Shown one piece after another: positions 1 through 47,800 of a stretch of DNA of 47,800 nucleotides (within the stretch, counting starts at the first letter, position 1; the number at the start of each line of letters is the position of its first letter). The stretch lies in the NCBI GenBank assembly GCA_021774795.1, contig JAJFIR010000041.1, positions 1 through 47,800 on the forward strand, given 5' to 3'. The notes beneath the pieces were generated by a model. The model was not told the DNA's origin and ran no database searches. It saw only the letters and a program-made list of their open reading frames with translations. Source of the stretch: Emcibacteraceae bacterium (GTDB lineage: Bacteria > Pseudomonadota > Alphaproteobacteria > Sphingomonadales > Emcibacteraceae). The position numbers and the translations under genes are program-made.

Positions 1-1
1 C

Positions 2-306
2 GCGGCAAATGATTACGCCGATTATGACAGACTGCTTAACATCGGCCAAATGAACGACCAACAAGCGACAAACGATTTACAATCGCTCATTAACAAATTC
101 AATTATTATGAACAAAACCCCTATAACCGCCTTGCCAATTACGCCAATCTTTCAATGGGCTACGGCGGCCTTGGCGGCACCGTTCATTCGGTTGGTAATA
201 CGGTTCAGAATACAAGTGGATTTGGAATGCTTTGGGTGTCGTTGGTGGGCTTGCAGGGAATTTAGGTGGATTATTTACTGGAATAGGCAAGTTAAAAGGT
301 AATTAG
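2..306 (+). pseudogene. C-terminal part of a phage virion protein, apparently frameshifted
   Basis: The reading frame enters from the left edge, so only the C-terminus is visible. The protein reads ...YDRLLNIGQMNDQQ... then NKFNYYEQNPYNRLANY and a Gly-rich tail. Spaced Gln/Asn-rich helices followed by a YxxxQxxPYxxLxxYxxL-like segment and a small-residue tail occur in podovirus-like tail or DNA-ejection proteins; this is pattern recognition, not a firm family call. The first frame stops at 263-265. From about 226 the next frame reads NALGVVGGLAGNLGGLFTG and continues to a stop at 304-306, which looks like the true end. One A missing near 224-228 (GGAATG instead of GGAAATG) would join the frames. 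It may be a real mutation or a sequencing error. Confidence 0.5.
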
Positions 307-328
307 ATTCGATCTTTTTTCCCTCATT

Positions 329-898
329 TTAGATGCCTTTTATAGATTTTACTTTCTCATCATCTCCTGCAATAGTAATAACTATAGGTGTTTCAGTATT
401 GGTCGCAATATAGCCTTCAGCGGCGGCTATCATAGCCGGCAATACCTCGCTTAAGTTTCTATTTGTTCCGATGCTAAAAACCTTAAGGCTCCATAATATT
501 TCATTAGAATTGCGTGGTAATTTATGCCCTGCATCAATAGCGACAAGATTGAAATATCTTCTATATTCTTGGTCTTCATATTCAACAGAGCCTACGGTAT
601 AGCTGTCTTCTCCGGCTCTCTCTATACCAAAATCAGCCAATATCGTAATTTCCGCCTGAATTCCATTTTTTGCTTCTACTATTTCGATGTCGGCCATTAA
701 ATGAGCAAGTTGATTTTTAAATATTACAAAATCAGGATCAGAAATTTTTACGCTGTTACTCGTTGGAATGATTTCATATGTCTGTCTATATGGAATGTCC
801 CTTTGAGCATCACCTGTAAGGGAAACCTTGTAAACTGGTGCTAAGGAGCACCCAACTAAACCCAACAAACAAACCGCGATGATAATATTTTTAAACAT
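329..898 (-). CDS. DUF4136-like lipoprotein
   Basis: A 189-residue predicted lipoprotein. Its N-terminal signal peptide ends in the lipobox LVGC (Cys16), so it should be lipid-anchored in the envelope. After the anchor there is a DPDFVIFKNQLAHLM segment, a central beta-rich part and a late LPAMIAAAEGYIATNTETP segment. This order resembles DUF4136-type lipoproteins (DPEF..Y...V...L, then L..LV.A.F.GFPG.....), but similarity is weak and function is unknown. It lies on the opposite strand to all surrounding phage genes and has its own upstream region at 899-1059, so it looks like an independently expressed cargo gene (a moron) or a chromosomal insertion. Confidence 0.6.
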   Translation of the reverse strand: MFKNIIIAVCLLGLVGCSLAPVYKVSLTGDAQRDIPYRQTYEIIPTSNSVKISDPDFVIFKNQLAHLMADIEIVEAKNGIQAEITILADFGIERAGEDSYTVGSVEYEDQEYRRYFNLVAIDAGHKLPRNSNEILWSLKVFSIGTNRNLSEVLPAMIAAAEGYIATNTETPIVITIAGDDEKVKSIKGI

Positions 899-1059
899 GA
901 TGTCCCCCTATTGTTTTGACATGTGGGAAGTATATAGCAATTTCAGCCTCACTAAAATAATAATTATACCAACTTAATAAACAGTGATCAAATTGTGAAA
1001 ATTTTAACGACTTCGCAAAACCGGAGTCCTTTTAACATTAAAAATAAAAGGAGAAGCCA

Positions 1060-1461
1060 ATGGGCCTTCCAATCATTGGTGATGTTATTGGCATTGTCGG
1101 TAATGTTATTGAAAAAATTATTCCGGATAAATCACAAGCTGCGGAAATGAAACACGAAATTGCCATGTCTTTGGTCAATTCGGACCTTGCACAAATGGCA
1201 ATTAACAAAGAAGAGGCCGCACACCCCAATGTTTTTGTATCAGGATGGCGTCCTGCCGTCGGCTGGGTGTGTGTTCTTGCGTTATTTTTTAATTATATCT
1301 TATCTCCGATTGTTAATTGGGCCTGTGCCATCTGGTATCCGGAAATCACCATGCCCAGCCTGGATATTTCAGAACTGATGACTTTGTTATTCGGGTTGCT
1401 GGGTATGGGGACGCTTCGGTCATATGATAAAGCCCAAGGCACGGCGCGGCATAAAATATAG
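1060..1461 (+). CDS. Holin of the 3-TM gene-transfer-release family
   Basis: A 133-residue protein that opens with an amphipathic small-residue segment (GLPIIGDVIGIVGNVIEK). A charged stretch follows, then the motif PNVFVSGWRPAVGWVC and hydrophobic segments at about 64-85 and 103-118. The FVSGWRPAVGW motif and the overall layout are typical of the holin family found in alphaproteobacterial gene transfer agents and prophages (GTA_holin_3TM). It should form inner-membrane lesions that let the endolysin reach peptidoglycan. The start is supported by GGAG eight bases upstream. It begins the lysis and cargo region of the prophage and is followed after 8 bp by a toxin-like gene. Confidence 0.85.
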   Translation: MGLPIIGDVIGIVGNVIEKIIPDKSQAAEMKHEIAMSLVNSDLAQMAINKEEAAHPNVFVSGWRPAVGWVCVLALFFNYILSPIVNWACAIWYPEITMPSLDISELMTLLFGLLGMGTLRSYDKAQGTARHKI

Positions 1462-1469
1462 GAAAAAAC

Positions 1470-2309
1470 ATGAACAATTTTAAGAAAAAATCAAAATACA
1501 GTGAGAAGCAGATTGAACAGGTTATGAATGATTTATTGTCGGAGAGCCGTCAAACCCTTGATACATTCGTCGGTGATAAATCAATGCTAAGAGCACAAGC
1601 TATATTCACTTTACAGGAAAATGGTCAACCAGATAGAATTTATGAAAAATCATCAGACCAGAAATTATCTACACCAATTGAGCGATATGTTTCCAATAAA
1701 AGTAAAAAATATTTAGAGGAAAATTTGAGTCAGATTGAGGATTTCATTAATAAGCCTAAATATGGACCAGAGCGATCACCGGCCATAGATCGCGTTGCTT
1801 GGAATCATGTTGCTCGGAATGTTTTTGGGCCAAGTTTCTACGAATCAAAGAAGGGGGAACAAAGTGTCAATCAAATGTGGGAAAACTTCACCGATGGTAA
1901 AGGGCCAGAAACTTATGAGTTTGATGAAGGAACAATTTGGGTAGAAGATATGAAGAAGGCACCAACAATAAACGCCATCCGCAATGAATTAAAGGACGCA
2001 TGGATAAATAATGGAGAAGGTAGAATTACCACTCATGTTGGTTGGCCCGTTTCAAACTACCAAGATAAACGTAGATTAAACGGCGTTACACTTAGCCCGG
2101 TTAGGCATTTCATTGGCGGATATGAAGTTGATGCAGAAATTAAAGGTGATGAAATACATTATAAAATAGACAACACGGTCAGTTTTAAGTCATACTCTTC
2201 TTCATATTTGTCGGGTGAGGGTGATTTTTATCCGCGATCTGTCAGGAAAGAGATGGGGAATATGCCTATGACACTTAAATGGAAAGAAAAAATTAAACAA
2301 GATCAATAG
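1470..2309 (+). CDS. Phage cargo protein with a toxin-like C-terminal half
   Basis: A 279-residue soluble protein without signal peptide or membrane segment, of no family I can name firmly. The N-terminal half is helical and charged. The C-terminal half (about 185-279) contains GRITTHVGWP, SPVRHFIGGYEVDAEI, YKIDNTVSFKSYSS and a closing MGNMPMTLKWKEKI. A run of RHxxGxYxxxI, then IxNxxSxxSxxxxR, then a Gly-Asn-x-x-x-T-x-x-W ending is reminiscent of C-terminal effector domains of polymorphic toxins. The next gene, 15 bp downstream, encodes a small polytopic membrane protein that could be its immunity or partner. Both sit between holin and tail-fibre genes, a common place for phage cargo. The toxin role is inference. 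Confidence 0.6.
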   Translation: MNNFKKKSKYSEKQIEQVMNDLLSESRQTLDTFVGDKSMLRAQAIFTLQENGQPDRIYEKSSDQKLSTPIERYVSNKSKKYLEENLSQIEDFINKPKYGPERSPAIDRVAWNHVARNVFGPSFYESKKGEQSVNQMWENFTDGKGPETYEFDEGTIWVEDMKKAPTINAIRNELKDAWINNGEGRITTHVGWPVSNYQDKRRLNGVTLSPVRHFIGGYEVDAEIKGDEIHYKIDNTVSFKSYSSSYLSGEGDFYPRSVRKEMGNMPMTLKWKEKIKQDQ

Positions 2310-2324
2310 TAAAGGGGGTATTTG

Positions 2325-2618
2325 ATGGAAACATGGGGTTTTGCCGTCTTCATAGTAATAACGCTAATAGGCACAGGCATTTTAGCTGTCAGTGCAGTTA
2401 TTCTTAGCCTTATCATTCGATATATTACAGGTATAAAATATATTCCGTTTATTGGTAGTTATCTTATAATCGTTACCGCTGTCTTTGTTTTTCATGTAGG
2501 AGGGGATTATATATTAAGGGAATTTATATTTTATAATGTGGTGGCATTAACAGCGTCTTTGATAGGCACGCGAATTTCTTATTCTATATGGAATTTAATA
2601 AAAAAGAAGGAAGATTAA
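2325..2618 (+). CDS. Small polytopic membrane protein, possible immunity partner
   Basis: A 97-residue protein with three predicted membrane segments at about 4-30, 40-58 and 66-84 and a Lys-rich cytoplasmic tail. I chose the ATG at 2325 rather than the TTG at 2322 because AAAGGGGG at 2311-2318 is then correctly spaced. It follows the toxin-like gene by 15 bp and is cut off from the tail-fibre gene by a terminator, so the two probably form one transcription unit. Membrane immunity proteins often accompany toxins that act in the periplasm or membrane, which is the main reason for the suggestion. A phage pinholin-type protein is the alternative. Confidence 0.6.
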   Translation: METWGFAVFIVITLIGTGILAVSAVILSLIIRYITGIKYIPFIGSYLIIVTAVFVFHVGGDYILREFIFYNVVALTASLIGTRISYSIWNLIKKKED

Positions 2619-2687
2619 CTCAAACTAGCTCCAGAAAACCATTCCGAGAAAACTAACCTTAAAAAAACTAACAAATTCAGCTTCCAG

Positions 2688-2715
2688 GCTCTGCAAATTT
2701 TGCGGAGCTTTTTTT
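2688..2715 (+). terminator. Intrinsic terminator before the tail-fibre gene
   Basis: GCTCTGCAA pairs with TTGCGGAGC (one G-U pair) across a three-base loop and is followed by seven T. It ends transcription of the 1470-2618 cargo pair and separates it from the tail-fibre gene that begins 20 bp later. Confidence 0.8.
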
Positions 2716-2734
2716 ATGTATAAAGGAAAAATAA

Positions 2735-3553
2735 ATGACAATATCCGATTACTCATCAACGGCTGGTTCAAACACCAGCACACCACCAAACGGCGCGCCG
2801 GAAAATATGGCCCCGGGAGACGTTAACGACGTTATACGCCAACAAATGGCCGATCATCGCCTGCAATGGAATGACGGGCAATGGTTTGAATATAAAGACG
2901 GTACAGCAAATGGTGTCGGTAGTTTCGTTGGAAGCAATCAATTCAAGATAACCGGGAATGACGCGACAAGCCATTATCATATTGGAAGGCGTGTTAAAAT
3001 AGTGGGGATTAGTGGTACGGTTTATGGCTCCATCACTGCCGTTTCTTATGGTTTGGGTGCAACAACGGTAACCATTGATGCTAGCCTTACCAATGAAGCT
3101 TTAACGGTTTATTCAAGTCTGCTCAGCAGTGACAATGATGCGATCCCGCGTGAAGTTATTCAGGACATTATCGGCGCGATGCTTACCGGAAACACCGAAA
3201 CGGGAATAACCGTGACTTACGACGATGCGGACGGGACCATTGATTTTGTCGTTAGCGGTGCGGTTTCGGAAGAGAACTTCACCACGGTACTAAAAGCCAA
3301 ATTAGACGGGGTTGCGGCAAGCGCGAATAATTACACCCATCCGTCAACTCACGCTATCAGTGAGGTTTCGGGATTACAAGCGGCCCTGGACGGTAAAGCC
3401 GCCTCCAGCCACAGTCATAGTGCCGCCGATCTTACAAGTGGTCTTATACCAGCCGCCAGATACGCAACAACCGCCAACGCCTTCGGCGCAAGAACCGTGT
3501 CAACACTGGCCCCAAGTGGCGGTGTTAACGGCGATGTCTGGTACAGGTATTAA
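2735..3553 (+). CDS. Phage tail fibre protein
   Basis: A 272-residue structural protein. The N-terminus (MTISDYSSTAGSNTSTPPNG, then APENMAPGDVNDVIRQQMAD) is the recognisable opening of many phage tail-fibre proteins and probably attaches the fibre to the tail or baseplate. The middle is beta-rich. From about 185 there are KAKLDGVAASANNYTHPSTH and SSHSHSAADLTSGLIPAARY segments, the His-containing triple-stranded fibre repeats seen in receptor-binding tips. It ends in GDVWYRY, a typical fibre C-terminus. It should bind a host surface receptor. RBS AAAGGAAAA precedes the start. The next gene begins two bases after its stop and is probably its distal partner. Confidence 0.8.
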   Translation: MTISDYSSTAGSNTSTPPNGAPENMAPGDVNDVIRQQMADHRLQWNDGQWFEYKDGTANGVGSFVGSNQFKITGNDATSHYHIGRRVKIVGISGTVYGSITAVSYGLGATTVTIDASLTNEALTVYSSLLSSDNDAIPREVIQDIIGAMLTGNTETGITVTYDDADGTIDFVVSGAVSEENFTTVLKAKLDGVAASANNYTHPSTHAISEVSGLQAALDGKAASSHSHSAADLTSGLIPAARYATTANAFGARTVSTLAPSGGVNGDVWYRY

Positions 3554-3555
3554 TC

Positions 3556-4032
3556 ATGGTTGTTGCAACACATATAAAAGACGGCGGCGTTATTCGGGAA
3601 GCTTCCGAACTGCACATTAAAGACGGCGGTATCTGGCGGGAAGTAAGTGAGCTTTACGTCAAGGATGGTGGTATCTGGCGGCTTGCCCATCAGGGGGTAG
3701 TGCCTATCACCTCCGTAACGCTGCCAACGCCCGTTAACACAACAGTTGAAGCAATAGACAGCGGCGGTGCGACCAATAATTATTTACTTACTCCGACTAT
3801 CACAGATGGTGATACACCGTTTACATATTTGTGGGAACTGGTTTCCGGCAGCGGATTAAGCAACTCCTCCGTCACCGGGGCCACCCTGACTTTATCGCTT
3901 ACGGCCAGCCCGGGCGACGGTTTGAATATCAACGCTACCGAAACATGGAAAGTCACGGTGACTAACGCAAAAGGCGGGGTTACTTCTAATAATTCTGTGG
4001 TGACGTTAAATGTCTTCGGAAACTTCTTCTAA
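3556..4032 (+). CDS. Phage tail/adhesin protein with N-terminal repeats and an Ig-like domain
   Basis: A 158-residue protein. Residues 6-47 hold three copies of a 14-residue unit, HIKDGGVIREASEL, HIKDGGIWREVSEL and YVKDGGIWRLAHQG, with an invariant KDGG core. A PKD- or Ig-like beta-sandwich follows (about 55-155): PTITDGDTPFTYLWELVSGS, then a TETWKVTVTNAKGGVTSNN strand pair. Such domains decorate virions and bind carbohydrates or neighbouring fibres. It starts two bases after the tail-fibre stop, so the two are translationally coupled and probably act in the same particle substructure. Exact role unknown. Confidence 0.65.
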   Translation: MVVATHIKDGGVIREASELHIKDGGIWREVSELYVKDGGIWRLAHQGVVPITSVTLPTPVNTTVEAIDSGGATNNYLLTPTITDGDTPFTYLWELVSGSGLSNSSVTGATLTLSLTASPGDGLNINATETWKVTVTNAKGGVTSNNSVVTLNVFGNFF

Positions 4033-4048
4033 CAGGTAAGGTAATTCA

Positions 4049-4183
4049 ATGAGATATTTTATAATTATAGTTCTGTTTTTAACGGGATGCACGACTACAA
4101 AGCAAGCCCCCGGCAGGATCATCCTTCCCGGGGCTTATCAATTCTGTATTGATCATCCGGATCATGAGGAGTGTATTCCATGA
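4049..4183 (+). CDS. 44-residue phage lipoprotein, spanin-like candidate
   Basis: A very short gene encoding a 44-residue lipoprotein: signal MRYFIIIVLFLTGC with the lipobox LTGC (Cys14), then TTTKQAPGRIILPGAYQF and a tail with Cys33 and Cys42. Its stop overlaps the next start (ATGA at 4180-4183), so it is translationally coupled to the BTLCP gene. A tiny lipoprotein inside a lysis cassette suggests an outer-membrane spanin of the Rz1 type, but Rz1 proteins are usually Pro-rich and this one has only four Pro. The assignment is inference from size, lipobox and position. A strong hairpin lies inside the gene. Confidence 0.6.
   Translation: MRYFIIIVLFLTGCTTTKQAPGRIILPGAYQFCIDHPDHEECIP
4104..4136 (+). 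other. Strong intragenic hairpin in the lipoprotein gene
   Basis: AAGCCCCCGGCAGGAT (4104-4119) and ATCCTTCCCGGGGCTT (4121-4136) are inverted repeats with 14 of 16 positions complementary. There is no T run, so it is not a standard terminator. It may control expression or mRNA processing within the lysis cassette. Confidence 0.6.
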
Positions 4184-4608
4184 AAAAAGATTTGGAAAAG
4201 ATATTCTTCACCGTGAGGAAAAACTTTATATGGACGGCGGATGATACGCGTGAGCTTAGCTACAAGGGGCAAACCTTGAGCTTGGCTGATGACTGGAAAT
4301 TGATGCAACCGAATGCGCATGGCATTTTGAAAGGCGACTGCGAAGATTTCTGCCTATATTGTTCAAAAGTTATAAAAGAACAACTGAATATTCCAAAATC
4401 ACAGCGTCTATTAACATACTGCAAAACCGAAAGCGGTGAAGGTCATATGATCCTTGTTGTCAACGACACAATGGGGGATCAGCAAAATGAATATGTTCTT
4501 GATAACCGTCAACGCCGCATCAGCACACTTAGAAAATTAAAACGATCCGGCTACCGCGATTTTGCAAGACCCGAAGGCCCGGTAAACGGCCCCTGGCATA
4601 TGATTTGA
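4180..4608 (+). CDS. BTLCP-type transglutaminase-like cysteine peptidase
   Basis: A 142-residue protein with the catalytic signature of bacterial transglutaminase-like cysteine peptidases: Cys54 in GDCEDFC, His89 in GEGHMILVV and Asp108 in YVLDNR. Chromosomal members are usually exported and longer; this one has no signal peptide and is short, so it is a compact phage version. The substrate is unknown. In a lysis cassette it could cut a peptide or isopeptide bond in the envelope or process a phage protein. The start at ATG 4180 is preferred over the upstream in-frame GTG 4171 because GAGGAG then sits about eight bases upstream and the start overlaps the lipoprotein stop. Confidence 0.75.
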   Translation: MKKDLEKIFFTVRKNFIWTADDTRELSYKGQTLSLADDWKLMQPNAHGILKGDCEDFCLYCSKVIKEQLNIPKSQRLLTYCKTESGEGHMILVVNDTMGDQQNEYVLDNRQRRISTLRKLKRSGYRDFARPEGPVNGPWHMI

Positions 4609-4618
4609 GGTGCATGAT

Positions 4619-4867
4619 ATGGAAAATAACAGTTTCGACATGTTTAATTGGCTGTGGACGATCATGAGTGTCCCGGTGATTTGGGGTTATACAAGCCTTA
4701 GATCTTTGCTTGGTAAACTTGATGTCGCTCACAAAAGAATTTCTGATCATGAACTTCACGTCGCTGAAAAATATGTCCGTTACGAGAATTTTTTAAGGCT
4801 AGAAACTCAAATACTCAGCAAACTTGAACGTATAGAGCAAAAAATTGACGCGAAAGCCGACAAATGA
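4619..4867 (+). CDS. Single-TM coiled-coil phage protein, accessory holin or spanin candidate
   Basis: An 82-residue protein with one membrane segment near the N-terminus (about 8-30, NWLWTIMSVPVIWGYTSL) and a long charged helix to the end (KRISDHELHVAEKYVRYENF, then LSKLERIEQKIDAKADK), likely a coiled coil. The start ATG 4619 follows GAGG by eight bases. Its stop overlaps the ATG of the endolysin-like gene (ATGA at 4864-4867). Size, topology and position fit an i-spanin or an XhlA-like lysis accessory protein. With the 44-residue lipoprotein upstream it could form an inner/outer membrane spanin pair, though the gene order is unusual. Confidence 0.6.
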   Translation: MENNSFDMFNWLWTIMSVPVIWGYTSLRSLLGKLDVAHKRISDHELHVAEKYVRYENFLRLETQILSKLERIEQKIDAKADK

Positions 4868-5319
4868 CCCCGGATCAATTGCGCTCGGAAATCATAAGAC
4901 CGGTGCTAAAAGGCATGGATCTTTGGTCGCAGGAAGCTGAAGAGCTGCTTCTTGGCACGGCACTTCACGAAAGCGGAGGTCTTAAGCGTATTACGCAATA
5001 TAAAAACGGACCGGCGCTTTCATACTTCCAAATGGAACCCACCACTTTGTTTGATTTATGGGATAATTATTTAAGCTTTCGCAGTGCTAAAATGGCACTG
5101 CTTACAAAATATAAAATTCCTGATCTTAGCCTTTCGGAAAATCTTGTTCTAAATCCGGCCTTTGCCGTTGCCGCCGCGCGCCTTCAATATTACCGGGTGG
5201 CGGAACCTATACCAAAAAAACTGTATGGTCAGGCGGCATATTGGAAGAAATATTGGAATACCGAAAAAGGCAAAGGCACGCCCGAACAATATATCAATCA
5301 TTATAATCAATACATCTAA
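4864..5319 (+). CDS. Lysozyme/transglycosylase-like endolysin
   Basis: A 151-residue protein. The segment LLGTALHESGGLKRITQ has the Glu-Ser context of lysozyme-superfamily catalytic sites (Glu36), followed by a Gln-Tyr-x-x-Gly-Pro-Ala-x-x-x-Phe-Gln-Met-Glu-Pro block that resembles the GxxQ/FQM motif of phage transglycosylase-like proteins. The C-terminal half has YYRVAEPIP and a Tyr/Trp-rich end. It probably cleaves the glycan strand of peptidoglycan during lysis. There is no signal peptide, so export would need the holin. Start by ATGA overlap with the preceding gene. Confidence 0.7.
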   Translation: MTPDQLRSEIIRPVLKGMDLWSQEAEELLLGTALHESGGLKRITQYKNGPALSYFQMEPTTLFDLWDNYLSFRSAKMALLTKYKIPDLSLSENLVLNPAFAVAAARLQYYRVAEPIPKKLYGQAAYWKKYWNTEKGKGTPEQYINHYNQYI

Positions 5320-5341
5320 AAGGATAAACGGAGAACATACA

Positions 5342-6100
5342 ATGTATGGAATTACAGATAAGGAACGAGCGGCCGCCCGAAAAATCATGGGTGCGCGAGC
5401 AGGAATTAGCAAAGATGATCTTGATCTTGCGTTGAGCATCATGAGTGGTGAAGATAAGGCAGAATTATTTGATCGGAACAACGGTCAAGTGGTCAAACCG
5501 CCTTCCAGACCACTTGCAGAAAAAACAATCTATTCTCCGGGAAAATATGGTCAAATGGCATTAGAAGAAGCGCGCCGCGTACCTCACCAACTAACGGATG
5601 AAGAACGTCGGGAACGAGAAGGTTTCATTGGATATGTCCATGACAATGTCATGAGTCTTAAGGACGGTATAAGCGCAACGGCAGAACTTGCAAAAAACGG
5701 TCTTGATCAAAACCACGAAAACAGGAATTATTATAATCATGTCCCAGCAACGCTTGCGGTAATAAAGGATGGAAATTGGGTAAAACTTCCTCGGGATGAG
5801 GGAGTATTTCACCGGTTCGCCGCAAATGCGCAATTCAATGACAAGTATGTTTCTCCCGATGGGCACCACGAAGTTATCTTTGATCACAATGGAAACTTGG
5901 TAAAAGATCCGCGGAACATGGGAACTTTTAATTATACTTCACCGCAACATAATATTGAACACTTCTGGGATGATGTTTTGCCATATTATTTGTATGGTAA
6001 CAGCTCAAAAGATAATACATCGATGGCTCAACGTCTTATAAAAACCCTGGAATCTGTTGGTATGCCTCATGATTTCCTGCTCACTGATCCAAATAAGTAG
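5342..6100 (+). CDS. Phage cargo protein with a polymorphic-toxin-like C-terminus
   Basis: A 252-residue protein starting at ATG 5342 behind AACGGAGAA. The frame is open upstream to 5162 but overlaps the endolysin there. The N-terminal third is charged and helical and may be a trafficking or packaging part. From about residue 168 there is SPDGHHEVIFDHNGNLVKDP, then NMGTFNYTSP and HFWDDVLPYYLYGNS. That order (GHxEVVxDxxGNLVxDPxNxGTYNY, then HFxxDVLPYxxxGNS) is one I associate with C-terminal domains of RHS- or contact-dependent-type toxins. I cannot name the activity. The membrane-anchored proteins that follow (6145-7396) would be immunity candidates. Confidence is good for the gene, moderate for toxin. 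Confidence 0.6.
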   Translation: MYGITDKERAAARKIMGARAGISKDDLDLALSIMSGEDKAELFDRNNGQVVKPPSRPLAEKTIYSPGKYGQMALEEARRVPHQLTDEERREREGFIGYVHDNVMSLKDGISATAELAKNGLDQNHENRNYYNHVPATLAVIKDGNWVKLPRDEGVFHRFAANAQFNDKYVSPDGHHEVIFDHNGNLVKDPRNMGTFNYTSPQHNIEHFWDDVLPYYLYGNSSKDNTSMAQRLIKTLESVGMPHDFLLTDPNK

Positions 6101-6144
6101 TAACACGTGTATAATCTTTATATATGCTCTTTATAGGGGTATAT

Positions 6145-6708
6145 ATGAAAAAACGATATATTATTTTATTGCTATTCGTCGCGTTTGAAATATTTACGGA
6201 TTTCTACGTTGAAACAAGACATAACTTTTCGTTTGTTCCTTCCTCCGAGGCACCGTCTATTATAGAACTTCATAATTATGGAATTTCGAGGAACGCTTAC
6301 GGTAGAAAATATCTAATCAGAACTCGATCCGATATTTCACCATACTGGTTGGTTGTACATATTGTTATTGACGACCCTAACAAAGTAATAAAAATTTCCG
6401 CAAAACGTGGTAATGAATGGGTTTTTAACGCTTTTGGTGACGATATTGACCCTTCCGAAGATAATATTGTCGCTGAAGATATGGTAAGCTATATTTCAAT
6501 TTCATATTCCGAATGCCCGTATCATGGTCACGATAATGGGTACTACACCCTTCATTTTAGTCAATTGGAAATAGAAGATGATAACCCACTATCGATTAAA
6601 ATCACTTATACCAATGAGCTAGGAGACGAAATTGTCGATGAAATAAAGGCAGTGAGAAGTGAAAGTCGCGATTGGGGCTTCTTTTCAAAAGGCATTTTGA
6701 TGCAATGA
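6145..6708 (+). CDS. Membrane-anchored extracytoplasmic protein, immunity candidate
   Basis: A 187-residue protein with one N-terminal hydrophobic segment (MKKRYIILLLFVAFEIFTDF) and an acidic beta-rich remainder expected in the periplasm. I chose ATG 6145 over ATG 6124 because AGGGG precedes 6145 and the signal anchor then starts directly. It follows the toxin-like gene by 44 bp. No family recognised. Codon use is clearly AT-rich compared with the chromosomal genes to the right, which fits recent acquisition. Role in immunity is inferred from position and topology only. Confidence 0.6.
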   Translation: MKKRYIILLLFVAFEIFTDFYVETRHNFSFVPSSEAPSIIELHNYGISRNAYGRKYLIRTRSDISPYWLVVHIVIDDPNKVIKISAKRGNEWVFNAFGDDIDPSEDNIVAEDMVSYISISYSECPYHGHDNGYYTLHFSQLEIEDDNPLSIKITYTNELGDEIVDEIKAVRSESRDWGFFSKGILMQ

Positions 6709-6839
6709 AAAACTTAATTGAAACAGAATGTTTTTTGCGCCGAAAATAATATATGCAAGGTTGATTTATATTGAATAGAGACTATCTATCAGTGTACACT
6801 CGTAGGTCTATTGAATAAGTTCGTTTTCAAGGCGGCTAT

Positions 6840-7396
6840 ATGATTATCTTTGAAAGAAAATACTTCTTTATACTTTCGTTATTTCTACTAATTTTTTATA
6901 TATTACAACATTTGTTTATACATCCGCTCTACGACGTCGATATAGAACCGCAAAGTGACTTCATGGGGGAAAGAACAAATGATATGGTTATTGGGGGTGC
7001 TGTTACTGTATTTGCTAAACCAGTAAGTACGAAGTTTGAAGTTCGAAAAGAAAAATATACAATATATTTTGACCGACACCTTAGGGATTATTCCGGATTG
7101 ACGCTTTACGCAAAATAAACTGACGGTGAACAACTTAAAGTTTTCCATCAAAAAACCAATGTTTCGTCGTGTGTAAGAGGAGGCAAATAGTTGAGCGAAA
7201 TGATTTTACTTTTTATGGATATTTCATTTCGTGGTGGGATTGCACCTTTGGTGATAAAGACAAAGGTAATATAGATAAACCCCATACGTATACATTTCAA
7301 TTCAGAGACGCAGCGGAAAACGATTATGGAACTGAATCCATTACGCTTAAATTTCGCAAAAATGGTTACGTTATAGGATATTTCGACGCTATATAA
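6840..7396 (+). pseudogene. Decayed membrane-anchored protein (in-frame stop plus frameshift)
   Basis: The gene starts at ATG 6840 behind AAGG and encodes an N-terminal membrane anchor (FFILSLFLLIFYILQHLF) and a beta-rich part up to a TAA at 7116-7118. The same frame continues past the stop as TDGEQLKVFHQKTNVSSCVR until a TAG at about 7188. Adding one A to AAA just before that stop would join it to the frame that continues as IVERNDFTFYGYF and ends at 7394-7396. The combined product (about 185 residues) has the size and layout of the 6145-6708 protein, so it may be a second, decayed immunity-type gene. Alternatively it is two short genes. Confidence 0.5.
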
Positions 7397-7425
7397 AGTT
7401 AGCAATATTCTCTATATTTGGACCG

Positions 7426-7785
7426 ATGATGGCTATTGACCTAAAATCCATAGAAGAAGAAGTGATTGAAGAGATAAAAATAGTCAATGGAATAAATTAC
7501 CATGTAACACCTGACCATAAGGTTTTTCATGATTTATGGCTGTATGGGGATGATGCCGACGAGGTTCTAGACAGCTTAAGTGATAAATATGGCATTGAAG
7601 AAGCTGAATTCATTGGTAGCGACTACTGGCCTGATGAAGAACCATATCTTTTATTAGCCAGGTGGTTTTATCCGGAATATATTCATAAATGGAAACCTAT
7701 GACGGTCAGGGAGCTATCCACCCACGCTTATAATGCCATTATGAAAATACAAAATAGACAAAACGACAAGCCCCCGTGTCCTTAA
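7426..7785 (+). CDS. DUF1493-family protein
   Basis: A 119-residue acidic protein with the DUF1493 pattern: an N-terminal Asp/Glu-rich helix, then LWLYGDDADEVLDSLSDKYG, EAEFIGSDYWPDEE and a late MTVRELSTHAYNAI segment. The GDDADEVL box is the family hallmark and resembles acyl-carrier-like helices; function is unknown. Members are often found beside toxins or in effector-immunity islands. Two ATG codons (7426, 7429) are possible starts, with only a weak GGAC upstream. The stop lies inside the terminator hairpin. It closes the phage cargo region. Confidence 0.65.
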   Translation: MMAIDLKSIEEEVIEEIKIVNGINYHVTPDHKVFHDLWLYGDDADEVLDSLSDKYGIEEAEFIGSDYWPDEEPYLLLARWFYPEYIHKWKPMTVRELSTHAYNAIMKIQNRQNDKPPCP

Positions 7786-7803
7786 TTGGATGCGGGGTTT
7801 TTT
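7772..7803 (+). terminator. Intrinsic terminator at the end of the cargo region
   Basis: CCCCGTGTCC pairs fully with GGATGCGGGG (two G-U pairs) across a six-base loop and is followed by TTTTTT. It overlaps the stop codon of the DUF1493 gene. It is well placed to end the prophage transcript before the convergent PEP-CTERM gene. Confidence 0.85.
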
Positions 7804-7814
7804 GTTGTTTTAGG

Positions 7815-8456
7815 CTAATTCGTGTTTTTTCGGCGCCGCCAAATGGCCAACGAAAATGCGATGAGCCCACTTGCATAAATGGGAAGCGCGCCGGGAAGGG
7901 GAACAGTGTTTACCCCTCCCGTACCATTTTCACCGCCAGCCGCTGAAACCACAATATTATCAAATTGAAATAACGCGGCTTGCTTATTAAATAAAGTCAC
8001 AGAAGTTAAATTGGTAAACTGATCACTGAAATCAAGCCGATAAGTCCAGAAGGACGAAAGTCCGCTGATTACCAAGTCATCCGTTAATATGGTTGCGTCC
8101 TCTTTTACCGCAGAAATTCCTACTATCGGCGTTGCCGTGCTTAACATTTCCCCAAAATCAATTGAAAATAAGTCAAAAATCCCGCCAACACTTTTGGTTA
8201 TTGTCACGGATGCCAATTGAGTGAATAAAGATGTCGTACCGTTTGAGATTAAGTCTGCGGGTTTAATGCTGCTAAATCCTGTAGAGGTAAGCGTATAGCC
8301 GTCTTCAGTTATGGTCGTACCGTGATCACGGACATCAATGGGAAGCCAATCAAAATCAAGGGTAACGGTGGCGGCATTTGCGTAAAAAGAAGAAAGCCCC
8401 AGTCCTCCCAACACGATCAGGAGAGCGAAAGGCTTTTTGAAAAATGATGTAGTCAT
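7815..8456 (-). CDS. PEP-CTERM-type exported protein
   Basis: A 213-residue exported protein: N-terminal signal peptide (about 1-29, ending FYANAA), a beta-rich body, and a C-terminal sorting signal made of VPLPGALPIYASGLIAFSLA and RRRK. The VPLP variant of the PEP-CTERM signal is common in alphaproteobacteria; it is cut by an exosortase and links the protein to the exopolysaccharide or outer surface. The body has strands such as TSVTLFNKQAALFQFDNIVV, a jelly-roll-like ending usual in these proteins. No exosortase is seen in the window. A purine-rich GAGG precedes the start by about ten bases. Confidence 0.8.
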   Translation of the reverse strand: MTTSFFKKPFALLIVLGGLGLSSFYANAATVTLDFDWLPIDVRDHGTTITEDGYTLTSTGFSSIKPADLISNGTTSLFTQLASVTITKSVGGIFDLFSIDFGEMLSTATPIVGISAVKEDATILTDDLVISGLSSFWTYRLDFSDQFTNLTSVTLFNKQAALFQFDNIVVSAAGGENGTGGVNTVPLPGALPIYASGLIAFSLAIWRRRKNTN

Positions 8457-8698
8457 ATTATGACAACCTCAAAATGTCTTTATTCCTATTTTGTTCTATA
8501 TATACTATTTTTGTTCAGATGCAAGTTTTTAGTAAGCATTAACAATGACTTCGTATATTGGCACATGATAATTTGAGAATATTAAAGAAGAGTTAATTAG
8601 TTTTAGGTGCTTTTTTTCACTCGCCGATATGGGCAAGGCCAATTACAATAAAACCCCGCCCATATGAAGGCATTAAAGCCAAGAAAGTAAGAAACAGT

Positions 8699-8983
8699 TC
8701 ATATACTGTCGAAATATTGCCGGGCCGCCTTTATCCTTAAAAAATTGGGATCGGCATTTGGTAATTGCACTTGTTTTATGACCTCTTCCAGCATAGTCAG
8801 GATAAGTTCAGCGCGGATGATTAAGTTTTTTTCCTCGGTGCATTTCTCATCATAATCAATCCATTCAGGATGAGCGTGATGAATTTCTATTTCTTCCTCT
8901 ACTGTCGTGACAAAACTATTCAAGCTTTCACTAATTTGCTCCGGCATATATTGTTGTTCTGGCGATTGCGCTATATTGCTCAT
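8699..8983 (-). CDS. Small helical hypothetical protein
   Basis: A 94-residue soluble, acidic protein, predicted all-helical (NSFVTTVEEEIEIHHAHPEW, then ELILTMLEEVIKQVQLP). No family recognised. Its ATG overlaps the stop of the NnrU gene upstream on the same strand (ATGA), so it is translationally coupled to that membrane protein and probably expressed with it. The 240 bp between it and the PEP-CTERM gene hold only an ATATGGGC/GCCCATAT inverted repeat at 8627-8665. Confidence 0.65.
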   Translation of the reverse strand: MSNIAQSPEQQYMPEQISESLNSFVTTVEEEIEIHHAHPEWIDYDEKCTEEKNLIIRAELILTMLEEVIKQVQLPNADPNFLRIKAARQYFDSI

Positions 8984-9543
8984 GATACCATCACCGGCAC
9001 TCCGGCGATATAAGGATGAGCAAAAACAATTACCCCGTAAAGAACAATAGCAATGATAAGTTTAATGATATCGCTCTTTACCGGGGAGGCATCCGGTTTT
9101 TCCCATTCACCCTCGCGTTTGTTGATAATGAGTATCTCACTGACGGCCCAAATAATCATCCCACCAAAAAGAATTATCGATCTGCTGTCACCATTGGCGA
9201 TTAAATGACCAATACCCCAAACAATAACACCTGTAAGCATAGGATGGCGAATATAACGTTTGGCATTGCTCGGCCCATTTGCTGCGCCAAACAGATAAAA
9301 TGACATAATCATAAGAATACTTGTGATTTGTGCTGGATTTTCAAGCGGTTCGTAAACATACTCGGGCGCTGATGCCCGCCATCCAAAAACCATCAATAGG
9401 ATACTTGAAATTATCAGAATTGAAAAAAGGCCACGGTACCCATTTCCCATTTTTTCAATCAAATTCGCCCTTACATTTGGTAAAAAACCGGGTACATAGT
9501 GAACCCCGGACCAAAGTATAACTCCCGCAAGCAGCATATTCAT
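8980..9543 (-). CDS. NnrU family membrane protein
   Basis: A 187-residue inner-membrane protein with five or six hydrophobic segments and the NnrU signature: YRGLFSILIISS, then APEYVYEP, then AKRYIRHPMLTGVIVWGIGH with the RHP..TG..VWG..H core. NnrU was linked to nitrite/nitric oxide metabolism, and the fold belongs to the isoprenylcysteine methyltransferase-like membrane family; the actual reaction is unresolved. Start at ATG 9543 is supported by GGGAGGA upstream. It is the first gene of a two-gene unit with 8699-8983. No denitrification genes are nearby. Confidence 0.85.
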   Translation of the reverse strand: MNMLLAGVILWSGVHYVPGFLPNVRANLIEKMGNGYRGLFSILIISSILLMVFGWRASAPEYVYEPLENPAQITSILMIMSFYLFGAANGPSNAKRYIRHPMLTGVIVWGIGHLIANGDSRSIILFGGMIIWAVSEILIINKREGEWEKPDASPVKSDIIKLIIAIVLYGVIVFAHPYIAGVPVMVS

Positions 9544-9680
9544 GATGTTTTTCCTCCCGTAATATATCCCGAATTTAGCCTACATAATTATCTCTGCGTT
9601 GGCAATATGTTCCGGCGGTGCAAATTGACAGAACCGTTGAAGCGATGTAATCATGTGACAAGGTTTTAAGGGAATGACAT

Positions 9681-10565
9681 TTGACACATAAAATTAGAGA
9701 CGAAAAAGAATTAGAATACTTTCTTAAATCATTTGAAGAAGCTTCCAAGCATGTTCGCTTTCTTTTGTTCTTGTTATTGCTGTCATCCATTTATGTTGTC
9801 ATCGCAGCCTATACCGGAAATTGGCAAAATGAAACTTTGGTTTTACCATTACTAGAAGCGGAAATATCAAGGCGCTGGTTTTTTGGTATTAGTCCGATGT
9901 TTATTTTGTTTAACTATGTTTATTTTCATCTTTATTTAAAAGACCTTATTACCAGAGGACTAATATTTCGAAATTTGGACATAGAGTGTTCCCTAGTTGA
10001 AAAAAGATTTCTTTTATATCCATGGATGTTACCTCCTGATAAAGAAAACCAAGACCCAAAAACTCGATCATTTAACCAGAGGTTTTTGGTATTTTGCATT
10101 AATATGATTTTTTGGTGGTCCGGACCAGCAGTTTTACTAGCCATATTAATGGCCTATATATTTCAACAAGATATCGCGGCGCTGGTTCCCTATGTTTGTT
10201 TCTGTTTGTCGATCCTTCATTATGTTTTAAATTCAAGGGTTGCAAAATCAAATTTCAAAAAGTTCTTTATGACTTATTTATCGTTATTTCTGTTTTTTAT
10301 AACGATCACCGCTGTTCCCGCTATTCCTGAGTTCTTTGGAATAGCAAAGATAGAAGAGGACACGTTTAGCGTCATAATTCGTTTCTTTTTTCGGACCTTT
10401 TTTGTTATTTATTTTGGTGTATTCGCCATACCAAAGGAATGGAAATCTGATAAACCGTTAAAACGAAAATCCTTCTTCATCACCTTATATTCTATCGGGT
10501 TTCTTATGTTTGCCATTGGTCTTTTTGATGTTTTATTCAATGAGCAAGTTCCATTTGAACAATAA
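9681..10565 (+). CDS. Multi-pass membrane protein, TTG start
   Basis: A 294-residue protein with about seven hydrophobic segments (about 25-45, 70-92, 137-160, 167-185, 195-215, 230-250, 262-285). TTG 9681 is the only usable start: an in-frame stop lies two codons upstream, the next Met is 70 codons in, and AAGGGA sits eight bases before it. The N-terminal part (SSIYVVIAAYTGNWQNETLV, then LPLLEAEI and LFNYVYFHLYLKDL) resembles a membrane module seen at the N-terminus of some pentapeptide-repeat and signalling membrane proteins, here without the repeats. Function unknown. It is divergent from NnrU. Confidence 0.7.
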   Translation: MTHKIRDEKELEYFLKSFEEASKHVRFLLFLLLLSSIYVVIAAYTGNWQNETLVLPLLEAEISRRWFFGISPMFILFNYVYFHLYLKDLITRGLIFRNLDIECSLVEKRFLLYPWMLPPDKENQDPKTRSFNQRFLVFCINMIFWWSGPAVLLAILMAYIFQQDIAALVPYVCFCLSILHYVLNSRVAKSNFKKFFMTYLSLFLFFITITAVPAIPEFFGIAKIEEDTFSVIIRFFFRTFFVIYFGVFAIPKEWKSDKPLKRKSFFITLYSIGFLMFAIGLFDVLFNEQVPFEQ

Positions 10566-10754
10566 ACTTCCATATGCGTTAAATTAAATTTTCCGAATTC
10601 ATCTTATCAGTAAAATTCTATTCAACTAAATAACCAAACCTTGAAGTCCGCGATATGGAAAGTAGATATATTTTTCTTTTTGGTCTTTTACGATTTTTGT
10701 TCTTTGTTTGCAAAGGGATATTGAATTATTCGACTGACCCCTTATATACAACAT

Positions 10755-11120
10755 ATGAGACATCAATGGACAAAATTTGACGAGTTTAAATTTCAATTTG
10801 GCAGAAATATGAAAGCTATACTGGTATCTTTAGTTTTGCTTATTGGTCTTGGGGCTTATATTCTTGACGTACCCGTTCATAAAGAATATGTCGCAGCGAC
10901 TATTTCCGGTGAAACATACAGTCAAAGGGAAACCGGATCCTTCAGGGTGGTTGCAGCAACACTTGATTCTGGTCAACAGATACGCGTTAATTCTTTCTCT
11001 GATCCTCAAACAAAAGTTGGAGCGTTCATAAGACTGGATAAAAGAACGAGTTCCATTTTTGGTCGTCGCAGTTATCATTTCGTTGAGTATTTGGAAGAAG
11101 AACTTGATGAAATAAAGTAA
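10755..11120 (+). CDS. Small membrane-anchored protein of unknown function
   Basis: A 121-residue protein. A hydrophobic segment (about 19-38, MKAILVSLVLLIGLGAYIL) anchors a compact beta-rich domain (about 45-115) with SFRVVAATLDSGQQIRVNSF and KVGAFIRLDKRTSSIFGRRS, an OB-like strand pattern. Start uncertain: ATG 10755 gives the longest frame, ATG 10809 begins at the anchor; neither has a strong Shine-Dalgarno. It sits alone between the membrane protein and the beta-propeller gene. Not recognised. Confidence 0.55.
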   Translation: MRHQWTKFDEFKFQFGRNMKAILVSLVLLIGLGAYILDVPVHKEYVAATISGETYSQRETGSFRVVAATLDSGQQIRVNSFSDPQTKVGAFIRLDKRTSSIFGRRSYHFVEYLEEELDEIK

Positions 11121-11209
11121 CGAAATAAATTAGGTCTCTATTGCCCCCCTGCGCCTAAGATGCTAGCCTCTTTTCATAAATATATGGGGATATAAAAGAG
11201 GAAAATTCA

Positions 11210-14200
11210 ATGAAAAGATTCAGTACACTCTTAATCAGCGCGGCATTGACCATTCTGCCTGCTGCTGCGCCGCAGATCGCAGTTGCGACTGGCGTAAATA
11301 TCGGCGGCAAATATGAAAGTTATGAATTTCGCAACGTTGGCCCAACCCGTGGTGGTCGTGTTACGGCGGTTACAGGAACCATTGCCGCAAACTCAACCTT
11401 TTATTTGGGTGCTTCAGGCGGCGGTGTTTGGAAAACGGAAGATTACGGCAGAACATGGAACAACGTATCTGATGGATATTTTGCAACGCCGTCCATAGGT
11501 GATATTGCAGTCGCGCAAAATGATGCAAATATTGTTTATGTGGGCACCGGTTCAGACGGGCTTAGATCAAATGTGATTGCCGGGAAGGGGGCCTATAAAT
11601 CCATTGATGGTGGTACAACCTGGGATCATATCGGCCTTGATAACACGGGGCAAATAGGGGCCGTTGAAATTGACCCGACAAATAACAATATTGTGTATGT
11701 GGCGGCAATCGGCAACGCGTTTGGCCCGAACGAAGATCGCGGATTATTCAAAACCAGCGATGGCGGTCGGTCATGGACAAAGGTTTTATATATTTCAGAC
11801 ACGGTGGGCATTACCGACGTTGAAATGCATCCAAGTAATCCAAATATCCTTTATGCCAGTGCATGGAAAGCCGAACGCAAGCCATGGACGATTATTAGTG
11901 GCGGGGAAATGTCAGAAAATGAAGGTGGCATATATAAATCTGTTGACGGTGGTGAGACATGGGAAAAAATCAATAACGGACTTCCAACCGGATTAGTGGG
12001 TAAAATTGATCTCGCGGTTACACCGGCAAACTCGAGCGTGGTTGGCGCGATAGTAGAAGCACCAAACCCGGATGGGGGCTTATATTGGTCCGTGGATCAA
12101 GGTAAATCATGGGAACATGTGTCAAACGATAAGGGTGTTCAAAACAGGCCGTTTTATTACACCAACCTTGATATTGATCCGACAAACGAAAAAATAATTT
12201 ATTCAAATGCAAATCCGCTTAGAAAATCCGTGGACGGCGGCAAGAATTGGACAACCATGTCCGTACCCCACGGTGATAATCATGACATGTGGATAAACCC
12301 CAATTATCCCGATTTGTTTATTCAGGCAAATGATGGTGGTGCCAATGTTACGATGAATGGCGGAATGACCTGGTCAAGCCAGTTTAATCAACCCACCACG
12401 GAAGTATACCAGGTGGAAGTGGATGATCAGCACCCGTATTGGTTATATGCAGGAATGCAGGATAACGGCAGCACCATTTCCGTACCCAGTAATGCTCCCT
12501 TTGGCGCACAGCATACCAATGCCTTTATTCAGTATGCTGGCGGCTGTGAAACCGGCCCTGCTGTACCAAAGCCAGGCAACCACAATATCGTTTATAGTGA
12601 CTGTAAAGGCCGATTTGGTACATTTGATAAACGCACAGGAACGGAAAAAGCATATTATGTGGGCGCAACCAATATTTATGGCCACAACCCGGCCGATCTT
12701 AAATACCGCTTTCAACGTGTCGCCCCCATTCATGTATCACCCCATGATGCGGATGTGGTTTATCACGGATCGCAATATTTGCACCGCACCCGTGATGACG
12801 GCGTAACATGGGAGCAAATATCGCCGGATTTAACCGCCAATGAGCCCGATAAACAGGTTATTTCCGGCGCACCAATTACCCGCGATATTACCGGCGAGGA
12901 ATATTACAGTGTGATTTATTCTATTCAGGAAAGCACTGTTCAAAAAGGCGTTATCTGGATCGGTGCAAACGACGGGCCGATTCATGTGACCCTTGATGAT
13001 GGCGTCAGTTGGGAAAATGTAACACCCAGAATGCCAACCGGCGGCAGGGTGGACAGCGTCGCACCATCGCGGCATCAAGCAGGCAAAGCATATATCACCG
13101 TGCTGCGTTACCAATTTGATGATTGGAAGCCGTATATTTATAGAACCACTGATTTTGGCCAGAGCTGGAAAAACATAACGCAAGGCATACCGGATAATTA
13201 CCCGGTGCGTGTTGTTCGTGAAAGCCCGGATCATGAAGGATTGCTTATCGCCGGAACGGAATTTGGCATGTTCATGTCTCATGACGACGGTGAAAACTGG
13301 GAAGAATTTCAGCAAAACCTTCCGGTAACACCGGTAACAGATATAAAATTCATTCGCGGTGATTTGGCTGTTTCAACAATGGGCCGTGGGTTTTGGGTGC
13401 TGGATAATGTACAAAGTGTTGCGGAAGCGGCCACGGCAAGCGGGAGTACGTTGAAAGTTGCCGCGCCAAAGGACACGTATCGTTATCGTCGCCCGCGCGG
13501 CGTGCCTCGTGACGGAACGTCAGCTGGTGTGCCAGAGCTTCCAAAACCAACCGTAGCCATTGATTATTATGTACCGGAAGGCGACCATCCGGATATCAGG
13601 TTTGAAATCCTTGACGCCCAGGGCGATGTGGTCACAACATATTATAATGACGGCAACGATGCCGAGGATATGGGGGCAGAAGCACCATTGCATATTCATG
13701 ACACAGGTCTTGAAATGGATGCGGGTCTTAACCGTTTCCGTTGGGATATGACACATCTTGGTCCGTGGAATAAAGACATAGACCGCCGCTATTCCGATGG
13801 CCCTATTGCTGTACCGGGGACGTATCAAGCGCGTGTTACAGTTGGCGGTCAAACCGCAGTAGCAAGCTTTAACCTGATGGTTGATCCGCGGGTGACCGAA
13901 CAAGGCATCAATGTCACGGATATCGCCGAGCAAATAACCTTGCAAGCGCATATATCTGAGCTACTTACCAAATCACGTAAACTGGAAGAAGAAGCGAAAG
14001 CCGAACACGGCGCACTTCACCGTAAATATAGGGGACAGTCCGCTGAAGACCGTGGCGCAGAAGCCAACGCAGACTTTGACCGCGTTCATGCAGCGGTTCG
14101 CACGCTGGGAACACCGAATGTTATTTACCCTAAAGCGGGCCTTTCAGGAATGATCAGCTATTTGTATAATATCAATTCTGATGCGGACCAGATCCCCGGG

Positions 14201-14275
14201 AAGGACAGCATTGAAAGGTTCGCAGAGCTTTCCGCCGAATATGAATCTGTAGAGGCCGCGTACCGTAACAAATAG
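11210..14275 (+). CDS. Secreted Asp-box (BNR/sortilin-like) beta-propeller protein
   Basis: A 1021-residue exported protein with a signal peptide (about 1-26, ending IAVA). From about 75 to 730 there are about eleven Asp-box turns of the form SxDxGxxW, for example EDYGRTW, IDGGTTW, SDGGRSW, VDGGETW, RDDGVTW, LDDGVSW and HDDGENW. They build one or two beta-propellers of the VPS10/sortilin or BNR class. A C-terminal part (about 780-920) looks like an Ig-like domain (HPDIRFEILDAQGDVVTTYY), followed by a helical tail. Such proteins occur widely in marine bacteria, often labelled glycosyl hydrolase, but no sialidase catalytic residues are evident. Binding or peptide handling in the periplasm is likely. 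AGAGGAAAA precedes the start. Confidence 0.85.
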   Translation: MKRFSTLLISAALTILPAAAPQIAVATGVNIGGKYESYEFRNVGPTRGGRVTAVTGTIAANSTFYLGASGGGVWKTEDYGRTWNNVSDGYFATPSIGDIAVAQNDANIVYVGTGSDGLRSNVIAGKGAYKSIDGGTTWDHIGLDNTGQIGAVEIDPTNNNIVYVAAIGNAFGPNEDRGLFKTSDGGRSWTKVLYISDTVGITDVEMHPSNPNILYASAWKAERKPWTIISGGEMSENEGGIYKSVDGGETWEKINNGLPTGLVGKIDLAVTPANSSVVGAIVEAPNPDGGLYWSVDQGKSWEHVSNDKGVQNRPFYYTNLDIDPTNEKIIYSNANPLRKSVDGGKNWTTMSVPHGDNHDMWINPNYPDLFIQANDGGANVTMNGGMTWSSQFNQPTTEVYQVEVDDQHPYWLYAGMQDNGSTISVPSNAPFGAQHTNAFIQYAGGCETGPAVPKPGNHNIVYSDCKGRFGTFDKRTGTEKAYYVGATNIYGHNPADLKYRFQRVAPIHVSPHDADVVYHGSQYLHRTRDDGVTWEQISPDLTANEPDKQVISGAPITRDITGEEYYSVIYSIQESTVQKGVIWIGANDGPIHVTLDDGVSWENVTPRMPTGGRVDSVAPSRHQAGKAYITVLRYQFDDWKPYIYRTTDFGQSWKNITQGIPDNYPVRVVRESPDHEGLLIAGTEFGMFMSHDDGENWEEFQQNLPVTPVTDIKFIRGDLAVSTMGRGFWVLDNVQSVAEAATASGSTLKVAAPKDTYRYRRPRGVPRDGTSAGVPELPKPTVAIDYYVPEGDHPDIRFEILDAQGDVVTTYYNDGNDAEDMGAEAPLHIHDTGLEMDAGLNRFRWDMTHLGPWNKDIDRRYSDGPIAVPGTYQARVTVGGQTAVASFNLMVDPRVTEQGINVTDIAEQITLQAHISELLTKSRKLEEEAKAEHGALHRKYRGQSAEDRGAEANADFDRVHAAVRTLGTPNVIYPKAGLSGMISYLYNINSDADQIPGKDSIERFAELSAEYESVEAAYRNK

Positions 14276-14333
14276 CAATTGAAGCGATAAAAGAATGATC
14301 TCAAAAGTTTGATCGCTTTTGGGGCCATTTTTT

Positions 14334-14348
14334 GTTAACATGGTTAAC
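14334..14348. promoter_or_regulatory. GTTAAC-ATG-GTTAAC palindrome upstream of the lectin-like gene
   Basis: Two copies of GTTAAC separated by three bases form a symmetric 15-bp site 33 bp before the next start. It could be an operator; no dedicated regulator is adjacent. Confidence 0.35.
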
Positions 14349-14381
14349 GGCATCTAAACATATAGCAATTGGGAGCAATTA

Positions 14382-15011
14382 ATGAGTATTAAAACAACAA
14401 TATTGGCCATAACGGGCGCATTGCTCGTCGCGGGTTCAGCAATGGCACAGGACACGTCGATAAGCTTTTTCATTACCAGTAAAGGATCAGGCGACGGGGC
14501 TAACCTTGGCGGCATTTCCGGCGCGGATATGGTATGTCAGAGACTGGGAACGGCAGCCGGGCAGGGCGGTAAATACTGGAAGGCCTATCTTTCCACCAAT
14601 GGTGAAGCCGGCGTTAATGCCCGTGACCGTATTGGGGCCGGGCCATGGTATAATGCCAAAGGCACGATGGTCGCGATGAGTGTCGCGGATCTGCATTCAG
14701 ATAATAATAAACTCAGTAAGGAAAATTCGCTGACAGAAACCGGAATGATGGTTAATGGCCGTGGAGACAGTCCAAACATGCATGATATTATCACAGGCAG
14801 TAACCTTGACGGCACTGCAAGCGAGAATACCTGTATGAACTGGACAACTAATGCAGAAGATGGCAGCGCAAACGTCGGCCATCATGATCGGCAAGGAGGC
14901 GGCACAAACCCTACTTCATGGAATTTTGCCCATCCATCACGAGGATGCAGCCAACAAAATCTCATCGCCACCGGTGGAAACGGCTATTTTTATTGTTTCG
15001 CTGCCAATTAA
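14382..15011 (+). CDS. Secreted lectin-like (C-type-lectin/endostatin-fold) protein
   Basis: A 209-residue exported protein with a clear signal peptide (about 1-22, ending SAMA). The mature part starts FFITSKGSGDGANLGGISGA, then DMVCQRLGTAAGQGGKYWKA and YLST, continuing with ARDRIGAGPWYNAKG and a Cys-rich end (SENTCMNW, SRGCSQQN, YFYCFAAN). The GDGAxLGGxxGADxxCQ...WxAYLS pattern is typical of secreted proteins with the C-type-lectin-like or endostatin-like fold. Cys residues probably form disulfides in the periplasm or outside. Ligand unknown. The gene follows the beta-propeller gene by 106 bp and may be expressed independently from the palindrome-containing region. Confidence 0.75.
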   Translation: MSIKTTILAITGALLVAGSAMAQDTSISFFITSKGSGDGANLGGISGADMVCQRLGTAAGQGGKYWKAYLSTNGEAGVNARDRIGAGPWYNAKGTMVAMSVADLHSDNNKLSKENSLTETGMMVNGRGDSPNMHDIITGSNLDGTASENTCMNWTTNAEDGSANVGHHDRQGGGTNPTSWNFAHPSRGCSQQNLIATGGNGYFYCFAAN

Positions 15012-15048
15012 TCAGCGCAAAATTACTTTGTAAAATAGAGTTCAGTGT

Positions 15049-16002
15049 ATGATTAAAATGCTTGTTGTTGGGGTCGGTAGCATGGGTTTTTCTCATGTGA
15101 AGGCCTACGGAGCAATTGGCGACTTTGAAATAGTCGGGCTTGTCGCTCGCGATTTTAGTAAATGGCCTGACGTTCCACCGAAATTTCCCGATGTGCCGCT
15201 TTATAGTGATTTTTATCAGGCTTTGGATTTCTGTAAGCCTGACGCGGTATCTATAAACAGTTATACGGATACCCATGCGGACTTTTCTATTGCCGCAATG
15301 GAAGCAGGGGCCCATGTGTTTGTTGAAAAACCACTGGCACTTAATACGAGCGACGCAACCAGGGTAATAGATACCGCGCGCCGTACAGACCGTAAGATGC
15401 TTGTTGGCTATATTTTACGGCATCACCCCGTATGGATGAAGTTCATTGACGTATGTCGTTCCCTGGGCCGTCCCATGGCGTTAAATATGACTTCTAATCA
15501 ATATAGTGTTGGTGATGACTGGATCACCCATAAAAGAATATTATCCGCCGGATTATCGCCGCTCGTGGATTGCGGGATACATTATGCGGATGTTATGCTG
15601 CAAATTATGAAAGAATCACCTGTATCGATTGCCGCAGACGGTAAAAAAACCACTGATGACGTTATGGTGGAAAATGATACCAATATGACAATTAATTTTG
15701 AAGATGGTTCAAGTCTTTATTTTGAAAGTGCTTTTGGCCCGTCAGTCGAGAAAAATTTTGTCAATTATAGACGCGCGAAAAGCGAAAATGGCACAGCAGA
15801 AATTACAGAGAACAATGTCGTCATGCATAATGCCACAGAATATTACTTTAGCGAAGAAGAACAGGACAGCGCGGTCATCAAACAAGCGGAATATTTTCAG
15901 AAATGCATCAATGATGATTTAAACCTTGAAGATCACTGGAATGATGCGATATTAAGTTTAGAGATCGTATTAAACGCCGAAAAAGTTATGAAAAACAATT
16001 AA
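15049..16002 (+). CDS. Gfo/Idh/MocA family oxidoreductase
   Basis: A 317-residue NAD(P)-dependent dehydrogenase. The N-terminal Rossmann fold shows VGVGSMGFSHVKAYG (GxGxxG), and residues about 92-96 hold the family EKPLA motif that positions catalytic Lys. The C-terminal domain carries GLSPLVDCGIHYADVMLQ, matching the family's substrate-side DxxxHxxD-like motif. Substrates are sugars, inositols or related polyols and the particular one cannot be read from sequence. It follows the lectin-like gene by 37 bp on the same strand. Confidence 0.85.
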   Translation: MIKMLVVGVGSMGFSHVKAYGAIGDFEIVGLVARDFSKWPDVPPKFPDVPLYSDFYQALDFCKPDAVSINSYTDTHADFSIAAMEAGAHVFVEKPLALNTSDATRVIDTARRTDRKMLVGYILRHHPVWMKFIDVCRSLGRPMALNMTSNQYSVGDDWITHKRILSAGLSPLVDCGIHYADVMLQIMKESPVSIAADGKKTTDDVMVENDTNMTINFEDGSSLYFESAFGPSVEKNFVNYRRAKSENGTAEITENNVVMHNATEYYFSEEEQDSAVIKQAEYFQKCINDDLNLEDHWNDAILSLEIVLNAEKVMKNN

Positions 16003-16032
16003 TCTATTAAATTAAGTAAAACAAATAACTAT

Positions 16033-16671
16033 ATGATTAAAATATTAAAAACTCTATTTATTTTTCTCGGTTTGTCAATATGCCTTCCTGCATTTGGCCA
16101 AAGTAATGATTCCACATATGAGTATCTTACAAACGTATCTGCAAAGATCGCCAGAGGGAAAATCATATCTAAGACTGAAGTAAAGTATGATTATAAGGGC
16201 GAGACATTAACCTGCGGTTGGTTGCTCGATATTGCAGTTAGTGAAAGTTGGAAAGGCGGCAATGATAATTTTACCGTTCTCAGCACCAGAACCGACATTT
16301 TAATAGATGATAACCTGGATTATTTCATCTTTGCCAGAAGGAATAACGAATATAACCCGGCAAGATCAACGGTTAACTATGTAGACTGTGATGGATTTAA
16401 TACTGCGAAAATGGACGTTTCCTCATTTCCGTATTATGCAACAAGCCTCAAGCAGCAAATATTTCCAATTATAACCTATACACCAAAAGACAATATTGTT
16501 GATCCTGATACAAATATTGTAAAAACAGGAGACTGGATGGTGATCGTAAACAGGTTATCAAACCCTTATCTTCCTTTTACCATTCGTCGGCGAAGACTTA
16601 ATACCGATAACGAAAATATCATCGAAGAAATGAAACTGACTGATTTCATTACTGAATTTATGCTAAGATAG
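16033..16671 (+). CDS. Exported hypothetical protein
   Basis: A 212-residue protein with a signal peptide (about 1-22, FLGLSICLPAFGQ). The mature part is beta-rich with two Cys (CGWLLDIAVSESWKG and YVDCDGF) that may form a disulfide. The early part (KIARGKIISKTEVKYDYKG, then SESWKG and a NLDYFIFAR strand) resembles small secreted proteins that describe a YxVxVxxxWKG beta-barrel, as in some NTR/TIMP-like domains; this similarity is weak. It follows the oxidoreductase by 30 bp. Function unknown. Confidence 0.6.
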   Translation: MIKILKTLFIFLGLSICLPAFGQSNDSTYEYLTNVSAKIARGKIISKTEVKYDYKGETLTCGWLLDIAVSESWKGGNDNFTVLSTRTDILIDDNLDYFIFARRNNEYNPARSTVNYVDCDGFNTAKMDVSSFPYYATSLKQQIFPIITYTPKDNIVDPDTNIVKTGDWMVIVNRLSNPYLPFTIRRRRLNTDNENIIEEMKLTDFITEFMLR

Positions 16672-16785
16672 TAGCTAAGGCTAAGAGGTTTCTTTAAGCC
16701 GTGTTCTATGACCATCAATTGTCGTTATATTGTATTTTTGCTTATATTCATCAACACCATCCGGACCAAGGTCCGTCATATGTTT

Positions 16786-17370
16786 TTAAGATCTATCCAT
16801 CAGAAGCTCACAGATGGCTATTTTCTGTTCTAAAGTCACATTAATCGATGTATATTCTGTGCCGATAGAAGAACTATACAAAAACTTCGTTCGCAAGATG
16901 CTTTCTTTCTCCGAAAATCCCATTTCCTTGAATAATCCCACACCAACATCAAGCCGTGTTCGGTCAACTTTTTCAAGTGCCGACTTGGCGCGCGGACATT
17001 TAAGTGCCCAATTTCTGATGGCTACTTCATCGCGCTTATCCGCCTGATGTAAAATTTTTGTTAGATTTAAGATATTTTCTTTGGCATTACCAACCATGTC
17101 ATCAAGCACATCGATATAAGAAAGTGTTTCTTTTTCGTACCAATAATCAAGAACGGCGAAAAGAAATGCTTCTAAATCATTAAACCTTTCAAGGAATTCC
17201 TGTTCGGCTTTATCCGCTTCCTCACAAATTGATTTTACGGAAATATGGTGCATACCGTGATCGCGCATAATTTTAATACCGGCAACTATCCAATCCCGAT
17301 TAGGGTAGTTTTGCAAATTGTCCGGTAAATCATTAAATGTAAATTCGACTTCTAATACATTCTTATCCAT
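16786..17370 (-). CDS. TetR family transcriptional regulator
   Basis: A 194-residue regulator. Residues about 25-70 hold the TetR helix-turn-helix region: RDWIVAGIKIMRDHGMHHIS, then VKSICEEADKAEQEFLERFN, and DLEAFLFAVLDYWYEKE beginning the ligand domain. The C-terminal domain is all-helical; the ligand is unknown. A perfect 18-bp palindrome lies 61 bp upstream of its start and is the obvious operator, so it likely represses itself and possibly the divergent DUF1272 gene. Confidence 0.8.
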   Translation of the reverse strand: MDKNVLEVEFTFNDLPDNLQNYPNRDWIVAGIKIMRDHGMHHISVKSICEEADKAEQEFLERFNDLEAFLFAVLDYWYEKETLSYIDVLDDMVGNAKENILNLTKILHQADKRDEVAIRNWALKCPRAKSALEKVDRTRLDVGVGLFKEMGFSEKESILRTKFLYSSSIGTEYTSINVTLEQKIAICELLMDRS

Positions 17371-17430
17371 TATTATGCCCTAGTTTTAGATTGTGTTTGC
17401 GCTTTTATGCTTATTATACGGGGGTATTTT

Positions 17431-17448
17431 AAAAACTGATCAGTTTTT
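17431..17448. promoter_or_regulatory. Palindromic operator candidate for the TetR regulator
   Basis: AAAAACTGATCAGTTTTT is a perfect 18-bp palindrome in the divergent region between the TetR gene and the DUF1272 gene. TGATCA-centred palindromes are typical TetR-family operators. Confidence 0.65.
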
Positions 17449-17548
17449 TCAACGTTTATGGCGGAAATATAATATAGTCAAAAAATTCATCAAATGGATT
17501 GCGTTAAAATAACTGATTTTTAAGACGAAAATATTTTTAGGATAAATT

Positions 17549-17779
17549 ATGTTAGAGCTTCGACCAAACTGCGAACATTGTGATAAGAATCTGGATTATG
17601 ATGCAGATGATGCGATGATCTGTACTTTCGAGTGTACATTTTGCGCGACCTGCGTCGATGAAATCTATAAAGGTGTTTGTCCCAATTGCGGTGGAAACTT
17701 TGAGCGGCGATCCATCAGGCCGGCGCATTTAATCAACAATAACCCGCCTTCAACCAAAAGGGTCACTCGCAAGACTTAA
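17549..17779 (+). CDS. DUF1272 zinc-ribbon-like protein
   Basis: A 76-residue Cys-rich protein that matches DUF1272: it begins MLELRPNCEHCDKNL, continues with a CTFECTFCATCVDEIYKG block and ends with CPNCGGNFERRSIRP. Eight Cys in CxxC-type pairs suggest two zinc sites. Function is unknown; members are small, often downstream of TetR-type regulators. Its stop overlaps the stop of the convergent DUF3817 gene by three bases. Confidence 0.85.
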   Translation: MLELRPNCEHCDKNLDYDADDAMICTFECTFCATCVDEIYKGVCPNCGGNFERRSIRPAHLINNNPPSTKRVTRKT

Positions 17780-18096
17780 GTAACCGCCGTAAATTTTTCC
17801 TGCTGTCTTTTTAGCATCGGGTCATTAAAAAATGTACCGAAGGGAATAACAGACGCGATGAGTACCCTCAAAAACTGTAAGCCGTTAATCTGCCCCCGGA
17901 TTATTGTATGAATAGCGATAAAGACATAAACGATAAATAAACAGCCATGTGTCAAACCAACATAATAGCTAAATGTTGCCATGCCCATATAATATTTAAG
18001 CGGCATAGAGACAAACAAAAGCAAAAGAAAAGAAAACCCTTCGACAACTGCGATGGCTCTTAGCGGATATACGGGATCTTTTATCTTTTCAAACAT
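17776..18096 (-). CDS. DUF3817 membrane protein
   Basis: A 106-residue inner-membrane protein with three hydrophobic segments. The order YPLRAIAVVEGFSFLLLLFV, PLKYYMG, VGLTHGCLFIVYVF and IPFGTFFNDPML matches DUF3817 (the GxxHG and PFGTF motifs are hallmarks). Function unknown. Convergent with DUF1272: the stop codons overlap through a TTAA shared by both strands. Confidence 0.85.
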   Translation of the reverse strand: MFEKIKDPVYPLRAIAVVEGFSFLLLLFVSMPLKYYMGMATFSYYVGLTHGCLFIVYVFIAIHTIIRGQINGLQFLRVLIASVIPFGTFFNDPMLKRQQEKFTAVT

Positions 18097-18210
18097 TATG
18101 GTTCCTATTTCAACAAAAAGGGAGGCTTATTGCAAAAATTGGAACAAGTAAAGATACTTTTCAAATATAACGCATCTATAACTGGCGTTAACTAATTTAC
18201 GCGGGCCAAC

Positions 18211-18735
18211 TTAATTATAGGAACAATCAGCTATTAATGCTGCGATACAGTGGGTGATTTTTTTGCCGTCGTTTGAAAGCGGCAAATCAATCCACTTCAT
18301 TGAAGTCGTTTTCCCATCATTACCAGCCACAACGCCGCGACCGATGCAATAATGGTTTTCATACAGATATTCAAAAAACTGATAATAGCCATCTACATTT
18401 TTTTGAGTAGGTGGTTCTTTCGAACGAATTTTGTCTGAAATGGCTTCTTTTCCCCAATGGCGCGCAAATTCTTCGCCTATTAATTTAATTTTCTTTTGTG
18501 TGTAAAGTCCTTGGCCAATGTCCGTAATGCGAATGGATGAATGCCACCCTTTTAATTTTTCAAACGTTAAATCACCCTTCGCAGGGTAAATATTTCGCCC
18601 ACACGCGCTTTTCCAGACCCTATAGAATTCTTTTAAGGGTCCTATGTTGTTCGGTGGCGATTGATCGATTGAATACATTTCACAGTCATATTTTCTACTT
18701 TTCTCCGTAAAAGATATAATGTGGGTCGGTTCCAT
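18211..18735 (-). CDS. PAS_5-type PAS domain protein
   Basis: A 174-residue soluble protein with an alphaproteobacterial-type PAS domain (PAS_5): PLKEFYRVWKSACGRNIYPA, then GWHSSIRITDIGQG, a RLIGEEF-like KKIKLIGEEFARHWG strand-helix and a final strand pair (IDLPLSNDGKKITHCIAALI). These stand-alone PAS proteins have no output domain and unknown ligands. I prefer ATG 18735 over 18747 because GGGA lies seven bases upstream of it. It sits downstream of the M1 aminopeptidase start-to-stop unit on the same strand, 25 bp after its stop. Confidence 0.75.
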   Translation of the reverse strand: MEPTHIISFTEKSRKYDCEMYSIDQSPPNNIGPLKEFYRVWKSACGRNIYPAKGDLTFEKLKGWHSSIRITDIGQGLYTQKKIKLIGEEFARHWGKEAISDKIRSKEPPTQKNVDGYYQFFEYLYENHYCIGRGVVAGNDGKTTSMKWIDLPLSNDGKKITHCIAALIADCSYN

Positions 18736-18760
18736 TATTATTCCCATTGGTAATTAAATA

Positions 18761-21301
18761 CTAAATTGTGCCGGCTTTTACAATCTTATTGGCCCTGAAT
18801 AACTGGTCTGCGCTTTGAAGAATTTTCATTCTCAATTGATTATTATAATCGGGTCGTTGGCTCAAGAAATCACGCACGGTTTTCACAGCACTATCAGACT
18901 GATAATTTCTTAATATAGTACCAAGCCATCTTCCAGGAAAGAAGATATCGCCTGTGATCTGAATTTCCTGGAGCAATTCAAGGCTCGGAAGAATAAATTT
19001 CTCCGATTGTTCGGCGCGAAGTGGATGATGCAAATATGAAAGTGCTGTTAATACCCATGCTTCCGTCTGCCGGTTTTTCTCGTTTTTGAGTGTTTCAAAA
19101 AAAGTACCGCGAACATTTTGATCCGGGGATAATGCAAAACGGATGAAGGCAAAACGTCTTGCACGGTCCTGTGTTTTTATACGGGTAGCTTGCCGGCTGA
19201 CAATGGAATCGGCCTGATCCGGTAATTTTATAGCGAGCTGCGCCGATAGATCAGTGTAATCTCTAACCGATAGCAATAGGCCCTCAACCTTAATTGTTTC
19301 GTCCCATATTCCCACTAGTCGTTCCAGCGTGTCTCCTGTTAGTGCTATATTAGCATATGCCTTAAAATACACCTTTTTATCGCCGGGTATTCGGCCCTCA
19401 GCATTTATAGCGTCCCACAATGCAGTTTCAAGGGCAGGGGATATACCTATACGTTCATCAGGGGCCAAAAGTGACCAATATATACTTGTGAGCTGACGCA
19501 TAAGGTGATTAATAATCAACGAGTTCTCTTCGTAACTAATGCTCCAGATTAAAAGCTCTATATATTCAATGGCATTAATGGTGCCGTTGCCTTCCAACAA
19601 TTGTTCATATAAGTTCACAAATGCAGACGCTTTTTCCAGATCACTTAGAGACGACCATTTTTCGGTAATAAACTCTTTTTCAATCGGAAACAGGCCATAA
19701 CCAAAGCCATTTGAATTTACCAGAAATGTTTCGTTGGAATTGGCTTTTAACTTAACAGCATCCTTTGAAAAACTAATATCAATCGGGTCACCCCCATTTT
19801 TAAATTCAAAGATCTGTGGCCATTTTCTGTTCATATTCGCCGGGTCTTGTTGGCTTAGAACAACATTATCCATTTCCCTGACCACATTAAATACTGGTCG
19901 CCCTGATGTATTAACCCACACTTCGCTCCATTGTTTCAGATCATCAGCCGATCTTTTATCCAAAATTTCAATTAAATTTGGCCAAGTGGCATTTCCGAAC
20001 GAATATGTATTTAGATACTCTCTTATGCCGTCGCGGAAATTTTCTTCACCCAACATCTTTTCAAGCTGCCTCATCATAATAGGAGCTTTATTATAAATAA
20101 TTGCTCCATACATACTGCCAGCTTCATTTAAATTAGGAAGTTTTTGACGAATTGGGTTTGGCCCCTCTGACCGGTCAACGGCGTATGCCCCGGGGTGGAG
20201 TCTTAATTGAAAGCGCAAATCATGATTTATTTCCGGAAAGCTGGGATTAACTAATTTTGCAGACATAAAATTAGCGAAAACTTCTTTTGTCCAAACATCA
20301 TTGAACCAATCCATGGTCACAAGGTCACCAAACCACATATGCGCTGTTTCATGACCAATCAGTGCAGCACGTCCTAATAGATCGGCTTTTGGCGGGTCAA
20401 TATCCAGCATTAAGCTTCTGGCTTTATATTGAATGGCACCAACATGTTCCATGCCGCCAAATTGGAAGCTTGGTATCAATGCAAAACCAAACTTCTTAAA
20501 AGGAAACTTGATCCCGGTATATTCTTCCATATAGTCTATGGATGTTTTGTGATGTTGGAATATCGCATCGACATTATGCTTCACTTTGCTTTCATCAGGT
20601 TCGCGGTGCAGCATGGTCATTTCAATACCATCCACATTACGGGTAATTTCCTCAAATCGCCCTGCAACAAATGAAAATAGATATGTGCTCATAAGATTGG
20701 ACCGTTCAAACCTTACAGTTGACCTGAACGTACGGTCATTTCGTATTCTAATGGGAGCGCCGGAAATAGTGTTCCAGCTGACTGGCATAGTTAAAGTCAG
20801 ATCAAATGTCGCTTTCAGGTTTGGTTGATCAAAACTGGGAAAACTGGTGCGCATGCGGTCCGGAACAAAAAGAGTGTAAAGATAATCTTTGTTGCGATTT
20901 AAAGCACCATCACCAGCAGTAAATCTAATTTCAATACTATTCCTTCCCAGTTTTAAATATTTTTTATCAACAACGATATGTTCGTTATAGTGAACAGTAG
21001 GGCGGGTGGAGCCATTGACTTTGACCTGGTTGATTTTATCGCTGTCTTCCTTGAAATCAATTTGCAAGTCGTTGGCTATATCGCTTAAATTAAATGCAAT
21101 TTTTTCGTTAGCTGTGATTGGATCTTCGATACTGGGCGGAATACTAATATCAAAATCATAGTTTATATTGCTTATGCTTTGATGTCTGTAACTGGCGAGC
21201 TCCCACGAAACGCCATTAACCACCGGAATGGGTTGGTCTTTTTCTTGTGCATTTAATGGCAAATTTACGGCCATAAAAAATATAATACATAAAAAACGCA
21301 T
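18761..21301 (-). CDS. Secreted M1 family aminopeptidase
   Basis: An 846-residue exported metallopeptidase. Signal peptide about 1-18 (ending LNAQ). The exopeptidase motif is GGMEHVGA in place of GAMEN. The zinc site is HETAH at about residue 315-319, and a Glu follows after 18 residues (TKEVFANF), as required for the M1 HExxH-18-E site. The C-terminal helical domain (ERAP1-like) continues to the end, so the enzyme is complete. It removes N-terminal residues from peptides in the periplasm. A PAS_5 gene follows after 25 bp and the MFS gene diverges upstream. Confidence 0.9.
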   Translation of the reverse strand: MRFLCIIFFMAVNLPLNAQEKDQPIPVVNGVSWELASYRHQSISNINYDFDISIPPSIEDPITANEKIAFNLSDIANDLQIDFKEDSDKINQVKVNGSTRPTVHYNEHIVVDKKYLKLGRNSIEIRFTAGDGALNRNKDYLYTLFVPDRMRTSFPSFDQPNLKATFDLTLTMPVSWNTISGAPIRIRNDRTFRSTVRFERSNLMSTYLFSFVAGRFEEITRNVDGIEMTMLHREPDESKVKHNVDAIFQHHKTSIDYMEEYTGIKFPFKKFGFALIPSFQFGGMEHVGAIQYKARSLMLDIDPPKADLLGRAALIGHETAHMWFGDLVTMDWFNDVWTKEVFANFMSAKLVNPSFPEINHDLRFQLRLHPGAYAVDRSEGPNPIRQKLPNLNEAGSMYGAIIYNKAPIMMRQLEKMLGEENFRDGIREYLNTYSFGNATWPNLIEILDKRSADDLKQWSEVWVNTSGRPVFNVVREMDNVVLSQQDPANMNRKWPQIFEFKNGGDPIDISFSKDAVKLKANSNETFLVNSNGFGYGLFPIEKEFITEKWSSLSDLEKASAFVNLYEQLLEGNGTINAIEYIELLIWSISYEENSLIINHLMRQLTSIYWSLLAPDERIGISPALETALWDAINAEGRIPGDKKVYFKAYANIALTGDTLERLVGIWDETIKVEGLLLSVRDYTDLSAQLAIKLPDQADSIVSRQATRIKTQDRARRFAFIRFALSPDQNVRGTFFETLKNEKNRQTEAWVLTALSYLHHPLRAEQSEKFILPSLELLQEIQITGDIFFPGRWLGTILRNYQSDSAVKTVRDFLSQRPDYNNQLRMKILQSADQLFRANKIVKAGTI

Positions 21302-21639
21302 TTTAACTCTGTTGCTCCATTCACATTACTGCTTATCTTTAATATTCCCTTGATAAATGTACAGTGTATTCAGCGCAAATCACAATAATTTTACTACAAA
21401 TATCATAGTTTTATCGGCGCGGTATAATTCATAGCAAAGCTGGCAATAACACCGTTGGAATAGTTAGCATATGCCGGGGCCATGCCGCTGTGAAAACTAA
21501 ATATAGTTTCGCGATGAATTTAAGTATTTTTTGACGCTGCCATCACCATAAAATTAATTCACTATCATCATTGCCGTTCGATAATTCCGCAGCTATAGTC
21601 TGGCCAATATCTACGTACTATTTTTATCAGGTCATTATA
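21302..21639. other. Divergent intergenic region, M1 peptidase / MFS transporter
   Basis: This 338-bp stretch separates two divergent genes and must hold both promoters. I see no strong palindrome, repeat or gene. An in-frame TTG at 21571 could extend the MFS protein but lacks a ribosome-binding site. Confidence 0.5.
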
Positions 21640-22848
21640 ATGTCGGATTTACAATTAGAGCGCAAGATAGTTTGGCTTGCCGCTTTAATTCAGCTCGCTA
21701 ACGTTCTTGACTTCATGATTATACTACCCCTCGGCCCGGATTTGGCCACGGCAATTGATATCCCGTCTTCAGAGATGGGGTTGCTCGGCGGTATCTATAC
21801 CTTTGCTGCTGCTATATCCGGGTTGTTGGTGGCACGTTATCTTGACCGCTATGACCGTAAAAAGGCTGTTATATTCTTTTTGCTAGGTTTGGTGCTGGGC
21901 ACATTTCTTTGTGCTTTTGCATGGGACACAAATAGTATGCTGGCGGCAAGAATTATTGCTGGACTGTTTGGTGGTCCCGTCACGGCACTTAGCCTCTCTA
22001 TGGTAGTTGATATGGTTCCAAACGTTCGCCGTGGGCGCGCCATTGCAATTGTCACATCAGCTTTTACAGTTTCATCTGTCTTCGGTATTCCGCTCGCGCT
22101 GGAGCTCTCTAGGCTGTTTGGATGGCAGGCACCTTTTATAGGGGTGGCCTCATTTGGTGGTTTGGTGGCTATCGGGTTAATACTCTTTTTGCCTGCTATG
22201 ACCGACCACATAGATAAAACGGCGACTAAACCCAAAACTGTGCCGTTATTGCCACTTCTTAAAAAACGCGAGATTGCAATTTCTTATATTCTGCTTGGTC
22301 TTTTGAGCTTTGCGCAGTTTATGCTGTTTGCCGGGTCGGTAAATTATTTCGTTTTTAATCTTGGTTTTCCGCGAGACGGGCTTAGTGGCATATATATTAT
22401 CGCAGGCGTGCTCGCCTTTACGGCTATGATGATTACCGGTCGGATAGTTGATCTTTATGGAGCCCGGCTTTTATCATACATCATTGCCTTTATTTACGTT
22501 TTAGTACTTGCAGACGGATATCTGCATATTCCAATTATTGGTGTTCCCGCCGTATTTAGTTTATTTATGGTATGTGCGGCAATAATGGGGGTCATTACTT
22601 CCAGTATATCATCTGAAGCCCCAGGGGACGGTGAACGTGCTGCTTATATGTCATTGCAATCAACAACCCGCCATTTTGCCGCCGGGGCAGGCGGGTTTAT
22701 ATCATCCTTTATCCTGACTTCAAACGCAGATAGCAGCTTAAATAATATTAATATACTGGCCAGTTTAACCATATTTTGTATCTTGCTTCTTCCACTATTA
22801 ATAGTCGCGCTTAGAAAGACGATAAATTTTAGAGACGGTATTTTGTAG
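21640..22848 (+). CDS. MFS transporter (DHA1-like)
   Basis: A 402-residue transporter with 12 predicted membrane helices. The loop between helices 2 and 3 reads ARYLDRYDRKKAVIF, the MFS motif A (DRxxRKK), and helix 4 carries RIIAGLFGGPVTALSLSMV. The ATG at 21640 is chosen because AGG lies about eight bases upstream and the membrane domain begins soon after (ALIQLANVLDFMIILP). Sugar- or drug-efflux-type substrates are usual for this class. Tryptophan 2,3-dioxygenase follows 58 bp downstream on the same strand, so the cargo could be tryptophan or a kynurenine-pathway compound; that is inference. Confidence 0.85.
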   Translation: MSDLQLERKIVWLAALIQLANVLDFMIILPLGPDLATAIDIPSSEMGLLGGIYTFAAAISGLLVARYLDRYDRKKAVIFFLLGLVLGTFLCAFAWDTNSMLAARIIAGLFGGPVTALSLSMVVDMVPNVRRGRAIAIVTSAFTVSSVFGIPLALELSRLFGWQAPFIGVASFGGLVAIGLILFLPAMTDHIDKTATKPKTVPLLPLLKKREIAISYILLGLLSFAQFMLFAGSVNYFVFNLGFPRDGLSGIYIIAGVLAFTAMMITGRIVDLYGARLLSYIIAFIYVLVLADGYLHIPIIGVPAVFSLFMVCAAIMGVITSSISSEAPGDGERAAYMSLQSTTRHFAAGAGGFISSFILTSNADSSLNNINILASLTIFCILLLPLLIVALRKTINFRDGIL

Positions 22849-22906
22849 ATTTTAGTTTATATGTAAGATAAATATTGAATATGGTAACCTCAGAGGAGAG
22901 AAAAAC

Positions 22907-23752
22907 ATGACTGATAAAGAAATTGAAACTTCTGTTGATATTAGTGATGAAAAAATCCACTGGAAACAAGATATCAATTACGGTGATTATCTTGAGCTTG
23001 ATAAAATACTTACCGCCCAAAATTTGAGATCAGACAGCCATGATGAAATGATGTTCATAATTATACATCAGGCATCGGAACTTTGGATGAAACTTTGTAT
23101 TCATGAACTAGGCAGTGCCATGGAAAAATTAAAGTCTGATGAAATTGGCCCGGCAATGAAAATGATTGCCCGGATCGCACGCATTCAGGAGCAGCTTATA
23201 CAATCCTGGAATATTTTATCGACTATGACCCCCAAAGATTATAGAACATTTCGTGATAATCTTGGCCAAAGTTCCGGATTTCAGTCATATCAATACCGCA
23301 TTATTGAATTTTCGCTTGGCAATAAAAATGTCGCAATGATTAAAGCTCATTCAGAACATCAGGATCGCTATAATGCGGTTAAAAGTGCGCTGGAAACACC
23401 GAGCATATATGATCTTACTTTGCAACTGTTATCAAGGCGCGGGTTTGACATCCCCGCTAGTCACATTGATCGCGATTGGAGTTTGCCTTATCAGGCGAGC
23501 GATAAAGTTGAAGAAGCCTGGCGCGGAATTTATCAAAAAGGTGATGATCACTGGGAACTTTATGAATGGGCAGAAAAGCTTGTCGACCTTGAACACCGAT
23601 TCCAAACATGGCGTTTTAGTCATATGAAGACGGTCGAACGCATTATTGGTTACAGCAGAGGGACCGGGGGTACCTCCGGGGTACATTATTTAAAGAAAGC
23701 TCTGGATTTAAGATTCTTTCCCGAATTATGGAACGTGCGAACGACAGTATAA
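22907..23752 (+). CDS. kynA: Tryptophan 2,3-dioxygenase
   Basis: A 281-residue haem enzyme that opens the indole ring of L-tryptophan to N-formylkynurenine, the first step of the kynurenine pathway. It has INYGDYLELDKILTAQ, then EMMFIIIHQASELWMKL, QSSGFQSYQYRIIEF and RFSHMKTVERIIG with the probable proximal haem ligand His239, followed by GTGGTSGVHYLKKAL for substrate carboxylate binding. All family blocks are intact and the length is normal. GAGGAGAG precedes the start. No kynB or kynU is in the window, so the rest of the pathway lies elsewhere. Confidence 0.95.
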   Translation: MTDKEIETSVDISDEKIHWKQDINYGDYLELDKILTAQNLRSDSHDEMMFIIIHQASELWMKLCIHELGSAMEKLKSDEIGPAMKMIARIARIQEQLIQSWNILSTMTPKDYRTFRDNLGQSSGFQSYQYRIIEFSLGNKNVAMIKAHSEHQDRYNAVKSALETPSIYDLTLQLLSRRGFDIPASHIDRDWSLPYQASDKVEEAWRGIYQKGDDHWELYEWAEKLVDLEHRFQTWRFSHMKTVERIIGYSRGTGGTSGVHYLKKALDLRFFPELWNVRTTV

Positions 23753-23770
23753 ATAGCATGAGTTCGTAAA

Positions 23771-23802
23771 AAAAGGCTGCGGGTAAAAACACACAGCCTT
23801 TT
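23771..23802 (-). terminator. Intrinsic terminator between kynA and the chemoreceptor
   Basis: AAAAGGCTG and CAGCCTTTT form a stem of nine or more base pairs. Read on the minus strand it is followed by seven T, so it mainly ends the chemoreceptor transcript; on the plus strand it has four T and may also stop kynA. Confidence 0.8.
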
Positions 23803-23820
23803 AACACATATCTAATTTAT

Positions 23821-25653
23821 TTAGATCGCTCTGATTTCATGGAAGAACTCTTCAATGTCTTTCTTTAACGTTTCAGATATACGTCCCATTTCTGATGAAG
23901 CTTTAAGAACATCTTGTCCTGCGGTACCCGTTTCATCTGCTTCATTAGCAACAAGCGAGATATTGTTTGAAATATCCGACGTTCCTGCGGCCACTTGTTG
24001 AATATTTTCAGAAATTTCAGTGGTTGCTCGCGATTGCTCCTGAACAGCTGAAGCAATAGTCATCGTAGACTCGTTTGACTCGTTAATAACCGCTTGAATT
24101 GAATCAATGCTGCGCACTGTATCATCAGTAAGGCTTTGCATTTCAGCAATGTGATTTGAAATTTCTTCTGTCGCATTTCCTGTCTGTCCCGCAAGGGCCT
24201 TAACTTCGTTAGCAACAACAGCAAAACCCTTACCTGCGTCACCGGCACGAGCAGATTCTATCGTGGCATTAAGTGCCAGAAGATTTGTTTGACTTGCGAT
24301 ATCATTGATCAAGCCAATGACTTCATTAATTCTTTTCGCAGAATCCGCCAGTTTATTAATAGCATCGCTACTTTCACCAGCTTCTTTTAAAGATCGCTCA
24401 GCAATATCATTTGCGCTTTCAACCTGTCTGTTAATTTCACTAACAGATGCGGTGAGTTCTTCTGCAGAGGCGGCAACGGTTTGCACATTAGTCGATGTTT
24501 GCTCAGACGCTGAAGCCACTTCCGAAGAACGATTTTTAGTACTTTCAGAAATAATCACCATTTGATTTGCCGTCGCTTCAAGTTCAGTAGAGGATGATGC
24601 AAGACCGTTAAGAACCTCTGACACTTTGTCGTCAAATGATTGCACAAGGTCGTTAATTTTGTTTGCCCTCGCCTCTGCGAGTTCACCTTCTTTACGGACG
24701 CGCTCAGCAGCTTCTTTTTCTCGTGCGACTTCCGCTTCTCTCTCTTCTGTTTCATGAGCAAGGCGGCTTTCTTCTGCTTTTTTGTTTTCTTCTTCCAAAC
24801 GTTTACTTTCAAGTGCTGCTTTTCTTAAATCTTCGATGGCATTTGAAAATTGTCCAAGTTCGTCTTTGCGGGATTTTCCGCGAACTTCCTGTGTATAGTC
24901 GCCAGTGGCCAAAACATCTACAGCTGACTTAAGTATTGATAAAGGTGCGGAAATACTTTTAAGCACTAAAACGGATATCAATGCAACAATAACAACCAGA
25001 ACGGCGCAGAATATCATCAACATTCTTTCCGATGTTGAACGCACTGAATCTAGTTCTTTTGATGCTTCTGTGAGTTGCGCTGTAGCGTGATCCGCAAATA
25101 TATCAAAATGCGGTACCATATTAGAATAAATAATTTCAAGCTCGTTCATTAAACGACTTAATTCAGCAATCTGTTCATCGCTTTGTTCGCCGTCTAATTC
25201 AATATCATCATATACCTGAGCAATTTCAAAGAATGTAATAATATAGCTCTCGATTAAACCGTTTACAGTTTCTGACGACGACAGAACAGTCGTATCATCC
25301 GTATAACCGGTGAACTCTTCCGTATATATTTTCAAATTATCTGCATTTTGCTCAAATGAATCTATGAACGAAGTTTCTTTGGACAAAAAATAATCCTTTT
25401 CTGCCCGTCTCATTTCAAGTCCCGTGCTTTTAATATCCGCTGCAACTAAACTTAAATCCGAGCTTGCAGAATAGCCGTCTTCTTTTTCGGCAATTTCATT
25501 TAAAGTTGCCAAAGCAGTAATCGCTATCACAATAGTACCGAGCAACGATAATACGGATAAAGTAACAATCTTATAAGATATGCTGGCGTTCTTAAGAACT
25601 CGTATATTTAACAAACGGTCGAACAAACCGGTAGATAATTGTACACTTTTCAC
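23821..25653 (-). CDS. Methyl-accepting chemotaxis protein with periplasmic helical domain and HAMP
   Basis: A 610-residue chemoreceptor. TM1 at about 28-50 ([20 protein letters not shown]), a periplasmic four-helix-type domain (about 52-205), TM2 at about 208-232, HAMP (about 233-285, with [20 protein letters not shown]), a charged coiled coil, then the signalling domain. The tip is conserved: [20 protein letters not shown], then [20 protein letters not shown]. It signals to CheA/CheW, none of which are in the window. It ends in FFHEIRAI, without a CheR-binding pentapeptide. The start at GTG or ATG upstream of the anchor: ATG 25653 is preceded by AAGGGGG. Confidence 0.9.
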
Positions 25654-25921
25654 AGTGACCCCCTTTTTACAAAGATAAATACTAAATAATCGCTAGCCTC
25701 ATGACTAACTTCACTACTCATAATAGTAAAATGTTAACTTTTGGTGAATTCAGTTACAAAAAATTACTTACCAAGTCTGCCTGATGTTCTGATGACTTAA
25801 AATAATAATTTCTTTTACCAATTTAATTTTATTTAAGGAATTTACGCATATGTTAATTTAGGGGAAAAATCTCAACATTTAATATGAGAGGCATTAACAT
25901 TTTTAAATCTGAAGGGCAGTC

Positions 25922-28210
25922 ATGGAAGACCGCTTGATAAAAACACTCAATAATCATACATGGCTTCTTAATATCGTCGTTGCCATTACTTACTTTCTAT
26001 TTGGAAAATTGGGTTTTTCTTTATCAGAAGGAAGTGGCTTTGCCGCGCTCATATGGCCCGCCGCAGGAGTTGCCCTTGGGTTTGTTTTATTTTTTGGCTA
26101 CCGGGTTTGGCCGGGTATATATCTTGGGGCATTATTTTCTTCTTTTATAAACTTCGACGGCGATCTTAGCATTGCTGGAATAGTTGAAAATAACATACAT
26201 TATTTCACCATTTCTGCTGGTGCTACGTTGCAGGCACTTGCTGCCGGATGGGCGGTAAATCGGTTTAATCTATTTGATCATGACTTTAGCAACCCCGGAA
26301 AAGTCGGGTTATTCTATTTGGTTGCTGGCCCGGTTTGTTGCACCATAAGCACGACTATCGCTTTCGTCACATTTTATGCATTGGGTTTGAACAGCTTTTA
26401 CGGGTTACTATCAGAATGGATTCTGTGGTGGATTTCAGATAGCACATCGACGATTATATTTATTACATTGATTTTCGCGTTGTTTAAATTCGCTAAAACC
26501 CGGTGCAATGCAATTATGATTGTTCTGGGCACGGGGCTATTGGTTACGTTCGGCATTTTTTATATGGGACGGAGTTGGGAAAAAGATCGTCTGGATTTGG
26601 TTTACGACCACCAAGTTAATGCCGCCATTGATACCCTGAACCAGTTTACTAATGCTCATATGTCACTTTTAAATAATTTAAGTGGCTTTAAAAGCTTCAG
26701 ACATACGATAAGTAAGGACGAATTTAGAGCCTTCGCTACCAATAATTTGGCACATAATATGAATATAAGGTCAATTGCCTGGGAACCAGTGGTAAAGCAT
26801 GATGAAAGAGCGGATTTCGAACGTGAACTTGCAACAATCCACGATAAAAAAATAAATCTTTGGCAGATAAATAGTAAAAATCAAAAATATAATGCCGACG
26901 TGGCCGACGAATATATAGCAGTGAAATTTATTGAACCCTTTGATAAATATGAATATGTACTAGGCCATGTATTAAACACAGATGATAATCGAGCAAAGGC
27001 TTTAAAAAAAGCTAGGGATGAGCGTTCCTTATCTATGACCGCGCCGGTTTATCTAATCACAGAGCAGGTAAAATCATCTGCCGCAACAATTTATCAAGCG
27101 CATTTTAAAAATGATGAACTGGAAGGGTATATGGCGGTTCTTATCCGCATAGATAAAATGATCGATGGTATTATCGGCAGCGATCCCGAGGTTAAGTTTT
27201 ATGTGGACTTGTATGATAAAGAAGCCGGCCCGGAGTTAACATTCCGATCTTATGACCAAGATAATGTTGATTTGGCCAACTTATATTCGAAAACAGTGGA
27301 ATTTCCGATCCTAAACCGCACGTGGGTTATAAAATTCATCCAGCCAACAGAATTTATTGATCAAAATAAAACGTCACAACCGCTTTTCATTTGTATGATA
27401 GGTATGATTTTCGCTTCACTTGTCGCTGTTGGAATAATGATACTTTCCGGCCAACGACTTTTCCTGGAAAACCTCGTCCTTGCCAGGACTAATGAACTCG
27501 AAGCTGCGAATAGGGCAAAATCAGAGTTCATGGCTAACATGTCCCATGATTTAAGAACACCGCTTAACGCCATCATCGGGTTTTCGGATATTATGAAAAA
27601 TGAAATGTTTGGAAAACTGGGTTCACCAAAATATAACGAATATGTCACTGACATAAGTAAATCCAGTGAATATCTTTTGTCACTCATCAACGATATTCTG
27701 GACTTTTCAGCCATAGAAGCAAACAAACGCCAAATCGAAATGGAAGACCTCGATCTTTGCCCACTTCTGGATCAATGCATTAGATCATTAAAACCTTTAA
27801 GTGATGCCAAAAGCATAACGCTCGTACACACGGTTGCTGAAAATTTCCCTCCTTTGCACGCGGACGCAAGGGCGATTAAGCAAATATTTATTAATCTTAT
27901 CTCCAATGCCATAAAATTTACGACGGACGGGGGAGAGATAACCATCACCGGGAAACATACTGATGGCTTTACGTATCTAAATGTCACCGATACGGGTGAG
28001 GGGATCGCTGAGAAAAATATAGAAAAAATTCTCGATCCTTTCACACGTGTTGAAAACCATCCGCACATCAGTCAGGAAGGGACCGGTCTGGGGCTTGCGA
28101 TCGTTAATTCGTTGATTAAGCTTCATGGCGGCGAATTCGCAATCACCAGTGAGCTATATGTTGGCACCACGGTGACCGTTAAAATTCCTAATAAAAGTGA
28201 AAAAAATTGA
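25922..28210 (+). CDS. MASE1-CHASE sensor histidine kinase
   Basis: A 762-residue membrane kinase. MASE1 integral sensor (about 10-205, with FAALIWPAAGVALGFVLFFG), a CHASE extracytoplasmic ligand domain (about 225-470, with IRSIAWEPVVKHDERADFER), another membrane helix at about 482-503, then HisKA with His542 in EFMANMSHDLRTPLNAIIGF. The ATPase domain has the N box (QIFINLISNAIKFT), G1 (DTGEGIAEKN) and G2 (GTGLGLAIVNSL). There is no receiver domain and no response regulator beside it, so the partner is unknown. The ligand is probably a small extracellular compound. It is divergent from the chemoreceptor. Confidence 0.9.
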   Translation: MEDRLIKTLNNHTWLLNIVVAITYFLFGKLGFSLSEGSGFAALIWPAAGVALGFVLFFGYRVWPGIYLGALFSSFINFDGDLSIAGIVENNIHYFTISAGATLQALAAGWAVNRFNLFDHDFSNPGKVGLFYLVAGPVCCTISTTIAFVTFYALGLNSFYGLLSEWILWWISDSTSTIIFITLIFALFKFAKTRCNAIMIVLGTGLLVTFGIFYMGRSWEKDRLDLVYDHQVNAAIDTLNQFTNAHMSLLNNLSGFKSFRHTISKDEFRAFATNNLAHNMNIRSIAWEPVVKHDERADFERELATIHDKKINLWQINSKNQKYNADVADEYIAVKFIEPFDKYEYVLGHVLNTDDNRAKALKKARDERSLSMTAPVYLITEQVKSSAATIYQAHFKNDELEGYMAVLIRIDKMIDGIIGSDPEVKFYVDLYDKEAGPELTFRSYDQDNVDLANLYSKTVEFPILNRTWVIKFIQPTEFIDQNKTSQPLFICMIGMIFASLVAVGIMILSGQRLFLENLVLARTNELEAANRAKSEFMANMSHDLRTPLNAIIGFSDIMKNEMFGKLGSPKYNEYVTDISKSSEYLLSLINDILDFSAIEANKRQIEMEDLDLCPLLDQCIRSLKPLSDAKSITLVHTVAENFPPLHADARAIKQIFINLISNAIKFTTDGGEITITGKHTDGFTYLNVTDTGEGIAEKNIEKILDPFTRVENHPHISQEGTGLGLAIVNSLIKLHGGEFAITSELYVGTTVTVKIPNKSEKN

Positions 28211-28390
28211 TCAGTTTAAATAATTTCTCCGTATAATAAGCACGGTAGTGTTACAAGCACTATTCTATAGTAATCATTCACAGGATTGTGATTTGCAAAT
28301 ATCTTGCGGATTGACATTATAAAGTCATAATTGGGCATTTAAGTTTGTGGCCAAATTATAATTTCGACCATAAAATTCAGGGAATAAAAG

Positions 28391-28954
28391 ATGAAGAAAC
28401 TACTGCTCACAACATTATTGTTAATCACGCCAATTAGCATTTCCACTGCTTCCGCCGCCGATTATGTTATCGATGTTGAAGGAATGCATGCGGCGATCAA
28501 TTTTAAAGTGCGCCATGTTGGCATAAGCTGGCTTACGGGACGCTTTGATAAATTTGCAGGAACATTTTCCTACGATGAAGATAACCTTATGGCATCCAAA
28601 GTATCGGTTGATATTGATGTTGGAAGTGTCAATTCAAACCATGAAGCGCGGGATAAACACATTCAGGACCCAACCTATTTGAATGTTGAAGCAAATCCAA
28701 TGGCCCATTTTGAAAGTACTTCAATTGAAAAAACCAGCGATACCACGGCAACAATCAACGGTAATCTTACGTTAAATGGCGTCACGAAGCCATTTGCACT
28801 TATGGCATCGCATGTTGGACAGGGCGATGATCCTTGGGGTGGTTACCGCGCCGCTTTTGAAGCTACCGCGATGTTAAATCCGCAAGATTTCGATTTCCAA
28901 TTTGAATATGGCGATGTTGAACTGAACTTTTATGTAGAAGGCGTCAGACAATAA
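28391..28954 (+). CDS. YceI family periplasmic protein
   Basis: A 187-residue exported protein with a signal peptide (about 1-22, ending ASAA). The mature part is the YceI beta-barrel: YVIDVEGMHAAINFKVRHVG, then SWLTGRFDKFAGTFSYDED, VDIDVGSVNSNHEARDKHI and TLNGVTKPFALMASHVG. The barrel binds polyisoprenoid or other lipids; the physiological role is unclear, and members are often induced by acid or osmotic stress. A terminator follows. Only one gene in its unit. Confidence 0.92.
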   Translation: MKKLLLTTLLLITPISISTASAADYVIDVEGMHAAINFKVRHVGISWLTGRFDKFAGTFSYDEDNLMASKVSVDIDVGSVNSNHEARDKHIQDPTYLNVEANPMAHFESTSIEKTSDTTATINGNLTLNGVTKPFALMASHVGQGDDPWGGYRAAFEATAMLNPQDFDFQFEYGDVELNFYVEGVRQ

Positions 28955-28972
28955 TCTGACTAAATATAAAAT

Positions 28973-29008
28973 AAAAAAAGGCAGTCAAATTAATGGCTGC
29001 CTTTTTTT
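28973..29008 (+). terminator. Intrinsic terminator after yceI-like gene
   Basis: AAAAAAAGGCAGTC pairs with GGCTGCCTTTTTTT across an eight-base loop, with one G-U pair and a seven-T tail. It is symmetric and would work in both directions. Just downstream (29028-29050) an 11-bp unit, CATTTGTTTGT, is repeated twice in tandem. Confidence 0.9.
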
Positions 29009-29102
29009 ATCCTTTTCACACATACTTCATTTGTTTGTCATTTGTTTGTCATATCGACTTACTATTTTTTCTTTAAAACATCATGATTGAAAGGAAAAAT
29101 AA

Positions 29103-29324
29103 ATGATTCTTAATATTCAAAAAATGTTTAAATTCAAGCCAGATTACAATTCTTGGAAAATAGGAAATACACAAACCGAAGCTGACCTTTGCGGATCATC
29201 GGAATATACTGATTTTGAAGATCCTCACTCTAATCAAAAAACAAACACTTGTCTGATAGAAGAATTTGATGAATTTTGGACACAAGACGATCCCGATATA
29301 AAGAAGTATAAGTCTGCGGCATAA
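29103..29324 (+). CDS. Small acidic hypothetical protein
   Basis: A 73-residue soluble, acidic protein (IEEFDEFWTQDDPDIKKYKS near the end), start supported by GAAAGGAAAAA upstream. No family recognised. It lies alone between the YceI terminator and the convergent soluble chemoreceptor. The region 29325-29449 that follows has no further gene. Confidence 0.55.
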   Translation: MILNIQKMFKFKPDYNSWKIGNTQTEADLCGSSEYTDFEDPHSNQKTNTCLIEEFDEFWTQDDPDIKKYKSAA

Positions 29325-29449
29325 ACTACCTGTATTTTATTTCTTCTTCACGAATTCGGTAAGAATGACGATGCAAGCACATGAACGGCAGGGAAGCGGG
29401 TAAAAATGAAGTAGAAATATACCCCTTAATTCTAAATCCCAGATTATAT

Positions 29450-31306
29450 CTAAGCTATTGACTTGGACATCTCTTCCACTTTTACCGTAGCTTTGTTTGC
29501 GAGGTCGGTTGCTGTCGCAATCTCATTAATACTGACATTAATAGAAGATACTCCAGTTGCGGCATTTTGCATACTTCCTGTCATTTCGCTGGCGGCCGCA
29601 CTTTGTTGTTCAACCGCCGATGATGAATCTACGACGTAGCTGCGAACTTCTTCCAGGGAGCTTTGAATAGCGACAAAACTATCGTTCACTTCCGTTGAAA
29701 CTGACTGTATACCAATAATTTCTGAAGAAATTTGTGCAGTTGCATCCGCAGCTTGTGCAGCAAGATTTTTTACTTCACTAGCGACAACTGCAAAACCTCT
29801 TCCTGCCTCACCGGCACGCGCCGATTCAATCGTCGCGTTAAGCGCAAGTAGATTAATCTGGCTTGCTATATCTTGGATAAGCTCAACAATACCTGTCATG
29901 GAATGGGCAGTTTCAAGTAAACGTTTCATTGCTTTACCACCAGCTTCTGTCCGCCCAAAGGCATCGTCTGATGTCTCTCGTGATTGCTTCATGCTCATAG
30001 AAATGGATGAAATTGACGCTTCAAACTCCTCAACAGCAGCGGCAACCGTTTGAACGTTTGCCGTGGTTTCTTCTGATGCTAATGCGGCATTGGTTGACTG
30101 TTCTGTCGCACGCGTCATTGCATTTGTAATATTTGTTAATTCTGCTGCAATATCACGTTGCATGACGGATTTTTGTTCACGCTCATGAACAGCTTGTGTG
30201 ATATCGGTCGCAAATTTGACTACTTTAAACGGAACACCATTCAAGTCAAAAATCGGATTATAAGAAGCCTGTATCCATATTTCTTTTCCACCCTTACCAA
30301 TGCGCTTGTACTCCGCAGCCTGGAACTCACCATTGTTTAATTTAAGCCAAAAGTCTTTATACTCATCGCTGTTTCCATATTCGGTATCAACAAAAATACT
30401 GTGGTGATTGCCTTGAATTTCCGCCAACGTATATCCAAGAGCCGTCAGAAAGTTTTCGTTTGCATCAATAACCGTGCCGTCAAGATTAAAGTGAATAACA
30501 GCTTGCGCTTTATTCATTGCTTTAATTTGGCCATCTACATCAGCTGCTTTTAGTTTTTCTTCTGTTACGTTAGTGGCAAACTTCACCACTTTGCGCACCT
30601 GCCCGTTAGAATCGAAAATCGGGTTATAAGAAGCCTGTATCCATATTTCTTTTCCACTTTTACCAATACGCTTATATTCTGCCGCTTGATATTCGCCTTG
30701 GGCCAGTTTTTCCCAAAATACTTTATAATCATTACTTGTGCTATAAGTACTTTCAACAAACAAACTATGATGCTTACCCTTAACTTCATCTAAACTATAT
30801 CCAAAAGTGTTGAGAAAATTTTCATTGGCATCAATGATCGTTCCATCAAGATTAAAATGAATAACTGCCTGAGCCTTATTAATAGCATCTATCTGACCTT
30901 CTTTATCCGCATTTCGAATTTTTTGCGATGTAACGTCAGTTGCAAATTTTATAATGCTCTTCACATTTCCGTTGCTATCAAAAATCGGGTTATATGTGGC
31001 TTGTATCCATATTTTTTTCCCACCTTTCCCAAGGCGCATATATTCGGCCGTTTGAAATTTTCCGGCATTCAGTCCTTTCCAGAAATTAATATATTCTTCA
31101 CTTTCGCGGTAGCTTGTCTCCACAAATATACTGTGATGTTTTCCCTTTATCTCATCAAGTTCATAACCCAGAGTATTTAAGAAGTTTTCATTAGCAGTGA
31201 TAATCTTACCGCTAATTTCAAACTCAATAACGGCCTGAGATTTATCTAAAGCAGCCAATTTTTCTTTCAAGTCGTTATCTCTATCACTTCCAAATATTTC
31301 AAACAT
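29450..31306 (-). CDS. Soluble chemoreceptor with three tandem PAS domains
   Basis: A 618-residue cytoplasmic methyl-accepting protein with no membrane segment. Three consecutive PAS/PAC units (about 12-130, 135-252, 257-375) are very alike: each has AVIxFxxxGxIIxANENFLxxxGYxLxEIxGxHHSxFVxxxY, then WxxLxxGxxxxAEYxRxGKxGKxIWIQAxYNPIFDxNG and KFATxxT. The C-terminal signalling domain has the tip [20 protein letters not shown]. This is the Aer-2/BdlA-type layout for internal energy, oxygen or redox sensing. The ATG at 31306 is chosen (AAAGGG six bases upstream) over GTG 31321. The repeats imply recent internal duplication. Confidence 0.9.
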
Positions 31307-31799
31307 TTCTATCCCTTTCACTTTGCTATACGAATTTGTGACCCCCCAAGGGACACAACTAACAGTTAGTACTAAAGTTATCCCAGTTCTTGGTTAAGAT
31401 AGTGTTAAATTAAATATGCGCAATTGTAATTTTTGTAATTTTAAAGGGATTGAAGGACATTAATCGGATTATATTAAAAAAATGTACACACTTTATAGTT
31501 GATTATCGCGCAAATAATTTATTTTTAGAAACTGTAAATGATTGTAATATCATCATAAAACATATTTGTAATCATATGTTTTAAAATATGATCATTTATA
31601 GAGTTTTCCATATATATTACCCTATTTATTTTTGACTCTTGATTTGGATCACCCGACCGTTGACTTGAACCATCCAAAAGTGGCATAATTTATCCCTATA
31701 TATAGAACCATTCGTGGTTTTTAAACGGTAGCCATATTAAAATAGCGAGGCCAAAATAATGATCTCGCTATTTAATACTGAAAAAAAAGGAGTTTTACC
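31307..31799. other. AT-rich intergenic region without a gene
   Basis: About 490 bp between the chemoreceptor start and the glutathione transferase stop. I find no coding frame of interest. A hairpin, AAATAGCGAG/CTCGCTATTT at 31740-31773, lies just past the GST stop and could terminate that operon, though its T tail is weak. A TGATTGT-N3-ATCATCATAAAA block at 31539-31560 recurs with a different spacer at 45682-45707. Confidence 0.5.
31740..31773 (-). terminator. Terminator-like hairpin after the GST gene
   Basis: A ten-base-pair perfect stem (AAATAGCGAG/CTCGCTATTT) with a 14-base loop, 27 bp past the GST stop on the minus strand, followed there by TTTTAAT-like sequence. Probably ends the ArsR operon. 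Confidence 0.5.
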
Positions 31800-32444
31800 T
31801 TATGATACCCCGGGTAATGGGGCTGCCGCATCACGCCATGCTTTAATTTGATCAAGGCGATCATACCACGCAACAATTGCCGGATATTCCGAAACGGGTA
31901 CTTTTCCAGGGCCATTAACCGCTGCGGTATTTGCCATTGCGAAATCGGCGATTGTTAAATGCGCCCCAGCAACATAATCATTATTTTGAAGTTGTTCTTC
32001 AAGCAGAGTTGCATACTTATGAAACCTTTGAAGTCCATCTTTAACAAGTTCCGCATTTGGATCTCCTAGACCGAAAATCGGTTTGGCAAAATTTTCCCAT
32101 GCAATGGTGCTTATAGCGTTACCAAAGTGAGCAGTTTGCCAATACAACCATTTTGAGATATTTGCTCTCTTCTTTATATCTGACGGATATATTTCATTTT
32201 CACCGTGCTGTTCGGCATGACTATCGGCCAGATATTCTAAAATTGCATTTGATTCCCAGACACTGATGTCACCGTCTTCAAGAATGGGAACCGAGCCATT
32301 CGGATTTAAAGCCAAAATATCCGGCCCCTTATGTTCGCCCTTGGTCAGATCAAGTTCATTTATCTCAACATCCATTTCTAAATAATTGATTAGTGCCGTC
32401 ACCTTCCGGCAGTTGGGTGACGCCGAAAAAATATGTAATTTCAT
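31800..32444 (-). CDS. Glutathione S-transferase
   Basis: A 214-residue cytosolic GST. The N-terminal thioredoxin-like domain begins MKLHIFSASPNCRKVTALIN, with the cis-Pro region NPNGSVPILEDG and the glutathione gamma-glutamyl site WESNAILEYLAD (ESxAI). The C-terminal helical domain has the NDYVAGAHLTIADFAM N-capping motif. It conjugates or reduces using glutathione; substrate unknown. Last gene of the four-gene ArsR operon (20 bp after DUF899), which suggests a chemical-stress response. Confidence 0.9.
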   Translation of the reverse strand: MKLHIFSASPNCRKVTALINYLEMDVEINELDLTKGEHKGPDILALNPNGSVPILEDGDISVWESNAILEYLADSHAEQHGENEIYPSDIKKRANISKWLYWQTAHFGNAISTIAWENFAKPIFGLGDPNAELVKDGLQRFHKYATLLEEQLQNNDYVAGAHLTIADFAMANTAAVNGPGKVPVSEYPAIVAWYDRLDQIKAWRDAAAPLPGVS

Positions 32445-32464
32445 GATGTTTTCCTATATCTAAA

Positions 32465-33163
32465 TTATGCGTAACTGTCGTTGCGACGGATCCAAGACAT
32501 TGAGAAGGGTAGGTCCCCTTCATCGCGGCCTTTTGGCGTCAGATCAAGATAATGATAGCTTCCAATCATCATATCCAATCCACGGCCAAATGTGGAATAA
32601 CTATGGCAAATAGTTCCATCTTCGAGCTTTAGAAATACACTAATACCCGGCATTTCTTCACCAAAAACCTTGTCGGTATAATTATAACCACTACCATCAG
32701 CGTTAGCCTTGCTATCCGGGAAGGTCACGCCAAAATCATTTCCAAAACTATTATTTTCAGCAGATACCCAGTTAAAAGACCAACCAAGCCGCTTTTTATA
32801 ACCGTTGAGCTTATCAAGGGTGGCATTTGATATGGCAACGAGGCTGGCGTCTCTGGCTGCCAAATGGCCGTCTACACCGTTAAAATTGTCGGCGAGGTAA
32901 GAACAGCTCGGGCATCCTTCTTCCCAGTCCTTTCCGAACATAAAATGATAGACAATTAGCTGGCTTTTATCATCAAACAGGTCACCAAGACTTTTCTCAC
33001 CATCATTACTCATGAAAGCATAATTCTTATCAACCTTCACCATGGGAAGTTCGCGACGTTCTGCCGCCAGCTGGTCACGGGTTTTATCGAACGCCTTTTC
33101 TTTTTGTAAGAACGCTTTTCTGGCTTCCAGCCACTGCGCGCGAGATACAATTTTTTGTGTCAT
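32465..33163 (-). CDS. DUF899 thioredoxin-like protein
   Basis: A 232-residue thioredoxin-fold protein of the DUF899 family. It has VSRAQWLEARKAFLQKEKAF, DQLAAERRELPMVKVDKNY, LIVYHFMFGKDWEEGCPSCS and DASLVAISNATLDKLNGYK. The CPSC pair stands where thioredoxins have CxxC, so redox activity is plausible, but the function is not established. The ATG at 33163 (AAGGA seven bases upstream) is chosen over the in-frame TTG 33178. It lies between the SRPBCC and GST genes in the ArsR-controlled operon. Confidence 0.9.
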   Translation of the reverse strand: MTQKIVSRAQWLEARKAFLQKEKAFDKTRDQLAAERRELPMVKVDKNYAFMSNDGEKSLGDLFDDKSQLIVYHFMFGKDWEEGCPSCSYLADNFNGVDGHLAARDASLVAISNATLDKLNGYKKRLGWSFNWVSAENNSFGNDFGVTFPDSKANADGSGYNYTDKVFGEEMPGISVFLKLEDGTICHSYSTFGRGLDMMIGSYHYLDLTPKGRDEGDLPFSMSWIRRNDSYA

Positions 33164-33174
33164 AGTTTTTTCCT

Positions 33175-33654
33175 TCAATTAGTTTTTGCTATGATGCTTT
33201 CAAAGCTTGCGAAAGTATTTTCCCAACCTGATCCAACACCGAGTAATCCGTACTCACTTGTAATTCCCTCATGGGTCAACGTCACTTTCGTGCTGTCACC
33301 CAATTCTTCAAAATCCAGTGTTACTTTTGATGCTTCGGTCGCGGTCTTTTCGCCGCCCGTGGTTTCCGTTACATGCTTCCAGCTGAATACCAATTTATTA
33401 TTCGGGCTTACCTCAATATATTCGCCTTCCAGGCAAACCGTCTTTTGGTCGGTTTCATCAAATATAAACCGCCAGATGCCGCCAACACGCAGATCAATTT
33501 CCGCACGTATCATGCTGTTGGGGCTTGCACCAAACCACTGCGTTATTTCGTCACTGTCTGTCCAGGCCTCAAATACCCGCGCAGCCGGCACAGTGAATAT
33601 ACCTTCGACGATTACCGGGTTTGATCCCAATTCTGTTTTTAAAAAATTCATCAT
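33175..33654 (-). CDS. SRPBCC/AHSA1 domain protein
   Basis: A 159-residue START-like (SRPBCC) protein of the AHSA1 type: VEGIFTVPAARVFEAWTDSD, ITQWFGASP, DLRVGGIWRFIF, GEYIEVSPNNKLVFSWKH and a final helix (GWENTFASFESIIA). The fold has a deep hydrophobic pocket for a small ligand. It overlaps the ArsR stop through ATGATG, and ArsR-AHSA1 pairs are a very common arrangement, so the two likely share one ligand or stress. Confidence 0.9.
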   Translation of the reverse strand: MMNFLKTELGSNPVIVEGIFTVPAARVFEAWTDSDEITQWFGASPNSMIRAEIDLRVGGIWRFIFDETDQKTVCLEGEYIEVSPNNKLVFSWKHVTETTGGEKTATEASKVTLDFEELGDSTKVTLTHEGITSEYGLLGVGSGWENTFASFESIIAKTN

Positions 33655-33971
33655 TGTTTTTTCTTCTTTTCCAGATGTTTTGCAAGAGAAGCAAATTTAT
33701 CCGCCCAGAACGCTTCGTAATATTTTAACCAGTCCATAGCTTCCTTCATAGGGGCAGCGTCAAGTTTGCAGTGTCGTGTGCGTCCGCGCTTTTCGACAAT
33801 TACCAGTCCAGCGTCACTAAGCACACGTACATGCTTCGTTACGGCCGTTTGTGACATCGAAAATGGTTCCGCAAGTTTTGATAAGGGCTGCTCGCCGTCC
33901 GCAAGTCTGGCCACAATGGCCCGGCGTGTCGCATCACTAAGCGCGGTGAAGGTATTATCAAGTCGCTGCAT
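33651..33971 (-). CDS. ArsR family transcriptional repressor
   Basis: A 106-residue winged-helix repressor. The helix-turn-helix is AEPFSMSQTAVTKHVRVLSD with the wing GLVIVEKRGRTRHCKL, preceded by FTALSDATRRAIVARLADGE. No obvious metal-binding Cys pair (one Cys in the wing), so this is the non-metal type found with AHSA1 proteins. First gene of the ArsR-SRPBCC-DUF899-GST operon, with an operator-like palindrome upstream. Confidence 0.9.
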   Translation of the reverse strand: MQRLDNTFTALSDATRRAIVARLADGEQPLSKLAEPFSMSQTAVTKHVRVLSDAGLVIVEKRGRTRHCKLDAAPMKEAMDWLKYYEAFWADKFASLAKHLEKKKKQ

Positions 33972-34001
33972 TTTAATTCCAATATAGTTACTGAACTTAT
34001 G

Positions 34002-34049
34002 GGTTGACTATATGCCAACAAAAAATATAATAGTCAACCAAATAGTTGA
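34002..34049. promoter_or_regulatory. ArsR operator region between divergent genes
   Basis: TCAAC-CAAATA-GTTGA at 34034-34049 is a 16-bp palindrome of the kind bound by ArsR repressors next to AHSA1 genes. A second arrangement, GGTTGACTAT (34002-34011) facing ATAGTCAACC (34030-34039), gives a 10-bp inverted repeat that reuses one arm. The site lies between the ArsR start and the TfoX-N start, so both could be controlled. Confidence 0.6.
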
Positions 34050-34071
34050 GTAATTATTAAATGAGGAAAAT

Positions 34072-34413
34072 ATGGCACTGGACGAAGACTTGATTAGCCG
34101 CATGAGAGCGGCAGCAAAAAACTTAACCGGCATTACAGAAAATCAAATGATGGGTGGTATCTGTTTTTTCCATAATGGTAATATGCTTGGTGGATGCAGT
34201 GCTCAAAAAACAGGGGAGCGGCAATTTATGTTTCGTGTCGGTAAAGACAACGAAGAAACTGCCCTAAGCCGGGCAGGGGCTATCCCGGTCATATTGGGTA
34301 AGCGTAAAATGGGGGGCATGGTCTTTGTTGATGAAAAACTATGTGATCAAAATACCCTTAAATCATGGCTTGATCTTGCGATGGATTTTGTCGGTGAACT
34401 TCCGGCAAAATAA
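34072..34413 (+). CDS. TfoX N-terminal-like domain protein
   Basis: A 113-residue protein with the TfoX/Sxy N-domain pattern: ENQMMGGICFFHNGNMLGGC, then MFRVGKDNEETALSRAGAIP and KMGGMVFVDEKLCDQNTLKS. It is complete but has no C-terminal TfoX domain, so it is unlikely to be a competence regulator; many such single-domain proteins have no known function. It is divergent from ArsR across the operator and ends three bases before the convergent AlkC stop. Confidence 0.85.
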   Translation: MALDEDLISRMRAAAKNLTGITENQMMGGICFFHNGNMLGGCSAQKTGERQFMFRVGKDNEETALSRAGAIPVILGKRKMGGMVFVDEKLCDQNTLKSWLDLAMDFVGELPAK

Positions 34414-34416
34414 TTT

Positions 34417-35523
34417 CTATTTATTGATTATCAATTCAAAATCACAACGGCCAAATGATTTCCCGTTAATGAGCAGCTCTACTGAATGTGTTCCGGGATA
34501 ATAAACGCGGGTTGTTATGGGGACTATTTTATGTTTTTTTGCGGCTTTTAAATTCTGACCCGCTTTTAAGGTTGCCATTTTCCATTTAAAAACTTTTGGT
34601 GAAGTTTTGCCGTTAGCTTTGCGGTGATGGACGGCGTAATCAATAATAATATTTTGATCATCTGCCAAGGATGACTTTAATTTAACTTCAAATTCAAGCT
34701 CTGTTCCATATATCACTTGCGACTTTAGAACATTAAATTGTTTAAGTTCCACTTGCGGCTCATTATAGCCAAATGCTTTTAATGTGTTTTTATGCCCTTG
34801 CTTAATAAGAGTACGGCACGCATGTTTAACCAGCCTTATTCTATTCTTATCCGCATTCTTAAGCCACTCGGCGGCAATATCCGCCACAAGGTCCGGATGA
34901 TCTTTGGCGATATCATTTAAATTATTGGCGACTGAACGGCGTACATATTCTTCACCATCGTCTTTTAAAGCATCCAAAAGTGGTAAAATAGGTGAGGGGT
35001 CATCGACAAAAGATTGCAACCTTATTCCCCACGGTAGACGGGGACGCGTTCCTTCCGATATAAGGCGGCGCACATGATGATCAGGATCATCAAGCCATGA
35101 ATATAGAATTTCAATAACCTGCGCCTGATTTTCCATAAGAAAGAACCTGATATCAAATTCAGCAGTGAACCGTTTCGTCATTTCCTTAAGCAAGTTCATT
35201 GATATTTCAAAATGAGATTGCCCCTTTAAGGCAACATAATATGTAATCGGCGCGATCGCCCATCCGGAAATACCATTTTGCCGATTTTCGTCCGCTAAAC
35301 TCTTTAACAATATTTCAGATGTTCTCTGAAAATCACCGGGAAGGTGCGCTATCAGTGCATCTGTAATATGTTCGGACCGCGCTTTAAGCTCAAGGTCTTC
35401 TACACCAGTTGTTGCCTGAGCCGTAAAAGCTTTAGCATCAAACTTTGACCAGGCATTGCTGAGAGCGTGGCCCATATCTTCGATAAGTTTTGCATTTATA
35501 AAATTTTTAAAAGGTTCAGCCAT
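34417..35523 (-). CDS. AlkC-type DNA alkylation repair protein
   Basis: A 368-residue protein of the AlkC/AlkD superfamily. Helical HEAT-like repeats fill the N-terminal two thirds, including WLDDPDHHVRRLISEGTRPR and PWGIRL, and EEYVRRSVANNLNDIAKDHP. The last about 110 residues form a beta-rich Ig-like domain (YYPGTHSVELLINGKSFGRC), the layout of the AlkC-alpha type. It removes N3-alkyl purines such as 3-methyladenine from DNA by base excision. It begins with ATG 35523; the 212 bp upstream hold no gene I can support. Confidence 0.85.
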   Translation of the reverse strand: MAEPFKNFINAKLIEDMGHALSNAWSKFDAKAFTAQATTGVEDLELKARSEHITDALIAHLPGDFQRTSEILLKSLADENRQNGISGWAIAPITYYVALKGQSHFEISMNLLKEMTKRFTAEFDIRFFLMENQAQVIEILYSWLDDPDHHVRRLISEGTRPRLPWGIRLQSFVDDPSPILPLLDALKDDGEEYVRRSVANNLNDIAKDHPDLVADIAAEWLKNADKNRIRLVKHACRTLIKQGHKNTLKAFGYNEPQVELKQFNVLKSQVIYGTELEFEVKLKSSLADDQNIIIDYAVHHRKANGKTSPKVFKWKMATLKAGQNLKAAKKHKIVPITTRVYYPGTHSVELLINGKSFGRCDFELIINK

Positions 35524-35735
35524 GATCAGTACTGTTACTCAAGATTTGAAGGAGTATTTATTAACACCCTGACTGCCGATATAATATCCGATAACTGCAG
35601 CGAGCACACCATAACATCCCTTGCTGAAAAGAAATTAAAAGCGACCGCGGTTTTGAAATTGAGTGACTATCCATAATATACCCCGTGTTTAAAATGATTG
35701 CATATTACCTTAATGCTCTATGGTAATTATATGTC

Positions 35736-36251
35736 TTATTTTTCCTGATTATTAAATTCAACGGAAAGTATTTCCACATCACCGTCAAATGTTGCCGTTC
35801 TGAGATCGCCGCACCCTTCGACATTCACCGTGTTGATCTGGTCGGTCCAAATATCACGTAAGGCATTATGAATAATGGTTAAGCCTTCTATATTTTCGGG
35901 CGCCTTAATTTCCTGATAAACCCAGAAATATATGCGCTCGACTTCATGACCGACATGTTTTAGTTTTAGTTCTTTGCCGTTAAGCGGCTTTATAGCAAAA
36001 CGTTGCGATACGTAATTGGCAAACAGTTCCTGCGTATCGGCGGAGTTTCTAATGTCGGCCCGCTTGTCAAATAATATTTGGGCCGCATGCTCGCTATCAT
36101 GCAGGTAAAAGCGGTGCATCACTTCAAGGTTTCCGGTGTTTTTATTAAATAGAACTTTTGTAATCGCCGCACGCAACTGGTGTGCGAAAACGGGCGCTGA
36201 ATAAACGCCCGTCATCAAAATCGTTAGAAGTATAACGAAAATACGTTTCAT
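35736..36251 (-). CDS. DUF6702 family exported protein
   Basis: A 171-residue exported protein with a signal peptide (about 1-23, ending PVFAH). It matches DUF6702: HQLRAAITKVLFNKNTGNLE, HRFYLHDSEHAAQ, KHVGHEVERIYFWVYQEI and a closing FDGDVEILSVEF. Function unknown. The start shares one base with the stop of the M1 peptidase gene (TAATG), so they are co-translated; the same pairing occurs in other marine bacteria, which suggests a shared role. Confidence 0.8.
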   Translation of the reverse strand: MKRIFVILLTILMTGVYSAPVFAHQLRAAITKVLFNKNTGNLEVMHRFYLHDSEHAAQILFDKRADIRNSADTQELFANYVSQRFAIKPLNGKELKLKHVGHEVERIYFWVYQEIKAPENIEGLTIIHNALRDIWTDQINTVNVEGCGDLRTATFDGDVEILSVEFNNQEK

Positions 36252-38674
36252 TAATTCTCTTCTTTGTCTTTCTCTGTTTTAAGTTCTGTTTTAATATCAT
36301 GCATGATGTCACGTCGTTTAAGTCCCTTGCGCGGCGGGCTTTTGAAGGCTTCAATCCGGGACGGAATGATACGGCGCGGATAATGGTTATTTTCAACATC
36401 CACATCAGCCGTTTCCCAACGCGGATCAACAACCACTTCTGCCAGTTCTTTATCAAGCACCAATAATTTTTTCACAGATTTATAAGAACGGCGCCAAATT
36501 TCGGCGGGAATATTATAATTTTCCGTTGATCCGTCCGTATATGTAAGCTGAAGCAGGATCGGCATCACAAGGCCACCTTTGTTTGAAAACTCAAGAACAT
36601 AATATTTCTTGTCTTCGCGCACTGCACGGGTGAAGGTTTCTTTTTCAACTTCATCCAAACCATTCAAGAAATCAAAATATGTATTTCTTTCTTTATTGGT
36701 TACCGTGAATTGGTCATTATCGTCGTGGAAATCACGAACGTCCGGGTTACGGTCCACCCATGAAATCATTCCTTCTTCCTGGTTACGGCTGGTGAAAACT
36801 GACGCCGGCTTGCCGTTATGTTCGTCGCGACGACGACTGAAATCAATATCCGGATCTTTTGTATCCATGCGCATGGCATAAATATGATCAAGGGAGATAT
36901 CCACATGATCAGTTGTATAATACCAACCACGGAAGAACCAATCCAGATCAACACCGGATGCTTCTTCCATTGTACGGAAAAAATCAGAAGGAGTAGGGCG
37001 CTTGAACATCCAGCGACGAGAATATTCCTTAAACGCGAAATCAAATAACTCGCGGCCCAAAATTGTTTCCCGTAAAATATTAAGCGATACTGCCGGTTTG
37101 GTATAGGCATTTGGCCCCAGACGTAAAACACTATCTGACTGTGTCATGATCGGAACCTGATTTTCTGATTTCATATAATCAATAACATCGCTTGGTTCCG
37201 TGCCGTCCATATCGAAATCCCACTCACGGCCCGCAACACTATCAAGATAGCTGTTTAAACCTTCATCCATCCAGGTCCACTGACGTTCGTCTGAATTAAC
37301 AATCATCGGGAAATACATATGACCAATTTCATGGATCACCACACCGATGAGAAATTCTTTTTCTGCGGCAGTATATGTCCGCGTGCCATCGTCATGAAGG
37401 ATCGTGCGTGGCCCGTTAAAGGTGATCATCGGATATTCCATTCCACCAACCGGTCCGTTTACCGAAATGGCGACAGGGTAGGGATAATCAAACGAGACCC
37501 GGGAATATACTTCCAGTGTATGAATTACGATTTCGGTCGAATATTTTTCCCAAAGCTCACCACCTTCTTTCGGAAAGAATGACATGGCCATAACAAAGGG
37601 GTTAACGGCACCACCCTGATTATATCCTTTAGCATCCCACGCAAACTTACGGGATGTCGTCCAGGCAAAGTCACGTACATTTTCCGCTTTAAAGTGCCAG
37701 GTTTTTGCCCCGTTAGTGCCTTCCTGTTCGTTTTCAAGAGCTTCTGCTGGTGTCACGATGAAGACCGGCCGGTCTGCTGTTTTTGCCTGTTCAAACCGGT
37801 CACGTTGTTCTGCGGTCATCACATCAGTTGAGTTTTGAAGCTCACCGGTTGCCCCAACGATATGATCATCAGGCACCGTCAGGTTTACATCAAAATTACC
37901 AAACTCTTGCGTAAATTCACCGCTTCCCAGGAATTCCTTAGCGGTCCACGCTTCATAATCCGTATAGGCCCCCATACGCGGGTACCACTGGGACATTTCG
38001 TATATATAACCGCCCCCTTCAATTTCGTCGTCTGGAAAATGTTCATACCCGCCGCGGCCGCCCATAACATCGCTTTCTATGATATTAAAGGCGTAATCGA
38101 CCGTAAATTTAACACTGCTGCCTGATGAAAGCGGAGAGGGGAGGTCAACACGCATTTTCGTACCGACGACCGTGAATTTAAGATCGCGACCGCCCGATTT
38201 AACAGAATTAATTTCAAATCCGAACGGCTGATCTGCCTGTAACTGTTGGGTGCGAAGCTGATTTAAGCTAAGTCTGCCGGGTTTATGATCAAATCCTTTA
38301 AGGTTGGCGGGGGAGCTATTAAAAGTCGCCGTTTTATGTTGCATGGAGTTTTTATTAAAACGGTTTTGATCGAGCTGAACCCATAGGAAGCGCATGGTGT
38401 CCGGTGAATTGTTATGATAAGTAACTTCAACATCGCCCGTAAGACGGCGTAAATTTTCGTCCAAAGTAACATTAATCACATAATCGGCCCGTTGCTGCCA
38501 ATATTCATGGCCGGGTTCACCACCCGCCGTTCTATAGGTGTTTGCTGTTGGTAAAATTTCGTCAAGCTGGCGGAATTTATCAACATAATCGCCTTTTGTT
38601 TGCTGCACTTGCGCAGCGGCGACTGATGTGATTGATAGACATAGTGCCATTAAAATAGTGATTTTACAAAACAT
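36251..38674 (-). CDS. Secreted M1 family metallopeptidase
   Basis: An 807-residue exported peptidase. I chose ATG 38674, which begins a clean signal peptide (ITILMALCLSITSVAAAQ) with GGGAG about ten bases upstream; an in-frame ATG at 38758 would add 28 residues and cover an inverted repeat. The zinc site is HEIGH near residue 448, with the Glu ligand after 18 residues (WTWMDEGLNSYLD), and GGMEYPMITF stands for the exopeptidase GxMEN motif. The C-terminal part is complete but lacks the ERAP1-like helical domain. It is co-translated with the DUF6702 gene. It differs from the M1 enzyme at 18761-21301 in lineage. Confidence 0.9.
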   Translation of the reverse strand: MFCKITILMALCLSITSVAAAQVQQTKGDYVDKFRQLDEILPTANTYRTAGGEPGHEYWQQRADYVINVTLDENLRRLTGDVEVTYHNNSPDTMRFLWVQLDQNRFNKNSMQHKTATFNSSPANLKGFDHKPGRLSLNQLRTQQLQADQPFGFEINSVKSGGRDLKFTVVGTKMRVDLPSPLSSGSSVKFTVDYAFNIIESDVMGGRGGYEHFPDDEIEGGGYIYEMSQWYPRMGAYTDYEAWTAKEFLGSGEFTQEFGNFDVNLTVPDDHIVGATGELQNSTDVMTAEQRDRFEQAKTADRPVFIVTPAEALENEQEGTNGAKTWHFKAENVRDFAWTTSRKFAWDAKGYNQGGAVNPFVMAMSFFPKEGGELWEKYSTEIVIHTLEVYSRVSFDYPYPVAISVNGPVGGMEYPMITFNGPRTILHDDGTRTYTAAEKEFLIGVVIHEIGHMYFPMIVNSDERQWTWMDEGLNSYLDSVAGREWDFDMDGTEPSDVIDYMKSENQVPIMTQSDSVLRLGPNAYTKPAVSLNILRETILGRELFDFAFKEYSRRWMFKRPTPSDFFRTMEEASGVDLDWFFRGWYYTTDHVDISLDHIYAMRMDTKDPDIDFSRRRDEHNGKPASVFTSRNQEEGMISWVDRNPDVRDFHDDNDQFTVTNKERNTYFDFLNGLDEVEKETFTRAVREDKKYYVLEFSNKGGLVMPILLQLTYTDGSTENYNIPAEIWRRSYKSVKKLLVLDKELAEVVVDPRWETADVDVENNHYPRRIIPSRIEAFKSPPRKGLKRRDIMHDIKTELKTEKDKEEN

Positions 38675-38688
38675 GAAAACTTTGCTCC

Positions 38689-38730
38689 CGGGTATGTATA
38701 TTTTATAATGAGAAAAAATATACATACCCG
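38689..38730. promoter_or_regulatory. 16-bp perfect inverted repeat before the M1 peptidase start
   Basis: CGGGTATGTATATTTT (38689-38704) and AAAATATACATACCCG (38715-38730) are exact reverse complements separated by ten bases. The end nearest the gene abuts GGGAG, its ribosome-binding site. It could be an operator or a leader hairpin that covers the RBS. Confidence 0.6.
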
Positions 38731-38832
38731 TTGCGGCTGTGCCTAGTAAATAATGCATTTTTTTCGCTTTAACCGGGCCAATTTTTAATATAAGCTTTTT
38801 ACGGTATCAGGGATAAAAAGAGGAAAAGCATA

Positions 38833-40086
38833 ATGAGCGATCAGGAAAATAAATATGATGTTGTCGTCGTTGGTGGCGGAGCCGCCGGAATTGCAACCAT
38901 TTCTAGCCTGTTAAAAAGGCGTAATTGGCTGAATATAGCGGTTATTGAGCCAAGCGAAGATCATTATTACCAACCTGGCTGGACCATGGTTGGCGGCGGT
39001 ATTTTTGTCGCTGAGGAAACAAAGCGAGCCGAAAAAAGCCTTATTCCTGAAGGTGTGAAGTGGATAAAAGACGAAGTAACGACCTTCAATCCGGAAGGCA
39101 ATAGCATTAATTTAAAGTCAGGCACGACAGTTAAATATGATCATATGATCGTGGCACCGGGGATAACGTTGAATTGGGATGCTGTTTCCGGATTAAAAGA
39201 AACACTTGGGAAGAATTGTGTAACTTCAAATTATTCATATGAAACAGCACCCTATACATGGGAGCTCGTGCAAAACTTTAAAAGCGGGAAAGCCGTATTC
39301 ACGCAACCTCCACTTCCATTTAAATGTGCAGGTGCGCCGCAAAAAGCGATGTATCTATCATGCAGCGAATGGCGTGCTAAAGGGCTTTTGGATAATATAG
39401 AAGTTGAATTTTGCAATGCAGGGCCTGCGTTGTTTGGCGTAGCAGATTATATACCGCCGCTAATGGAATATGTGGATAAATATGGTATTGAACTTAGTTT
39501 TTCACAGAATTTAATCGCGGTTGACGGTGAAAACAAGATTGCAACCTTCAATGTAACCGACGCGGACGGCAACGTAAGGCAGGTTGAGAAGAAATTTGAT
39601 ATGCTTCATGTTTGTCCGCCGCAATGTCCACCAGAATTTATTAAAAACAGCCCTCTTGCTGCTGAAACGGGCTACCTTGCGGTTGATCCGGCAACATTAC
39701 AGCATACGAAATACGGCAATATATTCGGTGCAGGGGACATTATCGCGACCCTTAATGCCAAAACCGCCGCCGCAGCCCGCAAACATGCGGGAGTTGTCGC
39801 GGAAAACCTTTTATCTGTCATGGACGCTAAGGAATTGGAAGCGATCTATGATGGTTATGGCTCATGTCCGTTAACGGTGGAACGCGGGAAAATTATCCTT
39901 GCTGAATTTGGTTATGGAGGCAAGATTATGCCGACATTCCCGGGATGGATGAATAATACATTTAAAGCAACCAGACGCGCATGGTTTTTAAAAGCTGATA
40001 TACTTCCAAATGTATATTGGAATTATATGCTTAAGGGCAGGGAACTTTTCGCAAAGCCAAAGAAAAAAGCAGGCACCCAACATTAG
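38833..40086 (+). CDS. sqr: Sulfide:quinone oxidoreductase (SQOR-like)
   Basis: A 417-residue FAD enzyme on the membrane surface that oxidises sulfide and passes electrons to quinone. FAD-binding site VVVGGGAAGIATISSLLKR at the N-terminus and IFGAGDIIATLNAKTAAA in the second flavin motif. The catalytic Cys pair of the mitochondrial-like class is visible: Cys165 in PFKCAGAPQKAMYLS and Cys345 in GYGSCPLTVERGK. An extra pair, CPPQC (Cys261, Cys265), lies between. The end carries a WFLKADILPNVYWNYMLKG membrane-contacting part. AGAGGA precedes the start. It is followed by a four-Cys protein and a DUF1801 gene. Confidence 0.92.
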   Translation: MSDQENKYDVVVVGGGAAGIATISSLLKRRNWLNIAVIEPSEDHYYQPGWTMVGGGIFVAEETKRAEKSLIPEGVKWIKDEVTTFNPEGNSINLKSGTTVKYDHMIVAPGITLNWDAVSGLKETLGKNCVTSNYSYETAPYTWELVQNFKSGKAVFTQPPLPFKCAGAPQKAMYLSCSEWRAKGLLDNIEVEFCNAGPALFGVADYIPPLMEYVDKYGIELSFSQNLIAVDGENKIATFNVTDADGNVRQVEKKFDMLHVCPPQCPPEFIKNSPLAAETGYLAVDPATLQHTKYGNIFGAGDIIATLNAKTAAAARKHAGVVAENLLSVMDAKELEAIYDGYGSCPLTVERGKIILAEFGYGGKIMPTFPGWMNNTFKATRRAWFLKADILPNVYWNYMLKGRELFAKPKKKAGTQH

Positions 40087-40110
40087 AGATACAAATTAAC
40101 AGGGGATTAC

Positions 40111-40290
40111 ATGCAGCTGGTTATGTCCATATGGGGATATATTAATGGGAAGATCAGTGTTAAATGTGCCGAATGCAAACATCTTAAAAAAGACAAGTGT
40201 TTTGGCCGCATCATCCCGGAAGAAATGCGTGAAAAACCGCGAATGTGCGGATTTTGGAAAAAACGCTTTACGTGGAGAAAGCGTTATTAG
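40111..40290 (+). CDS. 59-residue four-cysteine protein
   Basis: A short gene starting at ATG 40111 behind AGGGG. The product has 59 residues, with Cys in the pattern C-x2-C-x8-C-x16-C (KCAECKHLKKDKCFG, then RMCGFW) and a very basic C-terminus (KKRFTWRKRY). Four Cys suit a zinc ribbon or a small Fe-S site. Family not recognised. It starts 24 bp after the SQR stop, so the two are probably co-transcribed, and a role in sulfide handling or SQR maturation is possible but only inferred. An alternative start is the ATG at 40123. Confidence 0.6.
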   Translation: MQLVMSIWGYINGKISVKCAECKHLKKDKCFGRIIPEEMREKPRMCGFWKKRFTWRKRY

Positions 40291-40324
40291 CACAAGATAG
40301 TGTTTAACGGAGCAGGGGGCTGCT

Positions 40325-40726
40325 ATGTCATCGCTGAAAATTAAATCTGTCACCGAGCAAGGTGTTTTTGATGATATTATTGTAGGTTCCGATAAAAATA
40401 TTAAGGAAATATCCCATGCTTTACGCGGGCTCCTGGCAGAAGTCATGCCGGACATTACCGAAGTACCGTGGGGCAGGCAGAAAATAGCCGGATATGGCGT
40501 TGGACCTAAGAAAATGTCTGAACATTTTTCCTACATTTCACCTTTCAGGGAGCATGTCAATTTAGGGTTTACCTACGGTGCGGCCTTAAATGACCCGACG
40601 AATTTACTTGAAGGTGGTGGTGCTAACATGCGCCACATAAAAATAAGATCATTGGACGATGTTAATAATCCGGCGATAAAAGACCTGCTTGTTCAGGCAT
40701 CAAAACATTTACCGAAATTAAAATAG
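40325..40726 (+). CDS. DUF1801 domain protein
   Basis: A 133-residue protein of the DUF1801/YdhG type: ALRGLLAEVMPDITEVPWGR, then the strand set GYGVGPKKMSEHFSYISPFR and EHVNLGFTYGAALNDP, and a closing RHIKIRSLDDVNNPAIKDLL. The fold is a small alpha/beta domain of unknown function, sometimes linked to iron or stress. GGAGCAGGGGG precedes the start. It follows the four-Cys gene by 34 bp and may be the third gene of the SQR unit. Confidence 0.8.
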   Translation: MSSLKIKSVTEQGVFDDIIVGSDKNIKEISHALRGLLAEVMPDITEVPWGRQKIAGYGVGPKKMSEHFSYISPFREHVNLGFTYGAALNDPTNLLEGGGANMRHIKIRSLDDVNNPAIKDLLVQASKHLPKLK

Positions 40727-40905
40727 TAAAAACAGCTCATGCCTGATTAAGTATAGTCCGGTTTTGCATGTTTTCCATAAAAAAACGTGAGAACAAAAAA
40801 AGAACATTGACAAATTGGGATATTGAGTTCATCTTATATGCATGGGTTTTTAACGAAACCACAATAATGCTAACATATTGGGGGACAAGGTAAAAGGACC
40901 CCAAT

Positions 40906-41235
40906 ATGAACTATAATAACCTGAAGGATCGGTATGATGATACGAATATTGCGTTTGATCATTGGCATGCTGATTTTCTACACAATTCTCATATCCAATC
41001 CACATTATCAAATTTGAATTTACTGGCTCGCGAATGTTCCAGGCAGGATTTCACAGGTGAGATAAATCATCTGCTTGAATGTTTAATCCAGTATGACCAT
41101 AAGACAAATCTTATCGCGCAGGAAATTCGCCGTCATCTGACGATCCCGGATCCGTACCAACGACGAAAAGAGGTGCTCAGTAACGTCAAACTGATATTTC
41201 GGACATTCGCATGGGAACATCAATTTAAGGAATAA
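40906..41235 (+). CDS. Helical hypothetical protein
   Basis: A 109-residue soluble protein, predicted helical (SNLNLLARECSRQDFTGEIN, HLLECLIQYDHKTNLIAQEI), with two Cys. AAAAGGACC lies about six bases before ATG 40906. No family recognised. It has its own 179-bp upstream region; an FNR-like box follows it and belongs to the next gene. Confidence 0.55.
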   Translation: MNYNNLKDRYDDTNIAFDHWHADFLHNSHIQSTLSNLNLLARECSRQDFTGEINHLLECLIQYDHKTNLIAQEIRRHLTIPDPYQRRKEVLSNVKLIFRTFAWEHQFKE

Positions 41236-41260
41236 AATATCTGTACAAACTGTAATATAA

Positions 41261-41274
41261 TTGATCAAAGTCAA
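41261..41274. promoter_or_regulatory. FNR/FixK-like box
   Basis: TTGATCAAAGTCAA matches the FNR/Anr/FixK consensus TTGAT-N4-ATCAA with one mismatch. It lies 56 bp before the start at 41330, a spacing usual for activation under low oxygen. Confidence 0.55.
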
Positions 41275-41329
41275 ATTGAAAAATCTTTTCATCCGCTAAG
41301 TTAAAGATATTAAACAACAGGAGAGAGAT

Positions 41330-41527
41330 ATGTTTTTAAACCCGCAAACCGTTAAGTTCCTCGACGAGAGGGATCATTACCTTATACGCAAAGCAAAAAG
41401 CGCAGATGATCTGACAGACTTTGACCTTCAGAAAATCGCAGAAAGCGCCGGCGTCTCCTTAAAGACCGTGACAGAGGACGCAGAAGCCTATAAATTTGAT
41501 CTAAGACATCATAAGCCGGTTATGTGA
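41330..41527 (+). CDS. Small hypothetical protein, possibly oxygen-regulated
   Basis: A 65-residue soluble protein (FLDERDHYLIRKAKSADDLT, then DFDLQKIAESAGVSLKTVTE). The IAESAGVSLKTV stretch looks like part of a helix-turn-helix, but the protein is too short for a normal DNA-binding domain. GGAGAGAG precedes the ATG. An FNR-like box upstream suggests induction at low oxygen. Family not recognised. Confidence 0.6.
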   Translation: MFLNPQTVKFLDERDHYLIRKAKSADDLTDFDLQKIAESAGVSLKTVTEDAEAYKFDLRHHKPVM

Positions 41528-41735
41528 TGCGATTATCCGCATAGGGTAATTGAAAAGGGGATAAGCGAACAGCGTAAAATAAAAGCCAATGCCATCAGTG
41601 GTTTAATCTGTATATTATTCGCATAATATATATTATGGTATATTTTTATATGCATATTCTGTGATCTGGTTTATTAAATGCCGTTGCTCTATATTCTCAT
41701 TCATATACACAAAACATAAAATGGGAGAATAAAAT

Positions 41736-42469
41736 ATGGCCAAAATTTCAACCCCCAATTCAAAAAACATTTCAAAACGCAAATTTATATCCGGTGGTGC
41801 GCTTGCCACAACTGCGGCGGCGGTGACGAGCTTTAACATCAATACATCATCCGTGAATGCACAAACCGCTTCCATAGACGCCAGCAGCGGCCTTAAGACC
41901 GGAATAATGAAGCCAATGACCTATACGGAGCTCCCCGGGTTTTTATCTGCGGCGCAAATCGCCCCTCATTATAACAATCATTATGGCGGTGCGTTAAAAG
42001 GCCATCTGGACCTGGACAAACAAATAGATGAAATGACCGCTAGCGGCATGCGAAACGGTGCCGCTTACGCGACAATGCAGTGCGGCCACACCATGCGGGG
42101 CAACAGCACCCTGCTCCATGAAGTGTTTTTTGATGGCATGACGGCAAGCGCGTCTGACCCGGCAGCAAATATTCGCGCAGTAATTGAGGCCCACTTTGGC
42201 AGCCTTGAAAAATGGCAGGCTGATTTCGCGGCGGCGTCCGGTACCGCGAGTGGTTGGTCAGTTCTAAAATAAGCGGAAAGCTTTATAATGTGGTCAGTGA
42301 TGCCCACGCTGATGGCGTATTCTGGCAAGCGGCACCGATCATCGCGCTGGATATGTATGAACATAGTTATTATGTGGATTATCAGAATAATAAAGGCACT
42401 TATATCAACAAGTTTTTTGACTATATTAACTGGGATTCGGCCGAACGGCGTTTGAAAGAAGCAACATGA
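41736..42469 (+). pseudogene. Exported Fe/Mn superoxide dismutase with a frameshift
   Basis: The N-terminus has a Tat-like signal with KR instead of RR (SKRKFISGGALATTAAAVTS). The SOD fold follows: APHYNNHYGGALKGHLD (first metal His), RGNSTLLHEVFFDGM (second His, divergent from the usual NHxFxW) and, after the shift, ALDMYEHSYYVDYQNNKGTY (metal Asp and His). The first frame ends GWSVLK at a TAA near 42270; the next frame continues SGKLYNVVSDAHADGVFW to the stop at 42467-42469. Adding one A to CTAAAATAAGC restores LKISGKLYN. It is thus a real frameshift or a single-base error; all metal-binding positions are present over the two frames. Confidence 0.7.
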
Positions 42470-42511
42470 TAATTTTTAAGAAACTGTACCCCTCTTCACG
42501 CTTTTAACATG
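42469..42511 (+). repeat. Left copy of the cysE 3'-end repeat
   Basis: This 43-bp block is 35/43 identical to 43597-43639, which is the 3' end of cysE. Read on the minus strand it gives THVKSVKRGTVS and stop, against [12 protein letters not shown] and stop in cysE. The two copies flank the methyltransferase gene as direct repeats, 1128 bp apart. Confidence 0.7.
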
Positions 42512-42615
42512 AGTGTATTTTCAACTAAATTTATTTAGATTTGCAAAAATATTGCTGATATATATGCGGTTGCCCTGTATAGTCACCGGAATCAGTTCAA
42601 CCAGCAGGATTTAGG

Positions 42616-43497
42616 ATGGCTCCAAGGGTCAGGAGATCAAATAGAACCACAGATCCAAGAACGACCCTTCTTGAGAGCGAAAGTACAAGGAAATTCATGA
42701 AACACTACGGCAAAATCTGCACATTGATGTATGACCTCGATAAACCTGTGGTTCCCGAAATCGACTTGGCTTTCTACCTAAGCTACGTGGAAGAGGCCAA
42801 CGGGCCCATACTGCAACCCATGGTGGGCACGGGGCGTTTTGCCCTGCCGCTGATGGAAAAGGGTTTCAAGATCGATGGCGTAGACGCATCTGCTGACATG
42901 TTGGCCAAATTCCGGCGCGTCTGTAAAGAGCGTGGCCACGATGCCAATATCTACGAAAACACTCTGGCGGAGATGGAACTGCCAGAGCTTTACGCCTTAA
43001 TCTTTATCACCTCAGGATCATTCTCTCTCATCACCGATGACGAGGAAATTTCTCGTAGTCTGACAAATATCAATCGACATTTATTACCCGGTGGCTGTTT
43101 TGTCTTCGAAGTATCTGAATACGATGACGCTCACGCCCTTGATCATCATTGGCTTGATCATCATTGGAATGGCAAGTGGCTGAAGTCTCCAGAGGGCGAG
43201 ATCGTGCTACAGAGCGTAGTTCAGAACGATCAAGACAGAAATTCCGACACTGTGCATTCTCTGGTGCGTTATGAGCTGATTAAAGACGGCAGGTTGGTTG
43301 ACACTGAGTTCCTGGAGTTTTCTCTGAAATATCATAACAAAGGCGGGGACAAACTCAAGGCTCTGCTTGACGAACATGGTTTCGAAGATGTCGTCTACTA
43401 CAATTCCTATGACAAGACCTATGACAAAGGTAGAAAGAATTCCAATCTGATTGTTGAATGCCGCAAGAAGCAAGACTTTTCCAGAAAAAGACCTTAA
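42616..43497 (+). CDS. Class I SAM-dependent methyltransferase
   Basis: A 293-residue methyltransferase. Motif I is diverged (GPILQPMVGTGRFALPLMEK), then KIDGVDASADMLAKFRRVCK (the acidic SAM ribose site), LIFITSGSFSLI and HLLPGGCFVFEVSEYD. The C-terminal half is beta-rich with LDHHWLDHHW, a perfect 15-bp tandem duplication. Target unknown. Codon use is more GC-rich than in its neighbours, which fits acquisition from elsewhere. The start is ATG 42616 behind AGGA, with ATG 42697 (MKHYGKIC) as an alternative that would begin at the conserved part. The gene sits between two copies of the cysE 3' end. Confidence 0.8.
   Translation: MAPRVRRSNRTTDPRTTLLESESTRKFMKHYGKICTLMYDLDKPVVPEIDLAFYLSYVEEANGPILQPMVGTGRFALPLMEKGFKIDGVDASADMLAKFRRVCKERGHDANIYENTLAEMELPELYALIFITSGSFSLITDDEEISRSLTNINRHLLPGGCFVFEVSEYDDAHALDHHWLDHHWNGKWLKSPEGEIVLQSVVQNDQDRNSDTVHSLVRYELIKDGRLVDTEFLEFSLKYHNKGGDKLKALLDEHGFEDVVYYNSYDKTYDKGRKNSNLIVECRKKQDFSRKRP
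43138..43167 (+). repeat. 15-bp perfect tandem duplication inside the methyltransferase gene
   Basis: CTTGATCATCATTGG is repeated twice without interruption, giving LDHHW-LDHHW in frame. A recent slippage duplication that keeps the reading frame. Confidence 0.9.
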
Positions 43498-43596
43498 TAA
43501 CTATTTTATTTGCTGTAGCCAAATCGAACGTATTTTAAAGCGAACGAATGAAACCCGGATAGTGGCAAAGCTAAAGGCATTAAGTGAAACACCAAA

Positions 43597-43639
43597 ATAA
43601 TTTTTAAGAAACCTTGCCCGTCTTTCTGTTTTTAACATG
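43597..43639 (+). repeat. Right copy of the repeat (true cysE 3' end)
   Basis: It covers the last codons and stop of cysE plus seven bases beyond. Partner of 42469-42511: 16 identical bases, a 17-base middle with 9 matches, then 10 identical bases. Confidence 0.7.
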
Positions 43640-44314
43640 CGGTTCGCCAATATCTTTGCTACGATGCTTTAATTCTTGTTCAAGCTCTTCAACGCGTTTT
43701 CTTAACGCGCAAACCTCCGCGAACATATCTTCCAGTGGTTTTGCGATCGGGTCGGGTATTTCCGCCGTGGTGATGCCGTAAGCGCAGAAATCTTTCTTTT
43801 CGTTCTTCTTTACTTCGGTGGCGGGAATGCCAACAACGGTTGTACCCGCCCTCACCGGTTTAATCACGACCGCGTTTGAGCCAACCCGTGCATTTTTTTC
43901 GATGGTAATTGGCCCAAGAATTTTGGCCCCGGCGCCAATGATTACCCCGTCCTCAAGGGTCGGGTGGCGTTTGTCACCGATGAGCGACGTACCGCCAAGG
44001 GTAACCCCTTGATATATTGTGACATTATCACCAATTTCCGTGGTTTCACCGATGACAATACCCATACCGTGATCAATGAAAAATCCGCCCCCGATTTTAG
44101 CACCTGGGTGAATTTCAATGCCGCTGAAAAACCGCCCCAAATGGGAAATAAACCGCCCTAACGTGAAGCATTCTTTTTTCCATAACCAATGGGCCGCGCG
44201 GTAGAAAATAAGCGCATGAACACCAGGGTATGATAAAAGTACATCAAATGTTGATCTGGCGGCCGGGTCCCGTTCTAAAACAAGGGCGACGTCTTTTCGA
44301 ATATTATCAAACAT
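43604..44314 (-). CDS. cysE: Serine O-acetyltransferase
   Basis: A 236-residue enzyme that makes O-acetylserine from serine and acetyl-CoA, the first step of cysteine synthesis. It has the N-terminal helical part ([20 protein letters not shown]), then the left-handed beta-helix with [20 protein letters not shown] (catalytic Asp-His), [20 protein letters not shown] and [20 protein letters not shown]. The short form of the family. A coiled-coil-like tail follows ([20 protein letters not shown]). AGGAAAAAAC precedes the ATG. It lies 43 bp after cysK, so the two form a cysteine operon. Its 3' end is the right copy of the 43-bp repeat. Confidence 0.93.
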
Positions 44315-44329
44315 GTTTTTTCCTCAAAG

Positions 44330-44373
44330 CCAATTTGGAGCTATAACCAATTTGGACCTACAGCCAATTTGGA
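44330..44373 (-). repeat. 17-bp repeat, three copies, at the cysK-cysE junction
   Basis: CCAATTTGGA starts at 44330, 44347 and 44364, exactly 17 bp apart. The unit nearest cysK encodes its last codons (PNWL) and stop; the other two are copies of this end placed in the 43-bp intergenic space. A slippage-type triplication, apparently harmless to both genes. Confidence 0.85.
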
Positions 44374-45356
44374 TAAGGCAGGTTTTTTTCTTTCAAAAAT
44401 TCCGGGTTAAATAACTTGCTCATATAACGGGTACCAACATCACAAAGCACCGTAACAATGGTGTGACCCGGACCCATTTCGCGTGCTAGGCGAATGGCAG
44501 CTGCCACATTTATCCCGGAAGACCCGCCAAGGCAAAGCCCTTCATGTTTTAAAAGATCAAAAATGACTTTAAGGGCTTCCTCGTCAGGGATTTGATAAGC
44601 GTCATCAACAACGATCCCTTCGAGATTAGCGGTGATGCGTCCCTGCCCGATCCCTTCGGTAATTGAACCACCTTCTGATTTAAGTTCGCCGTGCTTATAA
44701 TAATTATAAAGTGCCGCACCCATCGGGTCCGCGAGGACGATTTTGATGTCTTTGTTATATTCTTTAAGTCCGATCGACATCCCACCAAGGGTACCGCCGG
44801 TACCCACAGCACAGGTGAAGGCATCAATTTTACCGTCGGTTTGCGCCCAGATTTCAGGCGCCGTGGTGTTAATGTGGGCGTCGCGGTTGGCCACATTGTC
44901 AAATTGATTGGCCCAAATAGCCCCATTTGGGTTTTCTGTGGCGATTTCAGCGGCTAGCCGCTGCGAATATTTGATATAATTATCCGGATCTTTATATGGT
45001 TTCGCCGGAACAAACCTCAGATCCGCACCGCAAAGACGCAGCATGTCTTTCTTTTCCTGCGCTTGTGTTTCCGGCATGACGATGACGGTTTTATAACCCT
45101 GCGCATTACCGACAAGCGCAAGACCAATACCGGTATTTCCGGCCGTACCTTCAACCACGGTACCGCTCGCTTTTAAGGCACCCGACTTTTCCGCTGCGCG
45201 AATAATACTAAGCGCGGCACGGTCTTTCACCGATCCACCGGGATTAAGGAATTCCGCTTTTCCTAAAATTTCACATCCGGTCTCAATCGATGCTTTTCCA
45301 AGCCTGATAAGCGGTGTGTTTCCAATGGTTCCAACAAACCCTTCGCGCGCATCCAT
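44358..45356 (-). CDS. cysK: Cysteine synthase A
   Basis: A 332-residue PLP enzyme that makes cysteine from O-acetylserine and sulfide. The PLP Lys is Lys44 in NPGGSVKDRAALSI; GTVVEGTAGNTGIGLALVG is the substrate loop, VGTGGTLGGMSIGLKEY the phosphate site, and GLCLGGSSGINVAAAIRLA the late PLP-N1 region. Complete and normal in length. Upstream gene of the cysK-cysE operon; sulfide oxidation by the SQR at 38833 competes for the same substrate. No T-box or other riboswitch is visible upstream. Confidence 0.93.
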   Translation of the reverse strand: MDAREGFVGTIGNTPLIRLGKASIETGCEILGKAEFLNPGGSVKDRAALSIIRAAEKSGALKASGTVVEGTAGNTGIGLALVGNAQGYKTVIVMPETQAQEKKDMLRLCGADLRFVPAKPYKDPDNYIKYSQRLAAEIATENPNGAIWANQFDNVANRDAHINTTAPEIWAQTDGKIDAFTCAVGTGGTLGGMSIGLKEYNKDIKIVLADPMGAALYNYYKHGELKSEGGSITEGIGQGRITANLEGIVVDDAYQIPDEEALKVIFDLLKHEGLCLGGSSGINVAAAIRLAREMGPGHTIVTVLCDVGTRYMSKLFNPEFLKEKNLPYPNWL

Positions 45357-45548
45357 TTCGTCTGATCCTTCCTGTATTTAATTACATATGGGAACAATAT
45401 GCAGGATAACAAGAATGGTTCGTTTGCCAGAAGTTTTCAACATATAAAAAATTCCGCAAAAAAGTGTATTTTTTTATTGGCAATGTAAATAAGGGGCTGT
45501 ATAAGATGCCAACCAAATCGGCATTTGCCGCATTAAAGTGATCAATAT

Positions 45549-45624
45549 TCCCCGATAGCTCAGTTGGTAGAGCAGTAGACTGTTAATCTATTTGTCGCAG
45601 GTTCGAGTCCTGCTCGGGGAGCCA
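45549..45624 (+). tRNA. tRNA-Asn (anticodon GTT)
   Basis: A full cloverleaf of 76 bases including the encoded CCA. Acceptor stem TCCCCGA/TCGGGGA, D-arm AGCTCAGTTGGTAGAGC, anticodon stem GTAGA/TCTAT with loop CTGTTAA (anticodon GTT at 45582-45584), and T-arm with GGTTCGAGTCC. Confidence 0.95.
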
Positions 45625-45984
45625 CTTTTTATTCTTTTCTCCATATAAAATTAGTTTATAGAGCCAAATCATTGTAAAATATGATTGTTGGACAAATCAT
45701 CATAAAATAATTGAAACATGTCCCAAAATAAGAATATTGCCTAAATACTGTAAAATTTATTTACACACATTTTTCTGTAAATACTTCATTAACCATCTAA
45801 CATACTGAAAACATTAATTTTTAGAAAGTTGGCATACCTTTAGCATGTATGATTACATGAATTTGTAACTTTAAGAAGTTAAAATTATCAGTCTAAGAAA
45901 AATCCAGATCGATATAATTGACAGTTAAAACCGTAATAATAATCGGCTGGCTATCGATTAAATTTGGGAAACTGGGGAGTATAA
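45625..45984. other. AT-rich upstream region of the acylation locus
   Basis: 360 bp without a gene. It contains the second copy of the TGATTGT...ATCATCATAAAA block (45682-45707), a sigma54-like element at 45830-45845, and a TAACTT-TAAG-AAGTTA palindrome at 45866-45881. It is the likely promoter region of the genes at 45985 onward. Confidence 0.5.
45830..45845 (+). promoter_or_regulatory. Sigma54-like promoter candidate
   Basis: TGGCATACCTTTAGCA has the GG-N10-GC spacing of -24/-12 promoters and differs from TGGCAC-N5-TTGCA at two positions. It lies about 140 bp before the first start of the acylation locus. Confidence 0.3.
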
Positions 45985-46113
45985 ATGTTTTTTGTTTATA
46001 GTTTGAGGAAATATGGCAACGATCCCGCGATGATCATCGAGGTCGGCATCACTTCAGGTTATGCGAAATTAGCTGGCTTAATAGATGCTGACGACATAGC
46101 GCAAAGGGACTAA
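45985..46113 (+). CDS. 42-residue ORF resembling the N-terminus of an AMP-dependent acyl ligase
   Basis: Starts at ATG 45985 behind GGGGAG and ends one base before the next ATG. The product, FVYSLRKYGNDPAMIIEVG followed by ITSGYAKLAGLIDADDIAQR, matches the start of adenylate-forming ligases (LRxYGDxPALIxExGxxxSYAELAxxxDA). Everything after that, including the AMP-binding and catalytic parts, is missing. Because start and coupled stop are both kept, it could be a ligase gene with a large in-frame internal deletion. It could also be a real small protein. The missing ligase would have loaded the carrier domain encoded next. Confidence 0.45.
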   Translation: MFFVYSLRKYGNDPAMIIEVGITSGYAKLAGLIDADDIAQRD

Positions 46114-46114
46114 A

Positions 46115-47446
46115 ATGGCCATTCATAATCCTTCCAGTGCCGCCAATCAAGACGAACCGGAATACCAAAACATATCCGAAGCTTATTCAGAAATAATGGG
46201 AATTGAAGAAGTTTGTGATTCAGATAGTTTTTTAAACTTTGGCGGAGATTCTCTGGGTTTCATATTGGTATCGATGGCTGTCGAAAAATATATTGATTTT
46301 CTTCCCCCTAACTGGGAAGCCCTGACAATTAAAGAATTGGAACTTATTAAAACCAATCAATTTAAAAGTGATCCGGGTAGCATCCCGCTTAAGAAAAGTT
46401 GGGTCGCCATTGGTTTAATAATTTTCTTTTTTATTTTGGGAGAAGTATTATTACAAACGCGAAACTATTATAAAACCGGTAGAAGCGCATATACATTGCT
46501 CACGGCCGGAAGCGGCCTGATGTTTAATGAAGACTTGGGAACAAGCACATATAGGCCAAATTTGACGTTCTCGCCGTATGAGGATGTTGTTTATTCCATC
46601 AATTCTCTTGGACTGCGCAGCCCAGAAATACCCATTCAAAAAGAAGCGAATGAACTTCGCATTGCCGTTGCAGGCGCCTCTACAATTGCTGGCATATTTG
46701 CCGAAACGAATGACCGCACATTATCGGCTATTCTTGAAAAAAAATTGCGGAACGAAATCGCTAAAAACTACAATGTCAACGTGATTAACGGTGGAATTGA
46801 AGGAAATACTATGGCCGGCATTCAGGAAGTAACAGAGAATATCCTGGTTAAGATGCAGCCTGATATCATCATTATTTACCCTGGATTAAATGACCTGTCG
46901 ATGATTTGTGGGGAAATAGAAAAAGAAGCCGTTGAATATAAAGGTTTCGACTATTACCCAAAGATTCCAGGCTGGGTCCTGAGCAAGGAATTGATCAAAA
47001 AAAACACATTATTTATAAGGGAATCAAAAGCAAAAAACGTAGAAATGTTTGACCCTCAGGATTTAGACACGACTGCTTACCGTCAAACGCTTGATAATTT
47101 AGTCAATAATATTAAAAAACAAGGCATTAAACCGGTTTTAGCAACTGTAGCACGCGCCTATAACAACTCAGATGCAACACTTGAAGAAAAAATAGATATT
47201 GCCGTATCGGCGTTATACTACAGCCCCTGTCTTGATATTAATTCATTAATTGAAACTGGTGAAAAATACAATTCTGAAATGGAACTCGTAGCCGCGAAAT
47301 ATCAAGTTCCAATTTTAGATCTTGCAAAGCACATGCCCGGAGGCGAAGACTATTTCGCCGATGGAGGTCATTTTAATTTTGAGGGTGAGAAGCAGGCGGC
47401 AACAATTATATTGGAGCAATTGAAATCTTTAGAATTAGTGAATTAA
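46115..47446 (+). CDS. Carrier-protein / TM / SGNH-hydrolase fusion
   Basis: A 443-residue fusion. Residues about 17-80 form an acyl- or peptidyl-carrier domain with the phosphopantetheine Ser46 in NFGGDSLGFIL. One membrane helix follows (about 95-114, WVAIGLIIFFFILGEVLLQ). The rest is an SGNH/GDSL esterase-type domain outside the membrane: Ser189 in VAGAST, Gly in NGGIEGNT, Asn259 in YPGLND, and Asp416-His419 in DGGHFNF. In Dlt systems the carrier (DltC) and the SGNH protein (DltD) are separate. Here they are one chain, so a cytoplasmic acyl-loaded carrier is tied to an extracytoplasmic hydrolase/transferase. It is coupled to the preceding ORF and to the MBOAT gene (TAAAATGG junctions on both sides). 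Confidence 0.8.
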   Translation: MAIHNPSSAANQDEPEYQNISEAYSEIMGIEEVCDSDSFLNFGGDSLGFILVSMAVEKYIDFLPPNWEALTIKELELIKTNQFKSDPGSIPLKKSWVAIGLIIFFFILGEVLLQTRNYYKTGRSAYTLLTAGSGLMFNEDLGTSTYRPNLTFSPYEDVVYSINSLGLRSPEIPIQKEANELRIAVAGASTIAGIFAETNDRTLSAILEKKLRNEIAKNYNVNVINGGIEGNTMAGIQEVTENILVKMQPDIIIIYPGLNDLSMICGEIEKEAVEYKGFDYYPKIPGWVLSKELIKKNTLFIRESKAKNVEMFDPQDLDTTAYRQTLDNLVNNIKKQGIKPVLATVARAYNNSDATLEEKIDIAVSALYYSPCLDINSLIETGEKYNSEMELVAAKYQVPILDLAKHMPGGEDYFADGGHFNFEGEKQAATIILEQLKSLELVN

Positions 47447-47447
47447 A

Positions 47448-47800
47448 ATGGCAGTTACATCTCTCTCCTATTTTGCATTTTGCTTCATCGTCCTTGTCGT
47501 TGTCACCGCGCTTCAAAAGGACAACGAAAAGAAAAAACTTTTTCTCATGCTTTCGAGTTACTACTTCTACTCGACTATAGATTGGCGATTTTCAATTTTA
47601 TTGATTACGCTGACGGTACTCAACTTTATAGCCGGTAGAGTTATTGACACCTCACCCAGAGCTATCATCCGTAAATCAGCCCTCGCCGTCGCTATTATTT
47701 TGAGCCTTAGCATCTTATTTTATTTCAAGTATGTGAATTTCTTTTTTGCCTCAATATAAGATTTCCTAAACTTATTCGGCATGAGTGGTCAAAGCCCCGT
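47448..47800 (+). pseudogene. MBOAT O-acyltransferase, 5' part, with an in-frame stop
   Basis: The start of an MBOAT (AlgI/DltB-like) acyltransferase. After a first helix comes KLFLMLSSYYFYSTIDWRFS, then ILLITLTVLNFIAGRVIDTS and LSILFYFKYVNFFFASI. SYYFYxxxDWRF and FYFKYxNFF are typical early MBOAT motifs. The frame meets TAA at 47757-47759 and continues without shift as DFLNLFGMSGQSP up to the window edge, exactly as an MBOAT would. So the stop is probably a point change (for example CAA to TAA) or a base-calling error. The catalytic His region lies outside the window. It should move an acyl group across the membrane from the carrier encoded upstream. Confidence 0.65.

Follow-up and report, generated by a model that had tools for sequence, protein, structure and literature searches.

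A 443-aa open reading frame close to the 3' end of the window (the whole 47,800-nucleotide stretch analysed here) probably encodes one half, carrier plus transferase, of a compact envelope acylation module of the Dlt-like kind. Its sequence shows that a carrier domain, a single membrane helix and an SGNH domain are truly joined within one polypeptide, and an MBOAT gene begins just behind the ORF. A homologue in a Sedimenticola MAG suggests that the module would be Dlt-like in only two chains, the fused chain and the MBOAT. In the open-licence PMC papers that we searched, no description of a carrier-SGNH fusion was found. The locus comprises the following features:

45549..45624, + strand: tRNA-Asn, upstream of the locus (context)
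45985..46110, + strand: mini-ORF of 42 codons, ATG at 45985, stop codon at 46111-46113
46115-47446, + strand: carrier-TM-SGNH fusion, 443 aa, a single ORF
46160..46348, + strand: carrier domain, about residues 16-78, Ser46 in GGDSL (codon 46250-46252)
46382..46453, + strand: single membrane helix, about residues 90-113, with hydropathy highest (1.94) at residues 90-108
46661..47401, + strand: SGNH domain, residues 183-429, matched by PF13472 and PF00657
47448..47800, + strand: MBOAT gene, 5' part, with a TAA in frame at 47757-47759, continued at the start of contig C39

The preliminary description had proposed this single-chain arrangement, with Ser46 in the carrier and Ser189, Asn259, Asp416 and His419 in the SGNH domain, and all five residues lie where it placed them. 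The SGNH assignment is backed both by the Pfam scores (PF13472 at 44 bits, cut-off 32.9; PF00657 at 33.5 bits, also above its cut-off) and by the catalytic residues, among which Ser189, Asp416 and His419 are invariant across a five-row alignment and Asn259 varies. For the carrier, PF00550 gives 20.4 bits with residues 1-90 alone and 17.3 with the whole protein, below the cut-off of 20.8, and the six matches of a whole-genome PF00550 search do not include it. Despite this score, the case for a genuine carrier domain is convincing at the level of sequence, since a gap-free alignment with the carrier of a ligase-carrier protein from Pararhizobium has 24 of 64 residues identical (pairwise E 3e-17) and a nine-row profile that includes the domain finds peptidyl carriers in the PDB at 1e-18. 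The expected match of residues 1-90 to a carrier model is therefore supported by these alignments but stays just short of the Pfam threshold; other carriers of the same kind score 19.7 bits (Sedimenticola) and 23.8 bits (Pararhizobium) with PF00550. Ser46, whose conservation the preliminary description had proposed to check, is invariant together with Leu47 in all nine aligned carriers, in a (D/N)SL context, and the C-terminal PxxWxxLT stretch is common to other carriers of this kind.

The chain has, by inference, an N-in/C-out topology, as described for DltD (PMC3783018). Because only some 15-20 residues separate the carrier from the helix, it is a fair inference that the carrier is held near the cytoplasmic face of the MBOAT. 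A hydrophobic stretch aligned with the helix is also present in carrier-free relatives.

When genome contigs were scanned, the fusion alone as query retrieved no relative, and the five-row alignment retrieved the Sedimenticola chain, which is 41% identical from the carrier through the SGNH domain and keeps the carrier serine. In this chain, which begins at a contig end, the carrier is preceded by an adenylation domain (A domain), present at least in its C-terminal part, and an intact MBOAT gene follows the chain. Pfam shows no AMP-binding domain in this fragment at E 0.01; the ligase call rests on NCBIfam models (best 59.3 bits), on ligases in the PDB and on 48% identity to an A domain encoded on contig C39 of the window's genome. 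The fusion was thus found beside an MBOAT and a ligase elsewhere, as had been anticipated, but with the ligase part fused into the same chain instead of encoded separately. The idea that tethering places the acyl donor next to the MBOAT gains from the recurrence of the tether in Sedimenticola and loses from the stop codon in the window's own MBOAT gene.

That gene was said to be coupled to the fusion. Its frame does start at 47448, but it is only partial in the window and is interrupted by a TAA at codon 104, 41 bases before the contig end at 47800. The 103 codons inside the window match no Pfam model when taken alone. The rest of the gene opens contig C39, with CCGT common to both contig ends, and this part scores 85.2 bits with PF03062 (cut-off 27) and 159.8 bits with the DltB equivalog TIGR04091, below its cut-off of 375; it is the only MBOAT match in the genome at E 0.001. 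The window's contig (C36) and C39 can be taken as adjacent because of the split MBOAT, and their assignment to one genome is based on this junction and on the assembly (contamination estimate 3.92). Read through the TAA, the protein aligns with the Sedimenticola MBOAT without a gap (261 of 459 residues identical, 57%) and terminates in FIYFQF, in agreement with the FxYxxF motif for acyl shuttling. Among solved structures, those of DltB come closest to the Sedimenticola MBOAT (E 2.5e-28).

It is quite possible, though on balance not probable, that the locus is a decaying relic, in which an internal deletion removed the A domain and left the 42-codon ORF, a nonsense codon in the MBOAT gene followed, and no function remains. 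Consistent with this, the fusion has no A domain in frame, no segment of 45360-46114 exceeds -0.9 bits with a five-row profile of short-type A domains, the MBOAT carries the TAA, and an alignment of the mini-ORF with A-domain N termini is possible with the starts matched. However, the fusion is an uninterrupted frame of 443 aa that can be aligned across its carrier, helix and SGNH regions and keeps its catalytic residues; the MBOAT is otherwise gapless over 459 aa; an assembly error is a plausible source of a TAA so close to a contig break; and an intact protein that combines a carrier with an acyltransferase of the AT3 type (carrier-AT3), also without an A domain, is encoded in the same genome.

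The mini-ORF, described beforehand as a ligase-like ORF directly upstream, is at most a possible ligase piece: it matches no Pfam model and fits both ligases and aminotransferases. Its GC content is 0.437 (0.264 in the 360 bases preceding it). It was first read as an aminotransferase scrap, from PDB matches (three aminotransferases, E 0.17-0.65), relatives and NCBIfam models of aminotransferases (E 0.0067 to 0.099); a single NCBIfam match, at E 0.19, came from ten scrambled strings. Profile tests used 5000 shuffles each, with only those scored by HMMER counted. A nine-row ligase profile cut to 70-residue N termini gave 13.8 bits (0 of 4269 scored shuffles as high), a score biased by choosing the cut after the match had already been located at the N terminus, and a four-row aminotransferase set gave 15.5 bits (0 of 2840), a score biased by retrieving the set with the mini-ORF as query. 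The same nine ligase rows at 460 residues gave 6.0 bits (1 of 2528), a wider ligase profile in a separate run 5.0 bits (1 of 2723) and a wider aminotransferase profile 6.1 bits (1 of 2621 and 1 of 2639 in two runs), so that the wider ligase and aminotransferase profiles score the mini-ORF alike. Against the genome's own proteins, the best ligase BLAST score was reached by 5 of 2000 mini-ORF shuffles and the best aminotransferase score by 703 of 2000; the match to the C39 ligase (23.5 bits) lies just before the TSGTEG motif, in the region of the short-type A domain. When tested as a piece of such a short-type domain, the mini-ORF scored -1.3 bits, a value reached by 367 of 2760 scored shuffles, and this identity was dropped. 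The mini-ORF is thus no working ligase and may be no ligase piece at all; on sequence grounds it may be what is left of the N terminus of an adenylation domain, or of a class III aminotransferase, both origins being unproven and the ligase N terminus somewhat favoured after the profile tests. A genomic island at the tRNA-Asn was also dropped as a candidate, as an exact match to a 30-base pattern of the tRNA 3' end occurred in none of 62 loci besides the three holding the window itself.

A working locus without its own ligase could be supplied from elsewhere in the genome. Contig C39 encodes a ligase-carrier-membrane protein beside the ligase-free carrier-AT3 protein, the two being 50% identical over 451 aa, and for this reason loading of the fusion carrier in trans is possible; the carrier-AT3 would be a precedent for a tethered carrier without its own A domain. 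We advance only tentatively the proposal that the C39 ligase charges its own carrier, that of the neighbouring carrier-AT3 and that of the window's fusion with the same acyl group. Among seven A domains compared, that of C39 is the nearest to the Sedimenticola fragment (48% over 191 aa), followed by those of Paracoccus (39% over 193) and Novosphingobium (39% over 183). It is also the only one of 10 AMP-binding matches in the genome with a carrier found by PF00550 in the same frame, in a search that missed the window's own carrier, and C36 and C39 adjoin by the split MBOAT. Against this, the C39 carriers lack the PxxW stretch and are 21 and 15% identical to the window carrier, so that cross-recognition is not obvious, and the ligase-carrier protein lies about 19 kb from the fusion locus, not in one operon with it.

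The carrier is present in two of the seven members of the close SGNH subfamily, and the only genome found besides the window's with carrier-TM-SGNH and MBOAT together is that of Sedimenticola; a scan of viral contigs for the fusion gave no matches, and a plasmid search with it gave two records, neither with the whole chain. One distant carrier-SGNH chain (G705) has no helix between the two domains. The many carrier-bearing homologues hoped for in the preliminary description were therefore not found. In four relatives and one plasmid copy, the 11-19 kb regions retrieved contain the SGNH-MBOAT pair and yielded no carrier; since such carrier-free pairs exist, the family as a whole does not depend on the carrier. 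MBOATs of carrier-fused members are 46-51% identical to those of carrier-free members, and all seven subfamily MBOATs end in FIYFQF. It is improbable that the N-terminal carrier-like part is a vestige or has a structural role, with the pair using acyl-CoA as PatA/PatB and the carrier-free relatives do: five of seven members lack the carrier and the C-terminal MBOAT motif is typical of acyl-CoA users (PMC12148441), but Ser46 and its surrounding motif are kept in both carrier-bearing members, whose MBOATs form their own clade (100/100). The grouping of these two members in the SGNH tree is weak (74/66).

Several known systems come close to the proposed Dlt-like module. Dlt (DltA, DltC, DltB, DltD and DltX), which D-alanylates teichoic acids, has ligase, carrier, MBOAT and SGNH roles alike, with an SGNH protein anchored N-in/C-out and, in DltB, the closest solved MBOAT, whose NCBIfam model matched below its cut-off. 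It differs in that here the carrier is fused to the TM-SGNH part (in Sedimenticola, the ligase part too) with no free DltC, no ligase is encoded in the window, and the shuttle motif is on the MBOAT's own C terminus, whereas Dlt has DltX. A further difference is that acyl-CoA ligase models give the C39 and Sedimenticola A domains higher scores than does the model for amino-acid adenylation. PatA/PatB, which O-acetylates peptidoglycan, shares an MBOAT with C-terminal FxYxxF and a TM-anchored SGNH protein, but the account in PMC12148441 describes it as carrier-free and acyl-CoA-using, whereas the SGNH chain of the present locus has a tethered carrier. A carrier is likewise tethered to a membrane acyltransferase in the ligase-carrier-membrane proteins of rhizobia, Paracoccus, Novosphingobium and the window's genome, and related carriers with the PxxW-type stretch occur in those of Paracoccus, Novosphingobium and Pararhizobium. 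In these proteins, however, the transferase is not SGNH plus MBOAT but AT3-like and multi-helix, a call that is above the Pfam cut-off only for a 454-aa protein of C39 (38.4 bits, cut-off 31), below it for Pararhizobium (16.2), and made by similarity, hydropathy or eye for the others. Most annotated records listed for these proteins say 'AMP-binding protein'. AT3-SGNH fusions such as OafB and OatA likewise join envelope acyl-transfer parts in one membrane protein, but there the SGNH domain is fused to the channel, whereas in the present chain it is fused to the donor carrier and a separate protein forms the channel; such AT3-SGNH fusions are thought to use acyl-CoA (PMC9833829; PMC9558356). 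AlmEFG, which adds glycine to Vibrio cholerae lipid A, is likewise a Gram-negative ligase-carrier-transferase route (PMC3783018). AlmEFG differs in consisting of separate proteins, with a transferase of a different family.

In the proposed Dlt-like module, an adenylation domain would load a carboxylic acid onto the carrier's phosphopantetheine in the cytoplasm, and the short tether would keep the charged carrier where the MBOAT opens to the cytoplasm. The acyl group would next be taken over by the Tyr in the MBOAT's own C-terminal motif, be handed on to the external SGNH domain at Ser189 and finally reach a glycan outside the cell, along the lines of the MBOAT-Tyr-SGNH transfer mechanism described in PMC12148441. 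In the window's genome, where the chain has no adenylation domain, either the C39 ligase-carrier protein would load it in trans or the locus may be decaying. A bolder reading, which we consider unlikely, is that of a distinct class of machine, in which an acyl carrier is tethered through the membrane to the very extracytoplasmic transferase that receives its cargo. One chain would then combine loading (the A domain, in Sedimenticola), delivery and final transfer, a dedicated MBOAT clade with the shuttle Tyr on its own tail would take acyl-carrier instead of acyl-CoA, and in the window's genome three tethered carriers (two AT3-like and one SGNH-MBOAT), all supplied by a single ligase, would act on the same exopolysaccharide.

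MBOAT-SGNH systems have been divided into one with a carrier, Dlt, and others that are carrier-free and use acyl-CoA (PMC12148441). The subfamily described here holds both carrier-fused and carrier-free kinds, and would thus offer a natural comparison for how an MBOAT chooses between acyl-carrier and acyl-CoA. It also points to proteobacterial proteins, often labelled only 'AMP-binding protein', in which a ligase and a carrier are joined directly to a membrane acyltransferase.

The single chain of carrier, membrane helix and SGNH domain put forward in the preliminary description is a real architecture, with an SGNH part (residues 187-425) that scores 44 bits against Lipase_GDSL_2 in Pfam (cut-off 32.9), one hydrophobic helix at about residues 90-113, and a carrier supported by alignment and profile. 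The locus lies at the end of contig C36, which stops at 47800, the same point as the window, in a genome of 3.93 Mb and 58 contigs (completeness 99.53, contamination 3.92):

45549-45624, tRNA-Asn, first in locus order
45985-46110, 42-codon ORF, between tRNA-Asn and the 443-aa ORF
46115-47446, forward strand, 443-aa ORF (carrier-helix-SGNH)
47448 (start), MBOAT frame, one base past the stop of the 443-aa ORF

When residues 1-90 were searched against carrier models, PP-binding was matched as anticipated, but at 20.4 bits, under its Pfam cut-off of 20.8; the whole chain gives 17.3 bits at residues 21-60, and a PF00550 search of the whole genome does not include the window carrier among its 6 matches. 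Beyond this near miss, we regard the domain as a true carrier because it aligns gap-free with its counterpart in a ligase–carrier protein of Pararhizobium (24/64 identical, pair E 3e-17), because Ser46, predicted to be conserved, is indeed invariant together with Leu47 in all nine aligned carriers, and because a profile of the nine, with the window carrier among its rows, retrieves chains of PvdL and gramicidin synthase from the PDB (E 1e-18 to 1e-15). Six of these nine (window, Sedimenticola, Paracoccus, Novosphingobium, Pararhizobium and G076) have a PxxWxxLS/T stretch at the carrier C-terminal end, which is absent from G705 and from both carriers on C39, another contig of the window's genome.

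Mapping the relatives of the chain with a subfamily profile built from six sequences, themselves among the loci recovered, we found seven distinct loci over 370 bits, the next match reaching only 139 bits: the window, the gammaproteobacterial MAG Sedimenticola sp. N3M-Bin_8 (L072), G009, G010, G006, G049 and a Spartinivicinus plasmid (L120). Each of the seven has, directly downstream, an MBOAT that ends in FIYFQF. The same fusion does recur in another genome, Sedimenticola, with part of an adenylation (A) domain and an adjoining MBOAT, but the carrier is present in just these two of the seven loci; the 11 to 19 kb fetched around the five carrier-free copies gave no carrier match at E 1. The Sedimenticola open frame (620 codons, truncated by the contig start) encodes the C-terminal part of an A domain, carrier, helix and SGNH, is followed by an intact MBOAT of 472 aa, and is 41% identical to the window chain over residues 9-437 of the latter. 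Pfam does not list an AMP-binding domain in its ligase fragment at E 0.01; we assign the fragment to an A domain because it matches ligases in NCBIfam (best model score 59.3 bits) and in the PDB, and is 48% identical to the C39 ligase.

The carrier-SGNH fusion is rare within what was searched. The window protein was searched against 99 relatives, 396 genomes from its order and 385 from its class, and alignments were searched against 398 genomes from its phylum and 210 from the order that includes Sedimenticola, these sets being overlapping samples. Among the matches listed outside the window's genome, only G705 (class search) and Sedimenticola (search of its order) spanned both carrier and SGNH, and a pattern-limited scan of genome contigs (84,980 species genomes by database description) gave 18 loci, of which only Sedimenticola spanned both. 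G705 has a distant A–carrier–SGNH chain in one 1158-codon frame (L043:5982-9455). No hydropathy peak was found between its carrier and SGNH, two peaks falling inside the A domain, and no MBOAT match was found in the 15 kb fetched; such a helix-free linkage would place the SGNH domain in the cytoplasm.

The window copy of the carrier-SGNH-MBOAT locus is reduced and perhaps decaying. The proposed coupling to an MBOAT gene stands in that the frame begins one base after the fusion, but after 103 codons it meets an in-frame TAA (47757-47759, 41 bases short of the contig end), and its remainder is the first open frame of C39 (ORF 3-1070; PF03062, 85.2 bits). Joined at the CCGT common to both contig ends, the 472-codon reading is identical to the Sedimenticola MBOAT at 261/459 positions without gaps, its sole defect being the TAA. 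This split gene is the only PF03062 match in the genome at E 0.001, and the closest solved structure to the Sedimenticola MBOAT is DltB (E 2.5e-28). Upstream, the 42-codon ORF, earlier described as ligase-like, is too short for a working ligase, whichever its origin. It has no Pfam match, and its score statistics are alike for ligase and aminotransferase. Against the first 70 residues of nine ligase proteins, a cut made after an earlier profile test, it scores 13.8 bits, start to start (0/4269 scored shuffles as high), and against the same rows at 460 residues 6.0 bits (1/2528). Four class III aminotransferases, fetched with the ORF as query, give 15.5 bits (0/2840), a ten-row set gives 6.1 bits (1/2639), and three NCBIfam aminotransferase models match at E 0.0067 to 0.099. 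Position favours a ligase remnant, this being where the A domain sits in the homologous chain.

Other ligase-carrier proteins were also seen. Rhizobial plasmids encode ligase-carrier-membrane acyltransferase-like proteins labelled AMP-binding protein (L121:4624-7290, L129:3980-6589, L130:3977-6634), and the Pararhizobium query was covered to at least 80% in 84 of 1912 matching records. Three ligases have a short A domain that starts ~80 residues before TSGTEG and lacks the usual N-terminal stretch:

L126:4992-7436, Paracoccus
L127:4914-7466, Novosphingobium
L025:1452-4061, C39

In G076 (L119:4428-7159), a 555-aa ligase-carrier didomain is divergent from a stand-alone gene resembling AT3, a multi-helix membrane acyltransferase domain (27.5 bits, cut-off 31), perhaps an unfused counterpart of the ligase-carrier-AT3 proteins. 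At G000:C34:58196-62112, in the window's genome, a 582-aa AMP-binding frame is found near a 90-aa carrier frame and a weak PLP-aminotransferase-like match, possibly as parts of a lipid cluster.

From 20.5 to 24.4 kb, C39 encodes an 869-aa ligase–carrier–membrane protein and then a ligase-free 454-aa carrier–AT3 protein (L025:1452-5380 = G000:C39:20451-24379). The latter scores 38.4 bits against PF01757 (cut-off 31); Pfam does not list AT3 in the former, whose last ~447 residues are 50% identical to it (451 aligned positions). Among seven A domains compared, that of C39 is nearest to the Sedimenticola fragment (48% over 191 aa), followed by Paracoccus (39% over 193), Novosphingobium (39% over 183), G705 (27% over 131) and R. 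etli (25% over 112), with G076 aligning over stretches of 27 and 13 aa only and Pararhizobium giving no match. Thus, the C39 A domain might load the window carrier in trans, although the C39 carriers belong to a different carrier type. An exopolysaccharide is the likeliest acceptor, given adjoining C39 ORFs that match models of the XrtA/PEP-CTERM ATPase (280 bits against a cut-off of 324.5) and of PrsT (188.8 bits against 312.2), each below cut-off, nucleotide-sugar (rml-type) ORFs, judged by eye, that precede this group, and a Sedimenticola ORF over cut-off for both exosortase-A-associated hydrolase models. For the cargo, model scores make a carboxylic acid without an amino group the more plausible guess: the C39 ligase is best matched by acyl-CoA ligase models (145 bits with PRK06187 and 123 bits with the exosortase-associated ligase, each far below its cut-off) and lower by an amino-acid adenylation model (84.8 bits), and only acyl-CoA and o-succinylbenzoate ligase models pass 1e-10 with the Sedimenticola fragment.

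PMC12148441 describes transfer in PatA from acetyl-CoA to the Tyr of a C-terminal FxYxxF motif and on to the SGNH protein, the same Tyr-to-SGNH transfer in Dlt but with a carrier and DltX, and MBOAT–SGNH pathways other than Dlt as carrier-free; PMC3783018 gives DltD an N-in/C-out topology. By analogy with these accounts, the A domain would most likely charge phosphopantetheine on carrier Ser46 in the cytoplasm, and the acyl group would pass to a Tyr in the MBOAT tail, then to Ser189 outside the cell and finally to a glycan, in this presumed order.

In nine-row trees, two rows being outgroup, the window and Sedimenticola MBOATs cluster together (support 100/100), as do their SGNH domains, weakly (74/66). 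The carrier-linked form was not found in three genus-mates that have the SGNH-MBOAT pair (12 genus-mates searched). Its presence in an alpha- and a gammaproteobacterium and its absence from these three suggest that it spread horizontally. The carrier-tethered chain, known from two distant proteobacterial classes, is a novel form of an already established type of system, ligase–carrier–MBOAT–SGNH.
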